Shown: positions 1 to 64,000, counted from the first letter of the stretch. The stretch: DNA of 64,000 nucleotides from Dongia mobilis (GCF_004363235.1 NZ_SNYW01000006.1:124001-188000), one strand, 5' to 3'. The notes: a model not told the origin generated them from the sequence alone. Translations and numbers: made by a program.

Positions 1-89
1 ATCAATGCGATTGGAACTACCCATTGGCATGCCCGGCTCCATCCCTATATTTTGATGTTAAGAATTATTCGCATTTCAAGGAGCGGGCC

Positions 90-407
90 ATGCTGCGTGA
101 CCTGATGAAGACCCTGAGCTTTGCCACCCTGCATTTCGGTGTCGGCTTCGGTGTCACCTATGCGCTGACCGGCTCGGTCGCCATTGCCACCGGCGTCGCG
201 CTGATCGAGCCCACCGTCAATACCGTGGTGTTCTTCTTCCATGAGCGCGTCTGGGCGCGGTTTCCGGCCAAGGTCGAAATCCATGGCGGCCATGGCTATC
301 GCCACGGCGTGGACCAGCCGCAGCGCCTCGCCCTGATCGATGACGTTCCCGGTCGTATGGGCCACGACCACCTGGGCCTCCTGCGCCGCTTCCTGCAGCA
401 GGCCTGA
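90..407 (+). CDS. DUF2061 family small membrane protein
   Basis: A 105-residue protein of unknown function. Residues 1-55 match the short DUF2061 membrane domain: an N-terminal LRDLMKTLSFATLHF stretch, a hydrophobic helix, then ALIEPTVNTVVFFFHERVW, the most recognisable part of the family. Two membrane helices are likely, with the rest cytoplasmic. I chose the ATG at 90 because AAGGAG lies 6-12 bases upstream and the family motif begins right there; an earlier in-frame start at 24 would add 22 unrelated residues. The C-terminal 45 residues are polar, His-rich and not recognisable as any domain. It stands alone ahead of a hairpin and the FAD oxidase gene. Confidence 0.75.
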   Translation: MLRDLMKTLSFATLHFGVGFGVTYALTGSVAIATGVALIEPTVNTVVFFFHERVWARFPAKVEIHGGHGYRHGVDQPQRLALIDDVPGRMGHDHLGLLRRFLQQA

Positions 408-441
408 TCTGTTGCAAATCCTTGCCTGAGTGCCCAGCATG

Positions 442-476
442 CCGCCCGCATCTCCCTTACGGAAGCGGGCGGTTTT
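442..476 (+). terminator. GC hairpin plus T-run before the GlcD-like gene
   Basis: The arms 442-449 (CCGCCCGC) and 465-472 (GCGGGCGG) pair perfectly over 8 bp with a 15-nt loop and are followed by TTTT. The shape is that of an intrinsic terminator for the DUF2061 gene. It ends only 3 nt before the ATG of the next gene, so it also covers that gene's ribosome-binding region. Confidence 0.5.
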
Positions 477-479
477 GTC

Positions 480-1862
480 ATGGGCGACATCATTGCGGCC
501 TTGCGCCTGGAACTGGGTGCGGATCAGGTGCTGACCGGCGCCGAGATCGGCACGAGATACCGGGGCGACATGAGCGGCACGGGCACCACTCTGCCGCTCG
601 CCCTCATTCGCCCGCGCGCGGTCGCCGAGATCGCGACGGCCCTGCGCCTCGCCAACGAGGCCGGCATCGCCATGGTGCCGCAAGGCGGGCTCACCGGTTT
701 GGCCGGCGGCGCCAATCCCGGGGCGGGCGCGATCGCCCTCTCGCTCGAGCGCTGGAGCGGGGTGGAGGAGGTGGATGCCCAGGCCGGCACCATGACCGTG
801 CGCGCCGGCACGCCGCTGGAAACCGCCCAGGAGGCGGCGGCATCGGCGGGTTTCCTCCTGCCGCTCGATCTGGGCAGCCGCGGCTCCGCCCAGGTGGGTG
901 GCAATGTCGCCACCAATGCCGGCGGCAACCGGGTCATCCGCTATGGCATGGCCCGGGCGCTGGTGCTGGGGCTCGAAGTCGTGCTGGCCGATGGCACCGT
1001 TCTCACCAACCTCAACAAGATGCTGAAGAACAATGCCGGCTTCGACCTGAAGCAGCTCTTCATCGGCAGCGAGGGAACGCTTGGCATCATCACGCGCATC
1101 GTCTTCCGCCTGCGGCCGCTGCCGCGCTCGACCTCGACAGCCTTCTGCGCGGCGCCGGATTATCCCTCCATCCTGGAATTGCTGCGCCGTGCCGAGGGCG
1201 AACTTGGCGGGCCCTCGGCCTTCGAGGTGATGTGGCCGGATTTCTATCGCTTCGTGACAGCGCATCCCACCACCAAGTCGCAACCCTTGCCGCCCGATCA
1301 CGGCCTCTATGTCCTCATTGAGCACCAGGGCAACGATGCCGCTGCCGATCCGGAGCGCTTCGAGACTTTCCTCGGCGGGGCGCTTGAGGACGGGCTCATC
1401 GCCGACGCGGTGATCGCCCGGAACGAGAAGGAGGTGCAGGATTTCTGGCGCGTGCGCGAGGGCCTTGCACTCGACACCCTGCCGCATCTGGTCAATTTCG
1501 ACGTCTCGCTGCCGATGGGCCGGATCGACGATTTCGCCGCCGCCTGCCGCCAGAAGCTGCTGGCGCGCTGGCCGGCGGGGCCCGAGTCACACGCCGCCTT
1601 CTTCGGCCATATCGGCGACAGCAATCTCCATATCTGCGTCTCGGTGCCCTATCGTGCGGGCGAAGGCATGCATGACGTCGACGAACTGGTCTATGCGACG
1701 GTGCGCGATTTCGAAGGCTCGGTCTCGGCCGAACATGGCATCGGCACGCTGAAGCGGGACTATCTCGGCCATTCCCGCTCACCGGCCGAAATCGCGGTGA
1801 TGCGGCGGTTGAAAGCGGCCCTCGATCCCAGGGGCATCCTCAACCCGGGCAAGGTGATCTAG
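480..1862 (+). CDS. FAD-binding oxidase, GlcD / D-2-hydroxyacid dehydrogenase type
   Basis: A 460-residue flavoprotein of the vanillyl-alcohol-oxidase fold family that oxidises D-2-hydroxy acids such as D-lactate, glycolate or D-2-hydroxyglutarate. The FAD_binding_4 domain covers about residues 35-215, with the flavin pyrophosphate loop PQGGLTGLAGG at 67-77 and NVATNAGG near 140. The FAD-oxidase_C domain follows, ending in the family signature HGIG at 419 and NPGK at 455. Length is normal. No GlcE or GlcF partner is adjacent, so a single-subunit D-lactate or D-2-hydroxyglutarate dehydrogenase is more likely than glycolate oxidase. The exact substrate cannot be read from the sequence. Confidence 0.9.
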   Translation: MGDIIAALRLELGADQVLTGAEIGTRYRGDMSGTGTTLPLALIRPRAVAEIATALRLANEAGIAMVPQGGLTGLAGGANPGAGAIALSLERWSGVEEVDAQAGTMTVRAGTPLETAQEAAASAGFLLPLDLGSRGSAQVGGNVATNAGGNRVIRYGMARALVLGLEVVLADGTVLTNLNKMLKNNAGFDLKQLFIGSEGTLGIITRIVFRLRPLPRSTSTAFCAAPDYPSILELLRRAEGELGGPSAFEVMWPDFYRFVTAHPTTKSQPLPPDHGLYVLIEHQGNDAAADPERFETFLGGALEDGLIADAVIARNEKEVQDFWRVREGLALDTLPHLVNFDVSLPMGRIDDFAAACRQKLLARWPAGPESHAAFFGHIGDSNLHICVSVPYRAGEGMHDVDELVYATVRDFEGSVSAEHGIGTLKRDYLGHSRSPAEIAVMRRLKAALDPRGILNPGKVI

Positions 1863-1915
1863 GGTTTCTGACGGCGCTGGCCGAACAGGAATGCGTGATT
1901 TCACTTGTACCTATC

Positions 1916-1997
1916 ATCTCCCGCGAAGGCGGGGGATCCACGTGTTTGCCTGCAGGCGGAAATGCACAACGGTGATGCCCCGGCCAAGCCGGGGCAT
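1916..1997. repeat. Two intergenic palindromes, REP-like
   Basis: Two hairpins lie in the gap between the FAD oxidase and the acetyltransferase. The first is at 1916-1937, built on TCCCGC-GAAG-GCGGGG. The second is at 1975-1997, a perfect 10-bp stem ATGCCCCGGC / GCCGGGGCAT with a CAA loop. Neither has a T-run. Both resemble intergenic palindromes that recur in many alphaproteobacterial genomes. They may terminate or protect the ends of the two convergent transcripts. Confidence 0.5.
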
Positions 1998-2034
1998 GAC
2001 ATAAGGCGTGGAATCCAACTGATGGCTGAGAATT

Positions 2035-2496
2035 CTATAGCAGCGCCATGCTGAAGCGCGGCAGCAGGCGGCCGGCATGGCCGGTGGGTGCCGCGCCGAT
2101 GCGCTGCGCTCCCATGGCGGCGTAGAAGCCGGCGGCCTGAGGGTCGGAATCGATTAGCATTTCGCTGGCGCCGAGGCCCCGCGCAATTTCGCAGGCCTTC
2201 TTGAACAGGGCGCGGCCCATACCGGTGCCCATATGCTCTGGCGCCACGAACATGAGGGCGAGGTCGGCCCGGGCGGCATCGAGGCGGTCGATCTGGGCTA
2301 CGCCGCCGGGCTTGCCATCGGCGCCAAGCGCCACCCAGGCGCGGCCCTCGGCGATCGCGTCCGGCGTGACGCGGATCTGCTTGCGCACCGCCTCCATGAA
2401 GGCGCGGTCATAGCCCCAATGCGCCTTGGCGCGAAAGCAGATGTCGTCCAGTACGCCGCATTCGTCGAGGCGGGCGGGGCGCAGCACCGCAATCAT
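2035..2496 (-). CDS. GNAT family N-acetyltransferase
   Basis: A 153-residue single-domain acetyltransferase of the Gcn5-related family that would transfer acetyl from acetyl-CoA to an amine. The acetyl-CoA loop is visible as PEHMGTGMGRALFKKA around residues 90-105, preceded by the beta strand ADLALMFVAP. The C-terminal AAGFYAAMGAQRIG is the usual end of the fold. The ATG at 2496 is preferred because the domain begins immediately (LRPARLDECGVLDDICF); an in-frame start at 2568 would add 24 residues with no domain character. The substrate is unknown. It converges with the FAD oxidase across the palindrome-bearing gap. Confidence 0.8.
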   Translation of the reverse strand: MIAVLRPARLDECGVLDDICFRAKAHWGYDRAFMEAVRKQIRVTPDAIAEGRAWVALGADGKPGGVAQIDRLDAARADLALMFVAPEHMGTGMGRALFKKACEIARGLGASEMLIDSDPQAAGFYAAMGAQRIGAAPTGHAGRLLPRFSMALL

Positions 2497-2876
2497 GACG
2501 ACATCCCGCGCCGTGCCATGGCGGCTGCCTTCCGGCATTTCCCGATCCGATCTGTTGCCATCGGCCACAATTCCCCGTCCGTCGTCAGGCCGTGCCGCGC
2601 GGCCCGCTGGCCGCTACGACAGTTATAATTCCTAGAATAGATAATTAATCCTAGTTCAGTCGCCTTTCTTTGGATGCCGTGTCCTTGGGTCCTATCAACG
2701 CGACTCTCAGTCCTGTCTGCTCGCAAAAATTGGACTGCGTTCCTGTTTTTCCTTTCATTTCTTCTCAACAAATCCAAGTCTCTAATGCAAATAGTGAACC
2801 TAGGTTGATTGCTTAATTCCCGGCTGCGGCACTGCAGCGGCCGGGCGCGAAATTAACCAACCAGGAGCCACGGATC
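2497..2876. other. Intergenic region upstream of the aerotaxis pair
   Basis: 380 nt between divergent genes. Bases 2625-2820 are clearly more AT-rich than the surroundings and carry no plausible ORF on either strand. I see no convincing sigma-70 or sigma-28 promoter by eye, although the region must hold promoters for both flanking genes. A good ribosome-binding site (CAGGAG at 2860-2865) precedes the ATG at 2877. Confidence 0.5.
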
Positions 2877-3401
2877 ATGGCGGGAGCAGGCGTACGGCCG
2901 ACCGGAATTGAATGTCCATATGACGAGAACGAGCTGATCGTCAGCAAGACCGATCTCAAGGGGCGGATAACGTACGCCAATGACGTGTTCCTTCGCCTGG
3001 CAAAATATCCGCGATCCGAGGTCATCGGCGCGCCCCATAGCCTGATCCGGCATCCCGACATGCCGCGTTGCGTTTTCAAGCTGCTGTGGGACACCATCCA
3101 AACCAGGAAGGAATTGTTCGCCTATATCGTCAACATGGCTCGGGACGGCGATCATTACTGGGTCTTCGCCCATGTAACGCCGACCCTTGATGCCAATCGC
3201 AACATCGTCGGCTTCCATTCCAACCGCCGCAAGCCTGACCCGGCACCGCTGGAGAAAATCAAACCGATCTATGCCGAACTGCTGGCCGAAGAAAACCGCC
3301 ATGACAGCCGCAAGGACGGGATGCTGCGCGGCTACGACATGCTCATGGGCAAACTCCAGGCGAAGGGGCTCGAATATGACGAATTTGTCTTCTCTCTCTA
3401 G
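2877..3401 (+). CDS. Aer-type PAS sensor protein (soluble half of split aerotaxis receptor)
   Basis: A 174-residue soluble protein consisting of one PAS domain (about residues 18-130) plus a C-terminal helix. The segment IRHPDMP at 57-63 followed by W71 is the hallmark of the FAD-binding PAS of the aerotaxis receptor Aer, in which the Arg, His, Asp and Trp of this stretch contact the flavin. It therefore probably senses redox state or oxygen. It has no membrane segment or signalling domain. These are encoded by the next gene, which starts 26 nt before this one stops. The two together equal one Aer-like receptor, so they presumably form a complex. Translational coupling is likely. Confidence 0.85.
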
Positions 3402-4686
3402 GGCAACCATCGCTGTCGTCGGCCTTGTCGTCACGGTCGTGCTGGCATCGGCGCTGCATCTCGTGCTGGATGCGCAGTTCGGCAACTGGATCACGATCGC
3501 CGAGTTTGCGCTCGTCATCGCGCTGGCCGGGCTGGCCCTCTGGTGGATGCGCCGGGGCCAGGCCGGCGTGCGCGATGCGGCGCGCGTCTGCGAGAGCGCC
3601 TTCGCCGGCAATCTGGAGGCGCGCATCCTCGCGCCACGCGATGGCGGCGAGATCGGTACCTTGCAGGCAAGTACCGACAACATGCTCGATATCGTCGACG
3701 CCTTCGTGCGTGAATCGGCGGCTTCCATGGAATATGCAAGCCAGGGCAAGACCTTCCGCAAGGTGCTGACCCGAGGCCTGCCGGGTGCGTTCAGGAACGG
3801 CGCCGAGACGATCAATGCCGGCACCGAATCCCTGGACCAGCGGGTAAAGGACCTGGCGAAATTCGCGCAGAGCTTTGGTGCCAAGATGGACGAGGTGGTG
3901 CGCAGCCTCAGCAGGGCCGCCAACGAGCTGGGGGCTGACGCCCAGACCCTGTCGAGTGCCGCCGAGGAAACCAGCCAGCAATCGACGGCGGTCGCCGCAG
4001 CGTCGGAGCAGGCATCGGTCAATGTGCAGACCGTGGCAAGTGCCGCCGAGGAACTGTCCTCTTCGATCTCGGAGATCAGCCGCCAGGTGACACAATCGAT
4101 GGCGATCACGAACCAGGGCGTCGAGGAAGCCAAGAGGACGAATCAGCAGATCCAGATGCTGTCCGATGCCGCGCAGCGGATCGGCGACGTGGTCAAGCTG
4201 ATCAACGACATCGCCAACCAGACCAACCTGCTGGCCCTCAATGCCACCATCGAGGCGGCGCGCGCCGGCGAGGCCGGAAAGGGCTTCGCCGTGGTGGCGT
4301 CCGAGGTGAAGAACCTCGCCACGCAGACTGCCAAGGCGACCGAGGAGATCAGTTCGAACATCACCGAGATGCAGCGCGCGACCGACGAATCTGTTCAGGC
4401 CGTTCACCATATCGGCCAGACCATCAGCCAGATGAGCGAGATCTCGACCGGTATCGCCTCGGCCATGGAGGAACAGGGGGCGGCGACGCAGGAGATTGCC
4501 CGCAATGTCCAGCAGGCCTCGGCCGGCACCGCCGAGGTATCATCCAACATCGTCGGCATCACCGAGGCGGCGCTCGATACCGGCAAATCGGCAACGCGCG
4601 TCAAGGATGCGTCCGGCCAGATCAATATCCAGGTCGGGGTATTGCAGACCGAAGTGCAATCCTTCCTGAAGGCCATCAACGGATAG
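3376..4686 (+). CDS. Methyl-accepting chemotaxis protein (membrane/signalling half of split Aer-like receptor)
   Basis: A 436-residue chemoreceptor with two N-terminal membrane helices (about residues 8-30 and 37-55) separated by a very short loop, so it has no periplasmic sensor domain. A HAMP-like segment follows, then a long coiled-coil MCP signalling domain. Its tip is intact: [19 protein letters not shown] followed by [15 protein letters not shown] from about residue 280. The start at 3376 lies inside the PAS gene, with AGGGG 8 nt upstream. Longer in-frame starts read through the PAS gene in a different frame and are nonsense. Input most likely comes from the PAS protein encoded just upstream. 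No CheW-binding pentapeptide tail is seen. Confidence 0.9.
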
Positions 4687-4715
4687 CCGGTGCGCCGCTG
4701 TCGACCGGGCGCGCG

Positions 4716-5549
4716 TTACACCATCTCCAGCGGACGCGATTCTCGGGGTGGCGGGAAGATGGCATCGATCTCGGCAAGATCCTGTTGGGTCAGGTTGAGA
4801 TCGGCTGCCGCCGCATTCTCCCTGAGGCGGGCCGGGTTGCGGCTCTTCGGCACGGCGAAGACATGGGGCGTGCGGATCACCCAGGCCAGCATCACCTGGG
4901 CGACGGTTGCGTTGTGGCGCCGAGCGATGGGGACGAGGGCGTTCATCGCGGCCAAATCGCCCTGCGCTAGCGGACAATAGGACATGACGGGAATCTTGCG
5001 CGTGACCTGCAGCGGCAGGAGGTCGAACTCGATGCCGCGCGCCGTTACGTTGTAGAGGACCTGGTTGGTCTGGGTCGCCTCGGCGCCGGCCAGGGCCAGC
5101 CATTCCGCCATATCGCCAGGATCGAAATTGCTGACGCCGAAGCTGCCGATCTTTCCCTGGCGCTGCAGATCCAGGAAGGCGGCCAGCGTCTCGGCCAGGG
5201 GATGGCTGCCCCGCCAATGCAGCAGATAGAGATCGATCCGCTCGGTCTTGAGGCGCTTCAGGCTCTGCTCGCAGGCGCGGATGGTGCCGGTGCGGCTAGC
5301 GTTCTGTGGCAGCACCTTGCTGACCAGATAGACCTCGTCGCGGCGCCCGGCGATGGCGTCGCCGGTGACCGCCTCGGCTCCGCCATCGCCATACATTTCC
5401 GCCGTGTCGATAAGGGTGAGGCCCAGATCGAGCCCGGCCCGGAGGGCCGCCACCTCCGCCGCCCGTTCGCCCGCCCGCTCGCCCATCCGCCAGGTCCCCT
5501 GGCCGATCACGGGAATATTGCTGCCATCGGGCAGGACCAATCGTCGCAT
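4716..5549 (-). CDS. Aldo/keto reductase
   Basis: A 277-residue NADPH-dependent oxidoreductase of the aldo/keto reductase TIM-barrel family, acting on aldehydes or ketones. The catalytic tetrad is intact: D48 and Y53 in IDTAEMYG, K78 in LVSKVL and H111 in LLHW. The cofactor-proximal strand GVSNFDP is near residue 150, and VPKS near 245 matches the NADP phosphate-binding site. Length is slightly short for the family but complete. It is convergent with the chemoreceptor gene and divergent from the small membrane protein at 5623. The substrate cannot be assigned. Confidence 0.9.
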   Translation of the reverse strand: MRRLVLPDGSNIPVIGQGTWRMGERAGERAAEVAALRAGLDLGLTLIDTAEMYGDGGAEAVTGDAIAGRRDEVYLVSKVLPQNASRTGTIRACEQSLKRLKTERIDLYLLHWRGSHPLAETLAAFLDLQRQGKIGSFGVSNFDPGDMAEWLALAGAEATQTNQVLYNVTARGIEFDLLPLQVTRKIPVMSYCPLAQGDLAAMNALVPIARRHNATVAQVMLAWVIRTPHVFAVPKSRNPARLRENAAAADLNLTQQDLAEIDAIFPPPRESRPLEMV

Positions 5550-5622
5550 CGCGAAAACCCCTTTGTTTGAAGGCTTGCCGACAGTCTAGCGCCGGCCTTG
5601 CCGGCCCGCTATCATCCAGCCC

Positions 5623-5814
5623 ATGGCAAACTTCATTCTCATCCTCCTCATCATCTTCATGGTGCTGGCCCTGGGCTCGCTCCTGGTCGGCGTCTTTGCC
5701 ATGGGCAAGGGCGGCGATTTCAACAGGAAGAACAGCAACAAGCTGATGCGCTACCGCGTCCTGTTCCAGGGCTTGGCGGTTGCCTGTTTCGTGCTCTATC
5801 TGCTGGCGCGCTGA
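5623..5814 (+). CDS. HIG1-like twin transmembrane small protein
   Basis: A 63-residue protein with two hydrophobic segments (about residues 3-27 and 46-61) joined by a basic, polar loop containing KGGDFNRKNSNKLMRYR. This is the pattern of the hypoxia-induced-gene (HIG1) or twin-transmembrane family. In mitochondria HIG1 proteins associate with respiratory complexes; a bacterial role is not established. It lies 9 nt upstream of the cobalamin adenosyltransferase gene and is probably co-transcribed with it. I know of no mechanistic explanation for this pairing. Confidence 0.8.
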   Translation: MANFILILLIIFMVLALGSLLVGVFAMGKGGDFNRKNSNKLMRYRVLFQGLAVACFVLYLLAR

Positions 5815-5823
5815 CCGGTTCTC

Positions 5824-6399
5824 ATGGTCCAGCTTACCCGCATCTACACCAAGGGCGGCGACAAGGGCTCGACCTCCTTGGGCTCCGGCAAGCGCGTGAA
5901 GAAGCACGATCTGCGCGTCGCTGCCTATGGCACGGTGGACGAGGCCAATGCCGCGATCGGCGTCGCCCGGCTGCATGTCCCGGGTGTTGATCCCACTGGC
6001 GACATCGACGCCATGCTGAACCGGATCCAGAACGACCTCTTCGACCTCGGCGCCGACCTGTGCCAGCCCGAGGATCCCAAGGACTATCCGCCGCTGCGCG
6101 TGGCGGAGGCCCAGGTCGAGCGCCTGGAGCGGGAGATCGACCGGCTCAACGCCGAATTGCAGCCCTTGAAAAGTTTTGTGCTGTCGGGCGGGACGCCGGC
6201 GGCCGCCCATCTCCATCTCGCCCGCACCGTCACCCGCCGGGCCGAGCGAGACATCACGCAGTTGATGGAGCAGGAGCCGGTCAACCCGGCGGCCCTGCGC
6301 TATATCAACCGCCTCTCCGACCTCCTCTTCGTCATGGCCCGATTCGTCAATGACAAGGGTGCGGCGGACGTGCTGTGGGTGCCGGGGAAGAATCGCTGA
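5824..6399 (+). CDS. Cob(I)yrinic acid a,c-diamide adenosyltransferase, PduO type
   Basis: A 191-residue ATP:cob(I)alamin adenosyltransferase that makes the cobalt-carbon bond of adenosylcobalamin. The N-terminal ATP-binding stretch RIYTKGGDKGSTSLGSG (residues 5-21) is typical of the PduO/MMAB family. VDEANAAIGVAR follows near residue 40, LGADLC near 77, FVLSGGTPAAAHLHLARTVTRRAER around 118-142, and the C-terminal NRLSDLLFVMAR helix near 160. Length is typical. It would serve B12-dependent enzymes such as methylmalonyl-CoA mutase or ribonucleotide reductase, none of which is in the window. No cobalamin riboswitch is visible upstream. Confidence 0.93.
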   Translation: MVQLTRIYTKGGDKGSTSLGSGKRVKKHDLRVAAYGTVDEANAAIGVARLHVPGVDPTGDIDAMLNRIQNDLFDLGADLCQPEDPKDYPPLRVAEAQVERLEREIDRLNAELQPLKSFVLSGGTPAAAHLHLARTVTRRAERDITQLMEQEPVNPAALRYINRLSDLLFVMARFVNDKGAADVLWVPGKNR

Positions 6400-6745
6400 A
6401 GCCGGTGCCGGCCGGGCCGGGGCGCCTGCCCAGCCGAGAAACACCCGCTGCCCATTCCGGCGGCAATGCAGCGCGCCTGCGTTCGACAGCGCGCCCAGCT
6501 CCCGCGAAGTCATTGAAATTGCGCGCTTAAGCGCATGTCTGCCGTTCCTGGGCCAGAACCCTCCCGGCGTTGACACAAAGATGCCATGCCCCTATTTTGC
6601 GCATGCGAAATTGCTGCCGCGATAGCGGGGTGTCGCGCCAGGCGCCACCTGTACCTCCGACCGGAACCCGTTCCGACTGCGAGGACAGAATCAGCCAATC
6701 TGGCAACGGCCGTTGTAACCTTATGTCTCATCCGGGTTTATCAAG
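6400..6745. other. Intergenic region ahead of the etf operon
   Basis: 346 nt without a credible gene. It contains the strong promoter annotated separately at 6570-6598 and a perfect 12-bp palindrome, GCGCTTAAGCGC, at 6523-6534 about 40 nt upstream of that promoter. The palindrome could be a regulator site, but there is nothing to link it to a particular protein. Confidence 0.5.
6570..6598 (+). promoter_or_regulatory. Sigma-70-type promoter for etfB-etfA-hbd
   Basis: A consensus -35 box TTGACA (6570-6575), a 17-nt spacer and a -10 box TATTTT (6593-6598) lie upstream of etfB. The predicted transcription start near 6605 leaves a leader of about 140 nt before the ATG at 6746. This is the best sigma-70-like match I noticed in the window. 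Confidence 0.6.
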
Positions 6746-7498
6746 ATGAAAGTGCTCGTCGCTGTTAAGCGGGTGATCGATGCCAACGTGAAGGTGCGCG
6801 TGAAAGCGGACGGCACGGGCGTCGAGACCCAGAACGTGAAGATGTCCATGAACCCCTTCTGCGAGATCGCGACCGAGGAAGCGGTGCGGTTGAAGGAAGC
6901 GGGCAAGGCGACCGAGATCGTCGCGGTATCGCTCGGCAATGCGCAATGCGCCGAGACCATCCGCACGGCACTCGCCATGGGTGCCGATCGCGGCATCCAC
7001 GTGCAGACCGATGTCGAGTTGCAGCCGCTCGCCGTCGCCAAGCTGCTGAAGGCGGTGGTCGACAAGGAGCAGCCGGGCCTCGTCATCCTGGGCAAGCAGG
7101 CGATCGACGACGACGCCAACCAGACCGGCCAGATGCTCTCGGCCCTGCTCGGCTGGCCGCAGGCGACCTATGCGTCGAAGCTGGTCATCAACGACAACGG
7201 CACGGCGAACGTGACCCGCGAAGTCGATGGCGGCCTCGAGACGGTCGAGGTGAAGACGCCCTTCGTCATGACCACGGATCTCCGCCTCAACGAGCCGCGC
7301 TATGCCAGCCTTCCCAACATCATGAAGGCGAAGAAGAAGCCCATCGACGCGCTGACCCCCGAGCAGCTGGGTGTCGACCCGGCGCCGCGGCTGAAGACCC
7401 TCAAGGTAACCGAGCCGCCCAAGCGCCAGGCCGGCATCAAGGTGGGCTCCGTCGCCGAACTGGTCGACAAGCTGAAGAACGAAGCCAAAGTGATCTGA
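6746..7498 (+). CDS. etfB: Electron transfer flavoprotein subunit beta
   Basis: A 250-residue beta subunit of the heterodimeric electron transfer flavoprotein. ETF takes electrons from acyl-CoA and other matrix-type dehydrogenases and passes them to ETF-ubiquinone oxidoreductase. The sequence is full length for the family. It begins [19 protein letters not shown], has the AMP-binding-type stretch [19 protein letters not shown] (about residues 111-129), and the Leu-rich recognition-loop region [14 protein letters not shown] near 188-202. It is followed after 18 nt by etfA and then by a 3-hydroxyacyl-CoA dehydrogenase gene, so the operon serves short-chain acyl-CoA oxidation or polyhydroxybutyrate turnover. 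Confidence 0.97.
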
Positions 7499-7516
7499 TC
7501 CCGGGGAAACCGAAAA

Positions 7517-8452
7517 ATGAGCATTCTCGTCCTTGCCGAGCATGACAACGCGTCGCTGAAAGCGGCGACATTGCATGCCGTCACCGCCGCCCAGAAGATC
7601 GGCGGCGAGATCCACATCCTCGTTGCCGGTTCCGGTGCCCAGGGCGCCGCCGACGCCGCCGCCAAGGTGGCGGGTGTCGCCAAGGTGCTGCTGGCCGACG
7701 ACGCGGCCTATGCCCATGCGCTGGCCGAGAACGTGGCCAAGCTGATCGTCGGCCTCGCCGGCAGTTACAGCCATATCCTCAGTGCCGCGACCGTCAACGG
7801 CAAGAACATCCTGCCGCGTGCCGCAGCCCTCCTCGACGTGCAGCAGATCTCCGAGATCTCGGCGGTCGACAGTCCGGATACCTTCACCCGCCCGACCTAT
7901 GCCGGCAACGCGCTGACCACGGTGCAGTCTTCGGACAAGATCAAGGTGATCACCGTCCGCGCGACCGCCTTCGACGCCGCTGCCGCCGAGGGCGGTTCGG
8001 CGGCCGTCGACAAGGTGGCGGGTGCCGGCGATGCCGGCCTCTCCAAGTTCCTGGGCCAGGAAGTGCAGAAGACCGAGCGCCCCGAGCTGACCTCGGCCCG
8101 GATCGTCGTTTCCGGCGGCCGCGGCATGCAATCGGGCGAGAATTTCAAGATGCTCGAGGAAGTGGCCGACAAGCTGGGTGCCGCGGTGGGCGCGTCGCGC
8201 GCCGCCGTCGACGCCGGTTTCGTGCCGAACGACTATCAGGTCGGGCAGACCGGCAAGATCGTGGCGCCCGAGCTTTATGTCGCGGTCGGCATTTCCGGCG
8301 CCATCCAGCACCTGGCCGGCATGAAGGACAGCAAGGTCATCGTCGCCATCAACAAGGACGAGGACGCGCCGATCTTCCAGGTGGCCGATTACGGCCTCGT
8401 CGCCGATTTGTTCCAGGCGGTGCCGGAGCTCAACAAGGAACTCGGCAAGTAA
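7517..8452 (+). CDS. etfA: Electron transfer flavoprotein subunit alpha
   Basis: A 311-residue ETF alpha subunit that holds the FAD. The N-terminal domain (about 1-190) matches that of the beta subunit in fold. The C-terminal FAD domain contains the signature [11 protein letters not shown] (about 194-204), [41 protein letters not shown] and [20 protein letters not shown], all strongly conserved. A GC hairpin lies in the gap to the next gene. Gene order etfB-etfA matches most alphaproteobacteria. Confidence 0.97.
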
Positions 8453-8464
8453 GTCCGAACAACC

Positions 8465-8493
8465 GGGGCGGCGATCGACAGGATTGCCGCCCC
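8465..8493 (+). other. Intercistronic hairpin between etfA and hbd
   Basis: Arms GGGGCGGC (8465-8472) and GCCGCCCC (8486-8493) form a perfect 8-bp stem with a 13-nt loop. No T-run follows. It could be a partial attenuator or an mRNA-stability element that sets etfBA against hbd expression. Confidence 0.4.
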
Positions 8494-8521
8494 GCTTGCC
8501 AAACAGCAAAGAGGTTACATC

Positions 8522-9397
8522 GTGGCGATCGAAAAGGTGGGCATCATCGGTGCGGGGCAGATGGGCAACGGCATCGCCCATGTGAGCGCGCTCGCCAAGC
8601 TCGACGTCAGGATGGTGGATACCAATCCGGCGCAGCTCAACAAGGCGCTGGAGACGATTCGCAACAACATGAACCGCCAGGTGAAGCGCGGCCTCATCAC
8701 CCAGGCGGACGAGGATGCGGCGGTCGCCCGCATCGCCGTTTCGCAGAACGTGGCCGACATCAGGGACTGCGACATCGTCATCGAGGCGGCGACCGAGAAG
8801 GAAGAGGTCAAGAAGGAGATTATGCGCGCGGTCAGCGCCGTGCTGAAGCCGGAGGCGCTGATCGCCTCCAACACCTCCTCGATCTCCATCACGCGCTTGG
8901 CCGCCGCCACCGACCGGCCGCAGAAATTCATCGGCATGCACTTCATGAATCCGGTGCCGCTGATGAAGCTGGTCGAGCTTATCCGCGGCCTCGCCACCGA
9001 TGACGATACCTTCAACCAGGTGCGCGATCTGGCCGAGAAGCTCGGCAAGACCACCGCGACCTCGGAGGATTTCCCGGCCTTCATCGTCAACCGCATCCTG
9101 CTGCCCATGATCAACGAGGCGGTCTATACGCTCTATGAGGGTGTCGGCAATGTGGAAGCCATCGACACGGCGATGCGCCTCGGCGCCAACCACCCGATGG
9201 GACCGCTGGAACTGGCCGATTTCATCGGCCTCGATGTCTGCCTCGCCGTCATGCAGGTGCTCTACGAAGGCCTCGCCGACACCAAATACCGCCCCTGTCC
9301 GCTGCTGGTGAAGTATGTGGAGGCCGGCTGGTACGGCAAGAAGGCGGGCCGCGGCTTCTACGATTACAGCGGCGAGACGCCGATCCCGACGCGTTAG
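8522..9397 (+). CDS. hbd: 3-hydroxybutyryl-CoA dehydrogenase
   Basis: A 291-residue NAD(P)-dependent 3-hydroxyacyl-CoA dehydrogenase that interconverts acetoacetyl-CoA and 3-hydroxybutyryl-CoA. The Rossmann motif is IGAGQMGNGIAH (residues 8-19). The catalytic pair region is HFMNPVPLMKLVE (His near 140), and the C-terminal helical domain holds NRILLPMINEAV and the GPLELADFIGLDV motif. The start is a GTG at 8522 with AGAGG 11 nt upstream; the protein begins MAIEKVGIIGAG as in relatives. It is the last gene of the etf operon and is followed by a strong terminator. Its placement links fatty-acid or butyrate oxidation to ETF. Confidence 0.95.
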   Translation: MAIEKVGIIGAGQMGNGIAHVSALAKLDVRMVDTNPAQLNKALETIRNNMNRQVKRGLITQADEDAAVARIAVSQNVADIRDCDIVIEAATEKEEVKKEIMRAVSAVLKPEALIASNTSSISITRLAAATDRPQKFIGMHFMNPVPLMKLVELIRGLATDDDTFNQVRDLAEKLGKTTATSEDFPAFIVNRILLPMINEAVYTLYEGVGNVEAIDTAMRLGANHPMGPLELADFIGLDVCLAVMQVLYEGLADTKYRPCPLLVKYVEAGWYGKKAGRGFYDYSGETPIPTR

Positions 9398-9419
9398 GCG
9401 GAAAAACGCTGGATAAGGA

Positions 9420-9444
9420 AAGGCGCCCAACGGGCGCCTTTTTT
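9420..9444. terminator. Rho-independent terminator after hbd
   Basis: Arms GGCGCCC (9422-9428) and GGGCGCC (9432-9438) form a 7-bp GC stem with an AAC loop, extended by AA/TT on each side and followed by a run of six T. It sits 25 nt after the hbd stop and just before the stop of the minus-strand tlpA-like gene, so it probably serves both. Confidence 0.9.
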
Positions 9445-9447
9445 GTT

Positions 9448-9999
9448 TCACCCGGAAGGTTCCGTCGCCAGGTACCTTCGCAGCCTCGCCTTCACATGCT
9501 CGCCGTTCCAGTCAGTCGGGCCGATGAAGCTCTCGACCACGCGCCCGTCGCGGTCGAGGATGAAAGTGGTGGGAAGGACCGAGCCCTTCAGTTCCTGGAA
9601 CAGCGCGCTGCGCTGGTCGGTATAGAGGGCGAGGTTCTTCACCCCAAGGCGGCGGAAGAAGGGGGCGGCCTTCTTGATGCCGGTGACGTCGATCGAGACG
9701 GCGATGACGCGGACGCCCTCCGCCCCCATCTCGCCCTGGAGCGCGTCCAGGGTCGGCATTTCGGCGATACAGGGGGCGCACCAGCTGGCCCAGAAGTTGA
9801 GCACTACAACCTCGCCCCGGAAATCGGCGAGGCCCAGCTTCTTGCCCAACTGGTCCTCGAAGCCCGCTTTGGGCGTTGGCAGGGGCGGATCGATCAGGCT
9901 AAATTCCCCGGCGGCCAGCGCCGGGCCGGGAAGGGCCGGGCCGAGCACCAGCAGCAGGGCCAGGAAAGCCCCGAAAAAACCGGATTTCTTCAGGATCAT
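9448..9999 (-). CDS. TlpA-like periplasmic thioredoxin
   Basis: A 183-residue exported thiol-disulfide protein of the TlpA/ResA family. Residues 1-29 form a signal peptide or anchor (basic MILKK, hydrophobic core, AALA-type end). The thioredoxin fold follows with the redox motif WCAPC (C74, C77) in [14 protein letters not shown] and a cis-proline loop LPTTF near 152. These proteins usually reduce apocytochrome c or copper-centre cysteines in the periplasm. The ATG at 9999 was chosen because the signal peptide begins there; an upstream start at 10116 would read through argH. The start codon overlaps that of argH on the other strand within a single CATG. Confidence 0.88.
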
Positions 10000-11419
10000 G
10001 AGCAGCAAATCGACCTCGAGCCAGCAGGATGCGGCGAACCAGATGTGGGGCGGGCGTTTTGCCGCCGGCCCTGCCGCGATCATGCAGCAGATTAATGCCT
10101 CCATCGGCGTCGACAAGCGCCTTTATGCCGAGGACATCCAGGGCTCGCTGGCCCATGCCGCCATGCTGGTCGCCCAGGGCATCATTTCCGAGACCGACGG
10201 TGCCGCCATCGCCAAGGGCCTCCACCAGGTGAAGGCCGAGATCGAGGCGGGCAACTTCGAGTTCAAGACGGCGCTCGAGGACATCCACATGAATGTGGAG
10301 CAGCGCCTCAAGGATCTGATCGGCGAGCCGGCTGGCCGCCTCCATACCGCGCGCTCGCGCAACGACCAGGTGGCGACCGATTTCAAGCTCTGGGTGCGCC
10401 GCGCCTGCGACGAGGTGGCGGGCGAGACGCGGGCCCTCGTCGCGGCCCTGATCGACCGGGCCGAGGCGGAAGCCGCGACCGTGATGCCGGGCTATACCCA
10501 TCTGCAACCGGCGCAGCCCGTAACCTTCGGCCATCACCTCCTCGCCTATGTCGAGATGCTGGGCCGCGATCTCGGCCGCCTTGGCGACGCCCGCAAACGC
10601 CTCAACGAAAGCCCGCTCGGCTCGGCCGCACTCGCCGGCACCACCTTTCCGATCGACCGCCAGATGACGGCGCAGGCGCTCGGCTTCGACCGGCCGGCCG
10701 CCAATTCGCTGGACGCCGTCTCGGATCGCGATTTTGCGCTCGAATACCTCGCCGCCCTCTCGATCCTCGCGGTGCATCTCTCGCGCCTCGCCGAGGAGAT
10801 CGTCATCTGGATGAGCGAGGGCTTCCGCTTCATCAGGCTGTCGGATGCCTTCACCACCGGCTCCTCGATCATGCCGCAGAAGAAGAACCCGGATGCCGCC
10901 GAGCTGGTCCGCGCCAAGGCGGGCGAGGTGATCGGGCTGATGGTGCAGCTGCTTATCATCCTGAAGGGTCTGGCGCTGACCTATGGCAAGGACATGCAGG
11001 ACGACAAGGCGCCGACCTTCGCCGCCACCGATACCGTGCTGCTGTCACTGGCGGCCATGACCGGCATGGTGCGGGATCTGACGCCCAACCGCGAGCGTAT
11101 GCGCGATGCCTGCGAGCGCGGCTTTCTGACTGCGACCGATCTTGCCGACTGGCTGGTGCGCGCGCTCGGCATGCCGTTCCGCGAGGCGCATCATGTCACG
11201 GGTTCGCTGGTGAAGCTGGCAGAGGATCAGGGCAAGGGACTGGCCGATCTCGGCCTCGCCCAGATGCAGGCCATCGAGCCGCGCATCACCGACGCGGTCT
11301 ATGCCGTGCTGTCGATCGAGAATTCCGTGGCGGCGCGCAAATCCGAGGGTGGCACCGCGCCGGAACGCGTGCGCGAAGCCGCCGCCGCCGCCCGAGTGCG
11401 CTTTTTGGGAGACCGCTGA
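9998..11419 (+). CDS. argH: Argininosuccinate lyase
   Basis: A 473-residue enzyme that splits argininosuccinate to arginine and fumarate, the last step of arginine synthesis. It begins with a short polar leader and then [11 protein letters not shown] (from residue 15), the usual start of the family. The fumarase-superfamily signature [12 protein letters not shown] lies near residue 288; [19 protein letters not shown] and [16 protein letters not shown] supply the other active-site segments. The ATG at 9998 shares a CATG with the divergent tlpA start. A second ATG at 10040, right before WGGRF, is possible. It is followed 2 nt later by the LptM-like gene and then lysA. Confidence 0.96.
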
Positions 11420-11421
11420 CC

Positions 11422-11598
11422 ATGCGCCGATCCATCGCTGCTTCGATCTTGCTGGCTGCGGCCGTATCGCTGGCCTTGTCGGTTGCCGCCTGCGGCCGCA
11501 AGGGTGACCCCTATCTGCCGAAGGACCAGCAGAACACCTTCCCGGACCAGTATCCGAAATCGACCCAGCCGCAGGGCGGCATCTTCAGCGGTTCGTGA
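11422..11598 (+). CDS. lptM: LptM-like small lipoprotein
   Basis: A 58-residue lipoprotein with a basic N-terminus (MRRS), a hydrophobic stretch and the lipobox VAAC, so Cys24 would be lipidated. The mature part begins CGRKGDPYLP, matching the CG.KG.LY.P pattern of LptM (formerly YifL), which assists assembly of the LptD/LptE lipopolysaccharide translocon. The rest is a short, disordered, Pro/Gln-rich tail. Position between argH or another gene and lysA is common for this family. It starts 2 nt after argH stops, and its stop codon overlaps a possible GTG start of lysA. Assignment rests on the short motif and synteny. Confidence 0.8.
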   Translation: MRRSIAASILLAAAVSLALSVAACGRKGDPYLPKDQQNTFPDQYPKSTQPQGGIFSGS

Positions 11599-11615
11599 CG
11601 GATAGCGGCCAGTTC

Positions 11616-12875
11616 ATGAGTCACTTTCATTATCGGGACGGCGCCTATCACGCCGAAGGGGTCGGGCTGGCGGAGATCGCCGCCGCCATCGGTACGCCCT
11701 TTTACTGCTACTCGACCGGCCAGCTGAGCGAAAATTTCGGCCGCTTCCAGGATGCGCTGGGTGGCCTCAACGCCAGGCTCTATTATTCCTGCAAGGCGAA
11801 TTCCAACCAGGCCGTCATCAAGACGCTGGCGCAGTTGGGTGCCGGCGCCGACGTGGTCTCGGTGGGCGAGATGTACCGGGCGCTGGCCGCCGGCATCGCC
11901 GCCCATGACATCGTTTTTGCCGGCGTCGGCAAGACCCGGGACGAGATGTGGGCGGCGCTCGAAGCCGGCATCTACCAGTTCAACGTCGAATCAGTGGGCG
12001 AACTCAGGGCCCTCAACGAGGTGGCGTTGGCGCTTGGCAAGCGGGCGCCGGTCGCCCTGCGCATCAATCCCGATGTCGATGCCAAGACCCATGCCAAGAT
12101 CTCGACCGGCAAGGCGGAGAACAAGTTCGGCATCGACATCGATCACGCCCCGGCGATCTATGCCGAGGCCGCGGCGCTGCCCGGCATCGCGGTCAAGGGG
12201 CTGGCCTGCCATATCGGCTCGCAGCTGATCGACATCGCCCCCTTCCGCGCCGCCTTCCAGAAGATGGCAGATCTGGTGAAGGCGCTGCGCGGCAAGGGCC
12301 TCGCCGTCGAGCGGGTCGATCTCGGTGGCGGCGTCGGCATCACCTATCGCGACGAGCAGACCATCAGCTTTGTCGACTATACCAATGCGGTGGCCGAGAA
12401 TTTCGGCAATCTCGGCCTCAAGCTGGAGGCGGAGCCGGGCCGCGCCATCGTCGGCAATGCCGGCATCCTGGTCGCCCGCGTCATCAACGTGAAGGAAGGG
12501 GTTAGCCGCAATTTCGTCATCGTCGACGCGGCGATGAACGACCTCATCCGGCCGACGCTTTATGACGCCTATCATCAGATCGTGCCGGTCATCCAGCCCG
12601 CCGACGATGCCGCCGTTGCCAAGGTCGACGTCGTCGGGCCGATCTGCGAGACCGGCGATCTCTTTGCCGAGCAGCGGGCCCTGCCGCCGCTGGCGGTTGG
12701 CGATCTCGTCGTGTTCCGCGAGGCCGGCGCCTATGGCGCGGTCATGTCGTCGACCTACAACACCCGCCCCCTGGTCCCCGAGGTGCTGGTAAAAGGCGAT
12801 AAGTTTGAAGTGGTTAGGCCGCGCCAAACTTATGACGCAATCATCGGCCAAGACATTCTGCCAAGCTGGCTGTAG
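11616..12875 (+). CDS. lysA: Diaminopimelate decarboxylase
   Basis: A 419-residue PLP enzyme that decarboxylates meso-diaminopimelate to lysine. The PLP lysine is K60 in YYSCKANSN. LACHIGSQL and the glycine-rich LGGGVGI follow, then EPGRAIVGNAG and the partner-subunit segment GPICETGDLF, which supplies an active-site cysteine. The fold is an alanine-racemase-type barrel with a C-terminal beta domain. I list the ATG at 11616 (MSHFHYRDG) because relatives begin there. An in-frame GTG at 11595 overlaps the lptM stop as GTGA and would add 7 residues; coupling makes it a real alternative. Confidence 0.95.
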   Translation: MSHFHYRDGAYHAEGVGLAEIAAAIGTPFYCYSTGQLSENFGRFQDALGGLNARLYYSCKANSNQAVIKTLAQLGAGADVVSVGEMYRALAAGIAAHDIVFAGVGKTRDEMWAALEAGIYQFNVESVGELRALNEVALALGKRAPVALRINPDVDAKTHAKISTGKAENKFGIDIDHAPAIYAEAAALPGIAVKGLACHIGSQLIDIAPFRAAFQKMADLVKALRGKGLAVERVDLGGGVGITYRDEQTISFVDYTNAVAENFGNLGLKLEAEPGRAIVGNAGILVARVINVKEGVSRNFVIVDAAMNDLIRPTLYDAYHQIVPVIQPADDAAVAKVDVVGPICETGDLFAEQRALPPLAVGDLVVFREAGAYGAVMSSTYNTRPLVPEVLVKGDKFEVVRPRQTYDAIIGQDILPSWL

Positions 12876-12943
12876 CATCGCATCCGGAGGGTCTCCGGAC
12901 GGCGCCTGTCCAGCCGGGGGCCCCAATCCATGCGGGAGGTCTG

Positions 12944-15499
12944 ATGGCGGAGATCCCAGGTCGCGGGACACAGGCGGCGGAACAAGGCAGGGTGACCCGG
13001 CAGGCGCCGAAACAGGATTTCGCCGCCCCCCTGCCCATGCGCGTCACCCTGATGACCGATCTGGCCTGGGGCCTTTTGCTGCTGGAGCGGATCGCGGCCG
13101 CCCTGGCGCCGGCCGTTGTCGTCCTCGCCCTGTTTCTGGCCATGGCCTGGATGGGCCTGCCGCGTGCGCTCCCGGTTCCGCTTCATGTCGGCCTGCTGGT
13201 GCTTGCCGCGCTCGGCTTCCTCTATGCGCTCTATCGCGGCTGGCGCGGCTTCCGCTGGCCGCAGCGGCGCGACGCGCTGCGGCGCCTGGAACAGGATAGC
13301 GGCCTCGCCCACCGGCCGCTTACCCATATCGACGACCGGCCGGTGGGCGATCTCGGCGATCCCGGCACGGCCGGCCTGTGGCAGCGCCATCGCCAGCGCA
13401 TCCTCGCCAGTATCGGGCGGCTGGAACTGGCCGGGCCGGATACCGGCCTGGTCCGGCGCGATCCGCTGGCGCTTCGCCATGCCGCTCTGCTCCTGGCCCT
13501 GGTCGGCCTCGTGGTCGCCGGTCCGTCCTGGCAGCGGCGGCTTGATCTTGCCCTGGTGCCGAATTTCGCCGGCATCGAGGCGGACGACGCCGTCGCCATC
13601 GAGGCCTGGATCACGCCGCCCGAATATACCGGCCTGCCGCCGCTGAGCCTCGCCGCCGAGGGTACGGTGGCGGACGGCCGCGTGCTCGATATTCCGATGG
13701 GGTCGCGTCTGCTGATCCAGGCCCAGGGCCTGCCGACCGACGGTCTTACCGGCGTGGCCAGCCTGGTCGCCAACGGCGCGGAGACGCCGTTCGAGGCCCT
13801 CGATTCGGTCACCCAGCGGGCCATGATCGATTTGACCGAGGGCGACGAAATCAGGGTCGAATCCGGCTTTTCCACGGTGGCTGTCTGGCCCATCCGCGTG
13901 GTGCCGGATCAGGCCCCGCAGCCGGCCTTTACCGGCGATCCTACCGTGACCGATCGCGGCGTGCTGCGCTTCACCTATCAGGCGGCGGATGATTATGGCG
14001 TCACCGACCTCTCGGTCGTGGTTGCCCGCGGGGCGGATAATTTCGAACTAAAGCTGCCGCTCGGCCGCTCCAGCGATGTGCCCGGCGGCGGCCGTGTCGC
14101 CCGCGGCTCCGGCTATCAGGACCTGACCGCGCATCCCTGGGCGGGGCTCGAGGTCGAGTTGCGGCTGGTGGCGCGCGACGCGCTCGGCCAGATCGGGGCA
14201 TCGGCGCCGCTCGCGCTGACATTGCCGGAGCGCAAGTTCTTCCACCCGGTGGCGCGCGCCATCGCCGAAGCCCGCAAACGCCTTGCCGACGACTGGCAGC
14301 AGAACCACGACGTCGCCCGCGAATTGATGATCCTGAAGGCGCAGCCCGAAACCTATGACGGCAACATCGCCGCCTATCTTGGCATGGACATGGCCGCCCG
14401 GCGCCTCGGCCGCGAGCCTTTCGTGTCGGCGGATTTGCCGCCGATCCTGCAGTTGATGTGGGACACGGCCCTCGATATCGAGGATGGCGGCACCTCTATC
14501 GCGCTGCAGGAGTTCCGTCGTCTGCAACAGGAACTGATGGAGGCGCTGGAACGCGGCGCGCCGGATGAAGAGATCGAGCGGCTGATGAACCAGCTGCAGG
14601 AGGCGATGAATCGCTACATGCAGGACATGCTGCAGCAACTGCGCCGGGCCATGGAGCAAGGCGTGCCGCTGCAGCGCCTCTCGCCCAACGGGCTGCAACT
14701 TTCGCAGCGCGACCTCAACCAGATGCTGCAGGATGCGCGGCGCATGGCCCAGTCCGGCGCCAAGGATTCCGCCCGCGAGATGCTGGAACAGCTGCAGCGG
14801 ATGATGGAGAATCTGCAGGCCGGCGTGCCGATGATGAGCCCCCAGGGGCAACAGGGCCAGCAATTGGCCAACGACCTTGCCCGGCTGATGCAGCGCCAGC
14901 AGGAACTGCTGCAGCAGAGCTTCGACGCCCAGCGCGGCCAGCAGCCGGGCCAGCAGGACGGATTGGGCGAGGGCGAGATGGGCCGCATGCCGGGCGAGGG
15001 AAGCGGCGGCGGCCAAGGCAGCGGAGCTCTGGGCCAGGAGCAGCTGCGCCGCGAACTGGGCGATCTGATGCGCCAGATGGGTCAGGCATTTGGCGATCTG
15101 CCGCAGGGAATGGGCGCTGCCGAACAGGCCATGCGGCGCGCCGTCGACGCGCTCAACCAGCCCAATTTCGGCGATGCGGCCGAGGCGCAGAACGAGGCGC
15201 TCAACCAGCTGCAGCAAGGCATGCGCTCGATGCAGCAGATGATGGATCAGCAGATGATGACCCGCCAGGGGCCCGGCCGACGCGACCAGATGGACCCGCT
15301 CGGCCGCACCGTCAAATCGCCGGAGGAAGGCGGCACCGGCAATGCCGTCGATACCAGCAGCGACGACCGCATCGAAACCTCCGGCGGTGCGCTCGAGCGG
15401 GCGCGGGAAATTTTTGATGAATTGCGTGACCGGCGCAATGACCCCAGCCGGCCCAAGCAGGAACGCGACTATCTCGACCGGCTGCTGAAGCAGTTCTGA
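12944..15499 (+). CDS. TIGR02302 family (DUF4175) membrane protein
   Basis: An 851-residue protein of unknown function found mainly in alphaproteobacteria. Three hydrophobic helices lie near the N-terminus (about residues 45-68, 80-100 and 180-198). A periplasmic beta-rich region follows, up to about residue 420. From about 500 onward there is a long helical, Gln/Met-rich coiled-coil segment with many QQ and MQ pairs and a Gly-rich linker. The C-terminus is RDYLDRLLKQF, as in relatives. Nothing enzymatic is visible. It lies 68 nt after lysA and may share its transcript. A cell-envelope scaffold role is only a guess. Confidence 0.88.
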   Translation: MAEIPGRGTQAAEQGRVTRQAPKQDFAAPLPMRVTLMTDLAWGLLLLERIAAALAPAVVVLALFLAMAWMGLPRALPVPLHVGLLVLAALGFLYALYRGWRGFRWPQRRDALRRLEQDSGLAHRPLTHIDDRPVGDLGDPGTAGLWQRHRQRILASIGRLELAGPDTGLVRRDPLALRHAALLLALVGLVVAGPSWQRRLDLALVPNFAGIEADDAVAIEAWITPPEYTGLPPLSLAAEGTVADGRVLDIPMGSRLLIQAQGLPTDGLTGVASLVANGAETPFEALDSVTQRAMIDLTEGDEIRVESGFSTVAVWPIRVVPDQAPQPAFTGDPTVTDRGVLRFTYQAADDYGVTDLSVVVARGADNFELKLPLGRSSDVPGGGRVARGSGYQDLTAHPWAGLEVELRLVARDALGQIGASAPLALTLPERKFFHPVARAIAEARKRLADDWQQNHDVARELMILKAQPETYDGNIAAYLGMDMAARRLGREPFVSADLPPILQLMWDTALDIEDGGTSIALQEFRRLQQELMEALERGAPDEEIERLMNQLQEAMNRYMQDMLQQLRRAMEQGVPLQRLSPNGLQLSQRDLNQMLQDARRMAQSGAKDSAREMLEQLQRMMENLQAGVPMMSPQGQQGQQLANDLARLMQRQQELLQQSFDAQRGQQPGQQDGLGEGEMGRMPGEGSGGGQGSGALGQEQLRRELGDLMRQMGQAFGDLPQGMGAAEQAMRRAVDALNQPNFGDAAEAQNEALNQLQQGMRSMQQMMDQQMMTRQGPGRRDQMDPLGRTVKSPEEGGTGNAVDTSSDDRIETSGGALERAREIFDELRDRRNDPSRPKQERDYLDRLLKQF

Positions 15500-15571
15500 C
15501 GCGGTTTGTGAAACGATCCCTCGCGCCTGACCGTTGCGCCTCCTAGAGGGGCGAACCCGCGGAACCGGCCG

Positions 15572-16009
15572 TCAGGCGACCGTGCTGGAACTGCCCAGGG
15601 CGGAATCGACCGCGCTGCAGATCTGTTTCAGGCTGAACGGCTTGGTGATGATGTCGAGCGGCGCCTTGCCGCCGTTCTGGGTGACCCGGTCCCGCGCGGC
15701 GGCGAAGCCGGTCATCATCAGAATGGTCATCCTGGGATTGATGCGGCCAGCGGTCTCAGCCAGCGCCAACCCGTCCAGGCCCGGCATGACGATGTCGGTC
15801 AGCATCAGGTCGAAGGTCTGCCCCTCGAGCGCGCGGATCGCCGCCTCGCCGTCGCTGACCGCGACAACATGGTGGCCGCGATGCGTCAGCGCCCGGGTCA
15901 CGAATGCGCGAACCGCCTCGTCGTCTTCCGCCAGAAGGATTGCCGCCACGTTCGCCTCAGCTCCGCCGAATTCGACATTGCGCGCATACGCCACGGACGA
16001 CATTTCCAT
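15572..16009 (-). CDS. cpdR: CpdR-like single-domain response regulator
   Basis: A 145-residue receiver domain without an output domain. Phospho-acceptor Asp lies in LMLTDIVMPGLDG; the acidic pair is in ILLAEDDEAV, the switch Thr in MMTGFAA, and the conserved Lys in ITKPF. The order and spacing resemble Caulobacter CpdR, which when unphosphorylated delivers substrates to the ClpXP protease during the cell cycle. It carries about 20 extra N-terminal residues ahead of the receiver. AAGGGA lies about 7 nt upstream of the ATG at 16009. The CpdR assignment rests on overall similarity; a different single-domain regulator is possible. No kinase gene is nearby. Confidence 0.72.
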   Translation of the reverse strand: MEMSSVAYARNVEFGGAEANVAAILLAEDDEAVRAFVTRALTHRGHHVVAVSDGEAAIRALEGQTFDLMLTDIVMPGLDGLALAETAGRINPRMTILMMTGFAAARDRVTQNGGKAPLDIITKPFSLKQICSAVDSALGSSSTVA

Positions 16010-16336
16010 TCCGATCCCTTGCTGCCTCGTTCGGACGCATCTGAGCCTTGTACCTCGGTCCGGTGGCCAAACGCGATACCGGACAAATCGGTGCCGCAAT
16101 CGCCAGCCATTCAACGATGGCCCCGGAAGTCAGTTCCTCCGCTTGAAGGCGGCGGCCGTGCGACCCGGCGGCCTGAGGTGATTCGCCGCCAACGTCCCGA
16201 CCCAGACTAGGTCCCAAGGGTTAACAATTGGTTGGGCGATCACGCACCATAAGGCGTATTTTTGCCGTACAAAATGGCCAATTTGCGGCAGGAATTTGGT
16301 CTAGCCTGGATTTTGGCGACCCGGCTGGTGCCGGGG
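16010..16336. other. Intergenic region between two minus-strand genes
   Basis: About 327 nt separate the cpdR-like start from the stop of the zinc-ribbon gene. Bases 16215-16290 are AT-rich (around TTAACAATTGG) and could hold a promoter for the cpdR-like gene, but no clear -35/-10 pair in the right orientation stands out. No ORF in it looks real. Confidence 0.4.
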
Positions 16337-17167
16337 CTATTGCAGAAAGGTCACCTTCAGGCTTCTGGTACCTTTGGGCAGGTTCTCGAAAAAGGTCCTG
16401 AATGTAACGGTTTCACCCGGTTCGATGATCTCCTGCTCGAGCCGGAAAGCGTGCGAGGGCTCCAGCAGGACCTCGTTGCCGGCCTCGTCACGGCGGAGCG
16501 GAATGGCGACCAGATGCGGCAACTTCACCGGAAATTGCGACGGATTGAAAATGTCGCCCTGGATCGATATGGCGCTGCGCCCGTCGCTGTTGCGCCGGTC
16601 GAAGACCAGATTGCCGATTTCGAGATCCTGCGCCGGGTTGCTGGTCGAAATGCCCATCAGGCCATAGGCCATCTCGAAGGCCGGCACGGCGCGCGCGATC
16701 TCGCTGCGGAAGTAATAGGCGGCCGCGGCCAGGCCGATCAGCAGGCCGAGCAGCAGCAGCAGGACGGGGCCGAGGATGCTGCGGCGCTTCGGCATGACCG
16801 GCCGCAATTTGGGCGGCACCGTGATGGGGCCGGTCGGCCGCTGGGGCGAGCGCGGCCGTGGCGGGGCTGCGGGAATTTCGACGGCCGGCGGCTCGGCGGC
16901 GGCGTCCTGGGCGGCGGTGATGTCGGTTGCCTCGGCTTGGGGCGGGGCGGCTACCGGTTCTGCCGGGGCGCCCGCCGGTTCGGGCGCGATGGGCGTCCCT
17001 TCCGGGGCTTCTATCTTGGGCGGCAGCTGGCGCCATTTGTGGCTGCATTTGGCGCAGCGCACATTGCGACCCGCTTCGCCCAGAAGCGCTGCGTCAAGCG
17101 AGAACCGGGTGGCACAGGCTGGGCAGGAAACAATCACTGATTCGTCCACGAAATCGCTTTGCCACAA
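16337..17167 (-). CDS. Zinc-ribbon (MJ0042-type) protein with DUF3426 tail
   Basis: A 276-residue membrane protein. Residues 13-45 form an MJ0042-type zinc ribbon with CPAC and CAKC knuckles. Residues 50-125 are a Pro/Ala-rich linker. A single membrane helix (GPVLLLLLGLLIGLAAAAYYF) lies near 132-152. The C-terminal part, with IQGDIFNPSQFPVKLPHLVAIPLRRDEAGNEVL and the final GTRSLKVTFLQ, fits the DUF3426 beta domain and is presumably periplasmic. Function is unknown; such genes commonly sit next to ftsE in alphaproteobacteria, as here, where they are divergent. The start might instead be an internal GTG about 6-10 codons in. Confidence 0.8.
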   Translation of the reverse strand: MWQSDFVDESVIVSCPACATRFSLDAALLGEAGRNVRCAKCSHKWRQLPPKIEAPEGTPIAPEPAGAPAEPVAAPPQAEATDITAAQDAAAEPPAVEIPAAPPRPRSPQRPTGPITVPPKLRPVMPKRRSILGPVLLLLLGLLIGLAAAAYYFRSEIARAVPAFEMAYGLMGISTSNPAQDLEIGNLVFDRRNSDGRSAISIQGDIFNPSQFPVKLPHLVAIPLRRDEAGNEVLLEPSHAFRLEQEIIEPGETVTFRTFFENLPKGTRSLKVTFLQ

Positions 17168-17388
17168 TCCTTATAGGTCTACCGCCAGCGACGTACAAGA
17201 CAGCGGATCAAGGCCGTAGATCGTGCCAGGAAAGGGGCGCCGATCCTTTACGAAGGCAAAGCGGCTATGCGATGGTAGCGGCCACTTTCCGCCCTTGGTC
17301 AGGAACGTGTCGGCCAGGAATGGATTGGCCAGGATCGGATTGGGATGATCCCGACCGGCAATGGCGGGATAGCAGCGTGGGTTGGCTC

Positions 17389-18111
17389 GTGGTTCTATTC
17401 GATCAGGTTTCGGTGCAGTATGGCGCCGGGCCGCAAATCTTGCGCGATATCTCCTTTACCCTGGCGCCCGGCTCGTTCCATTTCCTGGTCGGGCGCAGTG
17501 GCGCCGGCAAATCCTCGCTGCTCAAACTGATGTATCTGGGCTTGCGGCCAAGTTCCGGTACCGTCAGCCTGTTCGGGCGCGACGTCGCCAGCCTGTCGCG
17601 CCGCGATTTTCCGGCGATTCGCCGCCGTGTCGGCGTCGTGTTCCAGGATTTCCGCCTCATTCCGCATCTCTCCGCCCTCGACAATGTGGCGTTGCCGCTG
17701 CGCGTCGCCGGCGTGCGCGAGGCCGATATCCGGCGCCATTGCGGCGAGCTGCTGAGCTGGGTCGGTCTTGCCGATCATCTCGGCGCCTTGCCCGAAACCC
17801 TGTCCGGCGGCCAGCAGCAGCGCGTCGCCATCGCGCGGGCGGTGATCGCGCGGCCCAATCTGCTGCTGGCGGACGAACCTACCGGCAATGTCGACGACGT
17901 GATCGGCCTCCGGCTCATGTACCTGTTCGAGGAGCTTAACAAGCTCGGCACCACCGTGGTGGTGGCGACCCACAATGATTCGCTGGTCAGCCGCTTCACC
18001 CACCGCCAGCTGCGGCTTGAGCAGAATTCGCTCAGGGTGTTCGACCCGGCCCAGCCGGGCCGCAGCCGGCCCGCCGCAGCGGCATCGCCGTCGAGTCCGG
18101 GGCCGGCCTGA
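17389..18111 (+). CDS. ftsE: Cell division ATP-binding protein FtsE
   Basis: A 240-residue ABC ATPase that, with FtsX, couples cytoplasmic division signals to periplasmic peptidoglycan hydrolases. Walker A is GRSGAGKSS (35-43), followed by the FtsE-typical SSLLKLMYL. The Q-loop is [23 protein letters not shown]. The ABC signature is [14 protein letters not shown] and Walker B is [12 protein letters not shown]. The likely start is the GTG at 17389 (MVLFDQVSV, aligned with relatives); a GTG at 17377 is an alternative with a better upstream GGCGGGAT. The Ala/Pro/Ser-rich tail of about 20 residues is unusual. The stop overlaps the ftsX ATG by one base. Confidence 0.92.
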
Positions 18112-19049
18112 TGCTGGGTCTGCGCTCCGACCTGCCGCTCGACCGCGACGCGGCTGCCCGCTTCCTGCCCTGGATCCTCGGATTCATGGTCTATCTCGCG
18201 GCGCTGGCCATTGGCGCGGCAATGGTGGTCGACCGCCTCGCTGATCGCTGGCAGGCAGGGCTGACCGGCAATCTGACCATCGAGGTGCCGTTCGATCCGG
18301 ATCTCGGCGTCACCGAGAAGAGCATCGTCATCGACCGCATCGTCGATGTGCTGAGCGCCACACCCGGCATTGCCGGTACCACCTTGCTGGACGACCGCGA
18401 GATCGCGCGCCTGCTGGAGCCGTGGCTCGGCGTCTCGGCGACCGAACTGGACATTCCCTTGCCGGCACTCATTGCCGTCACCCTCAGGCCGGGTGTCGTA
18501 ATCGACCGGGCGTCGCTGCAGGCCGGGCTGGCGGCAATCCATCCCGGCACCACGATTGACGACCACGGCGCCTGGATCGACGACGCACTGGCTTTCCTGC
18601 GCGGGCTCAACCTGCTGGCCGCGCTGCTGACGGGTCTGGTACTGGCGGCAACGACGCTCACCATCGTCTTCGTGACGCGTACCGGCCTCTCGATTCATCG
18701 CGGCGTGATCGAGATTGTGCATCTGATCGGCGCCACGGACAGCTATGTGGCACAGCAATTCCAGGCCCAGGCCCTGCGCCATGGCCTGGTCGGCGGTGCC
18801 TTCGGTACGCTGCTGGCGGCAGCGACCTTGCTCGGCATCGACCAGTTGCTGAAACAATCGGCCGCCCTCGCCGGTGCCCTGCCGGCGGCGCAACTCGACG
18901 GCCTCGACCTGGCGCCGGGAATGGGGCTCGATCTGCGGCTGCTGCCCTGGCAATGGGCGGTCCTCGCCCTGCTTCCCGTTGCCACTGCCTTCATCGCCAT
19001 GCTGACCGCCAGATGGACCGTGCTGCGCTCGCTGGCGCGGCTGGTCTGA
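18111..19049 (+). CDS. ftsX: Cell division protein FtsX
   Basis: A 312-residue permease partner of FtsE. There is one helix near residues 23-43, a periplasmic domain of about 130 residues, and three helices in the C-terminal half (around 170-195, 220-250 and 275-295), which is the FtsX topology. The segment [31 protein letters not shown] is the conserved cytoplasmic loop of the FtsX/MacB-type permease domain. The start overlaps the end of ftsE by one base, so the two are translationally coupled. A YdcF-like gene follows 21 nt later. Confidence 0.92.
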
Positions 19050-19070
19050 ACCTGCTAGGAAGGGCCGGCC

Positions 19071-19826
19071 ATGGGGGTTAATCGCATCAATTTCCGCGAT
19101 CCGGCGGTGCAACGCGGCGGCCTGGGCCGCTTTGCCCTGCACGTCGCGCTGAGCCTCCTGTTTGCCTGGTTCCTGGGCCTCATGGCCTTCATCGCCGCCA
19201 TTCCGCTCGTGGTCCGTGACGCGACGACCCGGACCGATGCCATCGTCGTGCTGACCGGCGGCCGCGACCGGCTGGCGGAGGCCTTCCGCCTGCTCGATGC
19301 GGGGCTGGCGCCGCGCCTGCTGATTACCGGCGTAGCGCCTGGCGTGACACTTGCCCAGGTGATCGAGGGCCTCGGTGAAAATCGCGATGCGGCACCCAGT
19401 GCCGCTCTGCAGGAATGCTGTATCACTCTTGGCTACGAGGCCGGCAATACGGTCGGCAATGCTGCCGAAGGGGCGGCCTGGGTCAGGGCCAATGACGTGC
19501 GCTCGGTGCGCCTGGTGACGGCGAATTACCACATCCAGCGCAGCCGGCTCGAGTTCCGCCGCACACTGCCCGACATCGATCTGGTTCTGCATCCGGTCTA
19601 TCCGCCGGAAGTGCAGGACAATTGGTGGTTCGTGAAGCCGCAGATTCTCGCCCTGCTGATCGGCGAGTATCACAAATTCGTCGGTGCCTGGCTGCGGGCG
19701 AGCAGCGAGGGCATTGCCGGCTGGACCATGCATCACGGCGGGGAGGTCGGCGGTCTCTTTACCGGTTGGTCGTTGCCGGATTGGGTCGCTGACTGGAGCG
19801 GCTGGTTCGGGACGCAAGACGAATGA
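19071..19826 (+). CDS. YdcF family (DUF218) membrane protein
   Basis: A 251-residue protein with one N-terminal membrane helix (about residues 17-43) and a DUF218/YdcF domain outside it. The domain begins [35 protein letters not shown] and contains the core [30 protein letters not shown]. Relatives ElyC and SanA in enterobacteria affect envelope integrity and peptidoglycan or enterobacterial common antigen metabolism, but no enzyme activity is proven. It stands between ftsX and plsC and overlaps plsC by four bases, suggesting a shared envelope role. Confidence 0.87.
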
Positions 19827-20542
19827 TTGCCCTGCGCGCGCTGATCTTCAACATCCTCTATCTCGCCTGGACGGCGGCGATGCATATCGTCTGCCTGCCG
19901 CTGCTGCTGGCGCCGGCGCATGTCGTGCACGCCGCCGGCAAGGTGTGGATCGCGGGTTCCCTCCGGCTGCTCAAGTTCTGCGTCGGCCTCGGCGTGCGGG
20001 AAAATGGGGCAAAACACCTGCCGAAGCAGCCGGTGCTGTTCGCGGTAAAGCATCAATCGGCCTGGGAGACGCTCTATCTCTCCTGGCGCCTCAACCACCC
20101 GGCCTTCATCCTCAAGAAGGAATTGCTGCTGATCCCGCTCTTCGGCTGGTTCCTGAAACGCGCCGGCATGATCGCCATCGATCGCAGCGGCAAGGCAGCC
20201 GCCCTGAAGAAAATGGTAGCCGACGCGCGGGCGGTATTCGCCGAGGGCCGCCCTGTCATCATCTTTCCCGAAGGAACGCGTGTGGCGCCGGGGGCAAGCC
20301 GGCCCTACCAGCCCGGCATCGCCGCCCTTTATGCGCAATTGGGCGTTCCCGTGGTGCCGGTGGCCCTGAATTCCGGCCTCTATTGGGGCCGCAAGGCAAT
20401 CCTGAAGAAGCCGGGCACCATCACCATCGAATATCTGGAGCCGATCCCGCCCGGCCTTGACCGCAAGACCTTCATGCGCGAGCTGGAAACACGGATCGAG
20501 ACGGCGTCGACGCGCCTCGCCCATCGTGGGCCGAAAGCCTAG
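19823..20542 (+). CDS. plsC: 1-acyl-sn-glycerol-3-phosphate acyltransferase
   Basis: A 239-residue membrane-associated acyltransferase that converts lysophosphatidic acid to phosphatidic acid in phospholipid synthesis. An N-terminal hydrophobic segment covers residues 8-32. The catalytic block is [12 protein letters not shown]77 to E82, so the family HX4D motif reads HX4E. The FPEGTR substrate motif lies near residue 149, and MIAIDRS and [11 protein letters not shown] supply the other blocks. The start ATG overlaps the stop of the YdcF-like gene (ATGA). The direct repeat CCTAGCGGG occurs twice just after the stop. Confidence 0.9.
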
Positions 20543-20570
20543 CGGGTCGAATACCTAGCGGGCCGGAGGC

Positions 20571-20987
20571 CTAGAAGCCGGCCAATGCCCGTTCCAGCGC
20601 CCCGAAGGGCAGCAGCACGCAATCTCGCCTTGCCTTCGCCTTGTGCACCGGCGTGAATATGGCAAGGTCCGAAAGGTCAGCGGCAGGTTCGGCGCCTTCC
20701 TTCATCAGGGCGCCGATGGCGGCGATCATGCGCCGCGCCTCGGCCGGCGTGGCACCGGCCAGATGCCGGGCGATGGTCGCGGCCGCAGCCTCGCAGAGCA
20801 GGCAGCCCTTCACCTCGTGGCCGATCGCCGCGATATGGCCGCCGGCCATCCTGAGATCAAGCGTCACCCGGTCGCCGCAGAGCGGATTGTCGAGCCGCGC
20901 GCTGGCATCATGGGGCTCCAGCCTGCCCTTGCCGGTGCCGCTTCGGGCACGCGCCACCAGGGCCTCGTGATAAAGCGCTTCGCTCAT
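20571..20987 (-). CDS. NifU/IscU-like iron-sulfur scaffold protein
   Basis: A 138-residue protein of the NifU N-terminal/IscU family, on which Fe-S clusters are assembled before transfer. The three scaffold cysteines are C37 in NPLCGD, C62 in VKGCLLC and C123 in RRDCVLLP, with the Asp (D39) that tunes cluster release. It is the final gene of a chain devoted to molybdoenzyme maturation and overlaps the preceding gene by four bases. It therefore probably supplies clusters to the small subunit of a molybdenum hydroxylase. SUF-type scaffold function for general use is the alternative; no sufS or iscS lies in the window. Confidence 0.85.
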   Translation of the reverse strand: MSEALYHEALVARARSGTGKGRLEPHDASARLDNPLCGDRVTLDLRMAGGHIAAIGHEVKGCLLCEAAAATIARHLAGATPAEARRMIAAIGALMKEGAEPAADLSDLAIFTPVHKAKARRDCVLLPFGALERALAGF

Positions 20988-22627
20988 GCCGCACCTTCGC
21001 CTCGGGCGGCCCTTGCCGCCAGCATCGCCTGATAGGCCTCCGGCGTGTCGACATCGACGAAAATCTGGCCGGGATCGGCCGGTACTTCGGCCACGACCTC
21101 GCCATTGGCGGCGATGATATGCCGCGCGCCGATATCGCCCTCAAGGGCCAGCATCTCGGCGAAGAAGCGGCGGTCGAACAGGGCCGGATTGCCGCGCTTG
21201 CCGTCGGCCACCGGCAGGACGATGGCGCGGCCCTCCAGCGGGCTGTAGGCCGCGACGATGGCACGGATGAGGCCGGCGGAGACCTGCGGCATGTCGCCGA
21301 GCAGGATGAGCACCGCGTCGGCATCAGCCGGCAGCGCCTTCAGTCCGGCCTTCAGCGACGCCGCCATGCCGGTGGCGTAATCCCGCGCTTCGACAATACG
21401 CACCCCGGCATCGGCTAGTGCCGCCTTCACCTTGCCCGCCTGGTGGCCGGTGACGACGACAATATCTGCGATGCCGGCCGCCGCGGCCTCGGCCACCACA
21501 TGGGCGACAATCGGTCGGCCGTCGAGGTCGAGCAGCAGCTTGTTGCTGCCCATGCGGCTGGATCGGCCGGCTGCCAGGACCAGGGCGACGATCCTGGCCC
21601 GGCCCGATGGCGCGCGGCCCTCGCGCGGTTGCGGGCGGCTCGGGATCTCGGCCAGCAACCCGCCGATGCCCATCGCCCTTATGTCGCTACCCGTGACCGG
21701 CAATCCCGCCAGCAGGCGCTGCATCACCCAGTCGCAGCCATTCAGCTTGGGCGTGCGTACGCAGCCCGGCAGGCCGAGCACCGGCACCCTGCCGATCCGC
21801 GCCAGCAGCAGCAGGTTGCCGGGGTCGACCGGCATGCCGAAATGCTCGATCTCGCCGCCCAGTGCCGTGATGGCAGCCGGAATGACATCGCGCCGGTCGC
21901 TGATCGCGGATGCGCCGACCAGCAGGATCATCTCCGCATTGCCGGCCAATGCGTCCGCCATGGCCTGCTGTAATGGCGCCACCTGGTGCGGGCAGCGCTG
22001 GTGCGCCGCCGCTGCCTGGCCCATGGCGGCGAGGCGCTCGGTCATTACCAGCTCGGTCTTTGTCAGGATGCCGGGCTTCAGGCTGCCGAGCTCGGTCTGG
22101 ATAAGGGCGATGCGCCTTTGCTGGTAGGGGTGCACGGCAAGCAGCGGCCGGCCGATGCCGGAGACGACGGCAACCGCGCGCGCCAGCACGTCCTGCGGCA
22201 CGGCGTAGGGAATGATCTTGATCGTCGCCACCATCTGCCCGGCCTTGACCGCGGCGAAACGGGGCAGGGTGGCAATGGTGATCGACTCGTCGACCGCATT
22301 CAGGGCGTCAATCGTGCCGGCGTCGAGATCCAGCACGCCGTCGGCGGTCGCCCGCAGATTGACCCGGCCGGTAAAGGGCGGGTCGCTCGCCAGCGCATAT
22401 TGGGCTGCTTGCAGCAATGCCGCGATCGTCTGCGCCGCCTCGTCCTCGCGCACATCGCCCGCCTCGAGCCGTGCTACGGTGAGCTGCGTGACACCGGCGG
22501 CCGCCAGGCGGCGGATGTCGGCGTCATCCAGCACCCGGCCCTTGCGCAGCATGTCGGCGCCGGCGCGCTGGTTATGGGCCAGGATGGCACCCCGGCATTC
22601 CGCGAGCGGCCGTTCCGCGAAGATCAT
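20984..22627 (-). CDS. Molybdopterin-binding (MoeA/CinA-like) and MocA-type cytidylyltransferase fusion
   Basis: A 547-residue two-domain protein. Residues 1-335 resemble the molybdopterin-binding domains of MoeA/MogA-type proteins, with LVGASAISDRRDVIPAAI and VPVLGLPGCVRTPKLNGCDWVMQRLL near 240-310. From residue 346 a MobA-like nucleotidyltransferase begins with VALVLAAGRSSRMGSNKLLLDLDGRPIVAHV. The metal-site LLGDMPQV follows, and the protein ends near DVDTPEAYQAM. Such proteins attach CMP to molybdopterin to give the cytosine dinucleotide cofactor of xanthine-dehydrogenase-family enzymes. It overlaps its neighbours by four bases on both sides, within the XdhC/CoxE/CoxD cluster. Confidence 0.86.
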   Translation of the reverse strand: MIFAERPLAECRGAILAHNQRAGADMLRKGRVLDDADIRRLAAAGVTQLTVARLEAGDVREDEAAQTIAALLQAAQYALASDPPFTGRVNLRATADGVLDLDAGTIDALNAVDESITIATLPRFAAVKAGQMVATIKIIPYAVPQDVLARAVAVVSGIGRPLLAVHPYQQRRIALIQTELGSLKPGILTKTELVMTERLAAMGQAAAAHQRCPHQVAPLQQAMADALAGNAEMILLVGASAISDRRDVIPAAITALGGEIEHFGMPVDPGNLLLLARIGRVPVLGLPGCVRTPKLNGCDWVMQRLLAGLPVTGSDIRAMGIGGLLAEIPSRPQPREGRAPSGRARIVALVLAAGRSSRMGSNKLLLDLDGRPIVAHVVAEAAAAGIADIVVVTGHQAGKVKAALADAGVRIVEARDYATGMAASLKAGLKALPADADAVLILLGDMPQVSAGLIRAIVAAYSPLEGRAIVLPVADGKRGNPALFDRRFFAEMLALEGDIGARHIIAANGEVVAEVPADPGQIFVDVDTPEAYQAMLAARAARGEGAA

Positions 22628-23313
22628 GGCTGTTTCTGTTTCGGCGGCAGATCGACGCCGCGCCGCCGCGCGGTCAACTCGGCAAGGACCGACACGGCGA
22701 TCTCGGCGGGCGTTTTTGCGCCGATGGCGATTCCCGCCGGACCATGGATACGCGCCAGGGCGGCATCGTCGAACCCCTCCCGGCGCAACCGTCCGAGGCG
22801 GGCGGCATGGGTTTTTCGGCTGCCCAGCGCGCCGATATAGAAGGCATCCGACCGCAAGGCGGCAATGAGGGCGGGATCGTCCAGCTTGGGGTCGTGAGTG
22901 AGGGTGACGATGGCGGTACGGAAATCCGGCTTCAGCACGAGCAGCGCCTCGTCCGGCCAGTCGGTGCGAAGATGGACGTCGGGAAAGCGCTGGTCGGTGG
23001 CGAAGGCGCGGCGGGGATCGATCACGGTGACGTCATAACCGGCGAGGGCCGCCATCGGCGCCAGGCCCTGCGTGATGTGGACGGCGCCGACGATGAGGAG
23101 GCGCGGCGGCGGGTTGCGTACCAGCACGAAACATTTGCGCCCCTCGATCTCCATCTCGCCGCTGCGGTCGGCCTCGATCGCGGTGCGTATATCGGCCGGC
23201 GCATCGGCGCGGGTGAACAGCTGCTGCGCGCCGTCGGCCAGTTCGGTCACCAGCGCAACGCCCTGGCGATCGGCCAGCAGCGCCTGGATATGGTCGATGG
23301 TATCGAGTTTCAT
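22624..23313 (-). CDS. xdhC: XdhC-like protein, Rossmann-domain half
   Basis: A 229-residue XdhC/CoxF-type protein. XdhC proteins bind mature molybdenum cofactor, help its sulfuration and insert it into xanthine-dehydrogenase-family enzymes. The C-terminal XdhC_C Rossmann domain is clear: LLIVGAVHITQGLAPMAALAGYDVTVIDPRRAFAT near residues 72-106, IVTLTHDPKLDDPAL near 134, and YIGALGSRKTHAARLGRL near 158. The N-terminal 65 residues are a divergent remnant without the CoxI motif, which is encoded separately in the gene just upstream. It overlaps both neighbours by four bases. Confidence 0.87.
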   Translation of the reverse strand: MKLDTIDHIQALLADRQGVALVTELADGAQQLFTRADAPADIRTAIEADRSGEMEIEGRKCFVLVRNPPPRLLIVGAVHITQGLAPMAALAGYDVTVIDPRRAFATDQRFPDVHLRTDWPDEALLVLKPDFRTAIVTLTHDPKLDDPALIAALRSDAFYIGALGSRKTHAARLGRLRREGFDDAALARIHGPAGIAIGAKTPAEIAVSVLAELTARRRGVDLPPKQKQP

Positions 23314-23636
23314 TCCACGCGCTCGACATAGACCTGCAGTTTGCCGCCGCAGGCGAGGCCCACTTCCCAGGCCTGTTCGTTGGTGATGCCGAAATCGAGC
23401 AGGCGCGGCCGGCCGTCGGCCATCACCTCCATCGCCTCGCGGATGACCGCCCCCTCGACGCAGCCGCCCGAGACCGAGCCCAGCATGTGTCCCTCGCCGT
23501 CGACGATCAGCTGGCTGCCGGCCTGGCGTGGCGACGAGCCCCAGGTGGCGATAACGGTGGCGATGGCGACATCCTGACCGTCCCGTTTCCAGGCGGCGGC
23601 GGTGGCGAGGAGATCGTCCTCGGCAGCTTCCTTCAT
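23310..23636 (-). CDS. XdhC/CoxI N-terminal domain protein
   Basis: A 108-residue protein that is only the XdhC_CoxI domain. WGSSPRQAGSQLIVDGEGHMLGSVSGGCVEGAVI (about residues 32-65) contains the conserved glycine-rich and cysteine segment, and VGLACGGKLQVYVE closes the domain at 92-105. In most bacteria this domain is fused to the Rossmann domain. Here the Rossmann domain is the next gene and overlaps by four bases, so the two presumably act as one molybdenum-cofactor chaperone. Confidence 0.87.
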   Translation of the reverse strand: MKEAAEDDLLATAAAWKRDGQDVAIATVIATWGSSPRQAGSQLIVDGEGHMLGSVSGGCVEGAVIREAMEVMADGRPRLLDFGITNEQAWEVGLACGGKLQVYVERVE

Positions 23637-24862
23637 GCGGCCCTCTTTTCCAGGCGGTGGCGACCGGTTGCCGACAGGGCCTCGGTCAGCGCCTGCATGC
23701 TGTCGAGATTATGGATCGCGCGGAAATCGTCAACGTGGCGAATCATCACCCGGGGGCCCTGGCTGATCGGCTGGTAGGCCTCGAAGCGCAGCAGCGGGTT
23801 GAGCCAGATCAGGCGCCGGCAGGATTTGTGCAGCCGCTCCATCTCTGCCTCCAGGATGTCGATGGAATCGCGGTCGAGCCCGTCGGTGATGAGAAGGACG
23901 ACGGCACCCTGGCCGAGCACGCGCCGGCCCCAGCGCCGGTTGAACTCGGCCAGGCTCGGCCCGATCCGGGTGCCACCCGACCAGTCCTCGACGTGGCGCG
24001 CGACGCGGTCGAGCGAAACGTCGACATCTCGCTGCCTGAGGTCGCGGGTGATGTTGGTGAGGCGCGTCCCGAACAGGAAGGTGTGGACCCGGTCGCGGTC
24101 GCTGGTGACGGCGTGCAGGAAATGCAGGAAGAGGCGCGAATAGCGGCTCATCGAGCCCGAAATGTCGCACAGTACCACCAGCGGCGGATGGCGGCGCCGG
24201 CGCGCCTTGAACTTGAGCGGTATGGTGCCAGGGTTGCGCAGACTGGCGCGGAGCGTCGCCCGCAAATCCACCCGGCTGCCGCTGGCGGACGGGCGGTGGC
24301 GCCTGGTCGCCACCTCCATCATGTCGAGGCGGAAGCGGCGGATCAGCTGTTTGGCCTCGGCGATCTCGGCAGCACTCATGCGCTCGAAATCCTTGCCCTG
24401 CAGCAATTCGCGGTTGGACGTGGTCAGGCTGGCGTCAATGGTCACTTCGTCGGCATCGGGTGTCTCCGGCGCTTGGCGCGGTGTATCGCCCGCCAGCGCA
24501 TCGGCGACGCGCGGTGCCAGGGCCACGTCGTCCGCCTTTACCTCCTCCTTGAACTGCGGCAGCAGCAGGCCCATGACGCGGTTGAGCAGCTTCGGGTTGC
24601 GCCAGAAGACGTGAAAGGCCTGGTCGAAGAGTTCGCGCTGCTCGCGGCGGGTGACGAAGACGGCGTGCAGCGTCCAGTAGAAATCCTCGCGTCCGCTGAT
24701 CCCGGCGGCCTTCACCGCCGCGACCGCTTCCAGCACCTGGCCCGGGCCCAGCGGCAATCCGGCGCGTCGCAGCACACGGGCGAAGAGCAGGATATTTTCG
24801 TGCAGGCGGCTGTCCCGGCTCCCCATATCGTCGGGCCCCGCCATCGCGCCAATCCCCGCCAT
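23633..24862 (-). CDS. CoxE-like von Willebrand factor A domain protein
   Basis: A 409-residue protein of the CoxE family (VWA-containing). The N-terminal half is helical with DMMEVATRRHRP leading into the VWA domain. The metal-ion-dependent adhesion site reads LVVLCDISGSMSRYSRLFLHF (DxSxS intact) near residue 232, and LLITDGLDRD provides the distal acidic motif near 325. In carbon monoxide dehydrogenase bacteria CoxE works with the AAA+ ATPase CoxD to build the CuSMo active site, and similar pairs serve other enzymes. The partner ATPase gene precedes it by four bases. Confidence 0.88.
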   Translation of the reverse strand: MAGIGAMAGPDDMGSRDSRLHENILLFARVLRRAGLPLGPGQVLEAVAAVKAAGISGREDFYWTLHAVFVTRREQRELFDQAFHVFWRNPKLLNRVMGLLLPQFKEEVKADDVALAPRVADALAGDTPRQAPETPDADEVTIDASLTTSNRELLQGKDFERMSAAEIAEAKQLIRRFRLDMMEVATRRHRPSASGSRVDLRATLRASLRNPGTIPLKFKARRRRHPPLVVLCDISGSMSRYSRLFLHFLHAVTSDRDRVHTFLFGTRLTNITRDLRQRDVDVSLDRVARHVEDWSGGTRIGPSLAEFNRRWGRRVLGQGAVVLLITDGLDRDSIDILEAEMERLHKSCRRLIWLNPLLRFEAYQPISQGPRVMIRHVDDFRAIHNLDSMQALTEALSATGRHRLEKRAA

Positions 24863-24866
24863 GGCG

Positions 24867-25820
24867 TCAGGCCTGCAGCACGGCTTGCAGCTTGGCGGCG
24901 TTCATCTCCTGCCGGATCTCTTCCAGGATCTGCGCCGCCTCGGTGCCGCGGATCTTGGCGATGTCGTCCTGGTATTTGAGGAGGGCACCGAGGGAATTGT
25001 CGACCATCTCGGGACTGAGGCTGGTCTGGTCGAGCTGGATCAGGGCGTCCGCCCAGTCGATCGTCTCGGCGACACCGGGCAGCTTGAAGAGGTCGCGCTT
25101 GCGCAGGCGCTGCACGAAGGCCACCACCTCCTGCGCCAGGTCGAGTGCCGCCGCCGGAACCTTCTTGTGCAGGATCTCCAGTTCGCGAGCGGCACTCGGA
25201 TAATCGACCCAGTAGTAGTAGCAGCGCCGCTTGATGGCGTCGTGAATCTCGCGCGTGCGGTTGGAGGTAATGATGACGATGGGCGGTTCCGCGGCCTTCA
25301 CCACGCCAAGTTCCGGGATCGTCGCCTGGAAATCCGACAGCACCTCGAGCAGGAAGGCCTCGAACGGCTCGTCGGTGCGGTCGAGCTCGTCGATCAGCAG
25401 CACTGGCGCGCCGCGTGGATTGGGTTCCAGCGCCTGCAGCAGCGGCCGCTTGATCAGGAAGCGTTCGCTGAAGATGTCGGCGGCCAGTTTCTCGCGGTCG
25501 GCACCCCGCGTCTCCGACTCGGCAAGGCGGATTTCCAGCATCTGCCGGGGATAGTTCCACTCATAGAGTGCTGCGGCAACGTCCAGGCCCTCATAGCATT
25601 GCAGGCGCAACAGGTCGCGGCCCAGCGTCGCGCTCAGCACCTTGGCGATCTCGGTCTTGCCGACGCCCGCTTCGCCTTCCAGAAACAGCGGCCGCTTCAG
25701 CTTCAGGGCCAGGAAAACCGCTGTTGCCAGGGCCCGGTCGGCGACATAGCGACCCTCGGCCAGCAGGGCCTGCGTCGCGTCGATCGACGTCGGCAGTTCC
25801 CGGTGCGTATTGCCGCTCAC
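24867..25820 (-). CDS. MoxR/CoxD-type AAA+ ATPase
   Basis: A 317-residue MoxR-family ATPase. Walker A is EGEAGVGKTEIAK (about residues 45-57), Walker B is VLLIDELDRTDEPFEAFLLE (about 135-154), sensor 1 is PIVIITSNRTREI, and RCYYYWVDYPS is the MoxR-typical segment near 207. It should act as a chaperone ATPase with the VWA protein encoded downstream, and in this setting matures a molybdenum hydroxylase. The start is a GTG at 25820 that overlaps the ydbL stop as GTGA, so it is coupled to the envelope genes upstream. Length is typical. Confidence 0.92.
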   Translation of the reverse strand: MSGNTHRELPTSIDATQALLAEGRYVADRALATAVFLALKLKRPLFLEGEAGVGKTEIAKVLSATLGRDLLRLQCYEGLDVAAALYEWNYPRQMLEIRLAESETRGADREKLAADIFSERFLIKRPLLQALEPNPRGAPVLLIDELDRTDEPFEAFLLEVLSDFQATIPELGVVKAAEPPIVIITSNRTREIHDAIKRRCYYYWVDYPSAARELEILHKKVPAAALDLAQEVVAFVQRLRKRDLFKLPGVAETIDWADALIQLDQTSLSPEMVDNSLGALLKYQDDIAKIRGTEAAQILEEIRQEMNAAKLQAVLQA

Positions 25821-26167
25821 TTCTGCTTCCAGGCGCCGCTCGCGTCCATGTAGTACATGCCTGGGCGCAGCTTCTCGTTGATGATCTTTTCGGCGGTCAG
25901 GGCACCGATCTGCTCGATCGGCACGCCCTTCTCGGTGGCGATCTTCTGATAGGCCTCGCGGCGCTGGCGGTTGATGCTGTCGACCAGGGATTTGACGCTG
26001 GCTGGTGCGGAGGCATCGACGACCGCCACATAACCGTCCGGCCGTTCGCCGATCTGGCCGGCAGCGCGGGCGTCGTCGAGTGCGTCGGCGAAGGCTGCCG
26101 GGACTGCGGCGGCGAGGCCGCCGAAGACCAGCATGAGAGCAATCAAAGCGGAGAAAAGGCTGCGCAT
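25817..26167 (-). CDS. ydbL: YdbL family (DUF1318) periplasmic protein
   Basis: A 116-residue secreted protein. Residues 1-28 are a signal peptide (MRSLFSALIALMLVFGGLAAAVPAAFA). The mature DUF1318 domain has LDDARAAGQIGERPDGYVAVVD, SVKSLVDSINRQRREAYQKIATEKGVP and a final PGMYYMDASGAWKQK. In enterobacteria YdbL is a periplasmic partner that modulates the YdbH-YnbE bridge for phospholipid transport to the outer membrane. Here it is third in the order ydbH-ynbE-ydbL, as in E. coli. Its stop overlaps the GTG start of the MoxR-type gene. Confidence 0.9.
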   Translation of the reverse strand: MRSLFSALIALMLVFGGLAAAVPAAFADALDDARAAGQIGERPDGYVAVVDASAPASVKSLVDSINRQRREAYQKIATEKGVPIEQIGALTAEKIINEKLRPGMYYMDASGAWKQK

Positions 26168-26184
26168 GGATGGTTCTTTCGCGT

Positions 26185-26430
26185 TCAGAACAGGGCCGGA
26201 TTGGATTGCACCAGGTTCTCGACGTCCTTGTCGACCTTGACGCGGACCTCCTGCTCGATCTTGACGTTGAGGTTGATCACGATCGGCTTGTCCGGCGCCT
26301 CCACCTTGACCGTCGGGTTGCAGGCGGCGACGAGGCCGGCCAGGGCGGCGGTGGCGGCGATCGAGGCGCCGTGGCGGGTGCTGGCACCGCCTTTTCTCTG
26401 TGCTGGTTGGGGCACGTTGCTGCCTTTCAT
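26185..26430 (-). CDS. ynbE: YnbE family outer-membrane lipoprotein
   Basis: An 81-residue lipoprotein. After a basic N-terminus and hydrophobic stretch comes the lipobox VAAC (Cys37), then CNPTVKVEAPDKPIVINLNVKIEQEVRVKVDKDVENLV. The alternating hydrophobic pattern gives a beta strand thought to extend the YdbH beta-groove at the outer membrane. In E. coli YnbE and YdbH form an intermembrane bridge for phospholipids, redundant with TamB and YhdP. It lies 33 nt after ydbH and 17 nt before ydbL. The N-terminus before the lipobox is longer than usual, so a start at an internal codon is possible. Confidence 0.9.
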   Translation of the reverse strand: MKGSNVPQPAQRKGGASTRHGASIAATAALAGLVAACNPTVKVEAPDKPIVINLNVKIEQEVRVKVDKDVENLVQSNPALF

Positions 26431-26463
26431 GCTGATATCCCGGCGCGCGGCCGCCGCGGGCGG

Positions 26464-29073
26464 TCAGGGCGACAGATTCTCCAATTGCTCCCGGATCATA
26501 TCCGGCACCTGATAGCCGGCCAAGCCCTGGCGTAGCGCCTCGTCCAGGCGACCCTGGACGGTCAGGTTGAATTCCACCGGATAGCCGTCATAGAAGCTGG
26601 GATTGCTGCCGGATATATGCAATCCCAGATCGACGTCACCGGTCAATTCCCGGCTGAGACGCAGGATCAATTCTTTGTAATGGAAGTCGGAGAGGGCGAG
26701 CAGGGCCATGGCGACGGATTCCCCGGCCGATTGCAGCGCCAGGGGAGCCTGGGCGCGGTCATAGCGCAGCACGCCCGGTGCATCGGCCTTCAGCTCCGCC
26801 GCCGGTATGGCGATTCCGCCGGGAAAGAGCGATACCGGCACCGCGCCGGAAAGAGTGCCTTCGCCGGAAAGGCCGGCGATGCCGAGATTGGCGAAAAGCT
26901 CGTTCACGGAAATTTGCGTGACGGTCAGTTTCAGATTGTGCACCGGCGAATCGAAATTGATCGTGACCGGATCCATGCGCACTTCGCCGCCGCTCATCGT
27001 CAGGCGCGATTCCGCAAGGTCGAGGCGCTTGCCGTCACTGACCTTGAAGCGGAACAGGGCGCCGGTGAGCGGCAGGCCGATATCGGCGCGTTCGACCGCA
27101 ACCGCCTGGTCGGGCCGGGTCGAGAGCGGCCAGGGGCGGTCGATCGCAATCACGCTGTTGACGTTGACGAGTTGTACCGGACCGACCTTGCCGGAGAATT
27201 TCTCGATGCCGAGCCTGAGATCGGAGGTGAGCCTTGTGCCGTCGAAGCGGACCGGCCCGCTGGCCTCGATGCGGCCCGAGATATCGGTGAGGTAGCTGCG
27301 CAGCGGTGGGAACAGGTTGTAGGGCTGCAGGCCGCCGATGGCGAAATCGATCGGCGCCAGAGCGAGCGTCACCTCGCCCCGCAAGCGGGCGAGATCGGCG
27401 CGACCCTTGAGGGCGAGGTCGATCGGCTGATCGACCCCGCGGAAGCGCAGATCGAAGCGCGCGTCACTGCCGGCAAGGTTCGCCTTCGCCTCGGCGCGGA
27501 CCGGCACGAAGGCGCCGAGGCCGGTGACCGCGTCGCTGGTCAGCGACAATGTGTTCCGGCCGTCACTATGGCTGGCGGCGATGGCAATTCCCCCCAGCGC
27601 GATGCCACGCGTCGGCAGGACCGCCTGGGCACCCTGGGTCTTGAAATCGACGCGCAGGCCGGCCGCGCCCTCGGCCGGGGCAGAATCGTGGGTGAGCGTG
27701 AGGTCGGATCGCGGCATGGCGAGGATCAGTCGTTCGGCCGAGATGCCCGGTTCGACCGTCAGGCTCGTCTTGGCGAGCGGGGCCGTGACGGTCGACACAA
27801 GGTGGCCGGTTTTGTCGCGGCGCAGATGGAGCAACGGGACGTCGGCCGGCATCACCTGCAAGGTGGTGGCCTGGGGCAGGGTCGACTGGCCGCTACTCGT
27901 CAGCTTCCGCAGCGAGACGGTCGCCGGCTCGGCGAGGCGCAGCGTCAGCTCGGCGCCGCTTTCCGCTGTGGTGGCGCCAACCAGATCCACCATCAGTGCA
28001 ATGGCTGGCTCGGTCAGGGTGATGTCGCCGGCGCCGAGCGGCGCCAGGGGCAGGGTGCCGCCCTGACCCTGGAGAGAGAGCCGGCCGGCGAGCTGCGGCT
28101 GGGTCGTCACCTCGCGCAGTTGCAAATCACCGGTGAATACGGTGCGCCAATCCGCGGCGGCGCCGCCGGCAAGGTCGCCGGCCAGGTCCCGGATGGCGAG
28201 GCTGTCCGCCTCAAGCCGCGTTCGCGCGGCAATGCTGCCGCTGAGCGGCGCCGGCAGCGCGGCAATCCGAAAATCCGTTGCGGTGGCGCGCCAATCCGCC
28301 TCGATTCCGCCGGCATGCTGCCAGTTCTGGTCGGCGCGGATCTGCGCGTCGAGCGCGAGCACGCCTTGTTGCGGCGGATTCAGGCCGACCAGGGGCCAGA
28401 GGGCGGAACCAGCCGTCAGCCGCATCCGCAATGTACCGCTGGGTGGCGCGCCGTCCTCGCGCAGGGAAAGCGCGAGGACGCCCTCGATCTCTGCGGCATC
28501 ATGGGATTCCTGCAGCGACAGGCTGGCGACAACGGCCTGGTTGTCGAGGGTCGCCTCTCCGCTGCCGGTAATCGCGCCGATCGGCGAACGCAGATCGAGC
28601 GCCAAGGACTTGATGACGATGCGGGGTAGATCGGGGGGAAACCCGCTGCCGCTGCCCTCGCCCGCGGATGCCATCAACTGATCGATGGCGGGATCGAGAT
28701 CGCCCAGGCTGAATCTCTCGCCCACCGCCGCGGCGATGGTGACCCGGTCGATCTCGATCGCGTTGAGCCGCATCTGCCAGGGATCGTAGGCGAGGCGGAC
28801 ACCATCCAGCACAACCGCCCGGTCGCCGCCGAGATCGAGCCGCGCGACATAGGTTTCGCGCCAGTCGAGGCCGTCCAGACGGAACGCCACCGGCGCGCCC
28901 AGCACGTCGGCGGCCAGGCCCGGGCCATAGCGGTTGACGAGGTCGAGGCGAAAGTGAAGCGCGACCGCAACGGCAAGGAACAGGAAGGCAAGGGCGCCAA
29001 CCAGTCGCCGCAACGCGCCGCCGCGCCTGCGCGCAGCCGGTTGTTGCAGGGGTGTGGCGTCATTCGATGCCAT
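26464..29073 (-). CDS. ydbH: YdbH family AsmA-like intermembrane lipid-transport protein
   Basis: An 869-residue protein with one N-terminal membrane helix (ALRRLVGALAFLFLAVAVALHF, about residues 18-40) and a very long periplasmic beta-rich region of AsmA/YdbH type. The C-terminal DUF748/dicarboxylate-like portion includes VTQISVNELFANLGIAGLSGEGTLSGAVPVSLFPGGIAI and FHYKELILRLSRELTGDVDLGLHISGSNP, which are recognisable in YdbH. The role is passage of phospholipids from inner to outer membrane with YnbE and YdbL encoded next. The ATG at 29073 (MASNDATP) is preferred, with AGGAAA about 10 nt upstream; an earlier start at 29166 adds residues with no domain. It heads a nine-gene chain. Confidence 0.88.
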   Translation of the reverse strand: MASNDATPLQQPAARRRGGALRRLVGALAFLFLAVAVALHFRLDLVNRYGPGLAADVLGAPVAFRLDGLDWRETYVARLDLGGDRAVVLDGVRLAYDPWQMRLNAIEIDRVTIAAAVGERFSLGDLDPAIDQLMASAGEGSGSGFPPDLPRIVIKSLALDLRSPIGAITGSGEATLDNQAVVASLSLQESHDAAEIEGVLALSLREDGAPPSGTLRMRLTAGSALWPLVGLNPPQQGVLALDAQIRADQNWQHAGGIEADWRATATDFRIAALPAPLSGSIAARTRLEADSLAIRDLAGDLAGGAAADWRTVFTGDLQLREVTTQPQLAGRLSLQGQGGTLPLAPLGAGDITLTEPAIALMVDLVGATTAESGAELTLRLAEPATVSLRKLTSSGQSTLPQATTLQVMPADVPLLHLRRDKTGHLVSTVTAPLAKTSLTVEPGISAERLILAMPRSDLTLTHDSAPAEGAAGLRVDFKTQGAQAVLPTRGIALGGIAIAASHSDGRNTLSLTSDAVTGLGAFVPVRAEAKANLAGSDARFDLRFRGVDQPIDLALKGRADLARLRGEVTLALAPIDFAIGGLQPYNLFPPLRSYLTDISGRIEASGPVRFDGTRLTSDLRLGIEKFSGKVGPVQLVNVNSVIAIDRPWPLSTRPDQAVAVERADIGLPLTGALFRFKVSDGKRLDLAESRLTMSGGEVRMDPVTINFDSPVHNLKLTVTQISVNELFANLGIAGLSGEGTLSGAVPVSLFPGGIAIPAAELKADAPGVLRYDRAQAPLALQSAGESVAMALLALSDFHYKELILRLSRELTGDVDLGLHISGSNPSFYDGYPVEFNLTVQGRLDEALRQGLAGYQVPDMIREQLENLSP

Positions 29074-29284
29074 CTGTGGCGGTTTCCTGACAATTCTGCT
29101 GACCGACAATGTAGCGGGCGCCATCCCGCATTTCCATCGGCGGTCTTCGCCGCTGCTATGTCGCACGTCACAAATGCCGTATTGCGCCGCTTCTGTGTGT
29201 GGCAGAGGATGTCAATCGCGGGTCCTGCCATGGGGTGGCGTCTGGCCGGCCGCATAGGTGGCAGACGGACAGTTGCACGGAAGC

Positions 29285-30952
29285 ATGGATCAGGATCGGA
29301 CAGGCGAACCGCCCGGGGCCAGCCGCGCACTGCAGACGGCGATGGCGAGCCTTGTGTCGCGCGCGGAGGTGCGGCCTGTCAACAAGGTCGTCGCCGGCCT
29401 CATCCTGCTGATGGCTGTCCTTGCCTGGTACCAGCAGGATGCGCCAATCTCGGGCGCATCCGGGGGCGGGCCGCACCTCGTCGCGACCGATTGCTGGTTC
29501 GAGCCGCCCGAGGGTTTTGTCGTCACCTGCCATCGCCTGCCTGTACCGGAAACGCGGCCGCTTTCTCTGCGCATCGCCGGCGCTCCGGCACCGCGCGACT
29601 TGCTGTTGCCGGTTGTCAGGGTACATGCCAGCACAGTCGCAGAAGGCGAGCCGAAGCCGGACCCGATCGTCTACCTGGCTGGCGGGCCGGGCGACGGCGC
29701 CTGGATCGACCCCGAGCGGATCGGCTGGTGGTGGATGCAGATCGCGGCAAATCCCTGGATGTCGCGCCGCGACCTCATCCTGTTCGACCAGCGGGGATCC
29801 GGCCTGGTACAGCCGCGCATGGATTGCCCCGACGCGACCGAATCGGCCTTGGCCCAGCTATCCATCGCCGACAGCGGCGAGGCGCAGCGCGCACAGCTCG
29901 ACGAGGTCCGGCGCTGCAGCGACTTCGTGCTGGCCAGCGGTCACAACGCTGCTGCCTATACCAGTGTCGACAGTGCTGCCGACCTCCATGACCTGTTCGT
30001 GGCGCTCGACGTGCCGCGCTGGAATGTCTACGGCCTTTCCTACGGGACGCGCCTGGCGCTGGAATACATGCGGGCGTATCCGGACGACATCCGCAGCGTC
30101 ATCCTGGATTCGGTGCTGCCGCCGCAGGCCCAGTTCTACGAGGATGATGCTGCCCATACCGACCGCGCGATCCGCTATCTGGTCGAGCAATGCGCCGCGA
30201 GCGCTGATTGCAGCCGGTCCTATCCCGAGCTCGGCCCGCGCCTGGAGAAGCTGGTCGAGCGACTGAACGGCGACCCGATCCTGGTGGCGCGGCCGCATCC
30301 CGGCGGCAAGGGCGATGTGATGGTGCGGATGGATGGCGAACGCTTCATCTTCCACCTGCATTCGATGCTCTACAGTCGCGACGATATCGAGTATCTGCCG
30401 CGCCTGATCGACGCCTATGAGCGCCGGCACTGGGTCGAGGTGAACGAGGATCTCGACTTCTATGTCCGCAGCGCCGGCGATCGCGCCGATTTCGGCGACG
30501 CCATGTTCGCATCCGTGAACTGTTTCGAAGAGGTGCCGTTCAATGACCTGGTGGCGGCTGATGCGGCCTATGCGCGGTATCGGCTTCTGCGCGGGCTGGA
30601 ACGCGAGCGGGCATGGCAATCCTATGGCGAGAGCTGCGGCATCTGGCGTCGGGCTTTCGGTGTCGAGGAAGTGCGGCCAAGCGATTCAGCGGCGGTGGTG
30701 AGCGATCTGCCCAGCCTGATCCTGACCGGTACCTACGACCCGGTGACGCCGCCGGGCTATGGACGCCTTGCCGCCGCGACCCTGTCCAACAGCCATCTAT
30801 TCGAGTTCGCCCATTACGGCCATGACGTGCTTGGCCATGATTCCTGCGCCAACGAAATCGCGGAAGCCTTCCTCGAGGCGCCGACGGCTGTCCCCGACAG
30901 CGCCTGCCTCGCCGATGGGCAGGCGCCGCGCTTTACCGGTCCGGCGCGATAG
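29285..30952 (+). CDS. Membrane-anchored alpha/beta hydrolase, tripeptidyl aminopeptidase-like
   Basis: A 555-residue hydrolase with an N-terminal membrane helix (VNKVVAGLILLMAVLAWY, about residues 32-49) that anchors or exports it. The alpha/beta-hydrolase fold has DPIVYLAGGPGDGAW as oxyanion region, the nucleophile elbow GLSYGTRLALEY, and a TAP-like C-terminal domain with the acid in LTGTYDPVTPPGYG and the His in FAHYGHDVLG. Relatives release N-terminal tri- or dipeptides or proline, acting outside the cytoplasm. Paired cysteines in CHRLP, CAASADC and the C-terminal DSCANE support export. The start could be the GTG/ATG at 29258, 29285 or 29342; I list 29285. It is divergent from ydbH and convergent with the sensor. 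Confidence 0.86.
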   Translation: MDQDRTGEPPGASRALQTAMASLVSRAEVRPVNKVVAGLILLMAVLAWYQQDAPISGASGGGPHLVATDCWFEPPEGFVVTCHRLPVPETRPLSLRIAGAPAPRDLLLPVVRVHASTVAEGEPKPDPIVYLAGGPGDGAWIDPERIGWWWMQIAANPWMSRRDLILFDQRGSGLVQPRMDCPDATESALAQLSIADSGEAQRAQLDEVRRCSDFVLASGHNAAAYTSVDSAADLHDLFVALDVPRWNVYGLSYGTRLALEYMRAYPDDIRSVILDSVLPPQAQFYEDDAAHTDRAIRYLVEQCAASADCSRSYPELGPRLEKLVERLNGDPILVARPHPGGKGDVMVRMDGERFIFHLHSMLYSRDDIEYLPRLIDAYERRHWVEVNEDLDFYVRSAGDRADFGDAMFASVNCFEEVPFNDLVAADAAYARYRLLRGLERERAWQSYGESCGIWRRAFGVEEVRPSDSAAVVSDLPSLILTGTYDPVTPPGYGRLAAATLSNSHLFEFAHYGHDVLGHDSCANEIAEAFLEAPTAVPDSACLADGQAPRFTGPAR

Positions 30953-30987
30953 CGCGCGCCGCTGCCGCTCGGCGGTTGAACGTCCCG

Positions 30988-33087
30988 TCAGACCAGTTCC
31001 GCCCGGCCGCCGTGATTGTCGAGGTAGTTGACCAGGGCGGCGACGACGCGGCGGTCGAACGCCTTGCCGGAGCCCTTCAGCAGGTTTTCGATGGCATCGT
31101 CGATGCTGAGCGCCTGGCGGAAGGCGCGGTCGCTGATCATGCCGATGAAGGCATTAGCGACCGCGATGACGCGGGCCGTCACGATGATGGCGTCGCCGGC
31201 AAGCCCCGGTGGCTGGCCGGTGCCGTCCCAATTGGCCTGGGCCTGGCGCAATGTCTCGACCACGGGGCCGTCGAACTCGATCCCCTGCAGCAGGTCGGCA
31301 CTGGTCTGGATCGAATTCTTGATCATGTCGCGTTCGGCCTCGGTCAGCTGCCCGGTCTTCGAGAGGACGTCCTCCGGAATCAGGATCTTGCCGAGATTGA
31401 GGAGGTTGCCGGCGATCTCGGCGGTCTCCACCTGGACCTCGGTCAGGGCCATTTCCTTGGCGACGGAGCGCGCCACCTTGGCGACACGCGAGGAATGCTG
31501 GGCGGCGAACGGGTCGCGCTTGTCGACCACGTCGACCAGCGTCTTGACCAGCTGGTTCTGGATGCGGGCGCGGCGTTCGCGTTCGGTCACCACATCGGTG
31601 ATGTCGCGCTCGACGGTCAGAACACCCTCGCCATGGCCGGCCGCATCCTTCAGGGGAATGTGCTCGGATTGCACCACCTTGACCTTGCCGTCCTCTTCGC
31701 TGCGGGCGACGTTGGAGACCTCGTGCTTCAGCTCCAGGGCCTCGTGGCTCAGGGTCACATAGCGCTTGGCAGCGGCCGGTCCGAGGACATTGGCGATCGG
31801 CTTGCCGATCATCTCGGTGGTGGGGATGCCGGCCGCCTTGGCGGCCTGGCTGTTGGCGAACTGATAGCGGTCCTGCTTGTCGAGAATGAAAATCTGCGTC
31901 GGCTGGCTGTCGGTCACCAACTGCAGCAGGTTCTTCTGGTTCTCGAACTTGGTCGCCATCTGGGCGAATTGATGCGCGGCCTGGCTGGCGCGGCGCGAGG
32001 ACCCGTGACGCCAGACGGCGATGATGATCACGGCCACCAGGGCGACGGCCAGCAGCAGATAGATGGTAAGGTTGCGGAAGCGCGCCTCGGCGGCACCCAG
32101 CGCCTCGTCGTAATCGATCGTGTAGACCAGCGACCATGGCACCAGGCTGAAGCTGCGGCCGGTCACCAGGACGCGCGTCCCGGCGGCGTTGCGCCGGTCC
32201 GTGGCAAAGGCGCCCGGCCGTTCCGCGGCAAAGGCCGTGTCGAGATTGGGGGTCGAGGAATCGAGTTCCACGGCCATCGGCTTGCCGTCGGCGTCGGGCG
32301 ACAGATAGGTGATCTTGCCGTCCCTGGCGCGCACCAGGGTGGTCCTGGCGCTGACGCTGGCCTCGCCCGGCTGGCGCAGCAGCGGGAACAATTCGCCGGC
32401 CACTTCCTTCACCCCCAGGATGGTGCCGATCTGTGCCGCCTGGCCACCTTCGGATTGTGCCGCCACCAGCGGCACCAGGAAGGCCATGCTGGGATTGCCG
32501 CGGGCATTCAGCGACATGTCGCCGATGGCGCGCTGGCCCCTTGTCTGCGCACTGACAAAGGCGGCGAGTTCCCCGGCATAAGGCGGGGCACCGGGCGAGG
32601 CTGCGACCACATTGCCGTTGTTGTCGATGATCATCAGGCCGGCGGCACCGGTTTCGGCGACGTTGGCCGGCACAGCCCCGCCACTTTCCGGCAGCGTAAA
32701 GCCGGTGCGGTCGGCCGTCACGGTCAGCAGGTTGCGAAGATAGTCGCGCAGCGCGCCGACTTCCTCGGCCATGGTCGGATCGCCGGCCAGTTCGCTGATC
32801 TGGTCGGTATAGATCTGGACCGATTCGTTGCGCGCGAGGCCGCCCAGTTCCTCGAGCTGACGGTTGAGCCAGCGATCCACGTCGGAGAAGCGGCTGTCGG
32901 CGACGATCCCCATGCGCAGCTGCCATTGCGTCTCCTCGCGCTGGCGCTCCTGGTCGACGAAGAAATAGACGGCGATGATGCCGATGATGGCGATCAGCAC
33001 CAGAATGATGGCGGGAAACAGGATCCTCAGGTCGAGGGCGCCCTTTTTGTTGTCTTCGGCGAGGACGGCAGGTGTCGGATCGGCCAC
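30988..33087 (-). CDS. dCache-PAS sensor with degenerate HD-GYP domain
   Basis: A 699-residue membrane sensor. A helix at about residues 21-45 and another at about 348-368 bracket a periplasmic region of about 300 residues, likely a double Cache domain. A PAS domain (about 392-510) follows, then an HD-GYP-like domain (about 515-699). The HD-GYP metal and catalytic residues are gone: LHDIGK reads LLNLGK (562-567), the HHE motif reads AQA (616-618), GYP reads GQP (624-626), and the later Asp of AVAD is Asn645. Parts such as DGTG, ILIPEDVLSKTGQLTEAE and SDRAFR keep the scaffold. It probably binds rather than cleaves a ligand. AGGAG lies 7 nt before the ATG. It is divergent from the LapG-like protease. 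Confidence 0.88.
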   Translation of the reverse strand: MADPTPAVLAEDNKKGALDLRILFPAIILVLIAIIGIIAVYFFVDQERQREETQWQLRMGIVADSRFSDVDRWLNRQLEELGGLARNESVQIYTDQISELAGDPTMAEEVGALRDYLRNLLTVTADRTGFTLPESGGAVPANVAETGAAGLMIIDNNGNVVAASPGAPPYAGELAAFVSAQTRGQRAIGDMSLNARGNPSMAFLVPLVAAQSEGGQAAQIGTILGVKEVAGELFPLLRQPGEASVSARTTLVRARDGKITYLSPDADGKPMAVELDSSTPNLDTAFAAERPGAFATDRRNAAGTRVLVTGRSFSLVPWSLVYTIDYDEALGAAEARFRNLTIYLLLAVALVAVIIIAVWRHGSSRRASQAAHQFAQMATKFENQKNLLQLVTDSQPTQIFILDKQDRYQFANSQAAKAAGIPTTEMIGKPIANVLGPAAAKRYVTLSHEALELKHEVSNVARSEEDGKVKVVQSEHIPLKDAAGHGEGVLTVERDITDVVTERERRARIQNQLVKTLVDVVDKRDPFAAQHSSRVAKVARSVAKEMALTEVQVETAEIAGNLLNLGKILIPEDVLSKTGQLTEAERDMIKNSIQTSADLLQGIEFDGPVVETLRQAQANWDGTGQPPGLAGDAIIVTARVIAVANAFIGMISDRAFRQALSIDDAIENLLKGSGKAFDRRVVAALVNYLDNHGGRAELV

Positions 33088-33143
33088 GTCAAATCTCCTG
33101 GTCCCTGAGTCTGGGGGTCTGTCGAGGTTTTCGAATCAATAGG

Positions 33144-33171
33144 TTGGCAGAAAGTTCGTATTTGGTACATT
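33144..33171 (+). promoter_or_regulatory. Possible promoter for the LapG-like gene
   Basis: TTGGCA (33144-33149) and TACATT (33166-33171) are separated by 16 nt in the 167-nt gap between the divergent sensor and protease genes. The transcription start would be near 33178, giving a leader of about 75 nt. It is a moderate match only. Confidence 0.35.
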
Positions 33172-33254
33172 AGCATGCAGTTGAAGGGCCGCCAATCGGG
33201 GCATTTGCCGTCCGCGGCACAGCGATCCGATGCCGTAACGGAACCGGGGGTTGG

Positions 33255-33911
33255 ATGACGTGGACCGAACGAAGAGCGCGATGCCTTGCCGGGCGCCTGG
33301 CGATCTGGGCAGCCCTGCCGCTCGCTTGCCTTCTGCTCGTGGCACAGCCGGGAACAGCCGAGGCGCGGAAATACCCGAAGATCTTCGGCTCCGTCGAACT
33401 GCCCTCGAAGAACCTCAAGAAGTTTCCGAAATGGCTCGACATGGTGGGCCGCTGGAAGAACGGCCAGCCCTGCGAGTCCGATACCTGCACGGTCAAGGGC
33501 TGGCAGGGTCTGGTCGACAAGCTGAAGGGCATGGACCGGCTGTCCCAGATCAAGGAGGTCAACAGCCTGCTCAATTCCAAGAAATACATCATCGACATGA
33601 AGAACTGGGGGCTCGAGGATTACTGGGCGACGCCCTACCAATTCCTCAAGAAGAACGGCGATTGCGAAGATTACGCTATTGCCAAGTTCATGGTGCTGAA
33701 GGCCATCGGCGTTCCCATCGAGGATATGCGCATCGTGGCGCTGCAGGACCTCAATCTCGGCGTCGGCCATGCCGTGCTGGTGGTCTATGACGGCGACAAT
33801 CCCCTGCTGCTGGACAACCAGATCAAGTCGGTCGTGCCGGCCAATACGGTGAAACATTACCAGCCGGTCTATTCGATCAACGAAAACGGCTGGTGGCTGC
33901 ACCGCAAGTGA
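33255..33911 (+). CDS. LapG-like transglutaminase-type cysteine protease
   Basis: A 218-residue periplasmic cysteine protease of the bacterial transglutaminase-like family (PF06035 type). Residues 1-36 form a signal peptide. The catalytic triad is complete: C137 in NGDCEDYAIAK, H172 in VGHAVLVV and D187 in LLLDNQ. The flanking W124 to L131 stretch and the C-terminal YQPVYSINENGWWLH match LapG. LapG cleaves large surface adhesins when released by the c-di-GMP receptor LapD. No LapA-like adhesin or LapD of standard architecture lies in the window. The neighbours instead encode a degenerate HD-GYP sensor (divergent) and a degenerate GGDEF-EAL-like protein (142 nt downstream). Confidence 0.88.
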   Translation: MTWTERRARCLAGRLAIWAALPLACLLLVAQPGTAEARKYPKIFGSVELPSKNLKKFPKWLDMVGRWKNGQPCESDTCTVKGWQGLVDKLKGMDRLSQIKEVNSLLNSKKYIIDMKNWGLEDYWATPYQFLKKNGDCEDYAIAKFMVLKAIGVPIEDMRIVALQDLNLGVGHAVLVVYDGDNPLLLDNQIKSVVPANTVKHYQPVYSINENGWWLHRK

Positions 33912-34052
33912 CGCGCGCGCCGGTTTTCCCCGGCCCGTGCCATATCAGCCGCGACAGAATCGCCCAAGCCCGCTATGATTCATAGTTAAGGAAAGGTTTC
34001 CCAGCGGCCGTCCCGGCCGTGTTCTGGAAATGCTGGATATGGGTGTCGGGGG

Positions 34053-35249
34053 ATGAGTGAACGGGGGCGCAAGGCCAGCGACGAAGAGATGCTGGTCGAT
34101 TTCGTCGAGCGTTTGGAAAGACATAAAACCGGTCGCCGCGCCGTGCAGATTCATCTGTCGCAGCTGCGCCCCTATCACCTGCGTCCGCATCACCTGCGCA
34201 TCGCGCGACAGGTCCTCGAACCCCTGGTGCACCGGTTCGAGGCGGCGATCTTCCAGCTGTGGAACAACGATCTCGTCGTGTTGACCAAGGGGGCAAGCGA
34301 GGATGATCTCGATGTCTCGATCAAGGACGTGAAGAACCTGTTCGCCCGGGATCCCCTGTTTTCGGCCCCGCCGGGCAGCAGCCGGTCGGCGCCCTTCTGC
34401 GATTGGTATGACGTCGAGGTAGACTGGCAGGCGCTGGTCGACCTGTGCCGCGGCCACAACGAGGCCCGGCGCAAGGCCGCTGCGCAGAGCAACAACAAGG
34501 CCGCCACCGAGGCCGCGATCGGCCCGGCCATCCTCGAAAAACTCGAGAACGCCATCGCCAAGGCGGATCTCGCCAACATTCTGCGGCGGCAGCAGGTCTT
34601 CGCCATCATCCCCGGCGCCAAGCCGGCCCCCATCCTGACCGAACTGTTCTTCTCGATGCCGTTCTTGGCCCAGACCGTGGCCCCGGGATACAACGTGACC
34701 GCCGACAAGGCGCTGTTCCAGCATTTGGCGCGGGTGCTCGATGCGCGCATGCTGGCGCTGATGCCGCGGCAGGATTACCTGCCGATGCTGAAGAACGCCA
34801 GCCTCAACCTGTCGCTGGCGACGGTGCTGTCGCAGGAATTCCTCGAATTCGACCGCGCCACCAACAACAAGGATCGGGGTCCGCTCGCCATCGAATTGCC
34901 GGCGGTGGATTACTTCAGCGATCCGGACGATTTCGTCTTCGCGCGCAACTTCCTGAAGGAGCGCGGCTACAAGATCATTCTCGACCAGGTGAAGCACGAA
35001 TTGCTGCCGATGCTTGATCGCAACCGCCTCGACGTCGACCTCATCAAGGTCATCTGGTCGCAGGCCTTGTTCGACGATTGCAGTGGCGACCAGGCCGAGG
35101 AAATGCGCAGTGGCATCGACCGCTTTGGCCGCGAGCGCGTGATCCTGTGCCGGGTCGATGCGGAAGAGGGGGTCGAGATCGGCCAAAAGGTGGGGCTGAC
35201 CCTGTTCCAGGGACGCCTGCTCGATGCGATGAGCCAGGGCAAGAGCTGA
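34053..35249 (+). CDS. Soluble protein resembling a degenerate GGDEF-EAL tandem
   Basis: A 398-residue protein without signal peptide or membrane helix. I read it as two worn-down cyclic-di-GMP domains. Residues 28-100 follow the GGDEF fold, with LWNND (69-73) where RxGGDEF should be. Residues 175-395 follow the EAL fold: RQQVFAI, TELFF (196-200, in place of EAL), LNLSLATVL (251-259, matching the NLS segment), IELPAVD (280-286), ERGYKIILDQ, DVDLIK (327-332, matching VDxIKID) and FQGRLL near the end. None of the enzyme metal ligands is clearly kept, so it would be a binding protein at most. Residues 133-175 are a charged helical linker. Fold assignment is by eye and needs structure prediction. 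Confidence 0.6.
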   Translation: MSERGRKASDEEMLVDFVERLERHKTGRRAVQIHLSQLRPYHLRPHHLRIARQVLEPLVHRFEAAIFQLWNNDLVVLTKGASEDDLDVSIKDVKNLFARDPLFSAPPGSSRSAPFCDWYDVEVDWQALVDLCRGHNEARRKAAAQSNNKAATEAAIGPAILEKLENAIAKADLANILRRQQVFAIIPGAKPAPILTELFFSMPFLAQTVAPGYNVTADKALFQHLARVLDARMLALMPRQDYLPMLKNASLNLSLATVLSQEFLEFDRATNNKDRGPLAIELPAVDYFSDPDDFVFARNFLKERGYKIILDQVKHELLPMLDRNRLDVDLIKVIWSQALFDDCSGDQAEEMRSGIDRFGRERVILCRVDAEEGVEIGQKVGLTLFQGRLLDAMSQGKS

Positions 35250-35273
35250 CCGGCCGACGCCGGCACCGCACAT

Positions 35274-35301
35274 GAAAATGGCCGCTTGCGCGGCCATTTT
35301 C
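35274..35301. terminator. Bidirectional terminator between convergent genes
   Basis: A perfect 12-bp stem, GAAAATGGCCGC (35274-35285) and GCGGCCATTTTC (35290-35301), with a TTGC loop. The A-run and T-run on each side let it work in both directions. It lies 25 nt after the stop of the degenerate GGDEF-EAL gene and 42 nt beyond the rne stop. Confidence 0.85.
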
Positions 35302-35342
35302 GTTGGTCGGGTCCGGAAGCCCGCGGTGCGATTGCACCCGGT

Positions 35343-38300
35343 CTATTCCATCAGGCGGCGCCACCAGCCACGCTTCTTCGGCTGATCGTCCGCCTGCCCG
35401 CCGGCTGCTTCGGTCTGCAGTTCCGGTGTCGCTGGCGGCGCCGAAGATGCAGGCGCGGCGGCCAGCGCCGGTTCCGGTGTCGCCGCCACGGCCTCATCCG
35501 CCTCCGGCAGATCGGCTGTTTCTTCGCGCGGTCGGCGCGGCCGGCGGGTCCGGCGCGGCTTCTCGTCGGCGGCGGCAGTCGCCACCGCATCTTCGCCTTG
35601 GGTCACTGCCACACTCGGCGCAGTATCCGACGCGGCATCGGCCGCAACGCCATCGGTGGGTGTGCTGCGCCATTGCGGCGGCAGCGCCGCCGCATCCGCG
35701 GGCAGGTCGGGTTGTTCGCCATCGCCGGCGACCCGCGACGCAGCCGCCTCGCCATCAGCGCCGGCAGGTGCCTGGCCCTCGGCCGCCATCTCGTCCTGGC
35801 CGCGGCGCGACCGGCGCCGGCCGCCGCGGCGGCCGCGGCGGCGGCGGCGGCGGGTCTCTTCACCCTCCGTCGCGGCAGTATCCGCGCCATCGTCGTCGTC
35901 CTCGCCATCCTCGCTTTCGACCTCGGACTGGCCTTGCTCCGCTCGCTGGCTTCGGCCGCGGGGCGCTTCGCCCTCGGCCTCGCCCGAACCGGCGCGGGCA
36001 TCGGCGTCGCTCTCCTCCTCGCCGCCATCCACCTCGCCGGTGGCTCCCGGCTGCTCGGTGAAATCGTCGGCTTGCAATCGCCCGCCGCGGCCGCGCCGCC
36101 GGCGCCGCCGCTTTCCGCGACCCTGGCCGCGATCGCTGCCTTCCTCCTCGCCGGACTCGGTCTCGTCCGCCGCTTCGGCCGCTGTGGCGTCGATTTCCTC
36201 CGCTTCCTCCAGGATCTCTTCGTCCGCATCGTCGTCGAAATCGACATCGATCACGGCCGGCAGCGGCGCCGGCGGCAGTTCTTCGCCGGGGGCCAGCTGC
36301 TTGATGCGCTCGAGGCGGTAATCCGGCGGCGTCAGGCTGTCATCGGCCGTGAGATAGATGCGGACACCGCGCCGGAGTTCCAGCTGCGCCAGGGCCTGGC
36401 GCTTCTGGTTCAGGATGAACAGAGCCACCGCCGCCGGCACATGCACCGTGACGCCCGGTGTCGGATGGCGGGTGATGTCTTCCTCGACCATGCGCAGCAC
36501 ATGTAGTGCCGTTGAATCGACCGAACGGACGCGGCCGCTGCCGTGGCAATGCTGGCAGATCTCGGTCGAGGCTTCCTGCAGGCTGGCATGCAGCCGCTGG
36601 CGCGACATTTCGAGAAGGCCGAAGGAGGAGATGCGGCCGATCTGGATGCGGGCGCGGTCGTTGCGCAGCGCGTCCTTCATGCGCCGCTCGACCGCCGCAT
36701 TGTTGCGGCCCTCGTCCATGTCGATGAAGTCGATGACGATGAGGCCGGCAAGATCGCGCAGGCGCAACTGGCGGGCCACTTCGTCGGCAGCCTCCAGATT
36801 GGTGCGGAGCGCCGTCTCCTCGATATTGCGCTCGCGCGTGGCGCGGCCGGAATTGACGTCGACAGCGACCAGGGCCTCGGTCTGGTTGATGACGATGTAG
36901 CCGCCCGATCGCAGGGTCACGACCGGATGGTGGATCGCAGCGATCTGGCTTTCGATCTGGTAGCGCTGGAACAGCGGCAGCGACGGGTCGCGGTAGAACT
37001 GCACGCGCTTGGCATGGGCCGGGGCCAGCATGCGCATGAAGGAGCGCGCCGACTTGTAGGCCTCGACGCCGGCCACCATGATGTCGCCGATGTCCCGGGT
37101 ATAGAGATCACGGATCGAGCGCTTGATCAGGCTGGCCTCTTCGTAGATGAGCGCCGGTGCGGTCGAACGCAGGGTCGTCTCGCGGATTTCGTCCCACAGG
37201 CGCAGCAGGTATTCGAAGTCGCGCTTGATCTCGCTGCGCTGGCGCTCCATGCCGGCCGTGCGGACAATGACCGCCATGCCTTCGGGCGGATCCAGATCGT
37301 CGACGATCGACTTCAGGCGCTTGCGGTCGGCCACCGAGGTGATGCGGCGGGAAATGCCGCCGCCGCGGTCGGTATTGGGCATCAGCACGCAATAGCGGCC
37401 GGCCAGCGACAGATAGGTGGTGAGGGCAGCGCCCTTGTTGCCGCGCTCCTCCTTGGTCACCTGGACGAGGAGTATCTGCCGGCGCTTGATGACTTCCTGG
37501 ATCTTGTAGCGGCGCAGGTGACGTTGGCGGCGGCGGCGGGCGGAATCGTCATCTTCCTCGGCGTCGTCATCCTCTTCCTCGGCGGGCGGCGCCTCGCCAC
37601 CCACGGTATCGATGACTTCCGGCGGCTGCGTCACCTCGACGATGTCGCCGCGCGCGACGGGCGGCAATTCGCCATCGCCGGCAAGGTCGGCCGGCGTTTC
37701 CGGCGCTTCTTCGGTATTGGTTTCGGATGCTACCGGCGCGCTCTGCAGGGTGTCGTGATGGACCGCAAGCGGCATCACGCTCGGCCCCTGTGCCGGCGCC
37801 CCGGCATCGGCATCCGCATCGGCCGCATCACCCGTGGCGACGGTTGCTTCGCCAGCCGCCGATTGCGTCGGGTAGGCAGCTGGCACCGCCGGATGCGCCG
37901 GCCAGGATTCCGCCGGCAGGACGGGCCAGGTTTCGGCGCTTGTCGCCTGGTCGGGTGCCACATCCGGCACCTCGTCGGATCCGGGAGCCGGCGCGGCCTC
38001 GGCATCGGTGCCGGGCTCGGAATCAGGATGGGAACCCGGATCGCGGGGCCATGGCTGGCCAGCATCCTCACCGTGATCCTTCCCGTCTTCGGGAACTTCC
38101 ACATCCGGCGCTTCGGTCTCGACCTCTTCGGCCTCGGCCTCCTCGATCTCCTCGCGCAGGAGGGCTTCCCGGTCGGCGACCGGGATGCGGTAATAATCCG
38201 GATGGATTTCGCTGAAGGCGAGGAAGCCGTGCCGGTTGCCGCCATATTCAACGAAGGCGGCCTGCAGCGAGGGTTCGACCCTGGTTACCTTGGCGAGATA

Positions 38301-38426
38301 GATATTGCCCTTGAGGGGGTGCCGGCTGGCGACTTCAACATCAAATTCTTCGAGCTTGCGCCCGTCGACCACCGCGACTCGGGTTTCCTCCGGGTGGGTG
38401 GCGTCGATCAACATGGTTTTGGTCAT
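35343..38426 (-). CDS. rne: Ribonuclease E
   Basis: A 1027-residue Rne/Rng endonuclease that starts mRNA decay and matures rRNA and tRNA. The S1 RNA-binding domain begins at residue 37 (LKGNIYLAKVTRVEPSLQAAFVEYGG) and is split after SEIHPDYYRIP by an acidic, Pro/Ala-rich insertion of about 200 residues, typical of alphaproteobacterial RNase E. The catalytic Asp lies in LIVIDFIDMDEGRN. The zinc-link is CQHC in STEICQHCHGSGRVRS near 632. The C-terminal 300 residues are disordered, with acidic blocks and Arg-rich blocks (RRRRRRG, RRRSRRG) that bind RNA and degradosome partners, and a conserved KKRGWWRRLME end. Its 515-nt upstream region may hold an autoregulatory leader. Confidence 0.96.
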   Translation of the reverse strand: MTKTMLIDATHPEETRVAVVDGRKLEEFDVEVASRHPLKGNIYLAKVTRVEPSLQAAFVEYGGNRHGFLAFSEIHPDYYRIPVADREALLREEIEEAEAEEVETEAPDVEVPEDGKDHGEDAGQPWPRDPGSHPDSEPGTDAEAAPAPGSDEVPDVAPDQATSAETWPVLPAESWPAHPAVPAAYPTQSAAGEATVATGDAADADADAGAPAQGPSVMPLAVHHDTLQSAPVASETNTEEAPETPADLAGDGELPPVARGDIVEVTQPPEVIDTVGGEAPPAEEEDDDAEEDDDSARRRRQRHLRRYKIQEVIKRRQILLVQVTKEERGNKGAALTTYLSLAGRYCVLMPNTDRGGGISRRITSVADRKRLKSIVDDLDPPEGMAVIVRTAGMERQRSEIKRDFEYLLRLWDEIRETTLRSTAPALIYEEASLIKRSIRDLYTRDIGDIMVAGVEAYKSARSFMRMLAPAHAKRVQFYRDPSLPLFQRYQIESQIAAIHHPVVTLRSGGYIVINQTEALVAVDVNSGRATRERNIEETALRTNLEAADEVARQLRLRDLAGLIVIDFIDMDEGRNNAAVERRMKDALRNDRARIQIGRISSFGLLEMSRQRLHASLQEASTEICQHCHGSGRVRSVDSTALHVLRMVEEDITRHPTPGVTVHVPAAVALFILNQKRQALAQLELRRGVRIYLTADDSLTPPDYRLERIKQLAPGEELPPAPLPAVIDVDFDDDADEEILEEAEEIDATAAEAADETESGEEEGSDRGQGRGKRRRRRRGRGGRLQADDFTEQPGATGEVDGGEEESDADARAGSGEAEGEAPRGRSQRAEQGQSEVESEDGEDDDDGADTAATEGEETRRRRRRGRRGGRRRSRRGQDEMAAEGQAPAGADGEAAASRVAGDGEQPDLPADAAALPPQWRSTPTDGVAADAASDTAPSVAVTQGEDAVATAAADEKPRRTRRPRRPREETADLPEADEAVAATPEPALAAAPASSAPPATPELQTEAAGGQADDQPKKRGWWRRLME

Positions 38427-38941
38427 GGATGAAAAGCTCCGTCACGCGCCCAGCGTCGACGGCAATGGCTGCGGTCGGCGGCGCGTAATTGGTTGGTGAA
38501 TTGCAGGGTGGCGTCATGTCAACCTGTGGTCCCGGCGACAGCGCAACATTCGGCTCCGGCCCGTCAGGGGTGGGAGCGAGCTTGCTCTGTGCGAATGCGC
38601 TGCCCCAGTCCCGGCCGGTTCCCGAGGCATCCATTGCTGGATTGCCCGGCAGCCCGACCGACCCATGGGGGTCACGACCGATCACCGGCTCCGTCTTCAG
38701 GGAAGGCCTCCCGGCACATGCCTGAATCGTCGCCCGCGATCTCGGATCGTCACCATAGTGGGGCGGGAACGGCAACACAACTGCAATCGCTTGCCCCCGC
38801 CGGCGTGCCCCCGGTCCGGTCGGTTCCGATTGCGCGGTGGGTGCCTGACGGATTCTTGATTCGTGGGGCGTGCAATATCTTGTTGCTGTTCAGTGGGTTA
38901 TGGGTTTAAATTGCAACAACATCACGCAATATGCCGGCAAT
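38427..38941. other. Long divergent intergenic region rne / amidase
   Basis: 515 nt between the rne start (minus) and the amidase start (plus). No credible ORF. An AT-richer stretch at 38850-38940 next to the amidase may hold its promoter; TTGTTGC (38880-38886) and GCAACAA (near 38913) form a 7-bp inverted repeat there. On the rne side a long leader is plausible because E. coli RNase E controls its own synthesis through a leader of a few hundred nt, but I cannot trace matching hairpins by eye. Confidence 0.4.
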
Positions 38942-40480
38942 ATGCGGAAACTCAAGGCTTTTCGGTCGCAAGTGAGTAGACACGCCCGATTCGGTTTCCG
39001 AGTCGCCCGGCGCGCCCTTGAACGTGCCCTGGCCCCAAGGCTCGTTCTGGTTCCGAGTTTCGTCCTGATCCTGGCAACCATCCTGCTGCTGCCGGCGGCA
39101 GCCGTGGCCAAGCCCGCGGTGACCGATGCACGCCTTGGCATCGAGGCCGAGCGTACCCGCGTCGTCCTCGACCTGACGGCTACAACCGGGTTCCGCGTCT
39201 TCGCCCTAGGTGATCCGCATCGCGTGGTGATCGACCTCGACGAGGTCGATTGGCAGATACCGGCTGGCCGCGCCCTACAGGGACGCGGTCTGGTCACGGC
39301 CATGCGCTACGGCCTGTTCAAGGCAGGCACGTCGCGGGTGGTGCTCGATCTTGCCGCCCCGGCCGAGGTTGCCAATGTCGCCCTGCTGGCCGGCAATGCC
39401 GCCCAGCCGCCGCGCCTTTACATCGACCTCGTCGCGGCGCAGGACACCGCCTTCCGCGGCCAGATCGGTCGCACCCTGTTCGCCGGCGGCGCCGATTCCG
39501 TCCTCACGGCGCCGCTGCTGACCACCGTCGCGGCGGCGCCCGAACCGATTGCGATCCCGGCTGGATCGGCGGCGGGGGCCTCGGTCCCGACTGCCGTCAT
39601 CCTGCCGCCCGTTGTCAATTCCACCCCCGCAACGGCAGCGCCGGTTGAACCGGTCGCTGCCAGGCTGCCCGATGCCGGGGCGCCGGTCGTCAGCGCGCCC
39701 GCCACCGGCTCGCTCGACCAGGCGGCGGCCATCCTCCTGCCCCTGCCCAAACCGGGCAGCGGCGAGGCTGCGCCCAAGACCGCGAGGGCCAAGCCACTGA
39801 TCGTCATCGACCCCGGCCATGGCGGCATCGATCCCGGGGCGATCGGCAACGGCACGATGGAGAAAACCATTACGCTGGCGGTCGCCAATGCGCTCAAGAA
39901 GGAGCTGGAAGCGACCGGTCGCTTCCGTGCCATGCTGACCCGCGACAAGGATGTGTTCCTGCCGTTGCGGGACCGCTTCCGCATTGCTCGCGACAATGGC
40001 GCCGAACTGTTCATCTCGCTGCACGCCGATTCCCACGCCAATTCCAAGACCCGCGGCGCCTCGGTCTATACCCTTTCGGAAACCGCCTCCGACGCCGAGG
40101 CGGCGGCCCTTGCCGCCAAGGAGAACAAGTCCGACGTGATCGCCGGCGTCGACCTGACCCACGAAAGCAAGGTGGTTTCCGGCATCCTCATCGATCTCGC
40201 CCAGCGCGAGACGATCAACCTCTCCGCGCGCTTCGCCAAGCTGCTGGTGGGGGCGCTCAAGAAGGATACGCTGATGCTCGGCAACAGCCACAGATTTGCG
40301 GGCTTTGCCGTGCTGAAGGCCCCGGACGTGCCTTCGGTACTGCTGGAAATGGGCTACATTTCCTCCGACGAGGATCAGCAATTGTTGACCAGCAAGAAGC
40401 ACCAGAAGAAGCTCGCCCAGGCGATCACCCGGGCGATTACCAGCTTCTTCGACTGGCACGACACGGTGCGCGGTTCCTGA
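38942..40480 (+). CDS. N-acetylmuramoyl-L-alanine amidase, AMIN/Amidase_3 type
   Basis: A 512-residue AmiC-like periplasmic zinc amidase that cuts the bond between muramic acid and the stem peptide, mainly at division septa. After an N-terminal membrane/signal segment (LVLVPSFVLILATILLLPAAAVA, about residues 32-55) comes an AMIN domain (about 60-165) that targets peptidoglycan or the septum, then an Ala/Pro-rich linker. The Amidase_3 domain follows, with zinc ligands H in IDPGHGGIDPG, E in NGTMEKTITLA, H in ISLHADSHAN and catalytic E in VLLEMGYIS. The ATG at 38942 is preferred; an upstream start at 38870 adds 24 residues. FtsE/FtsX, encoded elsewhere in the window, are the usual kind of regulator for such enzymes. 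Confidence 0.93.
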   Translation: MRKLKAFRSQVSRHARFGFRVARRALERALAPRLVLVPSFVLILATILLLPAAAVAKPAVTDARLGIEAERTRVVLDLTATTGFRVFALGDPHRVVIDLDEVDWQIPAGRALQGRGLVTAMRYGLFKAGTSRVVLDLAAPAEVANVALLAGNAAQPPRLYIDLVAAQDTAFRGQIGRTLFAGGADSVLTAPLLTTVAAAPEPIAIPAGSAAGASVPTAVILPPVVNSTPATAAPVEPVAARLPDAGAPVVSAPATGSLDQAAAILLPLPKPGSGEAAPKTARAKPLIVIDPGHGGIDPGAIGNGTMEKTITLAVANALKKELEATGRFRAMLTRDKDVFLPLRDRFRIARDNGAELFISLHADSHANSKTRGASVYTLSETASDAEAAALAAKENKSDVIAGVDLTHESKVVSGILIDLAQRETINLSARFAKLLVGALKKDTLMLGNSHRFAGFAVLKAPDVPSVLLEMGYISSDEDQQLLTSKKHQKKLAQAITRAITSFFDWHDTVRGS

Positions 40481-40673
40481 TCGCCGCCTTTCCGCAGCCA
40501 ACACCTTGAAGAACGTCGCAAAATTGCCTTGATCTTGGGGCAATCCTGCTGCAAGGGAGCGACCGGCCGGAAATCGGCGGCGCGGTTCTGCGATTATCCG
40601 TTACCTCGCTCGCGCCCTGTCCTATATTTCGCGGTGATGCGGGTCCGCCCGGGACCAATCGGGCGGCAGCAAT

Positions 40674-43508
40674 GTGAAAAGTTTGGTCATGAAACTCTTG
40701 TCGCGCATCCTGTCCTTTTTCGCCGGTCTCGCCGCCGTCTCCGCGGCCATCGGCGCGATCGGCGCCTGGCTGGTCTACGAGCATTACTCGCAAGGGCTGC
40801 CCGATTACTATCAGCTCGCGGCCTATGATCCGCCGGTAACCACCCGCATTTATGCCGGCGACGGGCGCCTGCTGGCGGAGTACGCCGTCGAGAACCGGGT
40901 TTTCGTGCCGATCTCGGCCATTCCGAAGCGCGTCATCAATGCCTTCCTCGCCGCCGAGGACAAGTCGTTCTACAGTCATTCCGGCATCGACATACCGGGC
41001 TTGATCAACGCCGTCTTCGTCAACATCAAGAACTACGGCACCGATCAGCGCATGGTCGGCGCCTCGACCATCACGCAGCAGGTGACCAAGAACTTCCTGC
41101 TCACCAACGAGCGCTCGATCGAGCGCAAGATCAAGGAAGCGATCCTGGCGCTGCGCATCGAGAAGGCCTTCTCGAAGAACCGCATCCTGGAACTCTATCT
41201 CAACCAGATCTATCTCGGCGCCGGCAATTACGGCGTCGCCGCGGCGGCACTCAATTATTTCAACAAGTCGCTGGACGAACTCAGCATCGCGGAGGCCGCC
41301 TATCTCGCCGCCCTGCCGAAGGCGCCCAACAACTATTCCATCACACGCTACCCCGAGGCCGCGAAGATCCGCCGCGACTGGGTCATCAGCCGCATGCTGG
41401 AGGATGGCCATATCACGCCGCAGGAGGCCGATGAGGCGCGGGCGACGGCGCTTGAGCAGCGCAAGAGGAGCCGCGAGGAACGCTTCGAAGCGGATTACTT
41501 CGCCGAGGAGGTGCGGCGCGAACTGGTGCAGCGCTTCGGCGAGGACGGGCTCTACAAGAAGGGTCTCACCGTAAAATCGACGATCGAGCCGAGGCTGCAG
41601 GAGATTGCCGATCGCATCCTGCACAAGCATCTCGTCTCCTATGACCGCACCCAGGGCTGGCGCGGGCCGCTCGCCCGTACCGACAATCTCGACGACTGGA
41701 AGAAACAGCTGGAGACGCTGGGTGCCATCCCCTGGCTCGATCAATGGCGCGCGGCCATGGTGCTGGAGGTATCGGCCGGCGAGGCCTTGATTGGTTTTGC
41801 CGACGGCAGCGAGGGCCTCATTCAGCTTGAGGACCTGGCCTGGGCGCGCAAGCGCGACAAGGAAGGCCGCCTGGGGCCGCAGGTGAAGAGCGTCGGCGAT
41901 GTGCTGGAGGTCGGCAACGTCATCGCCGTCGAGGCCAAGGTCTCGGAAGAGGACAAGGCCGACCAGGTCGAGGAACTGACGACTGACGCGGCGATCGCCC
42001 CGCAGATGCAGGCGGCCGGTCGGCCGCTTTTCCTGCTGCGCCAGATCCCCGAGATTTCCGGCGCGCTCATCGCTATGGACCCGCATACCGGCCGCGTCCT
42101 CGCCATGAGCGGTGGCTGGTCCTACAAGCAGAGCGAATTCAACCGGGCGACCCAGGCGCAGCGCCAGCCGGGTTCCAGCTTCAAGCCGATCGTCTATCTG
42201 GCGGCGCTCGAGGCCGGCTACACGCCCTCCACCATCATTCTCGACGCACCCATCTCGATCAACCAGGGCCCCGGCCTGCCGCTGTGGGAGCCGGAGAATT
42301 TCGAGAAGAACTTCCTCGGCCCCGCCACCATGCGCCAGGGCCTGCAGAAATCCAGGAATCTGATGACCATCCGCATGGCGCAGACCATCGGCATGGCGAA
42401 AGTGGCCGAAGTGGCCGAGCGCCTCGGCGTGGTCGACCGGATGTACCAGACGCTGGCCATGTCGCTTGGCGCCCAGGAGACCACGGCGCTGCGCATGGTC
42501 CGCGCCTATGCCGAAATCGTCAACGGCGGCAAGAAGGTAACGCCGACCTTCATCGACCGCGTGCAGGACGCCCAGGGCTGGACCATCTATCGCCATGACG
42601 AGCGGCAATGCGACGGCTGCCAGTTGTCGAGCTATGACGGCTCGGCCCCGCCGCAACTGCCCGATACGCGCGAGCAGGTGCTGGATCCCGCCAATGCCTA
42701 TCAGATGGTCTCGATGCTGGAAGGCGTCGTGCAGCGCGGCACGGCCAGTGCCGTCAAGCAGGTGGGCAAGCCCCTGGCCGGCAAGACCGGCACCACCAAT
42801 GACGGCCGTGATGTCTGGTTCGTCGGTTTCTCGCCCGACCTCGTGGCCGGCGTCTATCTCGGCTTCGACCAGCCGCGCAGCCTGGGGCCGAAGGCAACGG
42901 GCGGCCGTTTGTCGGCGCCGATCTTCCGCGACTTCATGATCGAGGCACTGGCCGAGAAGCCGGCGACACCTTTCCGCGTGCCGCCGGGCGTTCGCCTCGT
43001 CAAGGTCAACGAGAAGACCGGCGAGCGCTGGCAGCCGGGCGACGAGGGCATCGCCATCTGGGAGGCATTCAAGCCCGGCACCGAGCCGACCGGCCAGCAG
43101 CAGATCATCGAAGGCTATGCCAATTACGGCCAGGACGCCGGCTATGGCAGCGTCATCCCGCTGGGCTACGGCAACAACATCTATGGCGGCTACAGCGATG
43201 GCGGGACGACGATCATCGATTCCACCGGCGTCTATCAGGGCGGCCAGCCGCAGCAGCCGGTCTTTGGCCAGCAGCCGCAATATCCGGTCCAGGGCCAGGC
43301 GCCGGTCCTGGTTGCACCCGGCCAAGCCGTGCCCGGCCAAGCCGTGCCCGGCCAAACGTTGCCTGGCGAGCAACTGGGCCAGCAACCGGGATTGCAGCCG
43401 GGCCAGCAGCAGGTCCCCGGCCAACCGCAACCCTATCCGGTTCAGCAGCAGGCGCCGGTCCTGATCCCGCCGCAGCCCAGTGGCGGGGGCGATTCGGGTC
43501 TGTATTAG
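40674..43508 (+). CDS. mrcA: Class A penicillin-binding protein 1A
   Basis: A 944-residue bifunctional peptidoglycan synthase with a membrane helix at about residues 8-33. The GT51 glycosyltransferase domain has the catalytic Glu in AAEDKSFYSHSGID and later GASTITQQVTKNFLL. An OB-like insertion follows, then the transpeptidase domain with SxxK at S501-K504 (GSSFKPIVY) and KTG in LAGKTGTTND. The last 110 residues are Gln/Pro/Gly-rich, with the tandem unit PGQAV/PGQ repeated. The start listed is the GTG at 40674; an ATG at 40689 is an alternative. It lies between the amidase and prfB genes. Confidence 0.95.
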   Translation: MKSLVMKLLSRILSFFAGLAAVSAAIGAIGAWLVYEHYSQGLPDYYQLAAYDPPVTTRIYAGDGRLLAEYAVENRVFVPISAIPKRVINAFLAAEDKSFYSHSGIDIPGLINAVFVNIKNYGTDQRMVGASTITQQVTKNFLLTNERSIERKIKEAILALRIEKAFSKNRILELYLNQIYLGAGNYGVAAAALNYFNKSLDELSIAEAAYLAALPKAPNNYSITRYPEAAKIRRDWVISRMLEDGHITPQEADEARATALEQRKRSREERFEADYFAEEVRRELVQRFGEDGLYKKGLTVKSTIEPRLQEIADRILHKHLVSYDRTQGWRGPLARTDNLDDWKKQLETLGAIPWLDQWRAAMVLEVSAGEALIGFADGSEGLIQLEDLAWARKRDKEGRLGPQVKSVGDVLEVGNVIAVEAKVSEEDKADQVEELTTDAAIAPQMQAAGRPLFLLRQIPEISGALIAMDPHTGRVLAMSGGWSYKQSEFNRATQAQRQPGSSFKPIVYLAALEAGYTPSTIILDAPISINQGPGLPLWEPENFEKNFLGPATMRQGLQKSRNLMTIRMAQTIGMAKVAEVAERLGVVDRMYQTLAMSLGAQETTALRMVRAYAEIVNGGKKVTPTFIDRVQDAQGWTIYRHDERQCDGCQLSSYDGSAPPQLPDTREQVLDPANAYQMVSMLEGVVQRGTASAVKQVGKPLAGKTGTTNDGRDVWFVGFSPDLVAGVYLGFDQPRSLGPKATGGRLSAPIFRDFMIEALAEKPATPFRVPPGVRLVKVNEKTGERWQPGDEGIAIWEAFKPGTEPTGQQQIIEGYANYGQDAGYGSVIPLGYGNNIYGGYSDGGTTIIDSTGVYQGGQPQQPVFGQQPQYPVQGQAPVLVAPGQAVPGQAVPGQTLPGEQLGQQPGLQPGQQQVPGQPQPYPVQQQAPVLIPPQPSGGGDSGLY

Positions 43509-43600
43509 GGGCGCAGCCTGACCGGCGTTTGGGTTGACGGCGCCAGCCTCAACCGGCATGTTCCGCCGCGAAAATCGCATCACGATACCGAGGTAAGATC

Positions 43601-44720
43601 ATGCGCGCTGAAATCGAGGCGGCGGCGGGGGAGATCCGTTCTTCCCTGGCCCTGCTGAGGAGGCATCTTTGACTGGGACAACGCCCTGCGTCGTCTCGAC
43701 GAACTGAACGCCCTCTCGGAAGACCCGACCCTCTGGGACAAGCCGGAAAAGGCCCAGAAGGTGATGCGCGAGCGCACCCATCTGCAGAACTCCATCGACG
43801 GCTACAAGGCGCTGGAGCGCGAGCTTGACGATGCGCTGACGCTGGCCGAACTGGGCGAGATGGAAGGCGACGAAGCCTCGATCGACGAGGCCGAGCGCAA
43901 CATCAGGGATTTGAAGGCCAAGGCGGCGCAGCGCGAGCTGGAAAGCCTGCTGTCCGGCGAGGCCGACCAGAACGACTGCTATCTCGAAGTCCATGCCGGT
44001 GCCGGCGGCACCGAGGCGCAGGATTGGGCGCAGATCCTGCTGCGCATGTATACCCGCTGGGCCGAGCAGCACGGCTACAAGGTCGAGTGGCTGGAAGAAA
44101 GCCCGGGTGAAGAGGCGGGCCTGAAATCCGCCACCATCGAGATCAAGGGCCACAACGCCTATGGCTGGCTGAAATCGGAAAGCGGTGTCCACCGCCTGGT
44201 GCGCATCTCGCCCTTCGATTCCAATGCCAGGCGCCATACCTCGTTCAGCTCGGTCTGGGTCTATCCCGTGGTCGACGATAATATCGAGGTCGAGATTCTG
44301 GACAAGGATCTGCGCGTCGACACCTTCCGCGCCTCGGGTGCGGGCGGCCAGCACATCAACAAGACCGACAGCGCCATCCGCATCACCCATATCCCGACCG
44401 GAGTCGTCGTCTCCTGCCAGGTCGACCGCTCGCAGCACCGCAACCGCGCCATGGCGATGGACATGCTGAAAGCGCGCCTTTACGAGCTGGAACTCCGGAA
44501 GCGCGAGGAGGCGGCCCAGGCGGTCGAGGATTCCAAGACCGATATCGGCTGGGGCCACCAGATCCGCTCCTATGTCCTGCAGCCCTATCAGATGATCAAG
44601 GATCTGCGCACCGGCGCCGAGACCAGCGACAGCCAGGGTGTCCTCGACGGCGATATCGATCTCTTCCTCTCGGCCTCGCTCGCCGCCAAGATCCATGGCG
44701 GCAAGGCGGAAGGGAACTGA
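43601..44720 (+). CDS. prfB: Peptide chain release factor 2 (programmed +1 frameshift)
   Basis: Release factor 2, which terminates translation at UGA and UAA. It is read in two frames: codons 1-23 from the ATG at 43601, a shift at the CTT codon at 43667-43669, then the +1 frame from 43671 to 44720, giving about 372 residues. The ATG has GAGGTAAG upstream. The stop-codon recognition motif SPF lies in VRISPFDS, and the peptidyl-hydrolysis motif GGQ lies in [17 protein letters not shown] reading that begins at 43761 lacks the first helical domain and is wrong. The gene follows the PBP 1A gene by 92 nt. Confidence 0.96.
43658..43673 (+). promoter_or_regulatory. prfB programmed frameshift site
   Basis: AGGAGG (43658-43663), CAT, then CTT TGA C (43667-43673). 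This matches the E. coli RF2 autoregulatory element: an internal Shine-Dalgarno three bases before the slippery CTT, with the in-frame UGA followed by C, a weak termination context. Low RF2 lets the ribosome slip +1 and make more RF2. Confidence 0.95.
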
Positions 44721-44724
44721 CGCC

Positions 44725-45264
44725 ATGGCCGCGGTGGTCGCCGTCGCCCGCGATGTCGGTCATCATTTCTCCAAGCAGCCGGCTTTCGAGATCCGGCTGG
44801 TCATGGGGAAGGGGGTGGCCGGCGATGCGCATATGGGCGAAACGGTGCAGCACCGCAGCCGGGTGGCCAAGGACCCGACCCAGCCCAATCTCCGCCAGGT
44901 GCACCTCATCCAGGCCGAGCTGTTCGACGAACTCCAGGCCAAGGGCTTCCGCGTGCAGCCCGGCGAGATGGGCGAGAACATCACGACGCGGGGCATCGAC
45001 CTCCTCGCTTTGCCCGAGGCGACGCGAATTGGGATCGGCACCGAGGCGGTGATCGAGATCACCGGCCTGCGCAACCCCTGCGTCCAGATCGACCGATTCC
45101 AGCCGGGGCTGATGCAGGCGGTTCTCGACCGCGATCTCGACGGGAATCTCATCCGCAAGGCCGGCGTCATGGCCGTGGTGATCCGGGGCGGCGATGTCCG
45201 GCCGGGCGACGAAATCACGGTGACCTTGCCGGCGGGGCCGCACCGGGCGCTGGCGCCGGTCTAG
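44725..45264 (+). CDS. MOSC domain protein
   Basis: A 179-residue stand-alone MOSC domain (molybdenum cofactor sulfurase C-terminal type). The conserved cysteine thought to carry sulfur or bind the metal cofactor is in ITGLRNPCVQID near residue 121. GVAGDAHMGETVQHRS and QVHLIQAELFDELQAKGF, GEMGENITTRGIDLL and VMAVVIRGGDVRPGD give the rest of the beta barrel. The ATG at 44725 (MAAVVAVARD) was chosen because the domain begins there; the longer frame reads back into prfB. It follows prfB by four bases. The substrate is unknown. Confidence 0.9.
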   Translation: MAAVVAVARDVGHHFSKQPAFEIRLVMGKGVAGDAHMGETVQHRSRVAKDPTQPNLRQVHLIQAELFDELQAKGFRVQPGEMGENITTRGIDLLALPEATRIGIGTEAVIEITGLRNPCVQIDRFQPGLMQAVLDRDLDGNLIRKAGVMAVVIRGGDVRPGDEITVTLPAGPHRALAPV

Positions 45265-45369
45265 TTCCATGGTCAGCTTGCAGTCGGCCTGAATGGCGGG
45301 CGCAAGAAATGCCAAGTCCGGCGATTTCCGTTTGCGGCAGGATGCCGGGCCACCTAACCTCGATGCAGC

Positions 45370-46236
45370 ATGACCGCGACAACCATCTTCGAAACGGCGG
45401 ATCTCCGGGTCGCCGAATTCCGGTGCCAGGCGGGCCCCGCCGATATTCCCTATACCGAGACGCATGGCAGCTTCTCGATGGCCTTCGTGCGCCAGGGCTC
45501 GTTTGGCTATCGCTATCGCGGCCGCCTGTTCGATTTGGTCGCCGGCTCGGTTCTGCTCGGCCAGCCCGGCGACGATTACATCTGCACCCACGAACATCAT
45601 GAATGCGGCGATGCCTGCCTGATCTTCCGCCTCTCGCCCGCACTGGCCGAAATGGTGGGCGGCAGCGAGGCCGTCTGGCAGGCGGGTGCCCTGGCGCCGC
45701 AGAGCGGCATCATGGTGCTGGGCGCGCTGGCCGAGGCGGTGGCCGAGGGGAAGAGTGAACTTGGATTCGACGAGATCGGGCTGATGTTCACGGCCGCTAT
45801 CGCGCGGCACATTTCGGGGAAGGCGCGGCCCGCCGTCACCGCCCGCGCCCAGGATCGCGCCCGCATCACGGAGGCCGCCGCCTGGATCGAGGCCCACGCG
45901 ACGGAAGAAGTCGATCTCGCGCGCGTGGCCGAGGTTGCCCGCCTCAGTCCCTTCCATTTCCTGCGCCTGTTCGCGCGCATCGCCGGGGTGACGCCGCACC
46001 AATACCTGATCGGGGCGCGTCTGCGCGCTGCGGCCGGCCTGCTGGCGGGCAGCGACCGCGCCATCACCGACATCGCCTATGACGTCGGCTTCGGCGATCT
46101 CTCCAACTTCGTGCGCAGTTTCCATCGCGCGGCCAGAATCTCGCCCCGCCGCTTCCGCCAGCAGGCGCAGGGGCGCCTCGGTCGCAATGCGCGCAAGAAC
46201 CTCCAAGATTCCCTGCCGCCCAGCTTTGTAGGGTGA
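45370..46236 (+). CDS. AraC family transcriptional regulator
   Basis: A 288-residue regulator. The N-terminal 140 residues are a cupin-like ligand-sensing domain rich in Gly and aromatic residues (FGYRYRGRLFDLVAGSVLLGQPGDDY). The C-terminal AraC DNA-binding domain holds two helix-turn-helix units: EVDLARVAEVARLSPFHFLRLFARIAGVTPHQYL and the second with ITDIAYDVGFGDLSNFVRSFHRAARISPRRFRQ. The next gene, a VOC protein, starts 25 nt downstream on the same strand and is a natural co-transcribed partner. The inducer is unknown. Confidence 0.92.
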   Translation: MTATTIFETADLRVAEFRCQAGPADIPYTETHGSFSMAFVRQGSFGYRYRGRLFDLVAGSVLLGQPGDDYICTHEHHECGDACLIFRLSPALAEMVGGSEAVWQAGALAPQSGIMVLGALAEAVAEGKSELGFDEIGLMFTAAIARHISGKARPAVTARAQDRARITEAAAWIEAHATEEVDLARVAEVARLSPFHFLRLFARIAGVTPHQYLIGARLRAAAGLLAGSDRAITDIAYDVGFGDLSNFVRSFHRAARISPRRFRQQAQGRLGRNARKNLQDSLPPSFVG

Positions 46237-46261
46237 CGACCTCAGCATCCCGGAGGTCACC

Positions 46262-46624
46262 ATGTACGATCATATCGGCATTCACGTGAAGGATCTGGCG
46301 GCGAGTGTCGCCTTCTACAGGGCCGTGCTGGCACCATTGGGCCATGTGGTCAATTCGCAGGATGACGACGGCGCCGGATTGGGGCCGCAGGGAGCCTCGT
46401 CGCTCTGGCTCTATCGCGGCAAGGGCGCCAAGGGTCCCGGCAGCCATATCGCGTTTGCCGCACCCGACCGCAAGGCGGTCGACCGCTTCCATGCGGCGGG
46501 CCTCAAGGCCGGTGGCAGGGACAATGGCGGTGCGGGACTCCGCCTCGATTACAGCCCGAGCTATTACGCCGCCTTCCTGATCGATCCCGACGGCAACAAT
46601 GTCGAGGCGGTGTTTGCGGGCTGA
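46262..46624 (+). CDS. VOC family (glyoxalase-like) protein
   Basis: A 120-residue single vicinal-oxygen-chelate domain with two beta-alpha-beta-beta-beta units. His5 in MYDHIGIHVKDLAASVAFYRAVL, the PGSHIAFAAPDRKAVDRFHAAGL centre and Glu in DPDGNNVEAVF are the positions that usually bind a divalent metal. Such proteins include glyoxalases, dioxygenases and antibiotic-sequestering proteins; nothing distinguishes these here. It lies 25 nt after the AraC regulator gene. Confidence 0.9.
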   Translation: MYDHIGIHVKDLAASVAFYRAVLAPLGHVVNSQDDDGAGLGPQGASSLWLYRGKGAKGPGSHIAFAAPDRKAVDRFHAAGLKAGGRDNGGAGLRLDYSPSYYAAFLIDPDGNNVEAVFAG

Positions 46625-46711
46625 GGCAATCTCCCGGGGCGTAAGCCGCCGGGCTTGACCCTGGAAACAGCTCCGGCAGGATGGCCCTGGACCATTCCGC
46701 CGGAGCGCCCG

Positions 46712-47113
46712 ATGCCGATCACCAAGGGAATCAAGGAACTTCTCGCCGAAGCCGACGCCATGATTGAGACGGTGCCGGCGACGGATGCGGTGCAGCGTCT
46801 CGGCGATGCCGCCACGCTTTTCGTCGACCTGCGCGACCCGCGCGAATTGGCGCGGGAGGGCAAGATCCCCGGCGCCTTCCATTGTCCGCGCGGCATGCTG
46901 GAATTCTGGCTCGACCCCGAGAGCCCCTATCACAAGCCGGTCCTCGCCGAGGATCGGACCCTGCTTTTTTACTGTGCCAGTGGCTGGCGTTCGGCCTTGG
47001 CGGCGAAGACAGCGCGGGAGATGGGGCTCGACCGCGTCGCCCATATCGGCGGCGGCTTTACCGCCTGGCGCGAAGCCGGCGGCGCCGTGGAGGCGGTCGA
47101 AAAACCCGCCTGA
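46712..47113 (+). CDS. Rhodanese-like domain protein
   Basis: A 133-residue single rhodanese domain (sulfur transferase type). The active-site loop is CASGWRSA with Cys near residue 90, preceded by DRTLLFY and followed by GLDRVAHIGGGFTAWREAGG, the typical C-terminal motif. VDLRDPRELAREGKIPGAFHCPRG is the conserved N-terminal part. The ATG at 46712 was chosen because the folded domain begins soon after; the longer frame starts in noncoding sequence. The sulfur acceptor is unknown. Confidence 0.9.
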   Translation: MPITKGIKELLAEADAMIETVPATDAVQRLGDAATLFVDLRDPRELAREGKIPGAFHCPRGMLEFWLDPESPYHKPVLAEDRTLLFYCASGWRSALAAKTAREMGLDRVAHIGGGFTAWREAGGAVEAVEKPA

Positions 47114-47121
47114 GCCCCCGT

Positions 47122-48024
47122 TCAGGCGGCATCGCCGTCGGGCAGGGTATCCAGCAGAAAGTCGATGCTGGCCCGAACCGCCGGCAGCATCAGCCGGCGC
47201 GAGGTGAAGACCAGGTGCTTGATGCCGCTTCCGCCATGCCAGTCCGGCAGAACGCGGGTGAGGGTGCCGGCCCGCAGGGCGCCGCCGCAGACCTCGTCCG
47301 GCAGCAGGGCGATGCCGCTGCCGGCAATCGCCGCCGACAGGTTGACATGGAAATCCAGGCTGGCGAGGCGCGGCCTGAAATAATGCGTCGCCTCGCTGCC
47401 CTCCGGGCCGAACAGGCGCCAGCCCTGATCCCCCGGCTCCTCGCTATGGGCGATGGCCGGAAAGCGCGCGAGGTCGGCGATGATCGCTGGTTCGCCGAGA
47501 TCGGCGAGGAGGCCGGGTGAGGCCACCAGCATCTGCGTCGAGCGGCCGAAGCTGCGCACGGTCAGGGTCTGGTCGCTGTCGAGGCTGGGGCGCACGCGGA
47601 TGGCGATATCGATCCGCTCGGCCAGCAGGTCGACGCGCCGGTTGGTGGTGACGATCTGCAACTCGATCTTGGGGTGGCGGGCAAGGAAATCGGGCAGGTG
47701 CCGCGCCAGTGCCGCCGACATGCCGAGCGGCATGCTGATCCGAACCCGGCCGCGCGGTTCGCCCCGGCCGCGGGCCGCCACCTCGGACGCGGCCTCCGCC
47801 TCGGCCAGCATCGCCTCGCAATGGCCGAGATATTCGCGCCCCAGATCGGTCACCGTGAAACGCCGGGTCGAGCGCTCGATGAGGCGTAGGCCGAGCCGCG
47901 CCTCGAGTGCCGCCACATGCCGGCTGAGCTTCGATTTCGGCACCTTGAGGGCGCGGGCGGCGGCGGCGAACCCGCCATGGCGGGCCACGGCCGCGAATGA
48001 GGCGAGTTCGTTGAGATCCTGCAT
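47122..48024 (-). CDS. LysR family transcriptional regulator
   Basis: A 300-residue LysR regulator. The N-terminal winged helix-turn-helix reads LNELASFAAVARHGGFAAAARALKVPKSKLSRHVAALEARLGLRLIERSTRRF. The co-inducer domain begins near residue 90 (GRVRISMPLGMSAALARHLPDFLARHPKIELQI). The ATG at 48024 is the usual start (MQDLNELASF); a start at 48057 would add 11 residues. It is divergent from azoR, 134 nt away, and the gap carries a 9-bp inverted repeat. It most likely controls azoR and itself. Confidence 0.93.
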   Translation of the reverse strand: MQDLNELASFAAVARHGGFAAAARALKVPKSKLSRHVAALEARLGLRLIERSTRRFTVTDLGREYLGHCEAMLAEAEAASEVAARGRGEPRGRVRISMPLGMSAALARHLPDFLARHPKIELQIVTTNRRVDLLAERIDIAIRVRPSLDSDQTLTVRSFGRSTQMLVASPGLLADLGEPAIIADLARFPAIAHSEEPGDQGWRLFGPEGSEATHYFRPRLASLDFHVNLSAAIAGSGIALLPDEVCGGALRAGTLTRVLPDWHGGSGIKHLVFTSRRLMLPAVRASIDFLLDTLPDGDAA

Positions 48025-48103
48025 GGCCGCTTCCTTATTGTCCTGAAAATAGAACACTAAGTCGAAAAAATCGCAACTTTTCGCCGATTGGCACCGTTCC
48101 TAC

Positions 48104-48141
48104 GTTGAAATCACCCGAACCGTTAATAACCGGATTTCAAC
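48104..48141. promoter_or_regulatory. Inverted repeat between the LysR gene and azoR
   Basis: GTTGAAATC (48104-48112) and GATTTCAAC (48133-48141) are perfect 9-bp inverted arms with a 20-nt spacer. They lie in the AT-rich divergent gap, and the right arm ends just before the azoR ribosome-binding site. A LysR operator is plausible; an mRNA hairpin in the azoR leader is the alternative. Confidence 0.5.
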
Positions 48142-48158
48142 AAGAGGACGGCTTCATC

Positions 48159-48767
48159 ATGAAAATCCTGCACGTCGATTCCAGCATCCTGGGTGGCCAT
48201 TCGGTGAGCCGCCGGCTATCGGCCGACATCGTCGCCCGCCTGAAGGCGGCCCATCCCGCTGCCGCCGTGACCTATCGCGACCTCGGCGCCGAGCCGCTGC
48301 CGCATCTGTCCGGCGCGGTGCTGGCGGCGGCACAGGGGCCCCAGGCGGTGAGCGACGAAGTGGCGGCGGATCTGAAGGCCGGTGCTGCGGTGCTGGAGGA
48401 GATCCTCGGCGCCGACGTCATCGTGCTCGGCGCACCGATGTATAATTTCGGGGTCAGCAGCCAGCTGAAGGCCTGGATCGACCGCATCGCCGTTGCCGGC
48501 AAGACCTTCCGTTACACCGCAAACGGCCCGGAAGGCCTGCTCAAGGGCAAGAAGGCCTTCGTCGCCCTGACCCGCGGCGGCTTCTATGGCCCCGATTCCG
48601 GCATGAATGCCTTCGAGCACCAGGAAAGCCATCTCCGCGCGGTGTTCACCTTCCTCGGCATCACGGAGGTGAATTTCGTGCTGGCCGAGGGCGTCAATAT
48701 CAGCCCGGAACAGAAGGCGCAGTCGCTCGCCAAGGCCGCCGGCGAAATCGCCGCCCTCGCGGCGTGA
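48159..48767 (+). CDS. azoR: FMN-dependent NADH:quinone/azo reductase
   Basis: A 202-residue flavodoxin-like FMN enzyme of the AzoR/AcpD family that reduces quinones and azo compounds, protecting against thiol-reactive or oxidant stress. The FMN phosphate loop is VDSSILGGHSVSRRL (about 6-20). PMYNFGVSSQLKAWIDRIAVAGKTFRYTANGPEGL is the family signature near 95-130, and TRGGFYG near 143 completes the FMN site. The ATG at 48159 has AAGAGGA upstream; the frame from 48105 is untranslated leader. A divergent LysR gene fits the usual arrangement. Confidence 0.95.
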   Translation: MKILHVDSSILGGHSVSRRLSADIVARLKAAHPAAAVTYRDLGAEPLPHLSGAVLAAAQGPQAVSDEVAADLKAGAAVLEEILGADVIVLGAPMYNFGVSSQLKAWIDRIAVAGKTFRYTANGPEGLLKGKKAFVALTRGGFYGPDSGMNAFEHQESHLRAVFTFLGITEVNFVLAEGVNISPEQKAQSLAKAAGEIAALAA

Positions 48768-48783
48768 CGCCGGCCGCAGGCGC

Positions 48784-49302
48784 TCACCGCAGATAGAGCC
48801 TGACGGCACTTTCCTGATAGGTCGTCGCCTCGGCGAAGCGATAGCCGGTCTTCTCCGCGATGCGGATAGAGGCGGGGTGGTCGGGATCGATGATGCAGAA
48901 GGTCTGCGATCCGCCGAAATGCCGGTCGCCCCAGGCGGTGATCGCTTCCACCGCCTCGCTGGCATAGCCCTTGCCCTGGTGATCGGGTGCGATCACCCAG
49001 CCCGCCTCCGGCAGGGCGGCATGGGGCGAGGGGATGGCGCGGCGGAAATGGGCAAAGCCGGTTTCGCCGATAAAGGCGCCGTCCGCCTTCCGCGTTATCA
49101 CCCAATAGCCGAAGCCGATCAGCGCCCAGAGCCCGGCATAGCGCAGCAGCCGCGCCCAGCATTCCTCCGGTGTGAAGGGCCGGCCGCTGATCCGCGCCGT
49201 CACGCGCGGGTCGCCCCACATCGCCGCACTCGCCGCAAAATCGTCACGCGTATGGCCGCGCAGGCGCAGCCGCGGCGTTTCCAGAATGGGGATCTCGGTC
49301 AT
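48784..49302 (-). CDS. GNAT family N-acetyltransferase, RimJ/RimL type
   Basis: A 172-residue acetyltransferase. It opens with the RimL-type strand ILETPRLRLRGHTRDDFAASAAMWGDPRV. GWVIAPDHQGKGYASEAVEAITAWGDRHFG near residues 98-127 holds the acetyl-CoA pyrophosphate loop. The C-terminal half has PDHPASIRIAEKTGYRF, the family ending. The start at 49302 (MTEIPILETPRLRL) aligns with relatives. The role could be ribosomal-protein or small-molecule acetylation. It converges with azoR, the stops being 16 nt apart. Confidence 0.9.
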   Translation of the reverse strand: MTEIPILETPRLRLRGHTRDDFAASAAMWGDPRVTARISGRPFTPEECWARLLRYAGLWALIGFGYWVITRKADGAFIGETGFAHFRRAIPSPHAALPEAGWVIAPDHQGKGYASEAVEAITAWGDRHFGGSQTFCIIDPDHPASIRIAEKTGYRFAEATTYQESAVRLYLR

Positions 49303-49444
49303 CTGTGCATCCGTCTCGTGCCGGTGGCGAAAGGGCGGCAAGATAGCCGGTGCCGCCCTACGGCGACAGCGCCGCTTGACCTGTATACAGCTTCGCGACT
49401 AGGCTGTAGTGGCGAGATTTCCCGCCAGCGACGGAGCTTTTCCC

Positions 49445-50257
49445 ATGCCGCACTTCCAGGGCAGCCAGGCCAGCATCTGGTACGAGCAGGTGGGGCAGGG
49501 GCCCGACATTGTCTGGGTGGGTGGCGGCGGCACGGCCGGCAAGGATTGGCACCGCTTCCAGACGCCGCATTTCGCAGACCGGTTCCGTAGCACGGTCTTT
49601 GACAATCGCGGCATCGGCGCCACCACCTGCACCCTGCCGATGCCCTGGACGATCGAGGATTTCGCGACCGACCTTGCCGATCTCATCCGCCATGCCTGCG
49701 GGGGCAGGCCGGTCGCGGTGGTGGGGAGTTCATTGGGCTCCGCCATCATCCAGCAGCTCTGCATCGATCATCCCGAATTGGTTCGCGTTGCCGTCCTCAT
49801 GGGGACCGGCGCCTGGTCGACCGGCTGGGGCTGGGACTATCAGGAGGCCGAGATCGAGTTCCGCAAGGCGGGCGGCCGCCTCGACGGCATGATGGCCGTC
49901 GCCCATTACGCCGCCATGCTCTATCCGGCGCGGGCCCTCGGCGATCGCGAACTCTGGCCGAAGCTGAAAGCGCTGATGCTGGAGTGGATGGAGAGCGATG
50001 CCAACGAGGAATCACTCGTGCCGCAATGGGATGCATCCTTGCGCTTCGACCAGCGCGAGGCGCTGAAATCGGTCCGCGTGCCGGTGCATGTGCTGGCCTT
50101 CGAGGAGGATGTCGAGGCCCCGCCCCAGGATGGCGAGGAAGTCGCCCGCCTCATCCCCGGCGCCACGCTCCACAACCTCCCCGGCATGGGCCACGGCTCC
50201 TGGTACGGCCACAAGCATGTCGAGATCAACGCGCTGATCGAGAGGATTGTGGGGTAG
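49445..50257 (+). CDS. Alpha/beta hydrolase
   Basis: A 270-residue cytosolic alpha/beta hydrolase. The oxyanion region is IVWVGGGGTAGKDWHRF, the nucleophile elbow is VVGSSLGSAIIQQLC (Ser in GSSLG near 95), an acidic residue lies in VLAFEEDVEAPPQ near 222, and the catalytic His is in GMGHGSWYGHKHVEIN near 256. That is a full triad. No substrate can be inferred. The ATG at 49445 has CGGAG upstream. It ends before the amtB promoter region. Confidence 0.9.
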   Translation: MPHFQGSQASIWYEQVGQGPDIVWVGGGGTAGKDWHRFQTPHFADRFRSTVFDNRGIGATTCTLPMPWTIEDFATDLADLIRHACGGRPVAVVGSSLGSAIIQQLCIDHPELVRVAVLMGTGAWSTGWGWDYQEAEIEFRKAGGRLDGMMAVAHYAAMLYPARALGDRELWPKLKALMLEWMESDANEESLVPQWDASLRFDQREALKSVRVPVHVLAFEEDVEAPPQDGEEVARLIPGATLHNLPGMGHGSWYGHKHVEINALIERIVG

Positions 50258-50375
50258 GGGGCTTGGTTCTAGGTGAAACCACCAAATGTCTAAAAAATAG
50301 GCTGGTGATTATATTTTGATCATCGCTTCCTTGCCGCCTTAACAAAACCTCTTTTGAATCAATAAATCATACCTT

Positions 50376-50391
50376 TGGCACACCCCTTGCT
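50376..50391 (+). promoter_or_regulatory. Sigma-54 promoter for amtB
   Basis: TGGCAC (50376-50381), five bases, then TTGCT (50387-50391). The GG and GC pairs are separated by exactly 10 nt, the strict -24/-12 geometry of RpoN. The start of transcription would be near 50402, giving a leader of about 40 nt. This fits nitrogen-limitation control by NtrC. I do not see a clear NtrC dyad in the 120 nt upstream. Confidence 0.88.
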
Positions 50392-50441
50392 CTCCTCACG
50401 CTGCTTTGCAGCAAATTGCAGCAGTTACTCAGGAGAGGCGC

Positions 50442-51854
50442 ATGCGTACCACAGGGGGATCGGCCGAAAACGGTCGCGATTTCAAGATTTCCGGGCTTTC
50501 CAGCCTGTCGGGTTTCATCGGCTATGCCGGGGCGGGGCGCGCGGGGCTGTCATCCCTGCTGCGCGGGCTTTTCAGCCTGTTGGCCATGGCATTCGTGATG
50601 GTGCCGGGTCTCGCCCTGGCGCAGGACGAGGTGCCGACCCTGGATAAGGCCGACAATGTCTGGATGATGCTGGCAACCGCCCTCGTCCTCTTCATGACGG
50701 TGCCGGGCCTCGCCCTGTTCTATGGCGGCCTCGTGCGCAAGACCTTCACGCTGACCGTGGTGATGCAATCGGTCGCCTGCGCCTGCTTCATTACCGTGGT
50801 GTGGTTCGTGGTGGGCTATTCCATCGCCTTTGGCGAGGGCACGGCCTATTTCGGCGATTTCAGCAAGGTGTTCCTGTCCGGCCTTGAGGTGGGCACGCTG
50901 TCGGGCGCCATCCCGGAGAGCATCTTCATGCTGTTCCAGATGACCTTCGCCATCATCACTCCGGCACTCATCACCGGTGCCTTCGCCGACCGGGTCAAGT
51001 TCTCGACCGTGCTGGTCTTCGTCATCCTGTGGTCGATCCTGGTCTATTCGCCGCTCTGCCACATGGTCTGGGCCGGCACCGGCTGGATGTTCAATGCCGG
51101 CATCCTCGATTTCGCCGGCGGCACCGTGGTGCATATCGCCTCCGGCGTCTCGGGTCTCGTCATCGCCCTCATGATCGGCAAGCGCCGCGGTTATGGCAAG
51201 GTCGCCATGCCGCCGCACAACCTGATCTTCTCGGTGATCGGCGTCGGCTTCCTGTGGGTGGGCTGGTTCGGCTTCAACGCCGGCTCGGCGCTGGCCGCCA
51301 GCGCCAATGCCGCCATGGCCATGGTGGTGACGCAGATCGCCGCCGCTGCAGCCGGCGTGTCCTGGACCCTGGTCGAATGGATCGTGCACAAGAAGCCGTC
51401 GATCCTTGGCATCATCTCCGGCATCGTCGCCGGCCTCGTCGGCATCACGCCGGCCGCCGGTTTCGTCACCCCGGGTGCCGCCCTCATCATCGGCCTTGCC
51501 GCCGGTGTGGTCTGCTTCTTCGCCTCGACCACCATCAAGAAGGCGCTGGGCTATGACGATGCGCTCGACGTGTTCGGCATCCACGGTGTCGGCGGTGCGC
51601 TGGGTGCCATCCTCACGGGCATCTTCGCCACCAACCTCATCACCGGGGCGGAAGGTCCGGTCGGCGTACTGGACGGCAATGGCGGCCAGTTGATGCTGCA
51701 GTTGATGGGCGTCGGCTTCACCATCGTCTTCGTCGGCATCGGCACCGCGATCCTGTTCAAGGTCGCGTCGCTCGTCACCGGCGGCGCCCGTGTCTCGGAA
51801 GAGGCCGAGCGCGACGGCACCGATCTGGCCCTCCACGGCGAGGCGGTCCAGTAG
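50442..51854 (+). CDS. amtB: Ammonium transporter
   Basis: A 470-residue Amt-family ammonium channel of the inner membrane. After a signal peptide-like segment ending ALAQ near residue 62 come about eleven membrane helices. The twin pore histidines are in GGTVVHIASGVSGL and FGIHGVGGALG, and the family signature AMPPHNLIFSVIGVGFLWVGWFGFN is present. AGGAGAGG lies 4 nt upstream of the ATG. The 45 residues ahead of the signal-peptide core are longer than in most homologs. No glnK (P-II) gene precedes it, although that pairing is the rule in proteobacteria. A 12-bp hairpin follows. Confidence 0.96.
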   Translation: MRTTGGSAENGRDFKISGLSSLSGFIGYAGAGRAGLSSLLRGLFSLLAMAFVMVPGLALAQDEVPTLDKADNVWMMLATALVLFMTVPGLALFYGGLVRKTFTLTVVMQSVACACFITVVWFVVGYSIAFGEGTAYFGDFSKVFLSGLEVGTLSGAIPESIFMLFQMTFAIITPALITGAFADRVKFSTVLVFVILWSILVYSPLCHMVWAGTGWMFNAGILDFAGGTVVHIASGVSGLVIALMIGKRRGYGKVAMPPHNLIFSVIGVGFLWVGWFGFNAGSALAASANAAMAMVVTQIAAAAAGVSWTLVEWIVHKKPSILGIISGIVAGLVGITPAAGFVTPGAALIIGLAAGVVCFFASTTIKKALGYDDALDVFGIHGVGGALGAILTGIFATNLITGAEGPVGVLDGNGGQLMLQLMGVGFTIVFVGIGTAILFKVASLVTGGARVSEEAERDGTDLALHGEAVQ

Positions 51855-51870
51855 CCAGCGCCAACCGACA

Positions 51871-51925
51871 GGGCCCGGCGGGTATCCAGCCCGCCGGGCC
51901 CTGACTATCGGACCCTGACTATCGG
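51871..51925 (+). terminator. Hairpin after amtB with adjacent direct repeat
   Basis: GGGCCCGGCGGG (51871-51882) and CCCGCCGGGCCC (51890-51901) form a perfect 12-bp stem with a 7-nt loop. The T-run is missing, so termination may be weak. The direct repeat CCCTGACTATCGG occurs at 51899-51911 and again at 51913-51925, its first copy overlapping the hairpin. Confidence 0.6.
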
Positions 51926-52073
51926 GTCCTGCCTATTTCGTCCCGGTTTCCGGGTTCCGCGCCGGACCACCTTTCCGCCGGCCCGGCCTTCCTGCTAAAG
52001 CATGCCACCTGTTGCTGGCGGCCGCGATGCCGCCCCCCGATTCCGCTCCGGATCGGGCGCCACCGGTGCAGTC

Positions 52074-53333
52074 ATGCTCGAACGATCCAATCCGCCCTGG
52101 TTTCCCCTCTGGCTGCGTCAGGCGGCCGCCATCCGCCTGCGGGGCCCGGGTGCGCGCGGCTTTGCCGTGCTGGCCGGGGTCGAGGCGGTGATCCGCGGCA
52201 TTCTGGTCACCGTGATGCCGCTTTCGATGTATCACGCCTTTCCCGATACCAGCCTGGTATCCGAGATCTATTTCGGCATCGGAGTCGTTTCGCTGCTGGC
52301 CGGGCTGATGGTGCCGGCACTCACCCGCATCGTGCCGCGGCGCTGGGCCTTCACCGCAGGGGCGCTGCTCTTCGTCGCCGGCAATATCCTCGCCATTCTC
52401 GGCGGGCCGCTGGTGGCCCTCGGCCTGCTCTGCAACACGGTGGCGACGGTCACCGTCTTCATCTGCCTCAACGCCTATCTGCTCGATTACATCGCCAAGG
52501 GCGAGCTGGTGCGGGCGGAATCGCTGCGCATGTTCTACAGCGCCATGGCCTGGACCCTCGGCCCGGTGGCGGGCGTCTGGATCATGGAGATCTGGCGCCC
52601 GGCGCCCTTCCTGGTGTCGCTCGTGGCAGCACTCATCCTCCTCGTCATCTTCTGGGTGATGCGCCTTGGCAATGGCAAGCTGATCGCGCCGGCGCGCGGC
52701 CCCGCACTCAATCCCTTGGCCTATCTCGGCCGCTTCTTCCGCCAGCCGCGCCTCATCGCTGGCTGGCTGTTCGCGGTGCTGAAATCCTGCGGCTGGTGGG
52801 TCTATGTCGTCTATCTGCCGATCTTCGCGGTGGAATCGGGTCTGGGCGACAAGGTGGCCGGCGCCATGCTCTCGCTCTCCAACGCGCTGCTCTTCGCCAC
52901 CCCGATCATGCTGCGCTGGATGCAGCGCCGCGCCGTGCGCGCCGCGGTGCGCCTCGGCTTCCTGGCGGCAGGCGCTGCCTTCATCCTGGCGACCTTCGCC
53001 AGCCTGCTGCCGCCGCTGGCGCTGGTGCTGCTGTTCCTGGGTTCGGTCTTCCTGATCCTGCTCGACATCTCGGCCGGGCTCCCCTTCCTGCTGGCGGTCC
53101 GGCCGCTGCAGCGGACCGAGATGTCAGCGGTCTATTCCACCTTCCGCGACGTCTCCGGCATAGTGACGCCGGGTGTGGCCTGGCTGGTGCTGCTGGTCTC
53201 GCCGCTGGCCGGCGTCTTCGCGGCGGCGGGTCTCATGCTGCTGGGCGGCTGGGCCATGGCCGGGCAACTGCATCCCCAGCTCGGCATCGCCGCCGCGCGG
53301 CGCATCGCACAGCGCCGGTCGCCACTCCCCTGA
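52074..53333 (+). CDS. MFS transporter
   Basis: A 419-residue major-facilitator permease with about twelve hydrophobic segments. The Arg-rich loop ALTRIVPRRWAF after helix 2 and MLRWMQRRAVRAAVRLGF at the start of the second half match the MFS half-loops. The C-terminal domain includes GSVFLILLDISAGLPFLLAVRPLQRTEMSAVYSTFRDVSGIVTPG, seen in MFS multidrug-like permeases. Substrate unknown. The ATG at 52074 (MLERSNPPW) is preferred; an in-frame start at 52002 adds 24 polar residues. Two EamA genes follow closely and may be co-transcribed. Confidence 0.86.
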   Translation: MLERSNPPWFPLWLRQAAAIRLRGPGARGFAVLAGVEAVIRGILVTVMPLSMYHAFPDTSLVSEIYFGIGVVSLLAGLMVPALTRIVPRRWAFTAGALLFVAGNILAILGGPLVALGLLCNTVATVTVFICLNAYLLDYIAKGELVRAESLRMFYSAMAWTLGPVAGVWIMEIWRPAPFLVSLVAALILLVIFWVMRLGNGKLIAPARGPALNPLAYLGRFFRQPRLIAGWLFAVLKSCGWWVYVVYLPIFAVESGLGDKVAGAMLSLSNALLFATPIMLRWMQRRAVRAAVRLGFLAAGAAFILATFASLLPPLALVLLFLGSVFLILLDISAGLPFLLAVRPLQRTEMSAVYSTFRDVSGIVTPGVAWLVLLVSPLAGVFAAAGLMLLGGWAMAGQLHPQLGIAAARRIAQRRSPLP

Positions 53334-53347
53334 TCTGCCGGAGCATC

Positions 53348-54232
53348 ATGGCGCCACAGCATATTCTCATTCTCGTCTTCTCGCAGATGCTGTGGGGAGC
53401 CAATTTCGCCGTCGTCAAATGGGGCCTCGCCGACTGGCCGCCCCTGTTCTTCGTGGCGCTGCGCATGCTGGCGGTGGCGGCGCTGATCGTGCCCTTCGTC
53501 GGATTGCCGAAGCGCGCCGACTGGCGCCGCCTGCTGATCCTCGGCCTGGTCCTGGGCGTGCTCCATTTCGCGCCGCTGTTCCACGGCATCCGGCTGGTCG
53601 ATGCCGCCACCAGTTCGATCATCATCCAGATCCAGGTGCCGCTGGCGGCCCTGGCTGCCGCCCTGCTGTTCGGCGACCGCATCGGCTGGCGTCGCTGGTC
53701 GGGCATGGCCCTCGCCTTCGTCGGTATCGTCGTACTGGTCGGTCGGCCGGAATTCACCGGCGGCGGGCTGGGCACGACACTGATCTTTGCTGCCGCCCTC
53801 GCCTGGGTCGCCTCGAACCTCCTCATCAAGCAGGCCTCGGCCGATCTCGACGGCTGGCAGCTCAATGCATGGGTGGCGCTCTTTGCCGGGCCGATGATGC
53901 TGGCCCTCTCGCTGGCCACCGAGACCGGCCAGGTCGAGGCCATCGCCGGGGCGGGTCTCGCCGGCTGGGGCTCCATGGCCTATCAGGTGTTGATCGTCAC
54001 CGCCCTGTGCTATGGCATCTGGTACGCGATGATGCGCCGCTACCCGGTAAGCTCGGTCATGCCCTTCACCCTGCTGGAACCCATCTTCGGTGCCACCACC
54101 GCCGTCCTTCTCCTCGGCGAGGGCTGGGACTGGCGCATGGTGGCCGGCGCCGCCCTCACCATGGCCGGGCTCGCCATCATCATCCTGCGACGCCCGCAGG
54201 CGGTGGCGCAGCCGGCGGGATCAGGCGCATGA
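53348..54232 (+). CDS. EamA family transporter (first of two)
   Basis: A 294-residue drug/metabolite exporter with two EamA repeats of five helices each (about residues 4-140 and 150-285). MLWGANFAVVKWGLADWPPLFFVALR opens the first repeat, and VPLAALAAALLFGDRIGWRRWSGMALAFVGIVVLVG closes it. The second ends with VMPFTLLEPIFGATTAVLLLGEGWDWRMVAGAALTMAGL. Such proteins export amino acids, purines or other metabolites. Its stop overlaps the start of a paralog of identical length. Confidence 0.9.
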   Translation: MAPQHILILVFSQMLWGANFAVVKWGLADWPPLFFVALRMLAVAALIVPFVGLPKRADWRRLLILGLVLGVLHFAPLFHGIRLVDAATSSIIIQIQVPLAALAAALLFGDRIGWRRWSGMALAFVGIVVLVGRPEFTGGGLGTTLIFAAALAWVASNLLIKQASADLDGWQLNAWVALFAGPMMLALSLATETGQVEAIAGAGLAGWGSMAYQVLIVTALCYGIWYAMMRRYPVSSVMPFTLLEPIFGATTAVLLLGEGWDWRMVAGAALTMAGLAIIILRRPQAVAQPAGSGA

Positions 54233-55113
54233 AGCCGCAGCATTTCGCGCTGATGCTGCTGGTGCAACTGATCTGGGGGGTCAATTTCGTCGCCGCCAAG
54301 ATCGGCCTTGCCCATTTCGAATCGCTCTTTTTCCTGGCGCTCCGCTTTTCGCTGGTGGCGCTGCTGCTGCTGCCTTTCGTCGGCCTGCCGCGGCGGAAAT
54401 TGAAGCAGCTCATACCCCTCTCGATGACCATGGGGGCGATGCATTTCGGCCTCATCTTCCTCGGCATGCGCTATCTCGATGCCGCCACCTCCTCGATCGC
54501 GGTGCAGCTCCAGGTGCCGTTCGCCGCGATCCTCGCCGCCTTCTTCTTCGGCGAGACGCTGGGCTGGCGGCGCATCCTCGGCATGATCGTGGCCTTTGCC
54601 GGCGTCGTGCTGATCGCCGGCGAGCCGCGCTTCGCCGATGGCAATCTCTGGCCGCTCGTCGCCGTAATCGGTGCTGCCTTGGTCTGGGCCACCGGCAATG
54701 TCCAGGTGAAGGCGCTGGGCGAGGAATTCGATGCCGTACAACTCAACGGCTACATCGCCATCCTGGCGGCGCCGCAATTGCTGGCGCTTTCCCTGCTGAT
54801 CGAGGGTAACCAGTTTCCCCATGTCTTCGACATCGCCTGGGCCGGCTGGGCGGCACTTCTCTTCCAGTCGATCATCGTCGCCATCTTCTCCTACATCATC
54901 TGGTACAACCTGATGCGCCGCTATCCGGTCAACCAGGTGATGCCGTTCACCCTGCTCCTCCCGATGATCGGCGTCATCTCCGGCCACCTGATCCTCAATG
55001 AGGTGGTCACCTGGCAGATGGTGCTGGGCGGCATCGCCACCATGGCCGGCGTCGCCATCGTCGTCATCCGCCGTCCGGCGGTGGTGGCACCCTCGACCAA
55101 GACCGGTATCTGA
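54229..55113 (+). CDS. EamA family transporter (second of two)
   Basis: A 294-residue paralog of the preceding gene: same length, same ten-helix plan, with LIWGVNFVAAKIGLAHFESLFFLALR and VPFAAILAAFFFGETLGWRRILGMIVAFAGVVLIAG in register with its neighbour. The ATG overlaps the previous stop (ATGA), so the two are coupled. The pair may work as a heterodimer or as independent exporters. The substrate is unknown. Confidence 0.9.
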   Translation: MKPQHFALMLLVQLIWGVNFVAAKIGLAHFESLFFLALRFSLVALLLLPFVGLPRRKLKQLIPLSMTMGAMHFGLIFLGMRYLDAATSSIAVQLQVPFAAILAAFFFGETLGWRRILGMIVAFAGVVLIAGEPRFADGNLWPLVAVIGAALVWATGNVQVKALGEEFDAVQLNGYIAILAAPQLLALSLLIEGNQFPHVFDIAWAGWAALLFQSIIVAIFSYIIWYNLMRRYPVNQVMPFTLLLPMIGVISGHLILNEVVTWQMVLGGIATMAGVAIVVIRRPAVVAPSTKTGI

Positions 55114-55115
55114 CC

Positions 55116-55787
55116 ATGGATCTGATCGACGCACCCTCGCCAAATCACGACAGCCGCGACGGGCAACAGGTCGACATCCTGCTGCTGCATTATACCGGCA
55201 TGAAAACGGGCGAGGAGGCGATCCAGCGCCTGCGCGACCCGGCGGCGAAGGTCAGTGCGCACTACGTCGTCGAGGAGGATGGCCGCATCTTCCACCTGGT
55301 GGCCGAGGAGCGGCGCGCCTGGCATGCCGGTGTTTCCGCCTGGCGCGGCCACACCAATACCAATGCCCGCTCGATCGGGATCGAGGTCGTCAATCCCGGC
55401 CATGAATGGGGCTATCGCCTGTTTCCGCCGGCGCAAATGCAGGCGGTGCTGGCGCTTTCGCGCGCCATCCTCTCGCGCCATCGCATCCCGCCGCGCAACG
55501 TGATCGGCCACAGCGACGTGGCGCCCGCGCGCAAGGAGGATCCGGGCGAGTTGTTCGACTGGCGGGGAATGGCAGCGGCAGGTGTTGGACTTTGGCCGGT
55601 GCCTCGTGCCGCGACCTGGGAGCGGTCGGAATTCTTCGCGCGTCTCGCCGAATACGGCTATGGTGTCGAGGACGAGGCCGCCGCCGCCCGCGCCTTTTGC
55701 CGCCACTTCCGCCCGGGCGAACTGGCAACGGTACCGGATGCGGAGATGGCGGCCTTGCTCAACGGCCTTCTCGCAATGGTTTCCTGA
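55116..55787 (+). CDS. N-acetylmuramoyl-L-alanine amidase, AmpD/Amidase_2 type
   Basis: A 223-residue amidase without signal peptide. The Amidase_2 zinc ligands are H in ILLLHYTGMKTGEE (near 28), H in NVIGHSDVAPARKEDPGE (near 130) and D in KEDPGE (near 138); IGIEVVNPGHEW lies between. The last 70 residues (WERSEFFARLAEYGYGVEDEAAAARAFCRHFRP) look like a peptidoglycan-binding module. The likely role is recycling of anhydromuropeptides in the cytoplasm, as for AmpD; the C-terminal module is also found in such enzymes. It lies 2 nt after the second EamA gene. Confidence 0.92.
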   Translation: MDLIDAPSPNHDSRDGQQVDILLLHYTGMKTGEEAIQRLRDPAAKVSAHYVVEEDGRIFHLVAEERRAWHAGVSAWRGHTNTNARSIGIEVVNPGHEWGYRLFPPAQMQAVLALSRAILSRHRIPPRNVIGHSDVAPARKEDPGELFDWRGMAAAGVGLWPVPRAATWERSEFFARLAEYGYGVEDEAAAARAFCRHFRPGELATVPDAEMAALLNGLLAMVS

Positions 55788-55789
55788 CG

Positions 55790-56902
55790 GTGCAACAACG
55801 ACCCGAACTATCGATCGGCGATCCGGCAGAGCGCATCGAAACGCCGGCGCTCATTCTCGACCTCGACGTCTTCGAGGCCAATCTCCACGCCATGGCGGAA
55901 TTTGCCCGAATGCGGGGCATGCGCTTGCGACCCCACGCCAAGACCCACAAATGTGCCGAGATCGCCAAGCGCCAGATGGCGGTGGGTGCCGTCGGGATCT
56001 GCTGCCAGAAGGTGGGCGAGGCGGCAGCCCTGGTGGAGGGCGGGGTCGGCGACGTGCTGGTCACCAACGAGGTGCTGGCGCCGGAGCGCCTGGCGCGGCT
56101 GGTGCGTCTGACCGACCGCGCCAATATCGGCATCTGCCTCGACAGCGATCTCGGCCTCGACCGCCTCAATGCGGCGGCGCAGAATGCCCAGCGGCGCATC
56201 GACACCTATGTCGAGCTGGAAGTGGGTGCCAATCGCTGCGGCCTTGTCGAGATTTCCGATGCGGTGGCGCTGGCCGAGAAGATCCATGGCACGGCCGCGC
56301 TGCGCTTTGCCGGGCTCCAGGCCTATCAGGGGGCGGCCCAGCATCTGCGCATGCGGGCCGAGCGCAAGGCGGCTATCGACCATGCCGCCGCGCGCGCCGC
56401 GGCCTTCGTCGCCGCCCTCAACGCGCGCGGCATCTCCGTGCCGGTCGTCACCGGCGCCGGCACCGGCACCTTTCCCCTGGAGGCCTCGAGCGGCGTCTAT
56501 AACGAGATCCAGCCAGGTTCTTATGTCTTCATGGACCGCGATTATGGCGACAACCAGGCGGACCCGGAATCGCCCGCCTTCCGCCACAGCCTCTTCGTCC
56601 TCGCCAGCGTCATGAGCCGGCGCGAGGACTTTGCCGTGATCGATGCCGGGTTGAAGGCGCATTCGGTGGATTCCGGCTACCCGGCCATCTCCGGGCGTCC
56701 GGACCTCGTCTTCGACACGCCCTCGGACGAACACGGCATCATTCGCGGCCCCCGCCAGGCGCTGCCAGCGCTGGAGCAGCGCCTGCGCCTGGTGCCGGGC
56801 CATTGCGATCCGACCGTCAATCTCTATGACTGGATCATCGCCATCCGCGCGGATAAGGTCGCGGCGATCTGGCCCGTGGATGCGCGCGGCGCCCTCAACT
56901 GA
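55790..56902 (+). CDS. PLP-dependent D-threonine aldolase / D-serine dehydratase-like enzyme
   Basis: A 370-residue fold-type III PLP enzyme of the D-threonine-aldolase/DSD1 group. The PLP lysine is in RPHAKTHKCAEIAKRQM near residue 50. The beta-strand motif LEVGANRCGL and TGAGTGTFPLEA follow, and the C-terminal metal site reads VPGHCDPTVNLYDWI, with His and Cys as ligands. The start appears to be a GTG at 55790, two bases after the amidase stop; relatives have a short leader then ETPALILDLDVFEAN. It would split D-3-hydroxyamino acids or dehydrate D-serine. It stands between the amidase and purC. Confidence 0.88.
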   Translation: MQQRPELSIGDPAERIETPALILDLDVFEANLHAMAEFARMRGMRLRPHAKTHKCAEIAKRQMAVGAVGICCQKVGEAAALVEGGVGDVLVTNEVLAPERLARLVRLTDRANIGICLDSDLGLDRLNAAAQNAQRRIDTYVELEVGANRCGLVEISDAVALAEKIHGTAALRFAGLQAYQGAAQHLRMRAERKAAIDHAAARAAAFVAALNARGISVPVVTGAGTGTFPLEASSGVYNEIQPGSYVFMDRDYGDNQADPESPAFRHSLFVLASVMSRREDFAVIDAGLKAHSVDSGYPAISGRPDLVFDTPSDEHGIIRGPRQALPALEQRLRLVPGHCDPTVNLYDWIIAIRADKVAAIWPVDARGALN

Positions 56903-56911
56903 GAGAACAGG

Positions 56912-57880
56912 ATGACCGATATCGTGATCGATCCGGCGCTGGCCTTGGCCGATGCGACCATTCCGGAACTGCCCAATCATTATCGTGGCAAGGTGCGCGA
57001 CAATTACGACCTGCCGGATGGACGCCGCATCCTCATCTCCAGCGACCGGCTCTCGGCCTTCGACCGCATCCTGGCTGCCATTCCGCACAAGGGTCAGGTG
57101 CTGACGCAGGTGGCGCGCTACTGGTTCGAGGCGACGGCGGATATTTGCCCGAACCATGTGCTGGATTATCCCGACCCCAATGTGGTGATCGGCAAGCGCC
57201 TTGCGATTCTGCCGGTCGAGATCGTGGTGCGCGGCTATCTCGCCGGCACCACCGGTACCTCGATCCTGACGCTCTACAAAAAGGGCCAGCGGCGGATGTA
57301 CGGCCACGACTTTCCCGACGGCCTGCGCGACAACGAAAAGCTGCCGTCGCCCATCATCACGCCGACCTCGAAGGCGGAGCAGGGCGACCACGACGCGCCC
57401 ATGACGGCAGATGAGATCGTGGCGAAGAAACTGGTGACGCCGGCGCAGTGGGAAACGCTGTCGCGCTATGCCCTGGCGCTCTTTGCGCGCGGACAGGAGA
57501 TGGCGGCGAGGAACGGCCTCATCCTGGTCGACACGAAATACGAGTTCGGCCTCGATGAAAAAGGCGAGATCGTGCTGGCCGACGAAATCCACACGCCGGA
57601 CAGCAGCCGCTACTGGCTGGCGGCATCCTATCGCGAACGCTTTGAAGCGGGCGAGAAGCCGGAAAGCTTCGACAAGGATTTCGTCCGCAACTGGGTGGCG
57701 GCGCGCTGCGATCCATACAAGGATGACATTCCCGAAATCCCGACGGAACTCATCCGCGACACGTCCCGCGTCTATATCCGCGCCTATGAGACGATCACGG
57801 GCCGGGCCTTCCAGCCGGGCGAGCAGCCGCCTTTGCCGCGCATCCGCCGCAATTTGGCACCCTATTTCTGCAAAGGTTGA
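56912..57880 (+). CDS. purC: Phosphoribosylaminoimidazole-succinocarboxamide synthase
   Basis: A 322-residue SAICAR synthetase of purine synthesis, joining aspartate to CAIR with ATP. The ATP-lid segment [28 protein letters not shown] is near residues 25-52. [19 protein letters not shown] is near 100, and [31 protein letters not shown] near 205-235 is the family signature. Length fits the long form (about 320 residues) seen in several alphaproteobacteria rather than the 240-residue short form. It is followed by rnpB after about 35 nt. Confidence 0.96.
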
Positions 57881-57911
57881 CTCCGGTGCCGGAAGCGCCT
57901 ACCTCCAGCAC

Positions 57912-58342
<431 letters not shown>

Positions 58343-58504
58343 CCTTCATTAGATTGACGTGATGGCCTTGGCTCTGTCGCAGGGCCCTGGCGGCAGGAAT
58401 CGCCCTAAAGAAAGAAATCCCAGGCCAGCCCGGCGCGCGCCTCGAACCAGCCTGCTTCTTCAACTCCCGAGACCGTGTCACGCCGCATTCCCATGCGCAT
58501 AACA

Positions 58505-58519
58505 GAACATAAAAAGAAC
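58505..58519. promoter_or_regulatory. LexA-type SOS box (GAAC-N7-GAAC)
   Basis: GAAC (58505-58508), seven AT bases (ATAAAAA), GAAC (58516-58519). On the other strand this is GTTC-N7-GTTC, the direct-repeat LexA box of alphaproteobacteria, and the AT-rich spacer is typical. It lies 307 nt upstream of mraZ. Chance matches are possible, so the site is a candidate only. Confidence 0.4.
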
Positions 58520-58680
58520 AAAAGGAAACAAAAAGAGAGTATATCCTAGCGCCAATGGCCAATTCGTTAAGTTCTGTTCTCAGCCCCTATCGCCAAGCCT
58601 TTGTTAACATTGGGAACGAGTTCTTGGAAAAATAACCAAAATCGGAAAAACCCGATATTTTCCATAGCGTTACAGGCTCT

Positions 58681-58738
58681 TCCCATTGACGGCCCATGTT
58701 ATCCCATGATATCCCATTGATGATCGAAGATTTCCCAG
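58681..58738. promoter_or_regulatory. Candidate MraZ operator: phased TGGG repeats
   Basis: CCCA occurs at 58682, 58693, 58703, 58713 and 58734, i.e. TGGG on the minus strand with spacings of 11, 10, 10 and 21 nt. MraZ in other bacteria binds TGGGN direct repeats spaced by about 10 bp upstream of its own gene. The array ends about 90 nt before the mraZ start. Confidence 0.55.
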
Positions 58739-58826
58739 GACCGCCCAGGCCGCGGTCCGGCCCATTTCGGCTTGGGCGCTGGGGGTTGGTGGCTGGCCGG
58801 CCACGCGCGAGGGGTGCCTGCGTCCG

Positions 58827-59297
58827 ATGGCGTTGTTCATCGACACGTTCATCAACCGGATCGACAAGAAGGGGCGGGTTTCCGTCCCGGCGACGTTCCG
58901 TGCTGCCCTCATCGGCCTGCCCTTTGCAGGCATCGTCGGCATGCCGCATTTCCGCTACGACGCCGTGCAATGCGCCGGCATCGACTGGATGGAAGGCCTG
59001 GTTTCGCAGCTGGGCAATGTCGATCTTTTCTCGGACGAGCACGACGATCTGAGTGCGGCGATCTTCGCCGATGCCAAGCAACTCGCCTTCGATGGCGAAG
59101 GCCGGGTGGTGCTGCCCGACGCGCTCGCCGCCCATGCCCATCTCAGCGACGAGGTGGCCTTCGTCGGTCGCGGCCGCACCTTCGAGCTGTGGGAGCCGAA
59201 ACGCTTTGCCGAGCACAAGGCCGAGGCCCGCCGCCGCGCGCTGGAAAAGGGCATGACGCTGCGGGCGCAACCCGCCAAGCCGGACGAGCGCGCATGA
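58827..59297 (+). CDS. mraZ: Division/cell-wall cluster transcriptional repressor MraZ
   Basis: A 156-residue DNA-binding protein with two SpoVT/AbrB-like half-domains: [21 protein letters not shown] (about 8-28) and [19 protein letters not shown] (about 87-105). Together they form the ring-shaped MraZ fold. It represses the dcw cluster from its own promoter in E. coli. It is first in the operon here, and its stop overlaps the rsmH start (ATGA). A phased TGGG repeat array lies upstream. Length is typical. Confidence 0.94.
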
Positions 59298-60265
59298 CGG
59301 GTCGGGTCGACAAAGCACCGCGCCATCAGCCGGTTCTGCTGGCCGAGGTGGTCGCGGCCCTGGGCGCTGACAATGCCGGGCCCCGCGACGGCGCCATCTA
59401 TGTCGACGGCACCTTCGGCGCCGGCGGCTATACCCGCGCCATCCTGGATGCCGCCAACTGCACGGTCTTCGCGATCGACCGCGACCCAGATGCGATCGCC
59501 GGTGCCGGCGATCTGCTGCAGCGCTATTCCGGCCGCCTGCATGTGATCCAGGGGCGCTTCGGCGACATGCGTCGCCTGCTGGCCGAGCGCGGCGTCCATG
59601 CGGTCCAGGGCGTCACCCTCGATCTCGGCGTATCCTCGATGCAACTGGACGAGGCGGCGCGCGGCTTCTCCTTCCGCTTCGACGGCCCACTCGACATGCG
59701 CATGGAGCAGGCGGGCGAAAGTGCCGCCGATCTGGTCAACAGCATGGCCGAGCGACCGCTGGCCGATCTCATCTTCACCTTCGGCGAGGAGAAGAAGGCG
59801 CGCCGCATCGCCAGGGCGATCGTGGCGGCGCGGGCGCTGGCTCCCATCACTTCGACCGGCCAGCTGGCCGAGATCGTGCGGCGCGCGATCGGTCCCGCTG
59901 GCGGTGCCGAGCGGATCGACCCCGCGACCCGTACCTTCCAGGCCCTGCGCATCGCCGTGAACGACGAACTGGGCGAAATCGATCGCGGCCTCGACGCTGC
60001 CGCGGCGCTGCTGGCACCGGGCGGGCGCATGGCGATCGTCTCGTTCCACTCGCTGGAGGATCGCCGCGTGAAGCATTTCATGCGCGCGCGCGCCGGCCGT
60101 AGCCCGAAGGGGTCGCGCCATCTGCCCGAATTCGACGCGGTCCAGCCGACCCTGCGGCTGGTCAGCCCGCAGGGAATTGCCGCGGGCGATGCCGAGATCG
60201 CCGCCAACCCCCGGGCGCGCTCGGCCCGGCTGCGTGTCGCCGAGAAGCTCGAGGTGGCGGCATGA
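59294..60265 (+). CDS. rsmH: 16S rRNA (cytosine(1402)-N(4))-methyltransferase
   Basis: A 323-residue SAM-dependent methyltransferase that modifies C1402 in the decoding centre of 16S r[16 protein letters not shown] and [16 protein letters not shown] (about 35-50) form the SAM site. [32 protein letters not shown] near 113-145 and [15 protein letters not shown] and [15 protein letters not shown]-type segments (here [14 protein letters not shown]) are the RsmH signatures. It overlaps mraZ and ftsL by four bases each, as is common at the start of the dcw cluster. Confidence 0.96.
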
Positions 60266-60876
60266 TCCGGATCGGCACCATCGTCTGGTTCGTCCTCCTG
60301 GCGCTGCTCGGTGTCGGGCTGTTCCAGGTGAAGTATGCCGTGCAGGCGAAGGAGCGTGACCTACGCGCGGTCAATCGCCAGATTACCGCCGATCGGCAGA
60401 TCCTGCGCGTGCTGGAAGCCGAATGGAGCTATCTCAACGATCCCGTACGGCTTGCCGATCTGACGCGCCGCCACACCGACCTGGTGCCGGCAATGGCGAG
60501 CCAGATCGCCGGCTTCGACGCCCTGCGCGAGCGCCCTGCCAACCAGCCGCTGCCCGATGTGACGCTGCCTGATACCCCGGCGCCGCTGCTGGTCGGTACG
60601 GCGCCACAGTCAGGCTCAACGCAGGCCGCCCCGGCGCAGCAAGCGGCGCTGCCGCCGACTACTTCGGCTCCCAATGTGGCGCCTGCCGGTGCCGAGGCCG
60701 GCTCGGCGACGTTCCAGACCTCCTCGGCCGGTAGCGTCGATGGCACCGAGGCCGACGCAGCTGATGAGGATGCCACGATCCGCGCCATCCTGGCCGATAT
60801 GGAAGCCAAGCAGAATGCCGCCGAGGCGCCGGCGGCTGACCTTTTGCCGGCGACCGGCGCTGGCGGTGCGCAATGA
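60262..60876 (+). CDS. ftsL: Cell division protein FtsL, extended
   Basis: A 204-residue bitopic membrane protein. A single helix ([22 protein letters not shown], about 5-26) is followed by a coiled coil ([44 protein letters not shown]), the FtsL/YpmR arrangement for the FtsQLB divisome subcomplex. Canonical FtsL ends soon after; here about 110 more residues rich in Ala, Pro and Ser follow, probably disordered in the periplasm. It overlaps rsmH and ftsI by four bases. Position between rsmH and ftsI makes the assignment firm despite low sequence conservation. Confidence 0.88.
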
Positions 60877-62861
60877 TCGGCCGGCGCAACCGGCACCAGC
60901 CGGCGCAGCCTGACTTCCAGGTCCAGCGCGCGCAGCCGGTGATCAACCCGATCGCGCTGCAGCTGGAGCCGGATGGCGTGCAGCGGCGCGCGCTCGAGAT
61001 CAGCCATCATCGCCTGATCCTGGGCCTCGGCCTCTTTGCCATGGCCTTCCTGGTGATCGCGGTGCGACTTGCCATGGTGACCTTGCTGCCGGCGGAAAAC
61101 GACGGGCCGAGCATCGCCGCGGCACCGGCCGCCGCGCGTGCCGACATTCTCGACCGCAACGGCGTGGTGCTGGCGACCTCGCTGACGACGGCGTCGCTCT
61201 ACGCCAATCCGCAGAACATCCGCGACCCGCAGGCGATCGCCCTGGCGCTCAACGAAATCCTGCCGGAACTGTCGGTCGAGACCACCGCCGCCAAGCTGGC
61301 CGGCGACAAGACCTTCGTCTGGCTGAAGCGGAACCTGACGCCCAAGCAGCAGATGGCAGTGATCCGCCTGGGCGATCCGGGCCTGCAATTCCTGCACGAG
61401 ACCAAGAGGGTCTATCCGCAGGGCAATCTGACCGCGCATGTGGTCGGTTTCGCCGATGTCGATGCGCGCGGCCTGGCGGGGGCGGAACGCTCCTTCGACG
61501 ACGTGCTGGCCGCCGGTCAGCAGCCGCTTTCGCTTTCCATCGATGTCCGCATCCAGCACATCCTGCATGAGGAGATGTCGCGCGCGATCGCCGATTTCAC
61601 CGCCATCGGTGGCGCCGGCATGGTGATGGATATCGCAACCGGCGAACTGCTCGCCATGGTCTCGCTGCCGGATTTCGATCCGGCACGGCCCGGCACGGCA
61701 AGCGATGACGCACGATTCAACCGCGCCACGCTCGGCACGTTCGAAATGGGCTCGACCTTCAAGCTGTTCAACACCGCGATCGGCCTCGATACCGGCGCAG
61801 TCACCCTGGCCGGCGGCTTCGACGCCACCAACCCGATCCGCATCGGCGGTTTCACCATAGACGACTACAAGGGCAAGCATCGCTGGCTCAGCATCCCGGA
61901 GATCATCGCCTATTCCTCGAATATCGGCTCGGCCAAGCTTGCCGATACGTTCGGCGCCGAGGTGCAGAAGGCCTATCTGCAGCGCTTCGGCCTGCTCGCG
62001 AAATCGCCCATCGAGCTGGCTGAGGTGGGGGTGCCGCAATATCCGAAGAACTGGAAGCGCATCAACACGATGACCATTGCCTACGGGCACGGCATCTCGG
62101 TCACGGCGACGCAGCTGGTTGCCGGCATCGGTGCGCTGGCCAATGGCGGCCTGCTGCGCCATCCCACCCTGCTGAAGCGGGCGGCCGGCGAGGTGGCGGA
62201 AGGGACCCGTGTCGTTTCCGAACAGACCTCGGCCCAGATTCGCCAGCTGATGCGACTTGTGGTGCAGGTGGGCAGCGGCAAGAAGGCGAACGCGCCGGGC
62301 TACCTGGTAGGTGGCAAGACCGGCACCGCGGAAAAGATCACCACCCAGGGGGGCTACAACAAGAACTCGCGCATGGCGGTGTTCGCGGCGGCCTTCCCGA
62401 TGCATGCGCCGCGCTATGCCATCGTCATGATGATCGACGAACCGAAGCCGAACGCGCAAAGCTACGGTTACGCCACGGCCGGCTGGGTGGCGGCGCCGGC
62501 GGTGGGTGCGCTGGTGCAGCGCATGGCGCCGTTGCTCGGCATCGCGCCGATCGATGACGACGCGCCGGAAGCGCAGAACCCGCTGGTGGCGATGGTCGAA
62601 AACCCGCAGGGCGCACCCGCCAGCGCCGCCCAAATTCAGCCGAAATCGGATGCTAGCAAGGAAAAGCAGGCGAAAGCGCAGGCGCCTTCGCCGGTCGCCA
62701 CCGCCCCAGCGCCGGTCCAGCCGGCGACAACCGGAGAAATCATCTTCCAGGCCAAACCCTTCGTCGCCACGCCGGTCTCGACCGGCGCTGCGCTGCAACC
62801 GGCGCCAGTCGCCGCCAAACCATTTGTTCCCAACGAGGATCCGGCCCTTGCGGTTGAGTGA
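60873..62861 (+). CDS. ftsI: Peptidoglycan transpeptidase FtsI (PBP 3)
   Basis: A 662-residue septum-specific transpeptidase. One helix lies near residues 50-70. A PBP dimerisation domain follows with RADILDRNGVVLATS. The transpeptidase domain has SxxK at S294 (MGSTFKLFN), SSN near S348 (YSSNIG) and KTG with K482 (GGKTGTAEK). About 95 extra residues rich in Ala, Pro and Gln follow the catalytic domain (from about 567), longer than in E. coli PBP3. The start overlaps ftsL by four bases, and the stop lies inside the murE start region. Confidence 0.95.
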   Translation: MIGRRNRHQPAQPDFQVQRAQPVINPIALQLEPDGVQRRALEISHHRLILGLGLFAMAFLVIAVRLAMVTLLPAENDGPSIAAAPAAARADILDRNGVVLATSLTTASLYANPQNIRDPQAIALALNEILPELSVETTAAKLAGDKTFVWLKRNLTPKQQMAVIRLGDPGLQFLHETKRVYPQGNLTAHVVGFADVDARGLAGAERSFDDVLAAGQQPLSLSIDVRIQHILHEEMSRAIADFTAIGGAGMVMDIATGELLAMVSLPDFDPARPGTASDDARFNRATLGTFEMGSTFKLFNTAIGLDTGAVTLAGGFDATNPIRIGGFTIDDYKGKHRWLSIPEIIAYSSNIGSAKLADTFGAEVQKAYLQRFGLLAKSPIELAEVGVPQYPKNWKRINTMTIAYGHGISVTATQLVAGIGALANGGLLRHPTLLKRAAGEVAEGTRVVSEQTSAQIRQLMRLVVQVGSGKKANAPGYLVGGKTGTAEKITTQGGYNKNSRMAVFAAAFPMHAPRYAIVMMIDEPKPNAQSYGYATAGWVAAPAVGALVQRMAPLLGIAPIDDDAPEAQNPLVAMVENPQGAPASAAQIQPKSDASKEKQAKAQAPSPVATAPAPVQPATTGEIIFQAKPFVATPVSTGAALQPAPVAAKPFVPNEDPALAVE

Positions 62862-64000
62862 CATCATCGGCGATTGCGTGCGTGTGGCGCAGGCGGGCAG
62901 CGGCATCGACAAGATCGTCGTTGCCGGCCTTACGGCCGACTCGCGCGCGGTCGGGCCGGGTTTCCTTTTTGCGGCGCTGGCCGGCGCCAAAGTCGACGGG
63001 CTCGCCTTTGTTGCCCAGGCAGTCGGCGCCGGTGCCGCAGTAATCCTGGTCGCCGCCGGGCAGAAGCCGGTGGTGCCGCCGCATGTCGCCGTGCTGGAAG
63101 CGGTGCAGCCGCGCCTTGCCCTGGCCAGGATCGCCGCGCGCTTCCATGCGCGCCAGCCCAACATCATCGCCGCCGTCACCGGCACCAGCGGCAAGACCTC
63201 GACCGCCGTCTTCACCCGCCAGATCTGGTCGCAGCTCGGCCACCGCGCCGCCAGTCTGGGCACGATCGGCCTGGTCGGCCCAGGCATCGAATATGGCGAA
63301 TCGCTGACCACGCCGGATCCGGTCAAGCTGCACCAATTGCTGGCCGAACTGGTGGATCACGACATCCATCACCTCGCCATGGAAGCCTCCAGCCACGGCC
63401 TCGACCAGTTCCGACTCGACGGCGTGCAGGTCTCGGCTGCGGCCTTCACCAACTTGTCGCGCGATCACCTCGATTATCACGGCGACATGGCAAGCTATCT
63501 GAAGGCCAAGCTCCGCCTGTTCGAGGAATTGCTGCCGGCGGGCGGTGCCGCCGTGGTCAATGCCGACATGGCGGAAGCCGCACGTGTCATCGAGATCGCC
63601 CGGGCGCGGCATCATCGCCTGATCACTTTCGGGCGCCGGCGCGGCGATATCCGCCTCGTGAAGCAGGTGCCGCTGGCGACCGGGCAGCAATTGCAGCTGG
63701 AGGTTTTCGGCCAGCGCTGCGACGCCACCTTCTCGGTGGCCGGGCTGTTCCAGGCCGAGAACCTGCTGGCCGCCCTCGGCCTCGTCATCGGCGCCGGCGA
63801 AAAGCCGGAAATGGCGGTTGCCATGATCGACCGCCTGACCGGCGTCCATGGCCGCATCGAGCGGGTGGCGACGACGCCATCGGGTGCCGCCGTCTATGTC
63901 GATTACGCGCACAAGCCGGCGGGTCTCGAGGCCGTCCTCGGCACGCTGCGGCCGCACACCACCGGCCGACTCGTCGTCGTTTTCGGCTGCGGCGGCGACC
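62848..64000 (+). CDS. murE: UDP-N-acetylmuramoyl-L-alanyl-D-glutamate--2,6-diaminopimelate ligase (partial)
   Basis: The first 384 codons of MurE, which adds the third stem-peptide residue; the gene runs off the window. It begins with a TTG at 62848 (MRLSDII) with CGAGGAT about 9 nt upstream, overlapping the end of ftsI by 14 bases. LTADSRAVGPGFLFAALAGAKVDG is the uridine-binding domain. The ATP loop is VTGTSGKTSTAVF near 112-124. EASSHGLDQFRLDGVQVSAAAFTNLSRDHLDYH and VDYAHKPAGLEAVL are further Mur-ligase motifs. The DNPR motif that marks diaminopimelate specificity lies beyond the window; that amino acid is assumed from gram-negative membership and from lysA. Confidence 0.95.
   Translation, partial: MRLSDIIGDCVRVAQAGSGIDKIVVAGLTADSRAVGPGFLFAALAGAKVDGLAFVAQAVGAGAAVILVAAGQKPVVPPHVAVLEAVQPRLALARIAARFHARQPNIIAAVTGTSGKTSTAVFTRQIWSQLGHRAASLGTIGLVGPGIEYGESLTTPDPVKLHQLLAELVDHDIHHLAMEASSHGLDQFRLDGVQVSAAAFTNLSRDHLDYHGDMASYLKAKLRLFEELLPAGGAAVVNADMAEAARVIEIARARHHRLITFGRRRGDIRLVKQVPLATGQQLQLEVFGQRCDATFSVAGLFQAENLLAALGLVIGAGEKPEMAVAMIDRLTGVHGRIERVATTPSGAAVYVDYAHKPAGLEAVLGTLRPHTTGRLVVVFGCGGD

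Follow-up and report, generated by a model that had tools for sequence, protein, structure and literature searches.

A membrane sensor and a LapG-like protease encoded by two neighbouring, divergent genes of Dongia mobilis are likely to form an alphaproteobacterial DvhD/DvhG pair, which would serve as a c-di-GMP-dependent switch for adhesin release. This reading is built on analogy with Desulfovibrio vulgaris, in which DvhD, whose dCache-PAS-HD-GYP architecture includes no metal ligands, takes the place of LapD and is the c-di-GMP receptor controlling the LapG-type protease DvhG (PMC13090378). An earlier reconstitution of the Dvh system in P. fluorescens is known here through its citation in PMC13090378. 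Such a system is not new in kind, as the Dvh wiring has been published from Desulfovibrio. The sequence-only reading of the region had proposed a variant surface-adhesion switch, and its core idea of a sensor acting with a protease is now well supported, while the published Dvh system leaves it less novel. What may be new is the breadth of the system in the Alphaproteobacteria and an extra soluble GGDEF-EAL protein in the Dongiales; in the main text of PMC13090378, taken apart from its class-level figure of DvhDG distribution, neither Alphaproteobacteria nor Rhodospirillales is named.

Gene arrangement and the soluble GGDEF-EAL-like protein

In the window, the whole stretch of 64,000 nucleotides that was analysed, the three open-reading frames were confirmed as complete and correctly placed. 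The gene for the DvhD-like receptor (30988-33087, minus strand, 699 aa) is separated by a 167-bp intergenic region (33088-33254) from the divergent gene for the LapG/DvhG-like periplasmic cysteine protease (33255-33911, plus strand, 218 aa), and the gene for the soluble degenerate GGDEF-EAL protein (34053-35249, plus strand, 398 aa) lies 141 bp 3′ of the protease gene. The flanking genes encode an alpha/beta hydrolase (29258-30952, plus strand) and RNase E (35343-38426, minus strand). The arrangement of the three genes is not due to chance, because it is conserved in relatives, including the divergent order of receptor and protease. All 17 genomes of the order have both sensor and LapG. The two genes are neighbours on a single contig in 16 of them and lie at two contig ends in the remaining one (G007), and the outer flanks of the locus differ between genera around a constant sensor-LapG core. 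Among 80 named relatives drawn from across Rhodospirillales-like lineages, LapG adjoins the sensor in 61; of the 19 without this arrangement, 9 are interrupted by contig ends, giving 61 of 71 uninterrupted relatives. The linkage extends to a class sample of 289 genomes, where LapG occurs in 37 of the 43 sensor genomes, compared to 80 genomes of the whole sample (Fisher p = 2e-18), and lies within 1.5 kb of 30 of the 44 sensors, 27 of these being divergent.

The soluble protein had been read as a decayed GGDEF-EAL tandem, and its structure model (pLDDT 83.4) agrees with this, aligning with such tandems across residues 1-392, nearly the full length, with both halves degenerate. Its sole Pfam match was a sub-threshold EAL domain, and sequence searches against the PDB gave nothing useful with the single sequence and one weak EAL match with a profile. 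A fold search with the model placed the LapD EAL domain first at Z = 17.1, a score that many other EAL domains share. The GGDEF half is shrunken and its hairpin degenerate, with N71 invariant; in the EAL half, N252, E281, D311, K332, Q386, and, as assigned by eye, E197 are retained, and essentially all 15 sequences lack the AEGVE glutamates and the second aspartate of DDFG.

This gene, which encodes no membrane part, is co-linear with the sensor-LapG pair in 15 of the 17 genomes of the order and missing at the pair in the other two (G004 and G016). Class-wide, the family is present in 74 of 289 genomes and near LapG at 6 of the 51 places checked, and its association is not significant with LapG genomes (p = 0.10) and significant with sensor genomes (p = 0.0005). 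The proposed co-conservation of three genes held for the sensor and protease and only in part for the third gene, and a role of the soluble protein as a c-di-GMP relay finds no support so far in this distribution. Because it is absent from the locus in G004 and G016 and mostly unlinked class-wide, the soluble protein is best treated as accessory, probably as a c-di-GMP-binding or partner protein. The same two absences, the placement of the family mostly away from LapG, and the lack of significance with LapG genomes would suit a passenger with a separate role outside the switch, an explanation that is compatible with the preferred one for the other two genes and that we rate at just under an even chance. 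Against it stand the position of the gene directly 3′ of the protease gene on the same strand, kept in 15 of the 17 genomes despite changing outer flanks, and the association with sensor genomes. As an accessory component, the soluble protein would make the locus possibly an alphaproteobacterial DvhDG member with an added cytoplasmic component. A bolder version, in which the Dongiales LapG stands under two dead c-di-GMP proteins, with a soluble degenerate GGDEF-EAL partner feeding or gating the membrane receptor of DvhD type, and in which the DvhD route is a main form of LapG control in the Alphaproteobacteria, is tentative and on the doubtful side; no description of a two-receptor adhesin switch was found in the Lap or Dvh literature searched.

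The DvhD-like receptor

The receptor carries a transmembrane helix (residues ~20-43), a periplasmic dCache domain (~44-335), a second transmembrane helix (~338-358), a PAS domain (~385-497), and an HD-GYP domain without metal ligands (~510-695). The PAS and HD_5 families matched above their Pfam cut-offs; dCache_1 remained sub-cut-off by sequence match, and the AF2 model of the sensor (mean pLDDT 86.9, pTM 0.53) nevertheless fits the crystal structure of the DvhD dCache domain, which bears out the architecture of a membrane dCache-PAS-HD-GYP sensor first read from the sequence. A phmmer search of the PDB with the sensor gave the DvhD PAS/HD-GYP structure 9rc0 as the best match (E = 1.4e-44), compared to E = 1.9e-22 for the best HD-GYP structure other than DvhD. 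In fold searches with the AF2 model, DvhD was the top match for HD-GYP (Z = 26.2) and for PAS/HD-GYP (Z = 26.1), and the top match of the periplasmic domain was DvhD 9rc2 (Z = 21.2), followed by another periplasmic match at 17.8. All three solved DvhD fragments are thus the leading structural matches of the sensor, each for its own domain, and the sensor is homologous to DvhD in all three domains.

The HD-GYP domain has lost its catalytic motifs, as the initial reading held: the HD pair is replaced by L563/N564, the HH pair by A616/Q617, and the aspartate of VADxFD by N645. This loss is shared by all 56 aligned sensors, none of which has the HD pair (N at the second position in 54, S in 2) or the HH pair, and all of which have N645; DvhD likewise reads VANAF at the VADxFD position. 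Judged by these residues, the domain is an inactive enzyme. The nucleotide-contact positions of DvhD, taken from PMC13090378 and scored on the same 56-sequence alignment, are in large part retained. R524, L581, and R654 are kept in 56 of 56 sequences, and P571 (52/56), M650 (50/56), and an aromatic residue at 527 (53/56) and 656 (49/56) are mostly kept; the position of Y621 is Q625 or variable, those of R569 and E668 are not conserved, and K582 is often non-basic. From this pattern, it is plausible, though not certain, that the HD-GYP domain acts as a nucleotide receptor.

A receptor that controls the protease mainly in response to a periplasmic dCache ligand, with the HD-GYP domain reduced to a structural dimerisation module that has lost nucleotide binding, is an unlikely alternative reading of the same residues. 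dCache domains often bind small ligands, many structural matches of the periplasmic domain are ligand-binding chemoreceptor domains, and all metal ligands are lost together with some DvhD contact positions. However, the nucleotide-pocket residues R524, L581, R654, and M650 and the two aromatic positions are conserved over the 56 sequences, and DvhD itself binds c-di-GMP although it has no metal ligands (PMC13090378).

The protease and its candidate adhesin substrates

The protease has a hydrophobic N-terminus and belongs to the BTLCP family (Peptidase_C93), scoring 66 bits against a Pfam cut-off of 27; its match to the NCBIfam LapG model fell under the equivalog cut-off. It matches the solved LapG-type structures 4fgo and 4u65, and its closest solved proteases are LapG-type. 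The predicted triad C137-H172-D187 is intact, as first read, and invariant among 15 orthologues of the order, as are D136 and E138, whose positions match those of the calcium-site residues of DvhG that were mutated in PMC13090378. The LapG-like protease is probably able to clip surface adhesins.

Family and protein searches of the source genome (about 4.2 Mb, 14 contigs) for an RTX adhesin with a TAAG-like site and type I secretion, the substrate anticipated by the sequence-only reading, returned candidates of two types. The first is a 1668-aa protein with a FecR/retention-like N-terminus and RTX and cadherin repeats, encoded between TolC, ABC, and HlyD genes, whose site reads GDFALAAGG, with LAAG instead of TAAG. 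Among this protein and nine related FecR-type adhesins of the order, TAAG directly follows the FecR/retention-like domain in 8 of 10, compared to 0.12 expected by shuffling. The second type has a different retention-type N-terminus, first met in G004 and present in 11 of the 17 genomes of the order. TAAG was found in 28 of the 30 modules of this type fetched from the order, mostly as DPxLDIxTAAGP; the two exceptions are one VAAG and one sequence ending after TAA, and the 29 of 30 obtained with the pattern [TAP]AAG counts a downstream PAAG. These sites fit the published LapG consensus, a helix and DP followed by [T/A/P]AAG (PMC13090378). The source genome holds three copies of the second type with the full site, and its adhesins of this type carry DPNLDIQTAAGP, with the consensus cleavage site DPNLDIQTAAG. 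One copy forms part of a protein of 2890 aa or more that has VWA, cadherin-like, and RTX domains, and the genes 3′ of it encode a methyltransferase, then an ABC transporter that includes a C39-like domain, then an OEP. The candidate cleavage-site peptides for the protease are AATDPNLDIQTAAGPAAG and the GDFALAAGGDG variant.

RTX repeats alone were not taken as substrate evidence, because random large RTX ORFs of the order mostly have no TAAG. The NCBIfam model retention_LapA gave matches below cut-off only, mostly to FecR-domain proteins, and served merely as a lead; locus L109 from that list was left out as a wrong-frame ORF. The source-genome adhesins are unlinked to the sensor-LapG pair, and among the 80 relatives an adhesin was found near the pair at just two loci, L233, which has no TAAG site, and L238, where a single locus combines LapG and the sensor with a FETAAG-bearing FecR adhesin.

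These substrates bear on whether the protease instead acts mainly on another envelope target in the manner of HvyA, cutting TAAG adhesins incidentally or never. HvyA, a BTLCP, restricts the capsule (PMC4241560), and three genomes (G012, G015, and G016) have no detected TAAG adhesin of either type although the pair is present. We nonetheless consider such a target improbable, given that TAAG occurs right behind the retention module much above chance, that one relative has a TAAG adhesin beside the pair, and that the nearest solved proteases are LapG-type.

Proposed mechanism and comparison with known systems

The weakest alternative, that the receptor works as an HD-GYP phosphodiesterase which the protease gene adjoins by accident, is scarcely credible: its HD_5 match is far over the Pfam cut-off, but the HD, HH, and VAD ligands occur in none of the 56 sequences and the linkage of sensor and LapG is class-wide. 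A standard LapD had been read as missing from the region, and LapD_MoxY_N (PF16448) gave no match at E ≤ 1 in the source genome, in a search of undemonstrated sensitivity, because none of the control genomes yielded a positive over the cut-off. With a single C93 protease in the source genome, no canonical LapD beside a second LapG was found there. Given the homology to DvhD, the absence of a detectable LapD, the single C93 protease, and the adhesins with LapG-type sites, the sensor very probably stands in for LapD towards the protease, a part that the initial reading had offered as a possibility.

In the DvhD/DvhG-like mechanism that we propose, the receptor would span the inner membrane with an HD-GYP domain that lacks a metal site and keeps most of the nucleotide pocket. 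By homology to DvhD, this domain would bind c-di-GMP without hydrolysis, and binding would be relayed via the PAS/helical stalk and the membrane helices. The periplasmic dCache domain, at the far end of this path, would restrain the protease, as in DvhD, so that adhesins remain anchored. A drop in c-di-GMP would free the protease, which would then cut the large type I-secreted adhesins at a DP...TAAG-type site immediately behind the N-terminal retention module, releasing them from the outer membrane with a putative effect on adhesion. The soluble GGDEF-EAL-like protein, found in part of the range only, would probably play an accessory part, by binding c-di-GMP or as a partner.

LapG-type proteases are common in the Alphaproteobacteria (80 of 289 sampled genomes), and we know of no membrane receptor for HvyA. 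About half of the LapG genomes (37 of 80) now gain a concrete candidate receptor, together with two candidate substrate families whose cleavage sites are spelled out, and a third protein. The gene linkage and its conservation over several alphaproteobacterial lineages indicate that sulfate reducers, in which the Dvh wiring was elucidated, are not the only bacteria to have it.

The cytoplasmic degenerate GGDEF-EAL modules of LapD and FimX resemble the soluble protein in the match of its EAL half to the LapD EAL domain and in its tandem alignment; unlike them, the soluble protein combines a shrunken GGDEF half and a partly degenerate EAL half with no membrane part. HvyA of Caulobacter crescentus, the best studied alphaproteobacterial BTLCP, controls the capsule and not an adhesin (PMC4241560). 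It shares with the protease described here a signal sequence and a C-H-D triad, but is encoded in a capsule export locus and is reportedly under cell-cycle expression control (PMC4241560), whereas the present gene adjoins a membrane receptor gene and has as its further neighbours the GGDEF-EAL-like, RNase E, and alpha/beta hydrolase genes.

With the Lap system of Pseudomonas fluorescens (LapD/LapG/LapA), the locus has in common a LapG-type protease with the C-H-D triad and calcium-site residues, an adhesin cleavage site after the retention module, type I secretion, and, as proposed here, inside-out control by c-di-GMP. It differs in that no LapD_MoxY_N was found in the source genome and the receptor consists of dCache and HD-GYP domains, not the LapD periplasmic domain and GGDEF-EAL. 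Compared to the Dvh system, the present one belongs to an alphaproteobacterium, its receptor and protease genes are divergent, its adhesins and type I secretion genes are unlinked in the source genome and present in several copies, a soluble GGDEF-EAL-like protein is encoded 3′ of the protease gene, some DvhD nucleotide contacts are lost, and the protease appears to be secreted, in contrast to D. vulgaris DvhG with its transmembrane helix. Both have a dCache-PAS-degenerate HD-GYP receptor, homologous in three domains, with an adjoining gene for a LapG-fold protease, and adhesins with a retention domain, a TAAG-type site, and RTX repeats, in one case with VWA.

Adhesin gene copies and an adjoining cyclase gene

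Near-identical adhesin N-termini are present at the ends of three contigs of the D. mobilis assembly, C12, C4, and C2 (loci L308, L309, and L310), indicating that the assembly breaks probably fall within repeated adhesin genes, which makes the adhesin copy number of this genome uncertain. On C4, a CHASE2-guanylate/adenylate cyclase gene (L107:16422-19076) adjoins the gene for the FecR-type adhesin, a candidate LapG substrate, and in a relative such a gene (L233:10760-13051) adjoins an adhesin together with the sensor-LapG locus. The cyclase is a possible further regulator.

LapG paralogues in relatives and split reading frames

Additional LapG paralogues, some of them closely paired, were found in some Dongia relatives (L112, L113, L114, L115, and L116), and in genome G004 the sensor gene, encoding the DvhD-like receptor, is adjoined by two LapG copies. 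Two open-reading frames were each found in two pieces, that of the sensor at L192:7950-10076 and an EAL-like frame at L193:5749-7023, as a result of either frameshifts or assembly errors.

Range of the soluble GGDEF-EAL-like family

A second, more distant GGDEF-EAL-like paralogue is encoded on contig C5 of the D. mobilis genome (L040/L019), away from LapG, in a 464-aa frame with 31% identity over the EAL half. The soluble family is widespread in Alphaproteobacteria (for example, at L018 and L307 and on G018 C17, G062 C3, G186 C17, and G281 C4), mostly distant from LapG, and is also carried, often as two tandem copies, by alphaproteobacterial genomes of 1.2-1.9 Mb.
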